DNA of 38,519 nucleotides from assembly GCA_003284215.1 (NCBI GenBank), contig QBVW01000006.1, forward strand, positions 1 to 38,519. Direction: 5' to 3'. Shown here one piece after another: positions 1 through 38,519 of this stretch (position 1 is its first letter; each line of letters begins with the position of its first letter). The notes beneath the pieces are model-generated. The model saw only the letters and a list, made by a program, of their open reading frames with translations, was not told the origin of the DNA and did no database searches. The translations under genes and the position numbers were made by a program. The stretch comes from SAR86 cluster bacterium AG-313-D11. Its GTDB lineage: Bacteria > Pseudomonadota > Gammaproteobacteria > Magnimaribacterales > D2472.

Positions 1-2
1 TT

Positions 3-299
3 TTAGCTGCACAAGTGGGTCATTATGGTTTATACATTTTAATGGGTGCTTTGGTGCTGACTGGAATAATTTCAGCCACTTTTGCCTCAGATCCAATATT
101 GGTATTCAATTCATATGACCTTGCTTTTGCAAATCATAATGAGAATGTTTTTAGAATAGTTAGAGGGATACATGAATTTTGTACAAATGCCATTATCGCT
201 TTAATTGTCATTCATATTTTTGCTGCCACTTATCATCACTTTGTTTTAAAAGACAACACAGCTTCTAATATGTCTAAGTTTTGGACAACAAAATATTAA
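3..299 (+). CDS. Cytochrome b561 family protein (5' truncated)
   Basis: This is the C-terminal part of a di-haem cytochrome b561, an inner-membrane electron carrier that passes electrons between quinol and a periplasmic partner. The frame is open from the window edge, so the gene starts upstream; an internal GTG at base 15 is not a credible start. Visible features are an early HYGLY stretch with a candidate haem-ligand His, two hydrophobic segments, and the family-typical C-terminal pattern of a His before the last helix followed by IHIFAATYHHF and a short hydrophilic tail. About 98 codons remain of a family usually near 180 residues. The DUF1080 gene starts 2 bases after the stop, which suggests co-transcription. 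The partner oxidoreductase is not visible. Confidence 0.85.
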   Translation, partial: LAAQVGHYGLYILMGALVLTGIISATFASDPILVFNSYDLAFANHNENVFRIVRGIHEFCTNAIIALIVIHIFAATYHHFVLKDNTASNMSKFWTTKY

Positions 300-301
300 C
301 C

Positions 302-955
302 ATGCTTAAAACAACTTTATTATTAAGTTTTATTTTAATGAGCGAAATTTCTGCAGCTCAGTCAAACTGGCTAAACTTATTTGATGGCAGCAACATAGAT
401 CAATGGAGAACTTATCAATGTAATTGCACAACCGATGGATGGGTTATTGTAAACAATGAACTGGTTCGCAAAGGTCCAGCAAGAGATTTAATCACAAAAG
501 AAAAATTTAAAAATTTTATCTTAGAGCTTGAATGGAATATATCAAAGGGTGGTAACAGCGGAATTATTCTTCGGGCAAATGAAACAGAGCAGTATTCTTT
601 TATGAGTGGTATTGAGATGCAAATCCTTGATGATTTAAATCATCCTGACGGCGTCAACACTTTGACATCTGCCGGATCTATTTATGGTTTGTACCCAAAT
701 TTAATCAATGCAACCAAGCCTTTTGGTGAGTGGAACAAAGTACGCATAATAGCGTTCGAAAATTCAATTAAATTTTTTCTTAATAGCCAACTTATCAATA
801 GTATATCTATTGGCTCAAAGCGCTGGAATAAAGCTGTGAATAACAGTAAATTCCAATCATTAAAAAACTATGGTTCTTCTCCTCAGGGTCATGTAGTGTT
901 GCAAGATCATGGCAATGAGGTTTCTTTTAGAAAGATTAAAATAAGAAAGTTGTAA
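302..955 (+). CDS. Exported DUF1080 (3-keto-disaccharide hydrolase-like) protein
   Basis: The protein is 217 residues with an N-terminal signal peptide (MLKTTLLLSFILMSEISAAQ). I chose the ATG at 302; a TTG at 281 would overlap the upstream gene and add seven residues before the signal peptide. The mature part has the DUF1080 pattern: WLNLFDGSN...W near the start, a central GGNSGIILR strand, and a C-terminal HGNEVSFRKIKIR. DUF1080 is a concanavalin-like beta-sandwich, and some members hydrolyse 3-keto-glycosides made by periplasmic sugar dehydrogenases. It directly follows a cytochrome b561, which could take electrons from such a dehydrogenase, but no dehydrogenase gene is in view. The family call is firm; the substrate is unknown. 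Confidence 0.85.
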   Translation: MLKTTLLLSFILMSEISAAQSNWLNLFDGSNIDQWRTYQCNCTTDGWVIVNNELVRKGPARDLITKEKFKNFILELEWNISKGGNSGIILRANETEQYSFMSGIEMQILDDLNHPDGVNTLTSAGSIYGLYPNLINATKPFGEWNKVRIIAFENSIKFFLNSQLINSISIGSKRWNKAVNNSKFQSLKNYGSSPQGHVVLQDHGNEVSFRKIKIRKL

Positions 956-959
956 TTAT

Positions 960-2456
960 TTAAGGTTGTGACTCTTCAGATAGTTTGATCACAGTTTGGT
1001 GAATAATTGGAGCAGTATTTGGACCCAAGGATACAATCTCCCCATAAGTTTCTTCACTCTCATCATAGATCCAAGGAGCGTCTTTATCCCATTCGCTCTT
1101 AGGAATAATGTAACCGATAGCATCATTTGCTAAGTTCACTATGAGGTTTACCTTGCCTGGAAGTTGACTGCGCAAAGGTGGTACTTCTTCTGGTTCCATA
1201 GCGAAATCAGCACCCTTCGGATTTTCTATCCCGCCCACAGCAATTTCTGGATATAGTTCACCGGGTATGCCTGTAATAGTTGCATCACCTAATTGGATGA
1301 ATGCCACTTCACTGAGATATCGTATAAATGGTGGCATGAGATGAAATTGAGGACTGCTGTCGACCACACCAAGGAGAGTGCCTATCGCAAGCATGAAATT
1401 CTCTATACCCAATTCTACTTCGATAGCGCGGAAAGTTATTTTAGGTTCTGGACTAGAAACAAATCTGTTTTCATTGAAAGCATCAATGACGCTGTTTGCC
1501 AGACTATAACCAAAGGTACGGGCTTTAGCATGTCCTGGCTCAGTAAAGGTTTTTTCTAAAAAAGGATCATAGATGGTATCTGTTGGACCAGAAGTCATTA
1601 AGCCTCCAATATTGCCGGTCAGCCATAATGTAGTTCCTCCAAGTCCAGGCTTCAATAATTCGTCATTATAATAAATACCTTCACTGAGTCCTTTTCTAAG
1701 ATAGCCGGCTACATCTGCTGTTAATTCTAAATTTTTATCCCAAGCAAGCTCTACATGAATTCCAACATTAACTAATGTACCTATAATCGAATCGTCAGGG
1801 CGGCTAAATAATAATGCTCGAATGTCTTCATCTATGACAATGGGTTTACGTTTATCTTTAATTGGCGTTAATGGGTTAGTTGGAATGCGTGCCATGCTCA
1901 TCTGCGCAGGCTCTAAGTTTTCTATGGCTTCACTCAGTGCATCTAGAATATTTTGCTGTAATTGCTGCATGTAATTTGGATCAACACCTGAACTCAAAAA
2001 TCCTGGCCCCCAAAGACCTTGAGTATCGGGACCTTCATGATTGTGAGTTGCGTGCACCATAAGATAATCTAAATCCCACTCTGCAGGCACAGCTTCCCGC
2101 ACACCAAGTACAAATTTACGCATCAAGCCAACCGTATCTGCAGTCACAATTCCAACGCGATTGTTACCATCATCAATTACGACGGCCACTGCCATAATGT
2201 TGTCTTTGATTCCTTGAGCAGGTCGTTGATTTTGAAAACCCGCCATCCATACAGCATCAAATTTTCCATTACCATTCACATCTGTCCACAGATCAATCTC
2301 GGGATCAAATTGAGCATCATTATTTACGTCGACCCATTGGTCTATAAGGTCAGGAGTAATTGATACTTGTGCAAACCCAACCTGCAATTCTTCTGCCTGA
2401 GCTCGAGGCAGCAAAAGAATCCCAACAATTGCTATCGTAAGGAAGTTTTTTTTCAT
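960..2456 (-). CDS. Neutral/alkaline ceramidase N-domain-like exported protein
   Basis: The protein is 498 residues from the ATG at 2456, which opens a clear signal peptide (KKNFLTIAIVGILLLPRAQA); the frame extends 25 codons further upstream but without signal-like sequence. The N-terminal domain resembles neutral ceramidases: VGFAQVSITPD at the mature start, GIVTADTVG, and the metal-site region HATHNHEGPD, followed by LWLTGNIGG in place of the usual serine-containing active-site segment. Between the first strand and WMAGF lie two EF-hand-like loops (DVNNDAQFD and DVNGNGKFD), probably calcium-binding. The C-terminal domain of true ceramidases seems absent: about 500 residues against 650-700. 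It may act on another lipid amide or ester. A 160-base gap separates it from the TonB receptor upstream. Confidence 0.8.
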   Translation of the reverse strand: MKKNFLTIAIVGILLLPRAQAEELQVGFAQVSITPDLIDQWVDVNNDAQFDPEIDLWTDVNGNGKFDAVWMAGFQNQRPAQGIKDNIMAVAVVIDDGNNRVGIVTADTVGLMRKFVLGVREAVPAEWDLDYLMVHATHNHEGPDTQGLWGPGFLSSGVDPNYMQQLQQNILDALSEAIENLEPAQMSMARIPTNPLTPIKDKRKPIVIDEDIRALLFSRPDDSIIGTLVNVGIHVELAWDKNLELTADVAGYLRKGLSEGIYYNDELLKPGLGGTTLWLTGNIGGLMTSGPTDTIYDPFLEKTFTEPGHAKARTFGYSLANSVIDAFNENRFVSSPEPKITFRAIEVELGIENFMLAIGTLLGVVDSSPQFHLMPPFIRYLSEVAFIQLGDATITGIPGELYPEIAVGGIENPKGADFAMEPEEVPPLRSQLPGKVNLIVNLANDAIGYIIPKSEWDKDAPWIYDESEETYGEIVSLGPNTAPIIHQTVIKLSEESQP

Positions 2457-2616
2457 AACTATAAATATACAATAAATGTTTTGGCTATGCTTTGTGTTTA
2501 TGAATTGAGCTCGAGGAGGGCTTAGCAACATAAGATTCTTTCAAATTTCCCTTTTGGGATACTAATTTCACTCGAAACCCATTAAATATCGACTGTAAGG
2601 GCATTAAATTTAATAG

Positions 2617-4572
2617 CTAGAGCTTTATTTTGAATCCACCATTTACAACAAATCCATCTAAGGGTGCATAGATATCAGAGAATATAGGGTCAAGCTTAGT
2701 CCCACTATAGATTGAATCAAATTTAGTCTGACGAGTATCAGAAAAGTTTTCAAAATTGAGAAATATTGAAAAATCATTTTTAAACATCTTTTCCATCATT
2801 AATCCATAAATCCAAAAATCTCTTGACGAACTTCCATCTGTTAGCACTTGTTCACCATAGTAATATGCTTCAAGACCTATTCTGAAATCTCCCTCACGTT
2901 CATAAACGAAAATATTATTTACTCTTTTTTTTGGCATAAGAGGAACCCTGGAATTTTTATTTGGCTTATGGATTTCCACATCTGCATGCGTGTAGCCAAA
3001 GTAATATTTCCAGCCATTCCATTTAAAGACAGTGCTAAGTTCAAAACCCTGACTATCAAGATAATCATCAGGCTGCAAAAATGAATATTGATTGTCACTG
3101 ACTTGTAGTAATTTTAAGGGTCTATCAACCTTCGTATAAAACAACAAAAGATTTAAATTAAAATTAATGCCTGAATCAAATTCGATACTCTTATTTATGT
3201 CAAAATTAATTCCTGATGATTCTTCTGCTTCCAGTAGATCAGAATCTATTGGCAATAAATTTCGATACTTGATTGATTCTGCTTCATCATTAAATGATGA
3301 AGGTTCTTTGTAGCCTAAACCTCCACCTATACGCAGAGACAGTGACTCATCAGGAGTGTATAAAAAAGAAATACGCGGTAGAACAAAACTTCCATAGTCG
3401 GATGTTTGATCAATGCGTATGCCACTTTCAAGAGACCAACTATCATTGATTAAGAAAGTGCCTTGTGTAAATAAGCCCCATGTTTTAGTTTGTAAATCTA
3501 AGTTCTGTGATGAGAGTGGTTGTTCCTGGTCAAATTTTTCAGTCCATAAATTAATTCCAACGACCCAATCCAATTTCTGTGATGCGCCAAGAAGATGAAG
3601 CTCTGAAAAGCTTGATGTTTGTTTGCCAGCAAAAAAATACGCAGGGATTTTTAGCTCTTGCTGATAGTGGTTGATACTATTTTTGATGACTAGCTCATTT
3701 CCAGAATTAAGCTCTCGAATATACTCAATTTGAGAGGATAGTCGATCCGTTTCAATCTGTTCAAAATATGCAGGAACATCATTTTTGTTATTTACATATT
3801 TCATATATCCGCCTAAACGATTCTCATGAATAGCATTTAAACCAATGTTTAATTCACTTTTGTCTCCCTCAAAAAAAATACGCGGATTAAAAGTCCAACG
3901 ATCAAATTCTGGAATAGCGCTAAATCCATCTTTAGTAGGATCATATGCGTCACTTTGGTTCAATGATGTAAAAATGGTTGAACTAAATTTTTCATTCTTT
4001 ATTGATGAATAAGTGCTTAAATCAATACCTTTCGAGGAAGTCTTATTAACAAGAAATGAATTTTCATTTTCATTACTCGGCTTTTTAGTGATTAAATTTA
4101 CTATTCCTGCAATAGCTCCGCCTCCATACAACGTTGAGTTAGCACCTTTGATTACTTCAACTTGTTTCAGATCTAAAGGCGCAATTTGTAAGAGCCCCAG
4201 TCCTGAAGAAAAGCCACCATATAGGGGCATGCCATCTCGTAAAATTTGAGTGTATTTTCCATTTAAACCTTGAATTCTTATGCTTGAATTAAAGCTAATC
4301 GGAGATGTTTGTTGAACGTGTATTCCGGTTATTTCATTTAATAGCATTCGAATATCACCTGGTTTCATGTTTGCTTTTTCATTGATTTCCTCCCCACCAA
4401 GCACTTCTACACGTGTAGGTTGCTGCTCAAAGCTGCGTTGATTTCGGAGTGAGATAACAATTACTTCCTCTGTCTCATGCGAGGGTGAAGAATGGAGTGG
4501 TTTAATATTTAATACAGGAATTAAAACTAAAAGGAATAAAAAATGAGAAATATATTTATTGAAGTTACGCAT
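2617..4572 (-). CDS. TonB-dependent outer-membrane receptor
   Basis: The protein is 651 residues. An N-terminal signal sequence (about residues 8-29) is followed by a TonB-box-like EEVIVIS, a plug domain (about 45-150) with RIQGLNGKYTQILRDGMPLYGG and ANSTLYGGGAIAGIVNLITKK, and a beta-barrel ending in VNGGFKIKL. Length and plug sequence resemble siderophore, haem or metal-chelate receptors (FecA/CirA class) more than the larger oligosaccharide receptors. The ATG overlaps the stop of the small Cys/His protein upstream by 8 bases (ATGCGTAA), implying translational coupling. Small Cys/His-bearing exported proteins in this position often accompany metal-uptake receptors, so the ligand may be a metal or metal chelate; that is inference. 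No energising ExbBD-TonB genes are nearby. Confidence 0.9.
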   Translation of the reverse strand: MRNFNKYISHFLFLLVLIPVLNIKPLHSSPSHETEEVIVISLRNQRSFEQQPTRVEVLGGEEINEKANMKPGDIRMLLNEITGIHVQQTSPISFNSSIRIQGLNGKYTQILRDGMPLYGGFSSGLGLLQIAPLDLKQVEVIKGANSTLYGGGAIAGIVNLITKKPSNENENSFLVNKTSSKGIDLSTYSSIKNEKFSSTIFTSLNQSDAYDPTKDGFSAIPEFDRWTFNPRIFFEGDKSELNIGLNAIHENRLGGYMKYVNNKNDVPAYFEQIETDRLSSQIEYIRELNSGNELVIKNSINHYQQELKIPAYFFAGKQTSSFSELHLLGASQKLDWVVGINLWTEKFDQEQPLSSQNLDLQTKTWGLFTQGTFLINDSWSLESGIRIDQTSDYGSFVLPRISFLYTPDESLSLRIGGGLGYKEPSSFNDEAESIKYRNLLPIDSDLLEAEESSGINFDINKSIEFDSGINFNLNLLLFYTKVDRPLKLLQVSDNQYSFLQPDDYLDSQGFELSTVFKWNGWKYYFGYTHADVEIHKPNKNSRVPLMPKKRVNNIFVYEREGDFRIGLEAYYYGEQVLTDGSSSRDFWIYGLMMEKMFKNDFSIFLNFENFSDTRQTKFDSIYSGTKLDPIFSDIYAPLDGFVVNGGFKIKL

Positions 4573-4867
4573 TTGAAGTACCTAAATAATAAAATGGCGG
4601 AGCTCTTATTGGAGTATTAGTAGTGATTGAATAACTAGAGATTCGATTAACACAAGGTATATTCAAAAAACGCTCAAAACTAATGTCTCCTTCTTGGTTA
4701 GATGAGGCTATAAATTTATCATCTCCACCGTTGGGGCAAATAAAACAATTTTGCTCGTGACAATCTTCTTCAAAAAGATGAGAGGCCTCAATTAATTGAC
4801 TAAAAATAAAAGCTGAAAACAATATGCAAGCCGAGATCAAATTAGAATATTTGATTTTGTGAATCAT
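4565..4867 (-). CDS. Small exported Cys/His protein coupled to TonB receptor
   Basis: The protein is 100 residues with an N-terminal hydrophobic segment (about 9-25) that looks like a signal peptide or anchor. It then has a compact cluster HLFEEDCHEQNCFICP, with three Cys and two His in 16 residues, suited to binding a metal. The C-terminal part carries RAPPFYYL, recalling the short RAPP ending seen in DUF2946-type proteins encoded just ahead of TonB receptors. The gene overlaps the receptor by 8 bases. A role as periplasmic metal sensor or chaperone for that receptor fits the position but is unproven. No catalytic domain is visible. Confidence 0.65.
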   Translation of the reverse strand: MIHKIKYSNLISACILFSAFIFSQLIEASHLFEEDCHEQNCFICPNGGDDKFIASSNQEGDISFERFLNIPCVNRISSYSITTNTPIRAPPFYYLGTSNA

Positions 4868-4950
4868 TCTTCAATAATAATTAAAAAGTTGACTCCAAGA
4901 AAGAAAATCATGAATATTATTTTATTAGACTATGTAAGTTATATAACAAA

Positions 4951-5277
4951 ATGAATCTAAGTTCTCTTTTAACAGCATGTTGTGTTTTTGCATTCTTTTT
5001 AGGATGCAGCAGTAAAAATCTTGATAAAGAATTTGATTGCGAAGGCACGAAGGTAAAATTTAATGATTATGAAAGGTTTTTTGAGGTTGGGGGAATTGAG
5101 TTAAGCGCTCAGCAAGATTTTTTTATGAATCAAATAACCATCTTTGGAAAGTTCAATCAGAACACTGAAGAAGCTACAACCATCACCTTCAATAAAATTA
5201 ATCAGAAGATGGAATTAAAAGACTCCAAAGGAATAATTACAAAGCAATGTATTGAGTTAATAAAAGATACAAATTAA
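4951..5277 (+). CDS. Putative small lipoprotein
   Basis: I do not recognise a family. The protein is 108 residues and starts with a hydrophobic stretch ending in a lipobox-like FFLGC followed by SSKN, so it is probably lipidated at Cys19 or so and anchored in a membrane. The mature part is polar and Phe/Asn-rich, with one Cys near each end (FDCEG and KQCIEL) that could form a disulfide. It is transcribed away from the TonB-receptor unit across an 83-base intergenic region. Its last bases overlap, on the opposite strand, the stop of a predicted 28-residue miniprotein. Confidence 0.6.
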   Translation: MNLSSLLTACCVFAFFLGCSSKNLDKEFDCEGTKVKFNDYERFFEVGGIELSAQQDFFMNQITIFGKFNQNTEEATTITFNKINQKMELKDSKGIITKQCIELIKDTN

Positions 5278-5360
5278 AGGTAGCCTATGCCGAACCAACC
5301 AATCATAAATCCAATGATTATGGCAACCAGGACAGGAATAACTTTCTTTAAAAATTTCAT
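5274..5360 (-). CDS. Single-span membrane miniprotein (28 aa)
   Basis: This is a short frame found by reading the gap by eye. ATG at 5360 gives 28 residues: a basic start (MKFLKK), one uninterrupted hydrophobic span (VIPVLVAIIIGFMIGWFG) and a short IGYL end, then TAA. The positive-inside N-terminus, the Gly-x3-Gly spacing in the span and the absence of charged residues inside it are what a real one-helix membrane protein looks like. An AAGGA lies about 12 bases upstream, slightly far for a ribosome site. It follows a 61-residue gene on the same strand by 6 bases, so it could be the last gene of an SDR-61aa-28aa unit. Function unknown; existence moderately supported. Confidence 0.45.
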   Translation of the reverse strand: MKFLKKVIPVLVAIIIGFMIGWFGIGYL

Positions 5361-5366
5361 ATCTTT

Positions 5367-5552
5367 TTAATCTTCCTTTAAATATAGATTATTAATTTTT
5401 CTTAATAATTCAGTTAACTGTATTTTTTGGCTAGAGGTGCCCGAGAGTTGAGTAAGCTCTGAATTGATCACAATTAACTCTGTGTGTTTTTGCAACTGTT
5501 CATCTAGATTCTTATCTATTTGTTTTTTTCTGTGTTCGCTTAAATATTCCAT
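5367..5552 (-). CDS. Small hydrophilic helical protein, unknown function
   Basis: The protein is 61 residues, highly charged and without membrane segments. The sequence has regularly spaced Leu/Ile (LDEQLQKHTELIVINSEL, then IQLTELLRKINNLYL), which suggests two amphipathic helices or a short coiled coil. It lies 21 bases after the SDR gene on the same strand and 6 bases before the 28-residue membrane miniprotein, so the three are likely one transcript. No family recognised. The composition is protein-like, but with only 61 codons a chance frame is not excluded. Confidence 0.5.
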   Translation of the reverse strand: MEYLSEHRKKQIDKNLDEQLQKHTELIVINSELTQLSGTSSQKIQLTELLRKINNLYLKED

Positions 5553-5573
5553 ATGCTTAGTTTATATCTAACA

Positions 5574-6473
5574 TTAGTTGATTGACTTGAGTGGTTTTTT
5601 ATCTCTAAAGAGAGTTAATAAAGGAATAAATAAAGGCCATGTCTTATGATAATGTTTTGGAAAGAGTCTTTGTGATAGGTCCAATAGCTTGGCATCTAGC
5701 CCAACAAAAATCTTACTTTTATTTTTCTTAACACCATTCAAGATTATTTTTGCAGCCTTGCTTGGATGCATGCCACCTTCTTTAAATAGCTCACCCATTT
5801 CTTGCTGTGTTTTAGGAGGATTTCTATTGAAAATAGACATTCTAGCTTGAGTCTTATCAAAATCTTCTTCGCTCATTCTTGCCGATGAAGCAATATTTGT
5901 TCCAATGTGTCCTGGATGAACGCAGTGAATCTGAAGGTTGGGATTTGTTTGCTTCATTTCTAGCGCAAGACTTTCTGTAAAACCCCTTATAGCAAATTTG
6001 GTTGCATGATAGACACTCTGTCCAGGTATAGCCACCATTCCAAATATTGATGAAGTATTGACAATGGCCGCCTCAGAGTTATCAATCATATGCGGGATAA
6101 AAGCTCTGGTGCTGTTAATAACTCCCTCAAAATTGATACCCATAACCCAATCCCAATTATCCTTATGCATATCTTTAAAATAAGACCCTGAACCAACACC
6201 TGCATTATTAAAAACTAAATCTACTTTTCCGTGTTCATCTATAACTTTTTGAGGCAGCGCCTCAATAGACTCTTTGTCAGATACATCTAAAAGATGTGAT
6301 GAAACTGATACATTGTATTTTCTTAACATTGCTAAAGTTTCATTTAATGTCTCCTCATTGATATCGCAGATACAGACATCAGCTCCGTCTTTTGCAAGGA
6401 GTATTGCTAGGTATCTTCCCATGCCTGAACCTGCTCCAGTAATGACAGCTACTTTTTCTCTGAAAGTTTTCAT
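5574..6473 (-). CDS. Short-chain dehydrogenase/reductase (SDR)
   Basis: The protein is 299 residues, a classical SDR with an extended C-terminus. Visible motifs are the NAD(P)-binding TGAGSGMGR near residue 13, an Asp after beta-2 (CDINEE), NNAG, the catalytic Ser in NTSSIFG, and YHATK with catalytic Tyr and Lys. The acidic residue after beta-2 (CICDI) favours NAD(H) over NADPH. The C-terminal 60 residues with a hydrophobic PLFIPLLTLF suggest membrane association, as in several lipid or sterol SDRs. Substrate cannot be read from sequence. Its start codon lies only 23 bases from that of the divergent thermonuclease. Confidence 0.85.
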   Translation of the reverse strand: MKTFREKVAVITGAGSGMGRYLAILLAKDGADVCICDINEETLNETLAMLRKYNVSVSSHLLDVSDKESIEALPQKVIDEHGKVDLVFNNAGVGSGSYFKDMHKDNWDWVMGINFEGVINSTRAFIPHMIDNSEAAIVNTSSIFGMVAIPGQSVYHATKFAIRGFTESLALEMKQTNPNLQIHCVHPGHIGTNIASSARMSEEDFDKTQARMSIFNRNPPKTQQEMGELFKEGGMHPSKAAKIILNGVKKNKSKIFVGLDAKLLDLSQRLFPKHYHKTWPLFIPLLTLFRDKKPLKSIN

Positions 6474-6496
6474 TAAATTATTGTATATTTATACCT

Positions 6497-7009
6497 ATGA
6501 AAAGTATCCTCATCTCAATATTTCTTCTTTCAACATATTCCATTGGAGCTATCAGTGAACTTAGCTCTGCGAAAGCCGCTGACATTATTGGTAAACCTCA
6601 AATCACTGATGGAGATACCATTGTTATTAATGATATTAAAATTAGATTTACTGGCAGTGATGCGCCTGAAAGTTATTTTTTTGGTAAAACTCAAATTTGC
6701 AAAGATAGCGCAGGTCAAGATTGGGAATGTGGCAAGGCTGCAACAGATAAACTTAAGCAGTTAATAAATAATCAAACAGTGAGATGTTCTGATGAAGGCA
6801 AAGATAGATATGGAAGAACATTAGGAATTTGTTATGTTGGGGACATAGACTTACAAGCTGAAATGGTAAAGTCTGGTATGGCTGTTGCCTATTTAAGATA
6901 TTCAGATAGGTACGAACAAGAACAAAACTTCGCCAAGAAACTTAAAGCAGGCATGTGGAGTGGAGAATTCCAAGAACCTGAGACTTGGCGCAGAGAAAAT
7001 AGAAATTAA
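6497..7009 (+). CDS. Secreted thermonuclease-like (SNase) protein
   Basis: The protein is 170 residues with an N-terminal signal peptide (about 1-28), so it is periplasmic or secreted. The staphylococcal-nuclease fold shows DGDTIVI (calcium-site Asp region), IRFTGSDAPE (catalytic Arg and acidic loop), then KDRYGRTLG, EMVKSGMAVAYLRY and AGMWSG. Two or three Cys (CKDS, WECGK, CSDEG) may form disulfides, as in many proteobacterial exported SNases. A likely role is Ca-dependent cleavage of extracellular DNA/RNA for nutrient recovery. The start is fixed by the signal peptide. Confidence 0.88.
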   Translation: MKSILISIFLLSTYSIGAISELSSAKAADIIGKPQITDGDTIVINDIKIRFTGSDAPESYFFGKTQICKDSAGQDWECGKAATDKLKQLINNQTVRCSDEGKDRYGRTLGICYVGDIDLQAEMVKSGMAVAYLRYSDRYEQEQNFAKKLKAGMWSGEFQEPETWRRENRN

Positions 7010-7038
7010 ATAATTTTTAAACTTTCCTTCAAACCCTT

Positions 7039-9183
7039 TTAGGGCATTGCATTCAGAGCTGCACCATAAATATCTGCAATCTCTGAAATCTGTTTATCTC
7101 TTGGTATGCCCGATCCATGTCCTGCTCTAGTTTCAACTCTCAGTAAGATTGGTTGTGCGCATCCCTGAAGTTTTTGCAATTTTGCAGCAAATTTATAGGA
7201 ATGAGCTGGCACGACTCTATCATCTCTATCAGATGTAGTTATTAAAGTGGGAGGATAACAAACGCCTTGCTTAATATTATGATAAGGGGAATAAGAATAT
7301 AAATTTTCGAAATGATTTAAATCTTCAGGCGAGCCATAATCTGACTCCCAGCCCCAACCAATTGTGAATTTATTAAAGCGTAGCATATCCATAACCCCTA
7401 CTTGAGGAATCGCAAATCCAAACAATTCTGGATTCTGAAGCATGGTAGCGCCAACTAAAAGGCCGCCATTTGAACGGCCTTGAATTACTGTAGATTTAGG
7501 CGAGCCAATGCCTTTGCTGTGAAGGTACTTTGCAGCATATGCGAAATCATCAAATACATTTTGTTTATTTAAAAGCATGCCTTGCTCATGCCACTTGCTT
7601 CCAAATTCTGATCCTCCTCTGAGATTTGCTAAAGCAAATATTCCTCCTTGATTCATCCAGGCAAGATATCTCTTAGAAAATCTTGGTAGCAATGCAATAT
7701 TAAAGCCACCATATCCATATAGTAAGATTGGTGAAGAGCTATCAATTAACAAATCTTTTTTATGGACAATGTGAAGAGGGATTAGAGTTCCATCTTTTGA
7801 GGGATAGAAAACCACACTTGCTTCATAGGCTTTAGTATCGAAACTATTTAACTCTTCCTCCCAAAATTTCTCGTAAGAATTAGTCTTTAAGTCTAATTTA
7901 AATATTTGCGAGGGCTGAATAAAATTTGTAAAGCTAAAATATGAGGATGTATCTTCTTTTTTACCGCCAAGACCTGAAATTGTTCCTTCAGCAGGCATTT
8001 TTAATGAGCCATACAGAGATCCAGAAGTATTGAAATATTTCACATCTGAAAAGGTATTATTAAGAAAATTGATCACAAAGCTTCCATTGATCATGTTGAT
8101 GCTGCTGATAGAGTTCTTTCCTTCAGGTATAACTTCCTGAAAACCTAATTCCAAATTATTAAAATCAAGAAGAACCACTTTTCCATTTGGCGCCATATCA
8201 TTGGTCAAAAACCATAAATAGTTTTCGTTACTATCTATAAAAGAGTAACTTGCAATAAATTGGTCGACTATTGGTATCAGTTCTTGATCTTCATATTTAG
8301 CTATGGATATTAAATTCCTTTCGTCAGTTCCCTTAGAGGTATATAAAATTTTATATTTTCCATCATCTGAAACAGTTAATGACCATGAGAGTAATGGGTC
8401 ATCTTTATTCTCAATTATAATTTCATCCTCTTGTTGAGGAGTTCCTACCAGGTGATATAACAGTTTAGGACTGCCATTAACAGCAGCTAGCTCGTCTCCA
8501 TCTGGTTGAGGATATTTTTTATAGAAGAATCCAAGCGAGTCTGGTGACCACTCGGCTGAGGAAAATTTTGACCAATTCAGTTCTTCATCCATAAACTGGC
8601 CTGAATTAATGTTCATTATTTTCCAGATTTTCCAATCTGATCCTCCATCAGAAATAGAAAATGCAAGCCAATTACTATCTGGGCTCACACTGGCAGCTGA
8701 CATAGCAACCGTGCCATCATCTGAAAATAAATTTGGATCGATCAGCACTCTTTCTTTGCATGAATCACAGTCTTTAACCATGAGCTTGTTTTGCTGCCAA
8801 TGACCATTATTAAAATAAAAAAAAGTTTTATTTTTAATAACAAAAGGAGTACTTAAATATTCACTAGTCCATATTGACTCTAAATCTTTTTGTATTTCAT
8901 CCCTGAAATCATTGCTTAAAAATGACTGAGTAAAAAAATTTTGTTTGTTCACCCACGCCTTGACCTCGTCACTTGTAAAGTCTTCCAGCCATCTATATGA
9001 GTCCAGTACTTTTATACCGTGATACTCATCATAATGCTCAATTTCTCTAGTTTGGGGTGGTTCGGCAACTTTAGAGCAAGCTGCAATTAAACAAATTGAT
9101 ATTACGAGCAAAGCAATTTTGTGAAGTTTGCCCGACTTATAAGTAAGAGGTGAAATATCTTTAATTCTTGTATCCATTTCCAT
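7039..9183 (-). CDS. Prolyl oligopeptidase family (S9A) lipoprotein
   Basis: The protein is 714 residues. A signal with lipobox (CLIAACSK) precedes EIEHYDEYHGIKVLDSYRWLEDF, the typical start of S9A peptidases. A seven-bladed propeller region occupies about 75-440 and the alpha/beta hydrolase domain follows. Catalytic residues are visible: Ser in GRSNGG (about residue 571), Asp in SDRDDRVVP, His in RAGHGSG, plus GYGGFNI for the oxyanion hole. It probably cleaves short proline-containing peptides in the periplasm. Two starts are possible (residues 1 and 3 are both Met). The gene begins 16 bases after malonyl-CoA decarboxylase on the same strand, so the two are likely co-transcribed. Confidence 0.92.
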   Translation of the reverse strand: MEMDTRIKDISPLTYKSGKLHKIALLVISICLIAACSKVAEPPQTREIEHYDEYHGIKVLDSYRWLEDFTSDEVKAWVNKQNFFTQSFLSNDFRDEIQKDLESIWTSEYLSTPFVIKNKTFFYFNNGHWQQNKLMVKDCDSCKERVLIDPNLFSDDGTVAMSAASVSPDSNWLAFSISDGGSDWKIWKIMNINSGQFMDEELNWSKFSSAEWSPDSLGFFYKKYPQPDGDELAAVNGSPKLLYHLVGTPQQEDEIIIENKDDPLLSWSLTVSDDGKYKILYTSKGTDERNLISIAKYEDQELIPIVDQFIASYSFIDSNENYLWFLTNDMAPNGKVVLLDFNNLELGFQEVIPEGKNSISSINMINGSFVINFLNNTFSDVKYFNTSGSLYGSLKMPAEGTISGLGGKKEDTSSYFSFTNFIQPSQIFKLDLKTNSYEKFWEEELNSFDTKAYEASVVFYPSKDGTLIPLHIVHKKDLLIDSSSPILLYGYGGFNIALLPRFSKRYLAWMNQGGIFALANLRGGSEFGSKWHEQGMLLNKQNVFDDFAYAAKYLHSKGIGSPKSTVIQGRSNGGLLVGATMLQNPELFGFAIPQVGVMDMLRFNKFTIGWGWESDYGSPEDLNHFENLYSYSPYHNIKQGVCYPPTLITTSDRDDRVVPAHSYKFAAKLQKLQGCAQPILLRVETRAGHGSGIPRDKQISEIADIYGAALNAMP

Positions 9184-9199
9184 ATTTTAATTGCAAGGC

Positions 9200-10462
9200 T
9201 TAGTTATGAATTTGTAATTTTTTTACTAGAGTTTTAATTAAATCTGATTGCATAATATGCTTAGATTTAAAAAATGATTCATGATTTTCCTCTAGGGTAT
9301 CAAGATTATAAATATAATTTATCATCAGACCTTTCGATTGATTTTTCCCTTTATCAGATAAATCAGCATTTAGATTTATCCTGCCCAGCACAGCTCCATT
9401 ACCTAGATGAAATTTAGCAACAGGGTCATTGGGGAAACCATCCTCTCTATCTGATTTTAAAAGATAAATTAGCGCCTGTTTTAGCAGCGCATCCTCATCC
9501 ATGCCTTGATGGGGAATAGATTTTTTGTTCATCCATTTAGTAAAATCAGGCACCGGTGAAAGCGTGGCAAAATTATCCAATCCTGCATTTTCTTGTTTAA
9601 GTTTATGAGCAACTCTTTTAATTAAAAAATTACCAAAAGAAATACCTGATAATCCTGCTTGGCAATTTGAGATAGAATAAAAAACAGCAGTATTGATCTC
9701 TTGATCTAAGGTAACACTCCTATCAATTTTTATGATCTCATTAATTGTTTCAGGCATACCTCTACTAAGTGCAACCTCAACAAAAATAAGTGGTTCATTG
9801 GGCATGAGTGGGTGAAAAAAAGCAAAACACTTTCTGTCTTCTGGTGCGAGCCTTGCTCTAAGGTCATCCCATGAGTTAATTTCATGCACAGCCTCATATG
9901 CAATAATCTTTTCTAAAATATTTGCAGGAGTTGTCCAATCTATATTTTCTAAAACTAAAAATGATGGGTTGAACCAATGCTTAAATAACTTCAAAAGACT
10001 TTTATCAAAGAAGTCTAGGCTTGGATTATCTTTTTTAAGCTGCAGGATTCTTTCTCTCAAACGCACCAATCTTAAGGTTCCTTCGTTTGCAGTATTTAAT
10101 CTCTTAAACAGTTCCACCCACTTAGGTTGAGAGGTTTGGAGAATAATCTCTAGATTTCGTTGAGTTTTATTTTGCGAATATTTGTTTGATGCCTTCATCA
10201 AAGAATTAACATCTATGTCATATTTCTCTAGGATGGCATCAAAAAATTTGACGAACTCTTTATCATCAAGCTCTTCTATCAGTTCTGAGAGATGCTCAGC
10301 AAATACAAGAGAGGAAACCTCTCCACTTTTCGACATTACAGACTCTAACGCCATATCAATATCATCATGCAGAACTCCAAAATCTTTGGAGCGAAAATAA
10401 CTGCTTTTTTTAAGCAGTGATCGGCTCATGATGGACGAAAGTAGATTTTGAAAAAAATTCAT
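9200..10462 (-). CDS. Malonyl-CoA decarboxylase
   Basis: The protein is 420 residues and covers the N-terminal helical domain and the acetyltransferase-like catalytic domain of the family. Family landmarks are FFHPLMPNEPLIFVEVALS, AVFYSISNCQAGLSGISFG (Ser in the catalytic region), FATLSPVPDFTKWM, and FHLGNGA with the catalytic His, followed by LNADLSDKGKNQSKGLMINY. The reaction is malonyl-CoA to acetyl-CoA and CO2; in bacteria it serves malonate use or malonyl-CoA detoxification. No malonate transporter or malonyl-CoA synthetase lies next to it. It diverges from fhs across 159 bases. Confidence 0.9.
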   Translation of the reverse strand: MNFFQNLLSSIMSRSLLKKSSYFRSKDFGVLHDDIDMALESVMSKSGEVSSLVFAEHLSELIEELDDKEFVKFFDAILEKYDIDVNSLMKASNKYSQNKTQRNLEIILQTSQPKWVELFKRLNTANEGTLRLVRLRERILQLKKDNPSLDFFDKSLLKLFKHWFNPSFLVLENIDWTTPANILEKIIAYEAVHEINSWDDLRARLAPEDRKCFAFFHPLMPNEPLIFVEVALSRGMPETINEIIKIDRSVTLDQEINTAVFYSISNCQAGLSGISFGNFLIKRVAHKLKQENAGLDNFATLSPVPDFTKWMNKKSIPHQGMDEDALLKQALIYLLKSDREDGFPNDPVAKFHLGNGAVLGRINLNADLSDKGKNQSKGLMINYIYNLDTLEENHESFFKSKHIMQSDLIKTLVKKLQIHN

Positions 10463-10621
10463 GTGTGCTTAAAAGTTGTTAAATAAAAATTATATATCTC
10501 CAGATTTATCATTATTAAATGCAAAACAACGTTTAATTATTATTGCATTTTTACAAGTAAAAATAACAAGTGCATAGAAATACTTTTTATGTAATATTGA
10601 AGGATAAATTTATCATCTTTT

Positions 10622-12295
10622 ATGAAAACAGATATAGAAATAGCCAGAGAGGCAGATATTAGACCGATTGAAGCAATTGCTTCAAAGATTGGCGTTGATG
10701 AGAAATATCTAGAGAAATATGGAAAGTTTAAGGCTAAGGTTAATCTTTCGTTAATAAAAGAAAATCTCAAAGATCGTAAGAGTGGCAAATTAATTTTAGT
10801 CACTGCAATATCCCCAACACCAGCCGGTGAGGGCAAGACTACAACGAGTGTTGGCTTGGTAGATGGGCTTTGCCATATTGGAAAAAAAGCTATGATTTGT
10901 CTAAGAGAGCCAAGCTTGGGTCCATGTTTTGGTATGAAGGGAGGTGCTGCTGGAGGTGGCCTAGCTCAAGTAATACCTATGACCGATATTAATCTTCATT
11001 TTACAGGTGATTTCCATGCCATTGGAGCGGCACACAATCTTCTTTCTGCTCTTATAGACAACCACATACATTGGGATAATCAGTTGGATATAGATCCTCG
11101 ACGAATAACTTGGAAGCGGGTGGTTGATATGAATGATAGGTCGCTCAGGGATATTACATGCGGTCTTGGTGGAACAACCAATGGTATACCTAGACAAAGT
11201 GGCTTTGATATAACTGTTGCCTCTGAGATTATGGCTGTGTTTTGTCTTGCTTCAGATCTTGATGACTTGAAAAAAAGAATTGGTAATATAGTTATAGGTT
11301 ATACGAGATCAAATGAGCCAGTTAGAGCAAAGCAACTAAAAGCTGATGGAGCTATAACTGCATTGTTGCAGGATGCATTTCAACCTAACTTAGTGCAAAC
11401 CCTTGAAAATAATCCTGCATTCGTTCACGGCGGGCCATTTGCGAATATTGCCCATGGTTGTAACTCTGTAATTGCAACTAAAACAGCTCTAAAACTTGCA
11501 GATTATGTAGTAACTGAAGCTGGTTTTGGAGCAGACCTTGGTGCTGAAAAATTTTTTGATATTAAATGTAGAAAATCAGGTTTAAAACCAGATGCCGTTG
11601 TATTGGTTGCCACAACTAAAGCATTAAAAATGCATGGCGGCATTAAGAAAGATGATCTGGGTGCAGAGAATGTAGATGCTGTAACCAAGGGCTGTAAAAA
11701 TCTTGCAAAGCATGTCGAAAATATACAAAAATTCGGTGTTCCTGTCGTAATTGCTATCAATGATTTTGTTACTGATACAGAAAAAGAACATGCAGCAATC
11801 ATTGATTTTTGTAATAGTATTAGTATTGAGTGCAGAATTTCTTCTCATTGGGAAAAAGGTGGCGCAGGGGCAGCAGGCCTTGCCGAAGAGGTTGTAAAGA
11901 TTGCAGATGCTAATTTAGCTAAATTTAAGACATTGTATGAAGACAAACTTCCACTATGGGAAAAAACTAAATATGTCGCTCAAACCATTTATGGAGCTGC
12001 TGACATTATTGCAGATAAAAAAGTTAGGAATCAATTTCAAAAACTAGAGGATGATGGATTTGGCGATTACCCAATATGTATGGCAAAGACTCAATACAGC
12101 TTTTCCACAGATCCATTGCTCATGGGCGCTCCTACTGGGCATGATGTGCCTATAAGGGAAGTGCGCCTTTCTGCAGGAGCAGAATTCATTGTGGTCGTTT
12201 GTGGTGAGGTTATGACAATGCCTGGATTACCCAGAATACCTGCTGCAGAAAATATTGATGTTGACGATGACGGATTAATTCAAGGTTTGTTTTAG
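10622..12295 (+). CDS. fhs: Formate--tetrahydrofolate ligase
   Basis: The protein is 557 residues, full length for the family. The ATP-binding loop TPAGEGKTT sits near residue 66, followed by [20 protein letters not shown] and [25 protein letters not shown], all diagnostic of Fhs. It interconverts formate + THF + ATP and 10-formyl-THF. In organisms that strip methyl groups onto THF it is thought to run in reverse to release formate and make ATP. It heads a +strand set with NAD formate dehydrogenase (26 bases on) and glutathione-dependent formaldehyde dehydrogenase, which supports an oxidative C1 role here. No strong ribosome site is next to the ATG; an AAGGA lies about 18 bases upstream. Confidence 0.97.
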
Positions 12296-12321
12296 AAATT
12301 AAAATTTAAGAGGAGAAAAAA

Positions 12322-13518
12322 ATGAAAATATTATGCGTCTTATACGATGATCCAAAAGATGGAATGCCTACGAGCTATCCAAAAAAGGAATTGCCGAAAC
12401 TGGAAAAATATCCTGATGGCATGACATTGCCCAGTCCAAAAGGAAGAGATTTCAACCCTGGCGAGCTATTGGGTTGTGTCTCTGGCGAACTTGGTTTGCG
12501 AAAGTTTTTAGAAGACAGAGGGCACACCTTGGTTGTAACCTCTGATAAGGATGCTGATGGATGTACTGCAGATAAAGAATTAGTTGATGCAGATATTGTT
12601 ATTTCTCAGCCTTTCTGGCCTTACTACCTCACAAGAAAAAGAATGGAAAGTGCGCCTAATTTAAAGATGGCAATTACTGCTGGTATAGGCTCTGATCATG
12701 TCGATTTGCAGGCTGCGATGGATCATAAAGTTGATGTTGTTGAGGTAACTTATTGTAATTCCCGTTCAGTTGCAGAGCATATTGTTATGATGATTCTTGC
12801 TTTGGTTAGGGATTATCATAATCAGCACAGGATTGTGAATGAGGGTGGTTGGCATATCGCTGATGCAGTTCAAAGATCTTATGATGTTGAAGGTATGCAT
12901 ATCGGTACAATTGCTGCTGGCCGCATCGGTTATGACATGCTGCGAAAAATGCATCCATTTGATGTACATTTACATTATTTTGATAAACATAGATTAAGCT
13001 CAGACCAAGAGGCAGAATTGAACTTAACTTACCATGACTCCGTTGAATCTTTGGTTGCAGCTTGCGACGTTATTAATATAAGTTGCCCACTTCATCCAGA
13101 AACAGAGCATTTGTTTAATGATGATTTGATTGGTAAATGTAAACCTGGCGCCTATATCATTAATACGGCTAGAGGAAAAATTTGTGATAGAGATGCTATT
13201 GTCAGGGCCTTAGAGTCAGGACAATTAAGTGGATATGCAGGAGACGTTTGGTTTCCTCAACCAGCGCCAAATGATCATGTTTGGAGAACGATGCCTCATC
13301 ACGGTATGACTCCTCATACTTCAGGCACCTCATTATCCGCTCAAACAAGATATGCTGATGGAGTAAGAGAAATATTGGAGTGTTTCTTTGATGGAGAAGA
13401 AATCAGGAATCAGTATTTAATTGTTCAGGATGGCGATCTTGCTGGAATGGGAGCTCACTCTTATACCAAAGGGACAGCAACCGGGGGTTCTGAAGAGGCA
13501 GCTAAATTTAAGAAGTAG
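12322..13518 (+). CDS. fdh: NAD-dependent formate dehydrogenase (metal-free type)
   Basis: The protein is 398 residues and very close in pattern to the single-subunit methylotroph enzymes of the D-2-hydroxyacid dehydrogenase family: KILCVLYDDP at the start, VSGELGLRKFLE, ISQPFWPYYLT, GIGSDHVDLQ, TYCNSRSVAEH, the nucleotide-binding GTIAAGRIG, NTARGKICDRDA, GYAGDVWFPQPAP and TPHTSGTSLSAQ with the catalytic His. It oxidises formate to CO2, giving NADH. AGGAG lies 10 bases before the ATG. It follows fhs closely, so formate from THF or from formaldehyde detoxification would end here. Such cofactor-free FDHs are typical of methylotrophs and of bacteria living on methylated compounds. Confidence 0.96.
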   Translation: MKILCVLYDDPKDGMPTSYPKKELPKLEKYPDGMTLPSPKGRDFNPGELLGCVSGELGLRKFLEDRGHTLVVTSDKDADGCTADKELVDADIVISQPFWPYYLTRKRMESAPNLKMAITAGIGSDHVDLQAAMDHKVDVVEVTYCNSRSVAEHIVMMILALVRDYHNQHRIVNEGGWHIADAVQRSYDVEGMHIGTIAAGRIGYDMLRKMHPFDVHLHYFDKHRLSSDQEAELNLTYHDSVESLVAACDVINISCPLHPETEHLFNDDLIGKCKPGAYIINTARGKICDRDAIVRALESGQLSGYAGDVWFPQPAPNDHVWRTMPHHGMTPHTSGTSLSAQTRYADGVREILECFFDGEEIRNQYLIVQDGDLAGMGAHSYTKGTATGGSEEAAKFKK

Positions 13519-13555
13519 TTAAATTCTTCATTAATGTATATGGAAGAGGTAAGTA

Positions 13556-14665
13556 TTGATTAAAACTAGAGCAGCAGTTGCTTTTGAAGCTGGTAAGCCT
13601 TTAGAGATTATTGAAGTAGATCTTGAGGGACCTAAAGCTGGCGAAGTTTTGGTTGAGATGAAAGCAACTGGTGTATGTCATACAGATGCTTTCACTCTTT
13701 CGGGAGAGGATCCTGAGGGGGCTTTCCCTGCAATCTTAGGTCATGAGGGCGCAGGTATTGTTGTCGAGGTTGGAAAAGGCGTAAAAAGTGTAAAACCTGG
13801 AGATCATGTGATACCTCTCTACACAGCTGAATGTGGCGAATGTGAATTTTGCCTTCATCCAAAAACTAATTTGTGTCAGGCGGTTAGAGAAACTCAAGGC
13901 AAAGGTATTATGCCAGACGGCACAAGCAGATTTTCACTTGATGGCAAGCCTATTCTTCACTATATGGGATGCTCAACTTTCTCTAATTACTCTGTCCTCC
14001 CTGAAATTTCTTTAGCAAAAGTTAGAAAGGATGCGCCATTCGATAAGATTTGTTATATCGGTTGTGGAGTAACTACAGGAATAGGGGCTGTAGCTTTTAC
14101 TATGGGGGTTGAGGCTGGATCCACGGTTGCAATATTTGGATTGGGAGGAATAGGCCTCAATGTTATTCAAGGCGCAAAGATGGTTGGTGCATCAAGAATA
14201 ATCGGGATAGACTTGAATGATTCTCGGGCTTCAATCGCGACCAAATTTGGCATGACTGATTTTATTAATCCTAATAATATCGAAAATGTAGTTGATCATA
14301 TTATTGAGATGACTGGTGGAGGGGTAGATTATAGTTTTGAATGCATCGGCAACGTTGATGTGATGCGCCAAGCGCTTGAGTGCTGTCATAAAGGCTGGGG
14401 AGAAAGTTGTATTATTGGAGTGGCAGGCGCTGGTCAAGAGATCTCGACAAGACCATTTCAACTTGTTACAGGTCGATCATGGAGAGGAACAGCATTTGGA
14501 GGAGCAAGCGGACGAACAGATGTACCAAGAATAGTTGATTGGTATATGGATGGAAAGATTAATATTGATGATCTAATTACTCATAAGATGCCTCTTGAGG
14601 ATATCAACAAAGCCTTTGATCTTATGCATCAAGGAAAAAGCATTCGTTCTGTCATTGAGTTTTAA
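13556..14665 (+). CDS. frmA: S-(hydroxymethyl)glutathione dehydrogenase / class III ADH
   Basis: The protein is 369 residues, the usual length. The catalytic zinc site is Cys41 (GVCHTD) and His63 (LGHEGAG) plus a later Cys; the structural zinc site is [15 protein letters not shown]. The Rossmann motif GLGGIGLN is present, as is [16 protein letters not shown]. It oxidises S-hydroxymethylglutathione, the spontaneous formaldehyde adduct, with NAD. The start is TTG at 13556, giving the family-typical [15 protein letters not shown], with AGAGG six bases upstream; there is no in-frame ATG at that point. The next enzyme, S-formylglutathione hydrolase, is not adjacent. Its position after fhs-fdh marks this as a formaldehyde/formate oxidation operon. 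Confidence 0.95.
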
Positions 14666-14708
14666 TTATTCGTAAATACTTCCAAGAGACCTCACAACAA
14701 ACACCCCA

Positions 14709-15266
14709 TTAAACGAATGATCTTGGGTCTCTAGAAAAAATCTTTTCAATCATTGGAATAAAATGCTTTAAAGGTTGTGTTTTGTATTTCGGGTCAAATG
14801 ATTTTTGATCCCAATTAGCACAGAAATCGATACAATCTTGATAGTAGGGGTGGTCTTTATATTGTTCTCTTAAATTCCTATTTTTGTCGTAATGATGCAT
14901 CCAATAATATCCTTGGAATAAACCATGGTTTAGAACTATCCAATAATTTTTTTCATTAATGTATGGTCTTAAGAGTGCCGCAGAGACTTGTGAGTGGTTA
15001 GATGGAGAAATTACATCACCAATGTCATGAAGAAGAGCGCATACAATTGTTTCCATATCTGCTCCATCTTTTTCTGCTCTTGTGGCAGTTTGCAGTGAAT
15101 GCTGTAGCCTGCTAATTTGATATGGAGAATCTCCATCCATCATTTGAAGCCATTGAATAACTCGTTGTGATAAGTTTCTTTCATTTTTTGAGTCATGTAT
15201 CGCTACTAAATCATAGTCATCTTTCGTGCCCTGATCCATTGATCTAAATCCAACTTTTTTTACCAA
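14709..15266 (-). CDS. HD-domain protein, TmpB/PhnZ-like mixed-valent diiron oxygenase candidate
   Basis: The protein is 185 residues. HD metal ligands are readable in order: His56 (RLQHSLQT), His80-Asp81 (LLHDIGD), His91, His114 (LNHGLF) and Asp153 (NWDQKSFDP). Such proteins were long called phosphohydrolases, but PhnZ and TmpB of this fold are diiron oxygenases that cleave the C-P bond of 1-hydroxy-2-aminoethylphosphonates. The gene follows the BBOX-like oxygenase with the arrangement TGA-G-TTG, the start being TTG at 15266 with AAGAGG eight bases upstream; an ATG ten codons in is the alternative. That tight coupling to a 2OG oxygenase is the TmpA-TmpB arrangement. At the position of the PhnZ lid Glu (seven before the first His) it has Tyr49. 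Reaction inferred, not shown. Confidence 0.7.
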   Translation of the reverse strand: MVKKVGFRSMDQGTKDDYDLVAIHDSKNERNLSQRVIQWLQMMDGDSPYQISRLQHSLQTATRAEKDGADMETIVCALLHDIGDVISPSNHSQVSAALLRPYINEKNYWIVLNHGLFQGYYWMHHYDKNRNLREQYKDHPYYQDCIDFCANWDQKSFDPKYKTQPLKHFIPMIEKIFSRDPRSFV

Positions 15267-15267
15267 C

Positions 15268-16353
15268 TCAATTGCCTCTTAAATTTTTATAAAGAAATAA
15301 ATTATTTTCTATGTTATCAAGTTCATAATAAGCATCCTGAAGATGACGCTTTCCATCGGGTTTGAATTCTTTCCTCCCATGAAGCACTCGATGGGATGAT
15401 ACCAAGAGTATATTGCCTGCATCTAGTCTGAATATTGATTTGTATTTTTTATCATTCACTCTCTTACACAGCTCATGGTAAGCTTTATAAAATAAATCTA
15501 TGTTTTGCTTACGTGGGTCTATCATTTGCATTAATTGGTTGGAATACCTAAATCCAATTACCTCATTTAAAGAATTCAATCTAATGATTGGTTCATTTGC
15601 ATAAGTTTCATTTTCTTCATCAAACTCCCTAAAAGGAACGGTAAAGGTTCTTAAAACATCAAAAAAATTAGGGCAATCTTCCCTTAGATCACTCAGGACC
15701 TTATATCCATCCACTATCATTGATTCCCCGCCACTGCATTCATTTTCAAGCATGTGAAGAGCTTGCACGCTTGGTGGCCAAGAATAACTAGCAAAATCAT
15801 TGTGAGGAGGAACCTCTAATGAGGTATGCGCAATATTGTATACATGACCATCGACAGAGACATTATGAATTCGCTCAAACAATACCTCTCTTATTGGACC
15901 TAGTTTTGGGGTAAGTTTTTCTAATGAGTTAGGGATGCATGGCGAGTTTTTAATGCATATTGCACCTGTTGAAATAAAGTCAGAGAAGGCTTCAATAGCA
16001 ACATCATTATTTTGAAGCAGCTCAGACCAATCGTAATAGTTTGGAATAAAAGTATCAGCCCATAATATTTTTTTTGGTTTCCTGGGCTGAGTTAAAAATT
16101 CAATATCTTTAAAATTTATACTTGTTTCATGGTCATCAGGCCAAAAAATATTAATAGCATTTTCATTTACATTAACAATCTTCGGTTTTAAATCTACTGG
16201 TATGGAACTAAGCATAAAACGTTTCTCTTGAGTTTCCCTAACCCTGCAATTATTACAGGGGCAGTTGTCCCTCAGCCATAAAAATGGGAGTTCATATTCT
16301 AATTTTTTATTTTTTATAATTTTTAGCGAGCTTTCGCTAATTTGAACATCCAT
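15268..16353 (-). CDS. Gamma-butyrobetaine hydroxylase/TmpA-like Fe(II)/2OG oxygenase
   Basis: The protein is 361 residues. The N-terminal zinc domain has Cys31, Cys33, Cys36 (DNCPCNNC) and His75. The double-stranded beta-helix domain follows, with iron ligands His184 and Asp186 (PPHND) and His325 (RVLHGR) and the 2OG-binding Arg336. This is the layout of gamma-butyrobetaine hydroxylase and of TmpA, which hydroxylates 2-(trimethylammonio)ethylphosphonate. Of the BBOX residues that cage the trimethylammonium, the equivalent of Tyr366 is kept (Tyr342), but the Tyr194 position (eight before the first iron His) is His176. The HD-domain partner starts one base after its stop. Carnitine synthesis is the alternative, but no other carnitine gene is present. 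Class certain, substrate open. Confidence 0.8.
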   Translation of the reverse strand: MDVQISESSLKIIKNKKLEYELPFLWLRDNCPCNNCRVRETQEKRFMLSSIPVDLKPKIVNVNENAINIFWPDDHETSINFKDIEFLTQPRKPKKILWADTFIPNYYDWSELLQNNDVAIEAFSDFISTGAICIKNSPCIPNSLEKLTPKLGPIREVLFERIHNVSVDGHVYNIAHTSLEVPPHNDFASYSWPPSVQALHMLENECSGGESMIVDGYKVLSDLREDCPNFFDVLRTFTVPFREFDEENETYANEPIIRLNSLNEVIGFRYSNQLMQMIDPRKQNIDLFYKAYHELCKRVNDKKYKSIFRLDAGNILLVSSHRVLHGRKEFKPDGKRHLQDAYYELDNIENNLFLYKNLRGN

Positions 16354-16385
16354 TTTTTAACGATTAAAAATTAATTATTAAAAAA

Positions 16386-16413
16386 ATCATATCCTTAAAT
16401 ATTTATTAATCAA
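16386..16413 (-). promoter_or_regulatory. Candidate sigma70 promoter for the oxygenase pair
   Basis: On the minus strand TTGATT (16408-16413) and TATGAT (16386-16391) are separated by 16 bases, with four and five matches to the -35 and -10 consensus. The predicted start would lie about 25 bases ahead of the oxygenase ATG. No good ribosome site precedes that ATG. In such AT-rich sequence this could be chance. Confidence 0.3.
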
Positions 16414-16483
16414 TAAATTTTTATAAGTTTTAACTGATGTAAAAATTTTCACTAATTTCATTTATGTTGGGTATGCTATTTGT

Positions 16484-16945
16484 ATGAAAAATAATATTAT
16501 TTCAGCCGTAGGGGCATTTATATGTATTTCTGCACTTGCTTATTTGAATTCTTTTGACGAAAGTAATTTGTGGTTAATCCCTCCATTTGGGGCAAGTATG
16601 GTTTTAGTAATGGCTGTTCATGAAAGCCCCTTAGCCCATCCAAAAAATGTTTTATTTGGTCATATAATTTCTGCTTTTTCCGGTGTAGTTGTCTTTGCGC
16701 TATTTGGTTTTTCTTTTTTAAGTGTTGGGGTTGGAGTTGGGTTAGCAATATTCTTAATGATGGTAACTAAGACGGTTCATCCACCAGCAGGAGCCAATCC
16801 TATTATTGCAATTCTGGGTGCCAAAGGAGCAGGTTTTATAATCATACCCGTGGCGGCAGGAGCATTATTTATAGTTCTATTTGCAATTATTTTTAATAAA
16901 TTATTAAACAGAAAATATTTTACTTTCAATGATTTAAAGCATTAA
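16484..16945 (+). CDS. HPP family integral membrane protein
   Basis: The protein is 153 residues with four to five hydrophobic segments. The family hallmark HPPAGANP sits in KTVHPPAGANPI near residue 100, and WLIPPFGASMVLVMAV plus SPLAHPKNVLFGH match the N-terminal half of HPP proteins. Plant chloroplast members have been linked to nitrite transport; bacterial roles are mostly unknown. It diverges from the Fe/2OG oxygenase and is followed 57 bases later by the methylene-THF reductase gene. A -10-like TATGCT only 7 bases ahead of the ATG suggests a very short leader. Transport of a small anion or C1 compound is possible from context but is a guess. Confidence 0.85.
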   Translation: MKNNIISAVGAFICISALAYLNSFDESNLWLIPPFGASMVLVMAVHESPLAHPKNVLFGHIISAFSGVVVFALFGFSFLSVGVGVGLAIFLMMVTKTVHPPAGANPIIAILGAKGAGFIIIPVAAGALFIVLFAIIFNKLLNRKYFTFNDLKH

Positions 16946-17002
16946 AATATGGGCAAAACACATGTCTATAATCGTGGTTACAATTCATTGTGAGGAAAAA
17001 CT

Positions 17003-17851
17003 ATTAACACTCATTTAAAAGATTTCATTTCAGGTTTTTCCATTGAAGTCTTACCTAGAACAGCATCGAAGATTGAATCTTTTGCGGATATCTTGCCCAA
17101 GCATACAAGAGTCTATATTGCTCATATTGAGGGAGAAGATATTGCATCAATGGTTGCAACTGCTAAAAGACTCAGCGATGAGGGTTTTACTGTCATGCCC
17201 CATTTCCCAGCAAGGATAATCCAAGATCAAGGTACGCTTCAAGATTGGATTTCCATGTATCAAAATGAAGCAGGGGTTAATGAGGCGCTTTTATTAGCTG
17301 GAGGCACAACGAAGCAAGTTGGAGAATATCATTCTTCGATGCAATTAATTGAATCAGGTTTATTTGATAAATCAGGCTTCAAGAGATTGCATGTAGCTGG
17401 GCATCCTGAGGGTAACAAAGATATCGATCCTGATGGTGGCAATAAGAATGTCTCTGAGGCACTTTCATGGAAGCAGAAATTTTCAAACAGAACAGATGCC
17501 TCTATGGCGATAACTACGCAATTTTGTTTTGATGCTGATGTTGTAAAAAAATGGGCTGATGCCATAAAAGATAGTGGTGTTGATATTCCTATACATATTG
17601 GTATTGCTGGACCGGCAAAGCTACAAACATTACTTAAGTTTTCAATTGAGTGCGGCGTGGGTGCTTCAATGAAAATTCTTACCAAAAGAGCAAAAGATTT
17701 AACCAAGCTTTTGCTGCCTTACAAACCAACACAAATTCTAGAAGATTTAGCTTCTTTTAAAGCAAAAAGTCCAAGCTTAAATATTGAGCAAGTCCATTTT
17801 TTTCCATTAGGTGGTATTAAGCAAACAGCTGATTGGGCAAGGGAAGAGTAG
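17003..17851 (+). CDS. Methylenetetrahydrofolate reductase-like protein, ATT start
   Basis: About 282 residues, in the short MTHFR-like family rather than canonical MetF. Conserved stretches are FSIEVLPRTASKIESFADIL, TRVYIAHIEGED, VMPHFPARII, LLLAGG, VAGHPEGN, TQFCFDAD and GIAGPAKLQTLLKF. The first good initiator in frame is TTG at 17093, but that would delete the conserved SIEVxPR start. The frame is open back to a TGA at 16991, and the only initiator-like codon with a ribosome site (GAGG, seven bases upstream) is ATT at 17003. I therefore place the start there. In this island the enzyme probably oxidises 5-methyl-THF from the adjacent DmdA-like methyltransferase to methylene-THF. Family call strong, start moderate, direction inferred. 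Confidence 0.8.
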   Translation: MNTHLKDFISGFSIEVLPRTASKIESFADILPKHTRVYIAHIEGEDIASMVATAKRLSDEGFTVMPHFPARIIQDQGTLQDWISMYQNEAGVNEALLLAGGTTKQVGEYHSSMQLIESGLFDKSGFKRLHVAGHPEGNKDIDPDGGNKNVSEALSWKQKFSNRTDASMAITTQFCFDADVVKKWADAIKDSGVDIPIHIGIAGPAKLQTLLKFSIECGVGASMKILTKRAKDLTKLLLPYKPTQILEDLASFKAKSPSLNIEQVHFFPLGGIKQTADWAREE

Positions 17852-17916
17852 GGCATAAATTGTTCATAAATTGAACGTTATTTAGGGCTTCAAAATATCT
17901 ATTCTATTTTAAAAAA

Positions 17917-17930
17917 GAATGCTAGCATTC
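17917..17930. promoter_or_regulatory. 14-bp palindrome ahead of the DmdA-like gene
   Basis: GAATGCTAGCATTC is a perfect inverted repeat ending four bases before the ATG, where a ribosome site would be expected but is missing. It could be a repressor operator or a hairpin that hides the start. Several perfect 14-mers of this kind are expected by chance in sequence of this composition and length, so only the location makes it notable. Confidence 0.35.
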
Positions 17931-17934
17931 GCGT

Positions 17935-19065
17935 ATGTACAAGTCATCAAAGATAACTTTTAGTCCTCGCGTAAGAAAGTCTCCGTACTTTAATTCCACC
18001 ATGAAATATGGAGCGCAAGCTTTTTCAGTTTATAACCATATGTATATGCCAGTCAGTTATGCTGGGCCTGTTGAGGATTATAAAAAATTACTAACCGGCG
18101 TTCAGCTTTGGGATGTTAGTGTCGAGCGACAAGTCCAAATTAAAGGTCCTGATGCAGAAGCTCTGGCACAGTTTTTAACTCCCAGAAATATAAAAAAATG
18201 TTTAATAGGTCAGGCAATGTACACTCCTCTTACAGACTTTCAAGGGGGCTTAATAAGTGATCCTGTTATGTTGCGGATTGCTGAAGATTGTTATTGGTTT
18301 TCTATTTCTGATGGAGACATACTCTTCTGGGTTCAAGCAATAGCAGCAGGATATAAATTTGATGTGCATGTGGATGAGCCAGATGTCTCTCCACTTCAAA
18401 CACAGGGACCTAATTCAACAAAATTGATGGCTAAGGTTTTTGGAGATTGGGTGCATGATTTAGCTTTCTATCGATTTAAGGAAATAACTCATGCAGGCAT
18501 TCCAATGGTCATAGCAAGAATGGGTTATAGCAAAGAACTTTGTTATGAAATTTTTCTTCAAGATCACTCCAAGGGCGATGAGTTGTGGGAAATGCTTTGG
18601 GAAGCAGGACAAGATATGAACATCAGTCCAGGCGGACCAAATATGATACTAAGATTAGAGGGCGGAATAGTGAGCTATTTATCTGATGTAGATAGAACTA
18701 ATAATCCGTATGAGGTTGGTTTTGAAGCTTTGGTTGATCTTGATCAGGAAGAAGACTTTATTGGCAAAGATGCTTTACGTGAAATTTATTCCAAAGGCCC
18801 ACAAAAGAAACTGATCGGTGCCGAAATTTTAGGTGATCCCATTACTGAAACCAATGCTGAGCACTGGCCTGTTTTTGTTGATGGCAAACAAATTGGATCG
18901 ATGAATGCTTTAGTTTTTTCACCAAGACTTAATAAGAACATTTGTTATGTAATTTTAGACATTAAACATGCCATCTGTGGTAATGAGGTAATAATCTCTT
19001 CGCCTGATCAAGATCGTCAAGCGATACTAGTTGACTTGCCTTGGTTAGAAAGAGTTAAAAAATGA
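17935..19065 (+). CDS. DmdA-like THF-dependent methyltransferase (GcvT family)
   Basis: The protein is 376 residues, close to the 369 of SAR11 DMSP demethylase. It shares with DmdA the run WDVSVERQVQIKGPDA, ISDPVMLRIAED, WFSISDGDILFW, EPDVSPLQTQGPNS, and PGGPNMILRLEGGIVSY with NNPYEVGF. Those features separate it from glycine-cleavage T proteins, and no GcvH or GcvP is nearby. DmdA moves a methyl from dimethylsulfoniopropionate to THF. The neighbour upstream is an MTHFR-like enzyme able to take the methyl-THF. DmdB-D are not in the window, while betaine-type genes surround it, so the donor may be DMSP or a quaternary amine such as glycine betaine. Subfamily firm, substrate open. Confidence 0.8.
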   Translation: MYKSSKITFSPRVRKSPYFNSTMKYGAQAFSVYNHMYMPVSYAGPVEDYKKLLTGVQLWDVSVERQVQIKGPDAEALAQFLTPRNIKKCLIGQAMYTPLTDFQGGLISDPVMLRIAEDCYWFSISDGDILFWVQAIAAGYKFDVHVDEPDVSPLQTQGPNSTKLMAKVFGDWVHDLAFYRFKEITHAGIPMVIARMGYSKELCYEIFLQDHSKGDELWEMLWEAGQDMNISPGGPNMILRLEGGIVSYLSDVDRTNNPYEVGFEALVDLDQEEDFIGKDALREIYSKGPQKKLIGAEILGDPITETNAEHWPVFVDGKQIGSMNALVFSPRLNKNICYVILDIKHAICGNEVIISSPDQDRQAILVDLPWLERVKK

Positions 19066-19091
19066 GCTCAGCTTAGATATAAACTGAGCTC
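19064..19091. terminator. Bidirectional hairpin between convergent methyltransferase genes
   Basis: GAGCTCAG (19064-19071) pairs with CTGAGCTC (19084-19091) around a 12-base loop. Flanking AGTTAA and TTAACT can extend the stem, with A-rich sequence before it and a T-rich run after. It sits on the stop codon of the + strand gene and 10 bases beyond the end of the minus-strand gene, as expected for a shared terminator. Confidence 0.65.
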
Positions 19092-19101
19092 TTAACTTTT
19101 A

Positions 19102-20406
19102 TTAATCTGCGTAATCCAAACCTTTGTCTTTTTGAACTTCGCGCTTGTTTGGGTTCACAGACTCCCTAAATGGTATGTCAACAATCTCACCCTCTACAGC
19201 TACTCCAGGAGATTCAGAGTATTCATCAGGAAGCCTTACTTGTAGTTTGGTTCCTATGTCTGATGATGTCCAGGGAACCCAACCGAGTGCTACGTTAGTC
19301 TCTAATTCTGGAGACCACCACGGCGAAGTTATATAACCCATATCATTGCCATCTGTATCAGCGATCAACCAAAAATCAGGAGCATAGTCTGTGATTTCTT
19401 TTCCGCCAAAAATCATCCCTACCATGCGCATTTTAAAAGGAAATTCACCAGCATCAATAACAGCTCTCTGTCTTTCCAATTCTTCTTTACCAATATAATC
19501 AGCTTCCTTATTGCGTGGTACCTGATAACTTAGATTGACCTGGAAGGGAGAGGTTTCATGATCTAGATCTTGACCCCAAGATAAAATACCAGCTTGAATT
19601 CGGCGATGATGCGCAGGAGCAATCACCATTAATCCAAATTCTTCACCTGCCTCTAAAACTGCATTCCAGACAATTTCGGCATTCTCGTGAGCATCTCGAA
19701 CATAAATTTCATAGCCTTTTTCGCCAGTAAACCCAGTTTGACTGATCACTACATCTGCCCCATTAATTGTTGTTTCCATTAAACCGTAATAGGGTATTTC
19801 TCTAAGTTCTTCTCCAGCTAGTTTTGCCATCAGATCTTCAGATAGAGGGCCTTGAATTTGCAAAGGGCAGACATCAATCTCATCAATCAAGACATCATAT
19901 TTTTTAGATACATTCACACCCTGAAGCCACAGCAAGAGATCGCTATCAGAAATAGAGAACCAAAACTCATCTTCTGCTATTCGCAATAACACAGGATCGT
20001 TTAAGACACCGCCTTTTTCGTTGCATAAAATAGCGTACTTACCATTTCCAGGTTCAATTTTTGTTGCATCACGAGTTATAACAAAATTTGTGAAGGCTTC
20101 TGCATCAGGACCTTTAACGCATATCTGTCTTTCAACAGCAACATTCCACATAGTGACCCGGTTAATTAATGCCTCGTATTCAACCATGGCACCACCATCC
20201 TCAGGCCTAACGTATCCTCTAGGATGATAGATTCGGTTATAAACTGTTGCTCTCCAGCAACCAGCCTCGTGAGATAAATGCCAAAATGGAGATTTTCTTA
20301 CTCTAGTTGATATTAATAATTCAGTAGGCGTTCGACCACTTTGCCTTAAATTATATGGAACCACACGATCACTTTGATCCACGCTTGGATGATTTGGATT
20401 TTTCAT
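19102..20406 (-). CDS. Second DmdA-like aminomethyltransferase (GcvT family)
   Basis: The protein is 434 residues. The core matches the DmdA-type folate domain: TMWNVAVERQICVKGPDA, GGVLNDPVLLRIAED, FWFSISDSDLLLWLQG, DVCPLQIQGPLSEDLM and TGFTGEKGYEIYV. It is longer than its neighbour at both ends; the N-terminal 30 residues contain TPTELLISTRVRKSPF, an arrangement echoed at the start of the other paralogue (FSPRVRKSPY). A strong AGGGGGG ribosome site precedes the ATG. It begins 45 bases after the FAD-GcvT fusion gene on the same strand, so the two are likely expressed together. It probably transfers a methyl or methylene group from an N- or S-methyl donor to THF. Not a glycine-cleavage T protein by context. 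Confidence 0.78.
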   Translation of the reverse strand: MKNPNHPSVDQSDRVVPYNLRQSGRTPTELLISTRVRKSPFWHLSHEAGCWRATVYNRIYHPRGYVRPEDGGAMVEYEALINRVTMWNVAVERQICVKGPDAEAFTNFVITRDATKIEPGNGKYAILCNEKGGVLNDPVLLRIAEDEFWFSISDSDLLLWLQGVNVSKKYDVLIDEIDVCPLQIQGPLSEDLMAKLAGEELREIPYYGLMETTINGADVVISQTGFTGEKGYEIYVRDAHENAEIVWNAVLEAGEEFGLMVIAPAHHRRIQAGILSWGQDLDHETSPFQVNLSYQVPRNKEADYIGKEELERQRAVIDAGEFPFKMRMVGMIFGGKEITDYAPDFWLIADTDGNDMGYITSPWWSPELETNVALGWVPWTSSDIGTKLQVRLPDEYSESPGVAVEGEIVDIPFRESVNPNKREVQKDKGLDYAD

Positions 20407-20451
20407 TGTTATACCCCCCTTAGATATATTAAGTTATTACATTGAAATTAT

Positions 20452-23049
20452 TTAAGCACGCACTCTCTCATTTTTTGGATCATACAAAGATCCTTTGCCA
20501 GCTATTTGAACGGTCATTGGGTATACTCCATCACCATTTTCATTGAAGTACTCCAGTAAAAGTGATTTGCCTGGCACAGCAAGATTTTTTGGCAGATAAC
20601 CCATTACTACAAATTTTTTAATTGAGGGGCAGTAGGACATCCCAGTTGCGTAAGATCTTCGACCTTTACTATCAATTGGCACTTCGCCAGATGCAGGATC
20701 AATGATTGGAGAGTTTCCTACTGGATAACGCATAGTGCCTGATACATTGAGATCATCGACTGTCATCGTACATAAAATTGCACAGGGTTCTTCTTCTCTG
20801 TGAGCTAAATGCGCTTCTTTACCATGAAAATCTGCCTCTTTAACTAAGCGTCTTTCGATAGCAGATTCGCAAGCATTGTATTCAGTTTCAAGGTCTGCTC
20901 CCTGCAGTCTAAAGCTTTTTTCAAGACGTCGGCTATTTGCATAAGTTTCAATACCAACTGGAACGACTCCAACCTCCAGTAATGAATCGTAGAGTGCAAG
21001 ACCATCTTCGCTATCATTATTTAGATAAATTTCCCAGCCACTTTCTCCAACGTAGGAAATGCGTGATGCCCATACATTAATTTTTTTTCCTTCAGATAAA
21101 TTTAGTGTAAGGTTTTTCGCAGCTGCAAAAGGGAAGTTTTCTATTGTAATTTCATTTGGATCAATAAAGTGGCCTAAAGCATTTTTTGCTTGAGGTCCCC
21201 ATAGTCCTAGCGTAGCTATGTCATGAGTACGAATTTTAATATCAGCATCCAATCCATTGTCATCACGATGGTTGCGTAAAGTTACCCAGTCTCGATTTCC
21301 ATCTGCACCACCAGTAACTACGCGATAATGATCTTTACCTAAACGAGAAATAGTTAGATCTGCATGTACTCCACCATCTTCATCTAGAAAATTGGTATAA
21401 ATCATTCTACCTTCAGGAGTCTCACCACCAACTTTTGCCACAGACAAATATTCAAGCATTCGCTCAGCATCTTTGCCTTTAATATCCATAATAGGAAAGT
21501 GAGATAGATTGATCATGCCAACAGAATCACTCATGGCAAGATGTTCTGCATTAGCAATTTGATATGGCACATGTCTTTGATCCCATTCGTTTTCCCTGAC
21601 AGGAATTTCTTTGAAATAATTTTCTAGCTTTTGCTGATTAGTCTCATAAGCTAAGGCTCTTTCCCAACCAGCCACCTCATTATCAAAGAATCCACCAAGC
21701 TCTTTTTCTCTTTCATAAAAGGGACTTACATATAACTCTCTATGACTAATATATGGTTCCCTGGGATGAACAGCAGGAGTGTAGATGGTTTGAGCATTTT
21801 CATATGATCTTGTTTTTACGAAAGCCTTTTCTTTTTGTGCAGGGTAGAATCTTGCAATATCAAAAGAGTGCATATCCACCTGCGTTTTACCATAAATCAT
21901 TGATTCAGCAAGTAATCTTGCACATCCAGGACCATCTTTTACCCAAACTGCTTCACATAACCAAAAGCCTCTTACCTCAGGACTTTCTCCAATTAAAGAT
22001 CCAGCATCAGGTGTCACAGAGAGCAAACCATTAAATGAACTTTTTTCATCCCAACCTAGCTCATTGAGAATGGGCGTAGTTTCAAATGCCTTTTCAAGAG
22101 GCTCTGCAACCTCTTCAAGATCAAGATATCTCATTGAATCAGAGATCATCGTTTTTTCTGGGTTCCCAATATCCTCAGGTTCAACTAATCTCGGATCTTT
22201 GTCTTCGTAATATCCCCACTCAAGCATGCCTCCATGCAATCTGCCAGTATCTCTCACATACGCCGAGTTACCTTGATCACGAAGCAGGGGATACACAAGG
22301 AGTTCTTCTGTCCCTTGAATTTCTGGGAGAGGGCCAAAAAATAATAAAGGATGTTCAACAGGCATTAAAGGAACTGGAACCCCAGCTTTTTTACCCATCA
22401 AAGGCCCCCATATTCCAGATGTTATGACAACTTTATTAGTTTTAATTGTACCCTTATCAGTCTTTACTCCAGTAATGCGACCATTTTCAATATCAAAATC
22501 TATAGCTGGTGTGTCAGTAAATGTGGATAAAGCACCTTTTTCTTTAGCAGTTTCTACTGCAAAGTTAACAACATCTTGTGAGCGTGGAGTAACTAGACCA
22601 GCATCTGGGTCCCACATTGCTCCTCGAATCGATTCTTCATCCAGAAGAGGAAATTTTTCTTTAGCTTCCGAAGCGGAAATTAATCTTATGTTAGTTCCAA
22701 AAGCTTTCCCTGATTCAACTTTACGCTTAAGTTCTTCCCAGCGCGCATCATCATCTTTACGACAGATTTCCAAGCCACCTTTTTTTAAAAAAAAGCCATT
22801 TTCTTCATAAAACTGTCTACTGAAATTAGTTGCCCAGCAGCCAAGTTTGTCGTGAGTTGTGTTGTATACAAAATCTGAAGCGTGAGCAGTAGAAGCAATG
22901 TCTGAAGGGATAATAGTAGATTTTTCTAAGCCTACAATATTCTTTTGTCCTAGCTCTGCAAGCCAATATGCAACCATAGAGCCTACAATACCTCCAACAC
23001 CAACAATAACTACTTCTGCTTCTGAAGGAAATTTAGAGGATTGTGCCAT
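20452..23049 (-). CDS. Dimethylglycine/sarcosine dehydrogenase-like FAD-GcvT fusion
   Basis: The protein is 865 residues with three parts: an N-terminal DAO-type FAD domain (about 10-375, with VVIVGVGGIVGS), a short FAO_M-like linker (about 378-435), and a folate-binding GcvT domain with C-terminal barrel (about 440-855). His56 in STAHASDF aligns with the His that carries covalent FAD in dimethylglycine and sarcosine dehydrogenases (WHAAGL). Such enzymes oxidise an N-methyl group and pass the carbon to THF as methylene-THF, or release formaldehyde. The surrounding formaldehyde and formate genes are the expected downstream steps. Dimethylglycine versus sarcosine cannot be decided by eye. Promoter and palindrome lie upstream. 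Confidence 0.88.
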   Translation of the reverse strand: MAQSSKFPSEAEVVIVGVGGIVGSMVAYWLAELGQKNIVGLEKSTIIPSDIASTAHASDFVYNTTHDKLGCWATNFSRQFYEENGFFLKKGGLEICRKDDDARWEELKRKVESGKAFGTNIRLISASEAKEKFPLLDEESIRGAMWDPDAGLVTPRSQDVVNFAVETAKEKGALSTFTDTPAIDFDIENGRITGVKTDKGTIKTNKVVITSGIWGPLMGKKAGVPVPLMPVEHPLLFFGPLPEIQGTEELLVYPLLRDQGNSAYVRDTGRLHGGMLEWGYYEDKDPRLVEPEDIGNPEKTMISDSMRYLDLEEVAEPLEKAFETTPILNELGWDEKSSFNGLLSVTPDAGSLIGESPEVRGFWLCEAVWVKDGPGCARLLAESMIYGKTQVDMHSFDIARFYPAQKEKAFVKTRSYENAQTIYTPAVHPREPYISHRELYVSPFYEREKELGGFFDNEVAGWERALAYETNQQKLENYFKEIPVRENEWDQRHVPYQIANAEHLAMSDSVGMINLSHFPIMDIKGKDAERMLEYLSVAKVGGETPEGRMIYTNFLDEDGGVHADLTISRLGKDHYRVVTGGADGNRDWVTLRNHRDDNGLDADIKIRTHDIATLGLWGPQAKNALGHFIDPNEITIENFPFAAAKNLTLNLSEGKKINVWASRISYVGESGWEIYLNNDSEDGLALYDSLLEVGVVPVGIETYANSRRLEKSFRLQGADLETEYNACESAIERRLVKEADFHGKEAHLAHREEEPCAILCTMTVDDLNVSGTMRYPVGNSPIIDPASGEVPIDSKGRRSYATGMSYCPSIKKFVVMGYLPKNLAVPGKSLLLEYFNENGDGVYPMTVQIAGKGSLYDPKNERVRA

Positions 23050-23096
23050 TATATAAAGCCCTTAAAGTTACCAAATAATAATCTTAATTTCTTTCG

Positions 23097-23125
23097 ATAA
23101 TAAGCCCTGTGAATATAACTGTCCA
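23097..23125 (-). promoter_or_regulatory. Sigma70-type promoter of the FAD-GcvT dehydrogenase
   Basis: On the minus strand TGGACA (23120-23125) and TATTAT (23097-23102) are spaced by exactly 17 bases; each matches five of six consensus positions. A start near 23090 would give a leader of about 40 bases before the ATG at 23049. Confidence 0.55.
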
Positions 23126-23157
23126 ATCTTTATTTGATTATTTTTAAAGACAAAATT

Positions 23158-23176
23158 TTGTGTAAAATTTACACAA
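23158..23176. promoter_or_regulatory. 19-bp inverted repeat, candidate regulator site
   Basis: TTGTGTAAAATTTACACAA is two perfect 9-base arms around one central base. It overlaps a second perfect palindrome, ACAAAATTTTGT (23150-23161). The centre lies about 77 bases upstream of the predicted transcription start of the dehydrogenase, a position more typical of an activator than a repressor. No regulator gene is in the window, so the binding protein is unknown. Confidence 0.5.
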
Positions 23177-23242
23177 TTTTTTCATTAAAAAACAAAACTT
23201 GAATTTCTTTTATGGTGGTAATTTTTGGCTTTAAAAAATCTG

Positions 23243-23635
23243 TTAGTTTTTCTCTCCCAGCAGTATTCTGGCAGCTAATTGAGTATCCATATATTCTTTA
23301 AGCTCAACAATTTTTCCATTTTTAATTACGAGTAAAAAATGATATTGATTATTATATGGTTCTCCTGATGCATGCATTGCTTCCCCATTTACCTCAACAG
23401 CAACTCTTTCATTTTCAGCAGTCATTCCAGTAATATTAAATTTAATACCATCTGGAAATGAATCTAGAATGCCTTTAGCAAAATCTATGACTTCTTTTTT
23501 AGTCCTTGAACCACCTATAGCATTGGTACCAGCCGTCCAGATAATTGAATCATCATTGTAAAAATCTAAATATGTCTCATCTCCTGAACTCAATGCTTCA
23601 AAAAATTTAATAGCAATTTGTTTATTTTCTTTCAT
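23243..23635 (-). CDS. SnoaL-like/NTF2-fold protein
   Basis: The protein is about 130 residues from the ATG at 23635; a GTG four codons earlier is possible. The pattern IAIKFFEALSSGD at the start, a central AVEVNGEAM strand and FLLVIKNGKIVELKEYMDT near the end are typical of the SnoaL-like (ketosteroid-isomerase-related) fold. There is no signal peptide, so it is cytoplasmic. These folds host isomerases, hydrolases and binding proteins, and the sequence gives no reaction. It lies between the betaine-type transporter and the dehydrogenase on the same strand, so it may belong to the same regulon. Confidence 0.8.
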   Translation of the reverse strand: MKENKQIAIKFFEALSSGDETYLDFYNDDSIIWTAGTNAIGGSRTKKEVIDFAKGILDSFPDGIKFNITGMTAENERVAVEVNGEAMHASGEPYNNQYHFLLVIKNGKIVELKEYMDTQLAARILLGEKN

Positions 23636-23769
23636 TTCAGATCTCACTTGATTACTTGTATTAGCATCAGTAAATAATATAGCAACTAAAAATGCTTAAA
23701 AAGGAGATATGTTAATTTGATTTTAAATTTATAAGAGATTTGATGTCTAGAAGTTATGCTTGATATTAA

Positions 23770-25254
23770 CTATTGATTAAGATTTTTTAATAGACTTTTT
23801 GCAGCAAAAGAAACCAAGATTGCAAATGGCACTCCAGTTACTATGACTGAAGTTTGCAGTGCTCCAATTCCACCTCCAGCTAAAAGAACAATTGCGATTA
23901 CTCCAAGAGATATTGCCCAGATAACTCTCAAGATCATTGGGGGCTCTTCTTTTGTATTCTCTTTCTTTGATGCAGTCAACATCGAGGTGACCAAGGCTCC
24001 GGAATCAGAGGAAGTTACAAAAAAAGTTAGAATGATGGTTATTGCAAGACCCATCAATAACTTTGAAAAAGGGAACTGCTCTAAAAAGACAAATAGCGAG
24101 ACAGCAATATCATTATTAATGGCCGTACTCAATGAATTTGGCTCTATAAATTCTTGGTACAAAGCGGCATTGCCAAAAACACCCATCCATAAAAATACTA
24201 TTGATGAGGGAACCAATACAGTGCCTATTAGAAATTCTTGGATTGATCTGCCATACGATATTCTTGCAATAAACAATCCCACAAATGGAGACCATGCAAA
24301 CCACCAAGAATAATAATAAAGAGTCCAACCGTTTTGCCAAGAAGAATCTAAATACCCTTGAGTGTTGGTGGATAGACTTAATAAATTTTGAAGATAAGAG
24401 CCTAAATTTTGAACCAGACCATCTAATATATAGCTTGTAGGACCCCCAAAAAAAACTATTGCAAGCAAAATGGTGCATAAAATTATATTAAGTTGAGACA
24501 ATATCTTGATCCCAACTTTTAAACCCAGAACAACACTTGCTAGGCCCATTAAAGTTATCACAACAACAATTCCTATGGTGCTCATAAAGCTTTCTTCTAG
24601 AATTTCCATGTAACCAAGACCGGAGTTTATTTGATTTGCTCCCAACCCCAAGGAAGTGGCAATACCAAATATTGTTGCAATAATTGCAATTACATCTAAT
24701 GAAACTCTGCCCCAAATATTTTTGGTAAATCTGCCGGAAAAAAAAGAGCTAACTCTGAATGGTAACTTTTTATTATAAGTAAAGTAGGCAAAGCAAAGCC
24801 CAACCACTCCATAAATTGCCCAACCATGAAAACCCCAGTGAAGGTATGAAAGATTCATTGCAAGATTTGCTTTATCTGAAAAAGAGGCTCCAGCCTCATG
24901 AATTGAATTTGAACTAAAGTGAAGAACAGGTTCCGCAACTCCATAGAATAGTAAACCAACTCCTAAGCCAGCACTAAAGAGCATAGCTATCCAATTTATA
25001 TTTGAAAATTCTGGTGTTGCATCTTGGCCACCTAGAATAATATTTTTATGTTTACTAAAGGCAAGATATATAACAAATACTAAAAAACCATTTGCAAGCA
25101 AAATTATCAGCCATCCAAGCCCATCAGAAAGTTGTTGCTGGATTTGAGCAAATAACTTATCCGCTTCATTCAAGTTAACCAGCGTTATCCAGATAAATGC
25201 AGAGATTAGAATTATCGAGAAAACGAACCGCCTAGGAGCTATATTTTTAAACAT
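23770..25254 (-). CDS. BCCT-family betaine/carnitine/choline transporter
   Basis: The protein is 494 residues with about 12 membrane spans. Family signatures are clear: GVGLLFYGVAEPVLHF, WGFHGWAIYG, GLGANQINSGL, and the aromatic box WTLYYYSWWFAWSPFVG followed by LFIARISYGRS; the core substrate-binding Trp/Tyr residues of that box are kept. BCCT carriers import quaternary ammonium or sulfonium compounds such as glycine betaine, choline, carnitine or DMSP with sodium or protons. The long regulatory C-terminal tail of osmotic carriers like BetP is absent, since the protein stops soon after the last span. That favours catabolic uptake feeding the demethylation genes next door. The exact substrate cannot be read. 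Confidence 0.93.
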   Translation of the reverse strand: MFKNIAPRRFVFSIILISAFIWITLVNLNEADKLFAQIQQQLSDGLGWLIILLANGFLVFVIYLAFSKHKNIILGGQDATPEFSNINWIAMLFSAGLGVGLLFYGVAEPVLHFSSNSIHEAGASFSDKANLAMNLSYLHWGFHGWAIYGVVGLCFAYFTYNKKLPFRVSSFFSGRFTKNIWGRVSLDVIAIIATIFGIATSLGLGANQINSGLGYMEILEESFMSTIGIVVVITLMGLASVVLGLKVGIKILSQLNIILCTILLAIVFFGGPTSYILDGLVQNLGSYLQNLLSLSTNTQGYLDSSWQNGWTLYYYSWWFAWSPFVGLFIARISYGRSIQEFLIGTVLVPSSIVFLWMGVFGNAALYQEFIEPNSLSTAINNDIAVSLFVFLEQFPFSKLLMGLAITIILTFFVTSSDSGALVTSMLTASKKENTKEEPPMILRVIWAISLGVIAIVLLAGGGIGALQTSVIVTGVPFAILVSFAAKSLLKNLNQ

Positions 25255-25574
25255 TGTGTTTGCAGTCTACTGAATTCAATCAATCATATACTTAAATATA
25301 AAAATAATGCCTCTTTTTTTGGTATTTCCTTAAAATTATGGTTTCTATTTGTTATGGTAATGTCATGACGTTTAAAAACTTAGGCTTATCCCTAAGTATA
25401 AATATTAATACAAGTCGTTTTACAGATGGCCTGCATTATAGATTTCAAAACGTTTTTGTTATTAATAGCGCTGATTTGACTAGATTGCAGGCGCTTTAAA
25501 AATACTGCTAAATAAGATTCCTCTACAAATCTTCTTTAGTAAATATTAATTGAACATATCCCTGGGGGGAGAAT
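25255..25574. other. 320-base divergent intergenic region, no convincing gene
   Basis: This lies between the BCCT gene (minus) and a large TonB receptor (plus), so it must hold promoters for both. It contains a LacI/PurR-like AAAACGTTTT palindrome at about 25447-25456 and an imperfect hairpin with arms AGCGC/GCGCT at about 25467-25496. A strong ribosome site (GGGGGGAG) sits just before the receptor ATG. A 44-codon frame at 25365-25499 has no ribosome site and is not called. Confidence 0.4.
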
Positions 25575-28241
25575 ATGCTAAATATCATTAAAAAAAGTAA
25601 CGTAGTCAATAATATTCAAAAGACCTTTAGACATAAGGCTTTTGATAATTTTGGCAGCAAAGTTGTTTCTGCAATATCCGCATTAGCAATTATTAACGCA
25701 TCTGCTTACAGCGGACAAATAGGAGCACAAACGCAAGCAACTTTTGAAGAGGTTGTTGTTACCGCCCGTAAGAAAGAAGAGGGCTTACAAAGTGTTCCAC
25801 TTTCAGTTAGCGCACTAGGGGAAGAAACTCTAGAAGAAAAAGGTGTTAATGTCTTTGAGGATTATTTATTGCAATTACCAGGTGTTACAGCCGGTGGCTC
25901 TGGTCCAGGACAGAGTACAATTTATATTAGAGGTCTAGCCTCAACTACTCCGAATTTAACTACTGCGGGTGTAGGAGGTTTAGCACCAAATGTATCTTTC
26001 TACCTTGATGAGCAGCCCCTAGCATATCCAGGAAGAAATTTAGACGTCTATGCAGCTGATGTATCTCGTATTGAGGTTCTATCTGGACCGCAAGGAACTT
26101 TGTTTGGAGCTAGCTCTCAAGCTGGTGTTGTAAGAATGATTACTAACAAACCAGTTATTGGTGAAACTGCAAGTAGCCTAGAAGTTGAAGTTAGAAATAT
26201 GTCAGAAGGCAGCGTTGGAGATAAATTTGAATACATGTCCAACATCCCTCTTAGCGATACTTCAGCATTAAGATTTGTTGCTTACAGAGATAGAAGAGGT
26301 GGATATATTGATCAAGTTGCAGGACAAGTTGATGTTACTCAGTCTGCTGCTTTTAGACCAGCAGGAACTGTTAGATCTAATGGTCTTCCTGTTGCAGCCG
26401 CTAGAAATGGTTGGAGAGCAAATGCTGATCTGACTAATGTTAACTATGCAACTGCAAACGCAATTGTAGAGGATGATGTTAATTCAACATCTTATGAAGG
26501 TTTTAGAGCTAGTATTAAAGCAGAGCTAAATGATAATTGGGATGCTTTAATTTCATATACCAAGCAAGATATTGATTCTGATGGTGTCTTTTTTGCAGAT
26601 CCAACATTAGGTGATCTAGAAGTTACTAGATTCCATGATGATGATATTCATGACGAATTTGATAACATCAGCTTAACTCTTGAAGGATCTATTGGTGATC
26701 TAGAAGTTGTTTATGCTGGTGCATACACTGATAGAAGTTCTGACCAAAGAATTGATTACACTGACTACCTTTTTGTAGGTCAGTATCTTCCATATTATAT
26801 CTGTGATTACTACGTGACTTACACAACTTTTGCACCTGGAAATGTTCCAACTGGAGATTGTGGAGCACCAGATATGTATGTAGATTCATTGGTAGATTCT
26901 GAAGTTCAAACTCATGAATTAAGAATAAATGCTCCCCTTAACGATACTATGTCTTTAACAGCTGGAGTATTCATGAGTGATCTAGAGCTAACCGAGCACA
27001 ACATGTTTACCTATCCTGGTTCACTGGTTAGTGATATTGGATGGGGTCCAAACTGGGCTTTGACTGATACCTCAGTAACTGGCGTTCCTCTTACAGGCAG
27101 CAGTTCAAATGCTGGAGCTGGATGGCATTCAGGCAGAGGTCCATATGAAGCACCTGTCATCTTCATTAACGATATTCGAAGAACGGATAAGCAACAGGGT
27201 ATATTTGGAGAACTGAGCATTGATATGTCTGAGACATCCGAGCTTACTGTGGGCGTACGTTGGTATGATATAGAAGTTGATTTAGAGGGAAGTGCGAACT
27301 CTTCATTCTCTACTGGCTTCATTCCAGCAGGAGCAATTCACAATGATCGTCAAAGGTACGGTACTAATTTATCAGTTAAATACAACGGACCTGGAGGTAA
27401 TTCAGGCAACCCCGGATTGGATGCATTAAATTATCCTGATAAAGCAGAAACCGATGGGGTTATTGGAAAAATAACATATTCGTGGAATCCCTCTGAGGAT
27501 ATCATGTACTACGTTACTTGGTCAGAAGGCTTTAGACCCGGTCTGTTGAATCGTCCCGGTGGTTCTTCCACTCCAGATGGAGCATATACAGTGCCACCTA
27601 TAACTAAATCAGATGAAGTAACAAATTATGAATTTGGTTGGAAAACAGTCCTCAGTGATGGCCAACTAAAGTTCAATGGTAGTTTATTTATGGTTGATAT
27701 TGCAGGTCTGCAAACATCAATCCTTGATCCGAGCATAACTAACTTATTCTTCTCAGATAATGCTGCTGATGCAGAAATTACCGGTCTTGAAGGAGATTTT
27801 CAATATTATCCTAATGTTGATGGTCTAATTGTCTCGGGTGCTTTTTCTATACTGGAAACTGAGATTACAAAAACTCTTACTACATCTAAAGATGTTGTAG
27901 TAGGTCAAGATCTTGCATTTGCTCCTGGTATGCAGGGTAATATTTCAGTCAGAAAAGAGTGGGATTTGTCGTCTGGAAATATGGGACATGTGTTAGCACA
28001 GTTCACCTTCTCTGATGATAGTTATTCAGATATTATTTTGCCAAATAGAGAACAGCAAGACAGTTATAGCTTTATCAACTTAAGAGCTGGTGTGAGTAAT
28101 GATATGGGGCTTGTAGAGCTTTATGTCGATAATGTCACTGATGAAAGAGGTGAAATTAGCAATAATTATGTCTTTGACAGAGCACGTGTGACGCATATTA
28201 GACCAACTACAGTTGGTTTGAGGTTCAAGCGAAACTTTTAA
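25575..28241 (+). CDS. Large TonB-dependent receptor
   Basis: The protein is 888 residues with a long N-terminal leader of about 53 residues whose hydrophobic part is VVSAISALAIINASAYSG. The TonB box FEEVVVTARKKEE follows, then a plug domain with SVPLSVSALGEETLEEKGV, TIYIRGLAS, FYLDEQPLAYPG and RIEVLSGPQGTLFGASSQAG, then the barrel, ending in the terminal aromatic signature RPTTVGLRFKRNF. Size and plug are typical of the broad class common in oligotrophic marine gammaproteobacteria and sphingomonads, thought to take up large or hydrophobic organic nutrients. A hairpin terminator follows within 25 bases and a TPR-sulfotransferase comes next. Ligand unknown. Confidence 0.93.
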   Translation: MLNIIKKSNVVNNIQKTFRHKAFDNFGSKVVSAISALAIINASAYSGQIGAQTQATFEEVVVTARKKEEGLQSVPLSVSALGEETLEEKGVNVFEDYLLQLPGVTAGGSGPGQSTIYIRGLASTTPNLTTAGVGGLAPNVSFYLDEQPLAYPGRNLDVYAADVSRIEVLSGPQGTLFGASSQAGVVRMITNKPVIGETASSLEVEVRNMSEGSVGDKFEYMSNIPLSDTSALRFVAYRDRRGGYIDQVAGQVDVTQSAAFRPAGTVRSNGLPVAAARNGWRANADLTNVNYATANAIVEDDVNSTSYEGFRASIKAELNDNWDALISYTKQDIDSDGVFFADPTLGDLEVTRFHDDDIHDEFDNISLTLEGSIGDLEVVYAGAYTDRSSDQRIDYTDYLFVGQYLPYYICDYYVTYTTFAPGNVPTGDCGAPDMYVDSLVDSEVQTHELRINAPLNDTMSLTAGVFMSDLELTEHNMFTYPGSLVSDIGWGPNWALTDTSVTGVPLTGSSSNAGAGWHSGRGPYEAPVIFINDIRRTDKQQGIFGELSIDMSETSELTVGVRWYDIEVDLEGSANSSFSTGFIPAGAIHNDRQRYGTNLSVKYNGPGGNSGNPGLDALNYPDKAETDGVIGKITYSWNPSEDIMYYVTWSEGFRPGLLNRPGGSSTPDGAYTVPPITKSDEVTNYEFGWKTVLSDGQLKFNGSLFMVDIAGLQTSILDPSITNLFFSDNAADAEITGLEGDFQYYPNVDGLIVSGAFSILETEITKTLTTSKDVVVGQDLAFAPGMQGNISVRKEWDLSSGNMGHVLAQFTFSDDSYSDIILPNREQQDSYSFINLRAGVSNDMGLVELYVDNVTDERGEISNNYVFDRARVTHIRPTTVGLRFKRNF

Positions 28242-28260
28242 TCTAGTTAAGCATTAGTTA

Positions 28261-28285
28261 AAAAGGGAGCTTTCGCTCCCTTTTT
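28261..28285 (+). terminator. Rho-independent terminator of the TonB receptor
   Basis: AAAAGGGAGC pairs with GCTCCCTTTTT around a TTTC loop, giving a GC-rich stem with a T run, 20 bases after the receptor stop codon. Confidence 0.88.
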
Positions 28286-28332
28286 AATTTTAAAAAATAA
28301 TAGTTTCTTATCTTTGTTAAAATAAAATCTAA

Positions 28333-30360
28333 ATGAACAGTAATAAATTTAATGCAGATGATGCCACTCTCTCAGTTGATTTGAGTGAGGCAAGGCAGGC
28401 TGTAAAAGAAAGCAGATTTAAAGATGCGCTTGGTTTATTAGAAATTATTTTAGAAGGTCAGCCTGAAAACATAGATAGCTTATATCTTGCTGCGGTGTGC
28501 TCAAGATATTTAAAGTCTTTTGATGATTCACAAAAATATATTGAGGGCCTATTAACTTTAGCTCCTGATATGGGTCGTGCCTATCAAGAGTTAGGTCATC
28601 TTAACAGAGATATGGGTAATGAAGATAAGTCGGTAATGCACTATAGGCAAGCATGCGAGTTAAACCCAGCCTTGCTAGCTCCATGGAAAATTTTATATAA
28701 CTATTTTAAAAAAAATAATAACAAGCCCGCTGCCGATCATGCGCTGCAGCAAATCAATAAATTAGAGTCTCTTCCAGCTTCTTTGTTGTACATAGATCAG
28801 ATTATGAATGAGGGTAGATTGGGTATAGCAGAAACAAAGTGCAGAGCTTTTTTAAAACAGAATCCAACACATACATATGCAATGTCCCTTTTGGCTGAAA
28901 TTGCAAACCGATTAGGCTATTTTGATGATGCTGAGCTTTTGCTTGAAAAGGCAGTTGAGTTTAAGCCCAATGATGGCGAGTTAAGAATGAAATACGCAAC
29001 AATTCTTAGAAAAAAACAAAAATTTGCTAAAACCATGGAACAAGTGAATATCTTATGTGACCAACACCCAGATAATCTTAGTTACCAAGCTCAAAAAGCA
29101 AGTGAAGTTATGCAAAATGGCGGGCATGAGGAAGCTATTAAAATTTTAGATAATATTCTTAAAAAAAATCCATATAACTTTAGTACTTTTACATCTAAAG
29201 GACATGCTCAAAAAACTTTAGGTCAAACAGATCAAGCAATTAAAAGTTATCAAGCTGCCTATCAAATAAAGTCTGATCATGGAGAAGCTTACTTTTCACT
29301 CTCAAACTTAAAAACTTATTCGTTTTCATCTGATGAGCTTGATGCTATGAGAAATCATGCTCAAAGAGTAGATTTATCACTCAGAGATAAAGCATATTTT
29401 CATTTTGCACTTGCTCAAGGCTGCGAATCAATCGGAGAGTTTGACGAGGCTTTTTTGCATCTAGAAAAAGGTAATAAAATCAAAAATGATCAAAGTAAAT
29501 ATTCTATTGAAAGAATGGATGCTGAGCTTCAAGCACAGATAGATATCTGCAACGAAGATTTTTTTGATAACCTTGGAGCTGGAGGGCATCAGACCAAAGA
29601 TCCCATCTTTATTTTAGGCTTACCAAGAGCTGGATCAACGCTGATTGAACAAATTCTGGCATCTCATTCAATGATTGATGGAACGCTTGAATTGCCAAAT
29701 ATACTCTCAACTGCTCAAGGCCTCAGAGGTGATGATATTTATGGGAAATTAGGCAATTATCCAAAAAGCATGGAGTCACTTACAGCAGAAAAAAGAGAGT
29801 CTCTAGGTAAAATTTTTATAGATGATACAAAAATGCATAGAGAAAATGCCCCTATGTTTACGGACAAGATGCCTAATAACTTTAGGCATATTGGATTAAT
29901 ACATTTAATAATGCCTAATGCAAAAATAATTGACGCTAGGCGTTACCCATTAGATTGCTGCTTTAGTATGTTCAAGCAACTTTTTGCACAAGGGCAAGAA
30001 TTTACTTATGGTTTGGCTGAGGCAGGTAGTTATTACAATAGCTATGTAAAACTCATGGATCACTGGGATAGGGTTCTGCCAAATAAAATTTTGAGAGTTA
30101 ATAATGAGGATGTAATCGATGATCTTGATGGGCAGGTTAGAAGAATGCTTGATTATCTTGAGCTGCCTTTTGAAGAGCAATGCATTTCATTTCATGAAAC
30201 TGATAGGTCAGTCAGGACTGCAAGTTCTGAGCAAGTCAGGCAACCAATTAATAAAAAAGGAATGGGTAGATGGAAGCCTTATGCTAAGCATTTAAAGCCG
30301 TTATTGAATAATCTAGATAATGAACTGCTCGCTCCAGAAGATATTGCTCTAATAAATTAA
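28333..30360 (+). CDS. TPR-repeat sulfotransferase
   Basis: The protein is 675 residues. Residues about 15-330 are tandem tetratricopeptide-like helical pairs (for example AYQELGHLNRDMGNEDKSV and AIKSYQAAYQIKSDHGEAY). From about 424 a P-loop-like sulfotransferase domain starts, with the PAPS 5'-phosphosulfate loop FILGLPRAGSTLIEQIL and the later DARRYPLDCCFSMFKQLF and GRWKPYAKHL segments. Such proteins transfer sulfate from PAPS; the TPR part may hold the acceptor. No signal peptide, so the protein is cytoplasmic. It sits between a TonB receptor terminator and an ABC-2 exporter 18 bases on, suggesting that a sulfated product may be exported. Acceptor unknown. Confidence 0.9.
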   Translation: MNSNKFNADDATLSVDLSEARQAVKESRFKDALGLLEIILEGQPENIDSLYLAAVCSRYLKSFDDSQKYIEGLLTLAPDMGRAYQELGHLNRDMGNEDKSVMHYRQACELNPALLAPWKILYNYFKKNNNKPAADHALQQINKLESLPASLLYIDQIMNEGRLGIAETKCRAFLKQNPTHTYAMSLLAEIANRLGYFDDAELLLEKAVEFKPNDGELRMKYATILRKKQKFAKTMEQVNILCDQHPDNLSYQAQKASEVMQNGGHEEAIKILDNILKKNPYNFSTFTSKGHAQKTLGQTDQAIKSYQAAYQIKSDHGEAYFSLSNLKTYSFSSDELDAMRNHAQRVDLSLRDKAYFHFALAQGCESIGEFDEAFLHLEKGNKIKNDQSKYSIERMDAELQAQIDICNEDFFDNLGAGGHQTKDPIFILGLPRAGSTLIEQILASHSMIDGTLELPNILSTAQGLRGDDIYGKLGNYPKSMESLTAEKRESLGKIFIDDTKMHRENAPMFTDKMPNNFRHIGLIHLIMPNAKIIDARRYPLDCCFSMFKQLFAQGQEFTYGLAEAGSYYNSYVKLMDHWDRVLPNKILRVNNEDVIDDLDGQVRRMLDYLELPFEEQCISFHETDRSVRTASSEQVRQPINKKGMGRWKPYAKHLKPLLNNLDNELLAPEDIALIN

Positions 30361-30378
30361 TTCAAGAGAAATAGCCTG

Positions 30379-31143
30379 ATGGTAATTATTGAAGCAACTA
30401 ATTTAGAAAAACATTATCCCAGTCCCGAGGATCCTGCTAAAACCTTTGCAGCCGTTAATAAAATTAATCTAAGCATTCAATCAGAAGAAATTTTTGGTTT
30501 ATTAGGTCCTAATGGCGCTGGCAAAACAACAACTCTTGAAATGCTTGAAGGGCTAACGAGTATTGATAAGGGCAATGTACTCATTAATGGACTCGATGTA
30601 ATTACCCAGCCATACGAAGTAAAGAGAATTATAGGCGTTCAACTTCAATCAAATGAGTATTTTGATAGATTAAATTTATCTGATTTATTAATTCTTTTTG
30701 CAAGCCTGTACTCAACATCCATCGATCCTAAAGCCTTGTTAGCTAAGGTTGATTTGGAGAATAAAATTAATGCTTTGCCTAATGATCTTTCCGGGGGTCA
30801 AAAGCAAAGATTCTCAATTGCATGCGCGTTGGTAAATAATCCAAAGATTTTATTTCTTGATGAGCCAACTACTGGTTTGGATCCTCAGGCAAAGAGGAAT
30901 CTTTGGAATTTAGCTAAAACCTTAAACGAGGAGGGTATGACAATTGTTTTGACTACTCATAATATGGAAGAAGCAGAATATCTATGCGATCGAATAGCTA
31001 TCATGGACCAGGGATCAATTATTGCTCAAGATACCCCTCAACAACTTATTTTGGACTATGCCCCAGAGCCACCTGCAGCTCCAATGCAAGGTAATATTGA
31101 GGATGTATTCCTGTCCTTAACCGGTCACGGATTGAGAGATTAA
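30379..31143 (+). CDS. ABC transporter ATP-binding protein
   Basis: The protein is 254 residues with a full set of ABC motifs: Walker A GPNGAGKTT near residue 43, signature LSGGQKQRF, Walker B ILFLDEPTTGLD, and the switch His in LTTHNMEEA. The C-terminal extension is short. It pairs with the ABC-2 permease that starts two bases after its stop. The subfamily resembles the drug, polysaccharide or NatA-type exporters (CcmA/DrrA class). The upstream TPR-sulfotransferase is 18 bases away, so the three genes may form one transcript. Confidence 0.95.
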   Translation: MVIIEATNLEKHYPSPEDPAKTFAAVNKINLSIQSEEIFGLLGPNGAGKTTTLEMLEGLTSIDKGNVLINGLDVITQPYEVKRIIGVQLQSNEYFDRLNLSDLLILFASLYSTSIDPKALLAKVDLENKINALPNDLSGGQKQRFSIACALVNNPKILFLDEPTTGLDPQAKRNLWNLAKTLNEEGMTIVLTTHNMEEAEYLCDRIAIMDQGSIIAQDTPQQLILDYAPEPPAAPMQGNIEDVFLSLTGHGLRD

Positions 31144-31145
31144 AT

Positions 31146-32231
31146 ATGTTTACAAAATCTCAGCTACATCTTGCTAGTATTTTTATCAAAATTTACTACA
31201 GAGATCGACAATCGTTAGCATTTAGTCTTATGTTTCCTTTAATATTTACTGGTATATTTTTATTTTCTGGCGGAGAACCAGATCCAACAGACATAGGGTT
31301 GGCCAATCAATCCCAAAATGAACTCTCTATTCAGTTTGTTGAATTAATCAAAGAAAAAGACATTTTTGCTGTGACTGAAGGTGAGGAAGTTGAATTAAAA
31401 AAACAACTTATCGCAGGCGATTTAACTGCTTTGATCATTGTGCCTGAAAACTTCAATCAATCTGATACAGGTAGATTACGTTTGTTACTGGATGCCTCTC
31501 AAGTTAGACAAGTAGGTGCAATCAAGGATTCTCTAGATTCAATGTTGCTTTCTATCGAAAGAGAATTAAGAGATACACAACCGTTGTTTACGTTAGACAT
31601 AGAGGATGTTAAAGCTAGACCGCAGCGTTATATAGATTTTTTGCTCCCAGGAATTTTAGCTTATATGTTGATGAATTTATGTATTGCTGGGAGTGGATAC
31701 AACCTTGTTGAATATAGGAGGAGGGGAATTTTAAAAAGATTATTTGTGACCCCGATTCAACCCAAAGATTTTATTATCTCGATTGTTTTAGCAAGAATGT
31801 TAATTGTAATGATACAGCTGTCTGTCATTCTTGGTTTGGCTGTCGGGCTCCTCAATATTAATATCATTGGTGGCTTATATTCGTTATTTGGAGTTATTAT
31901 TCTTGGTGCTTTTATTTTTTTATGCATTGGTTTTTTTCTTGGCAGTCTTGCCAAAACTCAAGAGGCTATTCGTCCAATCGCATTACTTTTCACACTGCCT
32001 CAACTAATCCTCTCAGGAATTTTTTTTCCAATCTCGTCATTACCTGCGCTGATACAGCCTATTGCTCAAGCCCTCCCTTTAAGTGTGATTGCATCATCAA
32101 TGCGAGATATTGCGAATGATGGCATTTCATTGCTTACAATAAACTTTAATCTAATTGGAATTCTGTCATGGATGATCATCAGTTTTTTTATTGCAACGAA
32201 ATTTTTTGATTGGCAAAAAGTAGCTTCTTAA
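31146..32231 (+). CDS. ABC-2 type transporter permease
   Basis: The protein is 361 residues with one N-terminal span (about 20-42), a large extracytoplasmic domain of some 130 residues containing LDASQVRQVGAIKDSLDSML, and five C-terminal spans with the family motif YRRRGILKRLFVTPI before TM3. This is the YhgE/DrrB/ABC2_membrane_3 arrangement of exporters. It forms a complete two-gene exporter with the ATPase. The substrate is unknown; co-location with the sulfotransferase is the only clue. Confidence 0.92.
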   Translation: MFTKSQLHLASIFIKIYYRDRQSLAFSLMFPLIFTGIFLFSGGEPDPTDIGLANQSQNELSIQFVELIKEKDIFAVTEGEEVELKKQLIAGDLTALIIVPENFNQSDTGRLRLLLDASQVRQVGAIKDSLDSMLLSIERELRDTQPLFTLDIEDVKARPQRYIDFLLPGILAYMLMNLCIAGSGYNLVEYRRRGILKRLFVTPIQPKDFIISIVLARMLIVMIQLSVILGLAVGLLNINIIGGLYSLFGVIILGAFIFLCIGFFLGSLAKTQEAIRPIALLFTLPQLILSGIFFPISSLPALIQPIAQALPLSVIASSMRDIANDGISLLTINFNLIGILSWMIISFFIATKFFDWQKVAS

Positions 32232-32273
32232 TTTTATATAAATAGCTTTCATTTAATTTATATTTATATATAA

Positions 32274-32289
32274 TTGACAACGTTATCAA
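32274..32289. promoter_or_regulatory. LacI-type palindrome overlapping a -35 box
   Basis: TTGACAACGTTATCAA is a 16-base palindrome with seven of eight pairs matched and the central CG of LacI/GalR-family operators. Its first six bases are a perfect -35 hexamer, and CTTAAT lies 17 bases downstream as a -10. A start from this promoter would fall at the ATG of the next gene (32309), giving a leaderless message repressed when the site is bound. Confidence 0.5.
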
Positions 32290-32308
32290 TTTTAAGCTTA
32301 ATAATTTT

Positions 32309-32551
32309 ATGAAAAAAGAAGAACTTGTCGAAATATTTTCTAACTTACATCCAGAGGATACTGCTGGAGGCATGACAGGCGAGGTTCATCTTAATGATGG
32401 AACTGTTATTAAGACTGACTCAATTAGAGTAGATATGGATGGCGGCAGGATTATTCTTTCAGAAAAATCATCTCTGATGTATGAGACTAATAAAAGGAAC
32501 TGGATTCAAGAGCTTATTTTTTATCAAAACAAAAAAAGACAATCTGCCTAA
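32309..32551 (+). CDS. Small conserved-looking protein, unknown function
   Basis: The protein is 80 residues, with no signal or membrane segment and no family that I recognise. The sequence has a beta-rich middle (TGEVHLNDGTVIKTDSIRVD, then GGRIILSEKSSLMYE), as in small beta-barrel or OB-like folds, and a basic C-terminal end. No ribosome site precedes the ATG, consistent with the leaderless promoter proposed upstream. It converges with the amidase gene, 29 bases between stops. Confidence 0.6.
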   Translation: MKKEELVEIFSNLHPEDTAGGMTGEVHLNDGTVIKTDSIRVDMDGGRIILSEKSSLMYETNKRNWIQELIFYQNKKRQSA

Positions 32552-32580
32552 ATTAGCTTCATTTATTTCCTTGTAAATTT

Positions 32581-33936
32581 TTAGAACTTTTCTTTGTTTG
32601 CTTCTAGCGTATAACCTATCTGCATAATCATCGCATCTGACCAAGCAGGACCAATAACTGAAATTCCAACAGGCAAACCATCTATCGATGCTAAAGGAAT
32701 TGTGAGATGAGGGTATCCAGCAATTGCAGCATAAGCACCATTGCCAAAACTTATGTGATTGGCCATTGCTGTATTATCACCGCCTGCATAATCTATAGCC
32801 CAAGCTGGGTTTCTAGTTAATCCTATAAAGCCATCTAGTTCATATTTTAAAAGTAAATTATTAAATTCAAGGCGCACCCGATCAACCATCTTTAATGCTC
32901 GCTGATACTCTTCTTCTTTGCCAGTGGTTTGAAGGCTTTTTTCAAATATTTCTTGCTGAAAAAAAGGCATCGTTTTGTCGGAATATTTTTTATTAAATTG
33001 GATTAATGATTCTATGGTCTTGAATTTGCTAGAGGATTTAGCAAGGTAATTCTCTAAACCCTGCTTGAATTCATATAGCAATAAAAAGTACTCTGCGCCA
33101 CTAGGGTATTCTCTTTGGTCGTCAATTTCTACAACTGTTCCGCCCAACTGGTTTATAAGTCTGCTTATTCTTTGTATAAGCTTTGCAGCATCCTCATAAT
33201 CGCTACCAGCTTTTAATAAACCGAGTCTTTTTCCCTGGATCCCTCCATTTTTTAACTCTTGAAGAAAGCTGTAACTAAAGTTTTGTGGCGCTTTGAGGGT
33301 AATCAAATCATTTTCATCTGGTCCAGCCATAGCTTCAAGCGCTTCAGCTACTATTTCAACAGATTTTCCCATTGGGCCGGCTGTATCTTGTGTTGATGAG
33401 ATTGGTACAATTCCATGCCGACTAAGCAATCCAACTGTTGGTTTGAAACCAACGATACCATTAACAGAGGCAGGGCAAGAAATAGAACCATTTGTTTCGG
33501 TTCCAATTGCAATATCCACTAGACCGCTTGCTACTGCCACTGCAGAACCTGAGCTAGATCCACAAGGATTAAGGTTTTCTCCATATGGATTTAGAGTTTG
33601 CCCACCAACGCTTGACCACCCGCTGATAGATTTTTCTGATCTAAAATTTGCCCATTCACTTAAGTTGGTTTTACCACTTATACGATAATTTGCAGCTTGT
33701 AATTTTGACACTATGAAGGCGTTTTCAGTTGGGATGTTATCTAGCATAGCCAACGAGCCTGCAGATGTAGGCCATCCACGCAAATCGATATTATCTTTAA
33801 TGGCAATGTCTATCCTAGTATCTTGGGTTGGTGTAGGAATTTGAATGATATAAGCATTAAACGGATCATTTGAAGAAAACACTAATACTGAGTGCAGCAT
33901 TAAACTGGTCAGTATGGAAGTTCTAAAGATATTCAT
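32581..33936 (-). CDS. Exported amidase-signature hydrolase
   Basis: The protein is 451 residues with a probable signal peptide (about 1-21). The amidase-signature triad is present with correct spacing: Lys47 (IAIKDNID), cis-Ser127 (PCGSSSGSA) and nucleophile Ser151 (ETNGSISCPAS), followed by GFKPTVGLLSRHGIVPIS. The N-terminal helical region that usually precedes the Lys by 60-80 residues is very short here. The role would be hydrolysis of an amide in the periplasm, perhaps peptide-like or an aryl-acyl amide. It stands alone between two plus-strand genes. Confidence 0.9.
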   Translation of the reverse strand: MNIFRTSILTSLMLHSVLVFSSNDPFNAYIIQIPTPTQDTRIDIAIKDNIDLRGWPTSAGSLAMLDNIPTENAFIVSKLQAANYRISGKTNLSEWANFRSEKSISGWSSVGGQTLNPYGENLNPCGSSSGSAVAVASGLVDIAIGTETNGSISCPASVNGIVGFKPTVGLLSRHGIVPISSTQDTAGPMGKSVEIVAEALEAMAGPDENDLITLKAPQNFSYSFLQELKNGGIQGKRLGLLKAGSDYEDAAKLIQRISRLINQLGGTVVEIDDQREYPSGAEYFLLLYEFKQGLENYLAKSSSKFKTIESLIQFNKKYSDKTMPFFQQEIFEKSLQTTGKEEEYQRALKMVDRVRLEFNNLLLKYELDGFIGLTRNPAWAIDYAGGDNTAMANHISFGNGAYAAIAGYPHLTIPLASIDGLPVGISVIGPAWSDAMIMQIGYTLEANKEKF

Positions 33937-34160
33937 AAAAATAATCTTATCTTATTTTTTTTCAAAAAATAAAAAAATATTAATCTATGTAGATCTTATT
34001 TTTAAAGTGTAAAGCTTATTTTTATTATCATACTTAACCTTATAAAGCTTATGCCAATGGGCATTTTAAAATGAGATTGGGACTGATAATTCGCTAAAAA
34101 CCTCAATTTGGTGTATAAATTAATCTGAAATTTTTTTTTATCCATTCTTAGGGAGATAAT

Positions 34161-36680
34161 ATGTTAAAAAAAGCTATCTGGACTTTGTCAAAACTGTCCT
34201 TAACAATAATGATTGCCGTCAGTTCAATACTTTCAGTTGATTCATTTGCACAAGACAACGAATTCGTAGAGGAAGTTGTTAGCATCGGTACTCGTGGAAA
34301 ACCTAGATCAGTATCTAGTTCTCCAGTGCCTGTTGATGTTTTAAGTGCTGAAGACATAAGTAAAACTGGTACTGACGATCTGTTAATGCAGCTTCAAGGA
34401 AGCGTTCCTTCTTTAAACGTTCACTTGCAGCCTATTAGTGATGCTGCGAGTATGATTCGTCCTGCAAATTTAAGAGGTCTGTCAGCAGATGCTACTTTGA
34501 TCTTTACCAATGGTAAAAGACGTCATCATGCATCAGTTATTGCATTCCAAGGTGGTGGAGTTAATGATGGTTCCCAGGGTGCAGATATTTCTGTTATTCC
34601 AGCAATTGCGCTTAAAAGAGTTGAAGTCTTAAGAGACGGTGCCTCAGCGCAATATGGCTCAGATGCTATTGCTGGAGTTATTAACTTTGTATTAGATGAT
34701 ATATCAGAAGGTGGAAGTCTTTCATACAAAATGGGTGAATACACTGAAGGTGACGGAGCTACAACTACTATTGCTGGTAAGTATGGTATGCCTTTAGGTC
34801 AAGACGGTTTTGTCACAACTAGTTTTCAAATTAGACAAGCTGATGATACTTCAAGAAGTGAGCAAAGACCTGATTGTGCAGATTTAGTTGCCGCAGGTAA
34901 TTCAGCAGTTGCAAACCCTTGCCAAATTTGGGGCGCTCCAATAGTTGATGATGATGTTACTTTTTTCATGAACTCAGGCGTCACTAATAGTGATGGTTCT
35001 GAGTCTTACATGTTTGGTAATTATTCTGAAAGAGATGTTGATGGTGGATTTTACTATCGTAATCCAGATGGTAGAGATGGAGTTTTCACAATCGGTGATT
35101 ACAGAGCAGTTGGAAATATTGACGGAACATGTGCATACGGTACAGGCGCTTCAGGTCAGGTTGATCCAACAGATTATGCATTAAGGGATACGATTATGGC
35201 TGATCCTAGCTGTTTTTTAATGAATCAAATCGCACCCGGTGGATACACTCCAAGATTCCTAGGTAACATCACTGATACATCTATTACTATTGGTAGAAGA
35301 GGCGATATTACTGAAGGATTCCTAAGTGGTCATTCATATGACCTTAGCGGATCAGTTGGTAGAAATGAGGCTGACTTTGGTCTTAATAATACTGTCAACC
35401 CTTCAATGGGTCCTGATACGCCTCGTAATTTTTACACTGGCTCATACATTGAGTTAGAGAAAGTATTTAATTTTGATTTAACAAGACAAGTGGATTCCAT
35501 GACCATTGCATATGGTGCTGAGTGGAGAGAAGAAACATTTGAAGTGATTTCTGGCGAGGAAGCCTCTTGGACAGCTGGAAAGTATGCTCTTCAAGGGTTC
35601 AATGTTGGATCTCATGGTTTTGCTGGATTTTCTCCTGATTCTCAGGGCGCTTTTACAAGACGAAGCTATGGTCTTTATGTTGATTTAGAAAATCAAGTTA
35701 GCGATGAATTTCTTTTGGGCGGTTCTTTCAGATATGAAGACTACTCATCATTCGGTGATACCAATGACTTTAAATTGAATGCAAGATATCAAGTTAGTGA
35801 TAATGTTGCATGGCGTTTTTCTACAAGTACTGGTTTTAGAGCTCCGACTCAAGGACAAGTTAATGTAGTGAATACTCAAACAACTCTCGTTGATGGTGAG
35901 CTCACACAAGCTCAAACATTACCAGGTTTCAAACTTGGTGCAGGACAACTTAATCCTGAGGAAGCAACTAATACTTCATTTGGTCTTGTATATAATTCAG
36001 GTGAATTATCATTAACTGCTGATTTCTTTGTTATTGAACTAGAAGACAGGGTTGCTTTAACAAGTAACGCCGCTCCTACAGCTGCTCAGGTTGCAGCAAT
36101 GGGCGCTGCTGGAATACCTAATCCAGAGTTAATTGGTCAAGTCAATTACTTCACCAATGATTTTGATACGGAAACCACTGGTTTTGATCTTGTTGCTACA
36201 TACAGCACAGTGCTATTTGGTGCCGATGCTGATATCAGTGCAGCATGGAATCATACTGAAACAGAAGTAACTAATTCTGGTGCTGTAACAGGAGCTTCAA
36301 AAGTTAAGCGATTAGAGGAAGGTCTGCCAGAAGACAGAATGACTATAACTCTTGCTCAAACTTGGAGTGATAGAGTTAGCTCATTTGTTCGTGCAAATAT
36401 GTACGGTGAATACTATGCAGTTCATGCTGATTGGTTTGGTACAGACGCAGATGCTGAGTGGACTGTTGATGCATCAGTGAGCATTGATCTTACAGATAAC
36501 TTCTATGTTTCAGCAGGTGTTCAAAACTTATTTGATACTGAAGCTCTTAAGCTTGATGGTTCAGCTGGAGCCATTGGCGAAGGTGTGCCAGGAAATGTTC
36601 TAGGGGGGATTTACTATGAGACTTCTCCATACGGAATCGAAGGTGCTTTCTGGTATTTAAAAGCTGGATACAATTTCTGA
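34161..36680 (+). CDS. TonB-dependent receptor
   Basis: The protein is 839 residues with a signal peptide to about residue 30 (IAVSSILSVDSFAQ), a TonB box EEVVSIGTRGKPRS, a plug with LRGLSADATLIFTNGKRRHH and RVEVLRDGASAQYGSDAIAGVINF, and a barrel ending WYLKAGYNF. The NGKRRH-type plug is common in marine gammaproteobacterial receptors of unknown organic ligands. A good AGGGAGAT ribosome site precedes the ATG and a hairpin terminator follows. It is monocistronic. No nearby gene hints at the ligand. Confidence 0.93.
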   Translation: MLKKAIWTLSKLSLTIMIAVSSILSVDSFAQDNEFVEEVVSIGTRGKPRSVSSSPVPVDVLSAEDISKTGTDDLLMQLQGSVPSLNVHLQPISDAASMIRPANLRGLSADATLIFTNGKRRHHASVIAFQGGGVNDGSQGADISVIPAIALKRVEVLRDGASAQYGSDAIAGVINFVLDDISEGGSLSYKMGEYTEGDGATTTIAGKYGMPLGQDGFVTTSFQIRQADDTSRSEQRPDCADLVAAGNSAVANPCQIWGAPIVDDDVTFFMNSGVTNSDGSESYMFGNYSERDVDGGFYYRNPDGRDGVFTIGDYRAVGNIDGTCAYGTGASGQVDPTDYALRDTIMADPSCFLMNQIAPGGYTPRFLGNITDTSITIGRRGDITEGFLSGHSYDLSGSVGRNEADFGLNNTVNPSMGPDTPRNFYTGSYIELEKVFNFDLTRQVDSMTIAYGAEWREETFEVISGEEASWTAGKYALQGFNVGSHGFAGFSPDSQGAFTRRSYGLYVDLENQVSDEFLLGGSFRYEDYSSFGDTNDFKLNARYQVSDNVAWRFSTSTGFRAPTQGQVNVVNTQTTLVDGELTQAQTLPGFKLGAGQLNPEEATNTSFGLVYNSGELSLTADFFVIELEDRVALTSNAAPTAAQVAAMGAAGIPNPELIGQVNYFTNDFDTETTGFDLVATYSTVLFGADADISAAWNHTETEVTNSGAVTGASKVKRLEEGLPEDRMTITLAQTWSDRVSSFVRANMYGEYYAVHADWFGTDADAEWTVDASVSIDLTDNFYVSAGVQNLFDTEALKLDGSAGAIGEGVPGNVLGGIYYETSPYGIEGAFWYLKAGYNF

Positions 36681-36697
36681 TAGAGGTCATTAGATTA

Positions 36698-36726
36698 AAA
36701 AAGGGTGCTAATAGCACCCTTTTTTT
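36698..36726. terminator. Bidirectional hairpin terminator
   Basis: AAAGGGTGCT pairs with AGCACCCTTT around AAT, flanked by A and T runs on both sides. It lies 20 bases after the receptor stop and just before the stop of the convergent membrane-protein gene, so it can serve both. Confidence 0.88.
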
Positions 36727-36731
36727 TAAAA

Positions 36732-37385
36732 CTATTTTTTAGATATTGAGGCTATCAAATAAAGGCCAGATGATACAGCCGGACCAATCCCAAAGGCAAA
36801 TATCACTGTCGCAATCCCGATTGTGCCTCCAAGGGCCCAGCCTATTGAAATAACAGCTATTTCTAAAAAAATTCTTACCCATGCAATTGGTAGATTCGTT
36901 GCTTGTTGAAAACCTGTCATTAATCCATCTCTAGGACCCGGACCGAGATTTGCTATTAAATAAATTCCACTTGCAATACCAACCAATAAAGTTCCAGCAA
37001 TGGCCTGTGCTATTTGCAATAAATAAGTTTCTGGGTGAGGAAGATAGGGCAGAGACCATTCAATCACTGCGGCAATAATAATGACATTTAACATTGTTCC
37101 AATTCCTGCTTGCTGTCTAAGCGGGATCCATAATAGGAGCACTCCAAGACTAATTAAAAAGGTAAGAGCACCTATGCTAAGCCCACTTGTTATTGAGAGA
37201 CCCTCTGCCAACACAGTCCATGGGCTCATTCCGACTGATGCAGTAATAATTAATGATTCACCAAGTCCAAATAAAAATAAACCTGCACACAGAATTACTA
37301 GTGTTAGAGGCTTTGGTGAGAAATTTAAAGGTTTATCAGAGCTCCATTGGGTGGTTGGCACAGCTCTAACTGAAAAAATTTTCAT
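36732..37385 (-). CDS. YczE-like integral membrane protein
   Basis: The protein is 217 residues with about five hydrophobic spans. The pattern GLGESLIITASVGMSPWTVLAEGL and NLGPGPRDGLMTGFQ is characteristic of the YczE/YitT-type family of small membrane proteins of unknown transport function. The first 28 residues are polar and rich in Ser, Pro and Lys, and the true start could be internal. It is monocistronic between two convergent or divergent genes. Confidence 0.82.
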   Translation of the reverse strand: MKIFSVRAVPTTQWSSDKPLNFSPKPLTLVILCAGLFLFGLGESLIITASVGMSPWTVLAEGLSITSGLSIGALTFLISLGVLLLWIPLRQQAGIGTMLNVIIIAAVIEWSLPYLPHPETYLLQIAQAIAGTLLVGIASGIYLIANLGPGPRDGLMTGFQQATNLPIAWVRIFLEIAVISIGWALGGTIGIATVIFAFGIGPAVSSGLYLIASISKK

Positions 37386-37498
37386 TACTAAACTAAGTTA
37401 ATTATTGATTTTAATAGTGTAAGTTAGGACATCAGAAAATACTGCTTTATTTTTATAAAATAAATCAGCATCTTGCGAATTCAAATATAATCTAATAA

Positions 37499-37741
37499 AT
37501 GAATAAATCTGATATTTCAAGAATTATAGAAATGGCATGGGAAGATAGAACTCCATTTGATGCGATTGAAGCTCAGTTTGGCTTGAACGAGCAAGCCGTT
37601 AAGAAGCTGATGAGAGAAAATGTAAAATCTTCTTCGTATAAATCATGGCGAAAAAGAGTGCAGGGCAGATCAACAAAACACTTAGCCAAGCGCGGCTTTG
37701 ATGTAGGTCGCCATAAATCATATGATCAAAATAAACTTTAA
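37499..37741 (+). CDS. TIGR03643/DUF2805 family small protein
   Basis: The protein is 80 residues: ISRIIEMAWEDRTPFDAIE, QFGLNEQAVKKLMR, then a basic segment SYKSWRKRVQGRSTKH. This is the complete signature of the TIGR03643 family, a small helix-turn-helix-like, Arg/Lys-rich protein found in many marine bacteria. The function is unknown; a nucleic-acid-binding role is plausible from the HTH-like first half. A clear gap of 113 bases separates it from the divergent membrane-protein gene. Confidence 0.85.
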   Translation: MNKSDISRIIEMAWEDRTPFDAIEAQFGLNEQAVKKLMRENVKSSSYKSWRKRVQGRSTKHLAKRGFDVGRHKSYDQNKL

Positions 37742-37800
37742 TTTTTACTTTTAAGTTTTTACAGGCTAGTATTAATTTTATTAATAATTAAGGAGCAATA

Positions 37801-38244
37801 ATGAAAAAAATTATCTTATCTATAGTATTTATTTCAGCAATTTCTATTCAAGCAGGCCATCATGAGAAAGGAGATGATGCAATGTCAGTGGTTAAAAAAG
37901 CCTATGCAACATTTGCTTCGGGTGATACAAAGGCCTGGGCAGCTTTGCACGCGAATGACTTAACTTTCACAGTTTTTGGCGACATTCCAACCACTGGAAA
38001 ACACGTTGGACCAAACGCTGTTATTAAAAATGTCTTTGAGCCAATTGCAAAATACTGGCCAAACTTTAGTCTTCAACATAAAGCAATGTATTCAGATGGA
38101 GATATGGTTTTTGTGCATTCTGATATGACTGCTGATGGATTGGATACTGAGACATTACACATGTTTAGGGTAAAAGACGGCATTATTCAAAGCTTTACTG
38201 CATTTGATGACACTGGATCTATGGCAACTGCAGTAGTCAAATAG
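37801..38244 (+). CDS. Exported SnoaL/NTF2-like protein
   Basis: The protein is 147 residues with a signal peptide (about 1-18, IILSIVFISAISIQAG). The mature part has the NTF2-like pattern: SVVKKAYATFASGDTKAWAA, LHANDLTFTVFGD, VFVHSDMTADG and HMFRVKDGIIQSF. AAGGAG lies seven bases upstream of the ATG. Secreted members of this fold are common in marine bacteria without assigned reactions. It is a second, unrelated-in-context copy of the fold seen at 23243-23635, with little direct sequence resemblance beyond the fold motifs. Confidence 0.82.
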   Translation: MKKIILSIVFISAISIQAGHHEKGDDAMSVVKKAYATFASGDTKAWAALHANDLTFTVFGDIPTTGKHVGPNAVIKNVFEPIAKYWPNFSLQHKAMYSDGDMVFVHSDMTADGLDTETLHMFRVKDGIIQSFTAFDDTGSMATAVVK

Positions 38245-38278
38245 AGACTGCTAAAACAGGCATTCTGCCAATTAATAT

Positions 38279-38519
38279 TTAATTCAAGCTTGCATTAACT
38301 TTTGCAAGCTTGTCTGATCCTGGGCATAAATCTTTATCAGAAAATTGATTCAAAGGCGTGTCTGAAATATTTAAAATTTCTGTATGATCTTTTACTTCCG
38401 GATTTATATACAATAATCCAGTTAGCACTTTTCCATTTTTTTCAGCCTCATTTAAACTCTGGACAGCCAAACTCTTATCGAGCGGGTTATATTTTTTTGA
38501 AAGTTTTTCAAGACTGAGT
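38279..38519 (-). CDS. korB: 2-oxoacid:ferredoxin oxidoreductase beta subunit, C-terminus (truncated)
   Basis: This is the last 80 or so codons of a gene whose 5' part lies beyond the window edge. The frame reads KKYNPLDKSLAVQSLNEAE, then GKVLTGLLYINPE, PLNQFSDKDLCPGSDKL and VNASLN, which resembles the C-terminal tail of proteobacterial 2-oxoglutarate (or pyruvate):ferredoxin oxidoreductase beta subunits. The thiamine-diphosphate and iron-sulfur motifs would be in the missing part. The enzyme converts a 2-oxoacid and CoA to acyl-CoA and reduced ferredoxin. It converges with the NTF2-like gene. Confidence 0.7.
   Translation of the reverse strand, partial: LSLEKLSKKYNPLDKSLAVQSLNEAEKNGKVLTGLLYINPEVKDHTEILNISDTPLNQFSDKDLCPGSDKLAKVNASLN

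Follow-up and report, generated by a model that had tools for sequence, protein, structure and literature searches.

A coupled BBOX-fold hydroxylase and HD-domain protein in SAR86 as a candidate two-step oxidative module for methylated compounds

The window, i.e. the whole stretch of 38,519 nucleotides analyzed here, belongs to SAR86 cluster bacterium AG-313-D11 (contig QBVW01000006.1), whose genome assembly spans 22 contigs totaling 1.30 Mb at 75% completeness. Its minus strand carries a gene for a BBOX-fold Fe(II)/2-oxoglutarate (Fe/2OG) hydroxylase and, second, a gene for an HD-domain protein (Table 1), with one base (15267) separating the two. The initial annotation had described a BBOX-like Fe/2OG oxygenase with zinc and iron ligands and, one base downstream of its gene, an HD protein carrying the H...HD...H...H...D set. 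All the ligands that it named are present: C31, C33, C36, and H75 (zinc) and H184, D186, and H325 (iron) in the hydroxylase, and in the HD protein the set falls on H56, H80-D81, H91, H114, and D153. Pfam matches were TauD (6.4e-31) and GBBH-like_N (3.1e-12) for the hydroxylase and HD (1.2e-7) for the HD protein. Both genes are under purifying selection, with dN/dS values of 0.08–0.12 (hydroxylase, 4 comparisons) and 0.04–0.10 (HD, 5 comparisons) between the window genes and close homologues. These values, and the co-occurrence in related genomes given below, show the pair to be no product of chance.

Table 1. Gene pair and surrounding genes in the window, with model scores or structure matches
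Feature	Position	Strand	Details
Formate-tetrahydrofolate ligase	10622..12295	+	919.5 bits, cut-off 652
NAD-dependent formate dehydrogenase	12322..13518	+	654.3 bits, cut-off 329
S-(hydroxymethyl)glutathione dehydrogenase (glutathione-dependent formaldehyde dehydrogenase)	13556..14665	+	652.3 bits, cut-off 543.95
HD-domain protein	14709..15266	-	185 aa, TTG start
BBOX-fold Fe/2OG hydroxylase, clade A	15268..16353	-	361 aa, ATG start
MetF-like protein	17003..17851	+	PF02219 21.5 bits, below cut-off 24
DMSP-demethylase-like GcvT-fold protein	17935..19065	+	391.3 bits, cut-off 410; 3tfh 1.6e-83
Second DmdA/GcvT-like protein	19102..20406	-	267.7 bits, cut-off 410
Dimethylglycine oxidase/dehydrogenase-like FAD + GcvT protein	20452..23049	-	1pj5 4.4e-100
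BCCT-family transporter, betaine-type best match	23770..25254	-	NF047988 487.7 bits, cut-off 650; TIGR00842 433.4, cut-off 407.55

The surroundings of the pair confirm the methyl-group catabolic island suggested earlier: three C1 genes score above their curated cut-offs, and the opposite flank has genes for DmdA-like and dimethylglycine-oxidase-like proteins and a BCCT transporter. The MetF-like gene was called as an ORF from TTG at 17093, and ATT at 17003 is its probable start.

The HD protein scored 38.7 bits on the TmpB model NF049941 (cut-off 300), 49.4 bits on the Phn-HD model TIGR03276 (cut-off 214.6), and 34.6 bits on the hydroxymethylphosphonate enzyme model (cut-off 300), and five further family members (loci L055, L048, L105, L124, and L144) score similarly low. 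Its nearest named relatives, in SAR86-titled records, are 79–91% identical, and a search of 398 Pseudomonadota genomes gave family matches (E ≤ 1e-10) in 59. An HD tree of 126 rows was built after 17 named loci were dropped as duplicates, later loci, identical proteins, low scorers, or over-long frames. A 100/100 branch, in a bootstrap incompletely settled, splits six chosen TmpB-type rows, retained despite low score, from 120 rows of the new family.

In a profile alignment (98.8% probability), the six metal ligands of the new family are aligned with those of TmpB-type proteins, and these diiron ligands are invariant in 85/85 family rows, some of which share a genome. The same alignment shows the YxxE loop, the lysine of HVxAKRYL, the LSxAS...LQGG segment, and the arginine preceding the last aspartate to be missing or changed in the family. 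We take the lysine, the LSxAS...LQGG segment, and the arginine to be phosphonate contacts of PhnZ, where K108, S126, Q129, and R158 presumably have these roles. The YxxE position reads D46-S-P-Y49 in the window HD protein, with Y or F at the Y49 site in 85/85 rows, and the family has invariant marks of its own, namely NH, HGxFQxYY, and DQxSFDP (20 rows). The YxxE loop is a feature of TmpB and PhnZ, and MIOX is without it, according to the available part of a 2020 review (PMC8177086). By these comparisons, the HD protein belongs to a family separate from TmpB, PhnZ, and MIOX. Membership of TmpB, to which the initial annotation had likened it, is rejected on account of the 100/100 branch, the TmpB score, and the absence of YxxE and other TmpB/PhnZ positions.

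The AlphaFold2 model of the HD protein (pLDDT 93.8) has PhnZ (1.9e-6) and TmpB (2.6e-5) as its nearest solved structures, followed by MIOX (6.3e-2), and HD oxygenases fill ranks 1–11, ahead of any hydrolase among the matches listed. With PhnY/PhnZ, which acts on 2-aminoethylphosphonate, the HD protein thus shares its fold, PhnZ being the best structural match, but the PhnZ hallmarks are absent and the TIGR03276 score is below cut-off. MIOX, an example of an HD oxygenase that cuts a C–C bond, likewise has the diiron ligand set and no YxxE loop, but its structural similarity to the window protein is weak, and it was not found among the sequence matches of the HD protein to solved structures. From its predicted fold and metal ligands, the HD protein is presumed to be a diiron oxygenase. 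Since known HD proteins are mostly phosphohydrolases, as stated in the available part of PMC8177086, and the family often occurs solo, it could instead be an ordinary phosphohydrolase that lies beside the hydroxylase by chance. This is distinctly unlikely, as the best fold matches are oxygenases with hydrolases far behind among the matches listed, the H..HD..H..H..D set is like that of HD oxygenases, and the family is coupled to several kinds of Fe/2OG hydroxylases.

For the hydroxylase, bit scores were 209.8 on the TmpA model NF049936 (cut-off 400), 216.8 on the BBOX model TIGR02409 (cut-off 414.75), and 152.5 on the trimethyllysine dioxygenase model (cut-off 268.3). Among solved structures, its predicted model (pLDDT 87.5) matches human BBOX best (4.9e-32), with TmpA next and then DfmD. 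In a tree of 52 rows, from which 12 duplicate loci and fragments shorter than 300 aa were excluded, the window protein falls into clade A (19 rows) together with SAR86, Woeseiaceae L048, and L105. Among the other groups are clade B (14 rows), with the SAR11 partners and L124, and the TmpA clade (7 rows), in which SAR11 L073, L076, and L081 join the TmpA of known structure and three proteins encoded next to TmpB-type genes. The HD clades mirror this division, with SAR86, Woeseiaceae, and L105 accompanying clade A and SAR11 and L124 accompanying clade B. Mean identities are 26% (A–B), 23% (A–TmpA), and 31% (B–TmpA).

Approximately unbiased (AU) tests on 49 rows, with three long rows taken out, rejected a joint grouping of clade A with TmpA (p-AU 0.0038) and of clade A with clade B (p-AU 0.023), both post hoc and with optimistic p-values, since the groups had been defined only once a first tree was available. 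Clade B and TmpA form one side of a 99/95 branch in the 49 rows (91/87 in the 52-row tree). In the phylogenies that the initial annotation had proposed as a check, neither protein groups with carnitine-pathway or hydrolytic relatives, and each forms its own group.

All clade A rows (19/19) have F/H/H/Y at the positions corresponding to Y177/W181/Y194/Y366 of human BBOX, which, with this numbering, we take to be its aromatic cation cage. The window protein has F159, H163, N173, H176, N272, Q273, R336, and Y342 in the pocket. H163 and H176 stand at cage positions, and the W181 and Y194 sites are histidine in every clade A row. The anion-binding asparagines N173 and N272 are retained and glutamine (Q273) occupies the TmpA R288 site, again in 19/19 rows, and three clade A proteins without an adjoining HD gene have the same pocket pattern. 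In clade B the pocket is reversed: the cage aromatics are kept, the first asparagine is aspartate (14/14), and the R288 site is arginine or lysine. The phosphonate-binding residues of TmpA are N187, N287, and R288, according to the available part of PMC9296572.

The proposal that the hydroxylase is TmpA does not hold, as the protein falls outside the TmpA clade (post hoc AU test), reaches about half the TmpA cut-off, and has glutamine at the R288 site, and two of the four cage positions are histidine throughout clade A. A gamma-butyrobetaine hydroxylase making carnitine, with an unrelated HD gene, would fit the closest solved structure and both retained asparagines, and the fold, zinc site, and iron site are those of BBOX. 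However, the protein scores half the cut-off of the BBOX model, carries the two cage histidines, and has an HD partner, which makes this reading very unlikely, and a role in carnitine biosynthesis was rejected.

The phosphonate question was also approached through gene content. No phosphonate gene was present among 13 window proteins scanned, as the initial annotation had remarked of phn genes nearby. Among 60 genomes (the window's own plus 59 relatives), a PhnD-type phosphonate-binding protein above cut-off was found in 0/60, the 75% complete window genome included, with one relative having a sub-cut-off match, and in 10/14 control genomes. In SAR11, a search for TmpB covered 18 of 36 genomes (12 with paired and 6 with solo HD genes) and found a TmpB-like HD protein in addition to the new one in 10/18 (5 paired, 5 solo), at 145–159 bits and never above 300. 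YxxE and LQGG features were present in the one such protein read (L064). No TmpB-like HD protein was found in 10 gammaproteobacterial genomes searched likewise. As the new and the TmpB-like HD proteins coexist in SAR11, they are probably not interchangeable. In the SAR11 genome G714, the TmpA gene is about 5 kb from the new-family HD gene versus about 19 kb from the TmpB-like gene, so the new HD protein could serve TmpA there. TmpB above cut-off occurred in 1/274 genomes of the window's class and any match (E ≤ 0.001) in 25, a rate that, coming from a class-level sample, can be compared only roughly with that of the HD family in the 398 genomes of the phylum.

The pair resembles TmpA/TmpB of Leisingera caerulea, which degrades 2-(trimethylammonio)ethylphosphonate, in having a coupled BBOX-fold Fe/2OG hydroxylase and then an HD protein with an oxygenase ligand set, and perhaps in yielding an N-methylated glycine. 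It differs in that the hydroxylase belongs to another clade with another pocket, the HD protein is without YxxE, the lysine position, and the LQGG segment, both proteins are far under the curated cut-offs, and the window genome has no PhnD above cut-off. A divergent TmpA/TmpB converting 2-(trimethylammonio)ethylphosphonate or its dimethyl analogue to betaine and phosphate would account for the identical enzyme classes and gene order, for PhnZ and TmpB being the nearest HD structures, for the sister position of SAR11 clade B to TmpA, for the score of 324 against a cut-off of 400 that its member L055 reaches on the TmpA model, and for the arrangement in G714. Set against the clade position of the window hydroxylase, its Q at the R288 site and cage histidines, the lost HD positions, the PhnD result, and the coexisting TmpB-like proteins, it is nonetheless decidedly improbable. 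The substrate is probably not a phosphonate. The non-phosphonate substrate, which the initial annotation had thought equally worth testing, looks the better bet. The failed membership leaves the claim of TmpA/TmpB-like chemistry unweakened.

A hydroxylase gene lies directly upstream of the HD gene in 27 of 53 HD loci, comprising 14/14 SAR86-like loci (11 titled SAR86), 1/3 in Woeseiaceae, and 12/36 in SAR11. From hydroxylase stop to HD start, the SAR86, SAR11, and Woeseiaceae pairs range from a 13-nt overlap to a 5-nt gap (4 nt for the stop codon excluded; L105 measured after trimming of an over-long frame). Among the 60 genomes, a close HD homologue (≥75% identity) occurs in 8, the window's own included, and a hydroxylase match in 8/8 of these, with only the C-terminal half of the hydroxylase left in G010. 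Three genomes have the hydroxylase without a close HD homologue and 49 have neither (Fisher p 6e-8, uncorrected for kinship). More distant HD-family members are common, some match being present in 44/60. The SAR86 pairs sit in several unrelated neighborhoods, such as the methyl island, a hemA-prfA-prmC...SelO region, and a site beside a cystathionine-synthase gene.

Other partners occur as well. In L097 a gene for a PhyH-family protein precedes the HD gene by 27 nt, and in L144 one overlaps it by 1 nt, as called, so that a single HD family has partners from both BBOX clades, A and B, and from PhyH. Most of the remaining family members that were inspected have no neighbor of this sort. An enzyme needing a hydroxylated substrate would be predicted to show such recurrent links to different hydroxylases. 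On the HD tree, pairing is not one event, with at least six changes forced by the starred branches. Of the initial claim of a hydroxylase paired with an HD oxygenase, the close coupling and the methyl-group setting stand and the HD oxygenase is probable; only the assignment to TmpA/TmpB is lost.

Formaldehyde and formate dehydrogenase genes adjoin the pair, which invites the alternative of oxidative N- or S-demethylation: the hydroxylase would attack a methyl group, and the formaldehyde then lost would pass to these dehydrogenases, with a separate role for the HD protein. In line with this, G057 has the hydroxylase within such an island and no adjoining HD gene, and release of formaldehyde by DfmD, and by BBOX with an inhibitor, is reported in the available part of PMC9296572. 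We regard this as unlikely given how closely the two genes are coupled in SAR86 and Woeseiaceae, the 8/8 co-occurrence, and the ties of the HD family to further hydroxylases.

The neighboring genes bear on the product. No more than 180 nt past the HD gene, L048, L049, L050, L096, and L105 carry a dimethylglycine-dehydrogenase-like gene in the same orientation. The L048 protein has the FAD + GcvT make-up; in L096 and L105 only the FAD part is covered, with 83–84% identity to the L048 cluster. SoxB and SoxA lie further on in L048, and MttB-like and formate-THF ligase genes are on the opposite side. Within the stretch covered, the dimethylglycine-dehydrogenase-like gene is present in only 4/14 SAR86-like loci and an FAD + GcvT gene in 9/36 SAR11 loci. 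In 21/36 SAR11 loci, a BHMT-cluster gene is found within 900 nt of the HD gene, and the one member tested matched solved BHMT at 1e-47 versus 1e-14 for methionine-synthase-type enzymes. BHMT and dimethylglycine dehydrogenase constitute the proposed SAR11 betaine route in the available parts of PMC3160333 and PMC12478193, which, together with these neighbors, points to an N-methylated glycine as the most likely product. The neighbor gene kinds of the SAR11 loci and the C1 logic of the window are like those of SAR11 glycine betaine oxidation, but HD and hydroxylase genes are absent from that scheme as given in the available part of PMC3160333, and neither "hydroxylase" nor "phosphohydrolase" occurs in its main text (0 occurrences). 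The idea that SAR86 is without BHMT-type genes and hence uses a dimethyl substrate was rejected, as PF02574, which covers MetH as well as BHMT-type proteins, matches in 41/60 genomes and twice in the window genome.

For the pair, we infer a two-step oxidative module that hydroxylates and then cleaves, in which the HD protein cuts a C–C rather than a C–P bond and yields an N-methylated glycine for the demethylases; we give this roughly even odds (probability about 0.5). In the first step, the hydroxylase would use Fe(II), 2-oxoglutarate, and O2 to hydroxylate a small zwitterion bearing methyl groups; in the second, the HD diiron oxygenase would consume O2 to split the hydroxylated carbon from the adjoining atom, producing a carboxylic acid. 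The reaction would be of the class R-CH(OH)-X + O2 → R-COOH + X-OH, as for PhnZ and MIOX, and the balanced equation for C–C cleavage by the pair is our assumption. This class is described for PhnZ and MIOX in the available part of PMC8177086. With R as dimethyl- or trimethyl-ammoniomethyl, the acid would be dimethylglycine or glycine betaine, most likely the former in SAR86 and Woeseiaceae and the latter in SAR11, and demethylases would strip it for C1 energy. For X, a carboxylate or CH2-carboxylate is proposed rather than a phosphonate, C–C being the more likely bond to be broken. A dimethyl substrate in SAR86 is our guess from the two pocket histidines and the dimethylglycine-dehydrogenase neighbors.

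A bolder and more tentative reading, which we hold to be possible, is that a widespread new family of HD oxygenases cuts C–C bonds beside a fresh hydroxyl in methylated osmolytes and has apparently acquired different Fe/2OG hydroxylases as partners on three or more occasions. It would provide a route in SAR11, SAR86, and Woeseiaceae feeding betaine and dimethylglycine demethylation, and the pocket histidines of SAR86 would favor a substrate with a sulfonium group or a protonated tertiary amine (dimethylamino) over a trimethylammonium one. The available part of the 2020 review (PMC8177086) counts three HD oxygenases, MIOX, PhnZ, and TmpB, and the later ones in the available part of PMC10574752 are PhnZ variants acting on other phosphonates. 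No paper on the new family or the pair was found in a full-text literature search, which covered few subscription papers. If true, this would be a further HD oxygenase family, without the phosphonate positions and tied to hydroxylases, and an overlooked O2-dependent way to open methylated dissolved organic matter in SAR11 and SAR86. Surveys would then be warned against counting these HD and hydroxylase genes as phosphonate degradation.

A BBOX-type hydroxylase gene does not adjoin the HD gene in 26/53 loci, and as HD genes without a hydroxylase are frequent, the HD protein must often act alone or on a naturally hydroxylated substrate. Conversely, three relatives (G029, G033, and G057) carry the clade A hydroxylase with no HD gene adjoining it. 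The idea that, wherever the HD gene is solo in SAR11, a clade B hydroxylase is hidden elsewhere in the genome was rejected: a strong unlinked match (52–55% identity) was found in 5/24 genomes and a weaker best match (33–38%, some TmpA-like) in 15/24, with no match in 4/24 and in two Woeseiaceae. In the wider family, 80 of 88 listed neighbors were scanned, and Fe/2OG proteins made up 4 of the 80. No dominant partner emerged among the best 25 of 75 families, which included histidine-kinase ATPase (5), TauD (2), PhyH (2), OpuAC (2), and class II aldolase (2). An HD homologue is also present in the cultivated Ruegeria sp. TM1040 (TM1040_RS01335). Of six plasmid HD neighborhoods, two had no listed genes and two had no hydroxylase. 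Among the plasmid loci, an FA-hydroxylase gene lies downstream in Phaeobacter and a TauD gene about 5 kb off in Tistrella, which is suggestive only.

Hydroxylase types other than the BBOX fold also adjoin genes of the new HD family. In two distant genomes (loci L097 and L144), the gene just upstream of the HD gene encodes a PhyH-family Fe/2OG protein; these represent further putative hydroxylase/HD pairs. On a Phaeobacter inhibens plasmid, a fatty-acid-hydroxylase-type gene begins 21 nt after an HD-family gene whose existing annotation is "inositol oxygenase family protein".

Genome G010 retains only the C-terminal half of the hydroxylase (query residues 195-358 matched), lacking the HxD iron motif. 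Its HD gene is intact and adjoins a betaine-aldehyde-dehydrogenase-like gene.

A second HD-family paralogue (L178) has counterparts in many SAR86 relatives. The same stretch encodes a GbcA-like Rieske protein (128 bits against a cut-off of 670) and a choline-dehydrogenase-like protein (578 against 605).

One SAR11 genome (L064) has a TmpB/PhnZ-type HD gene roughly 1 kb away from its pair of the new family. At L073, also SAR11, the gene for a TmpA-clade hydroxylase shares its strand with a run of neighbours: aldehyde-dehydrogenase, hydroxyacid-dehydrogenase-like, transporter, GcvT-like and FAD+GcvT genes. The new-family HD gene, which is solo there, diverges from this row; L081 and, in part, L076 resemble this arrangement.

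The rare codon ATT is likely the start of the MetF-like gene in the window, since the frame stays open 5' of the listed TTG, GAGG precedes the ATT by 7 nt, and homologues at L034 and L036 have 293-294 aa, compared with 252 aa from the TTG.

Features discussed, with coordinates local to each locus (L), genome (G) or the window
Feature	Location	Strand	Remark
Second HD-family paralogue	G000:C2:19764-20285 (L178:5753-6289)	-	36% identity
PhyH-family Fe/2OG protein + HD gene	L097:211-1926		PhyH directly upstream of HD
PhyH-family Fe/2OG protein + HD gene	L144:1456-3086		PhyH directly upstream of HD
HD-family gene + fatty-acid-hydroxylase-type gene	L148:6004-7650		Phaeobacter inhibens plasmid
MetF-like frame	window 17003-17851	+	listed TTG start 17093, candidate ATT start 17003
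TmpB/PhnZ-type HD gene	L064:5434-5976	+	Phn-HD 172 bits, cut-off 215
TmpA-clade hydroxylase	L073:2225-3370		SAR11; 543 bits, cut-off 400
Shortened hydroxylase	L179:5228-5806 (G010)	-	C-terminal half, no HxD motif
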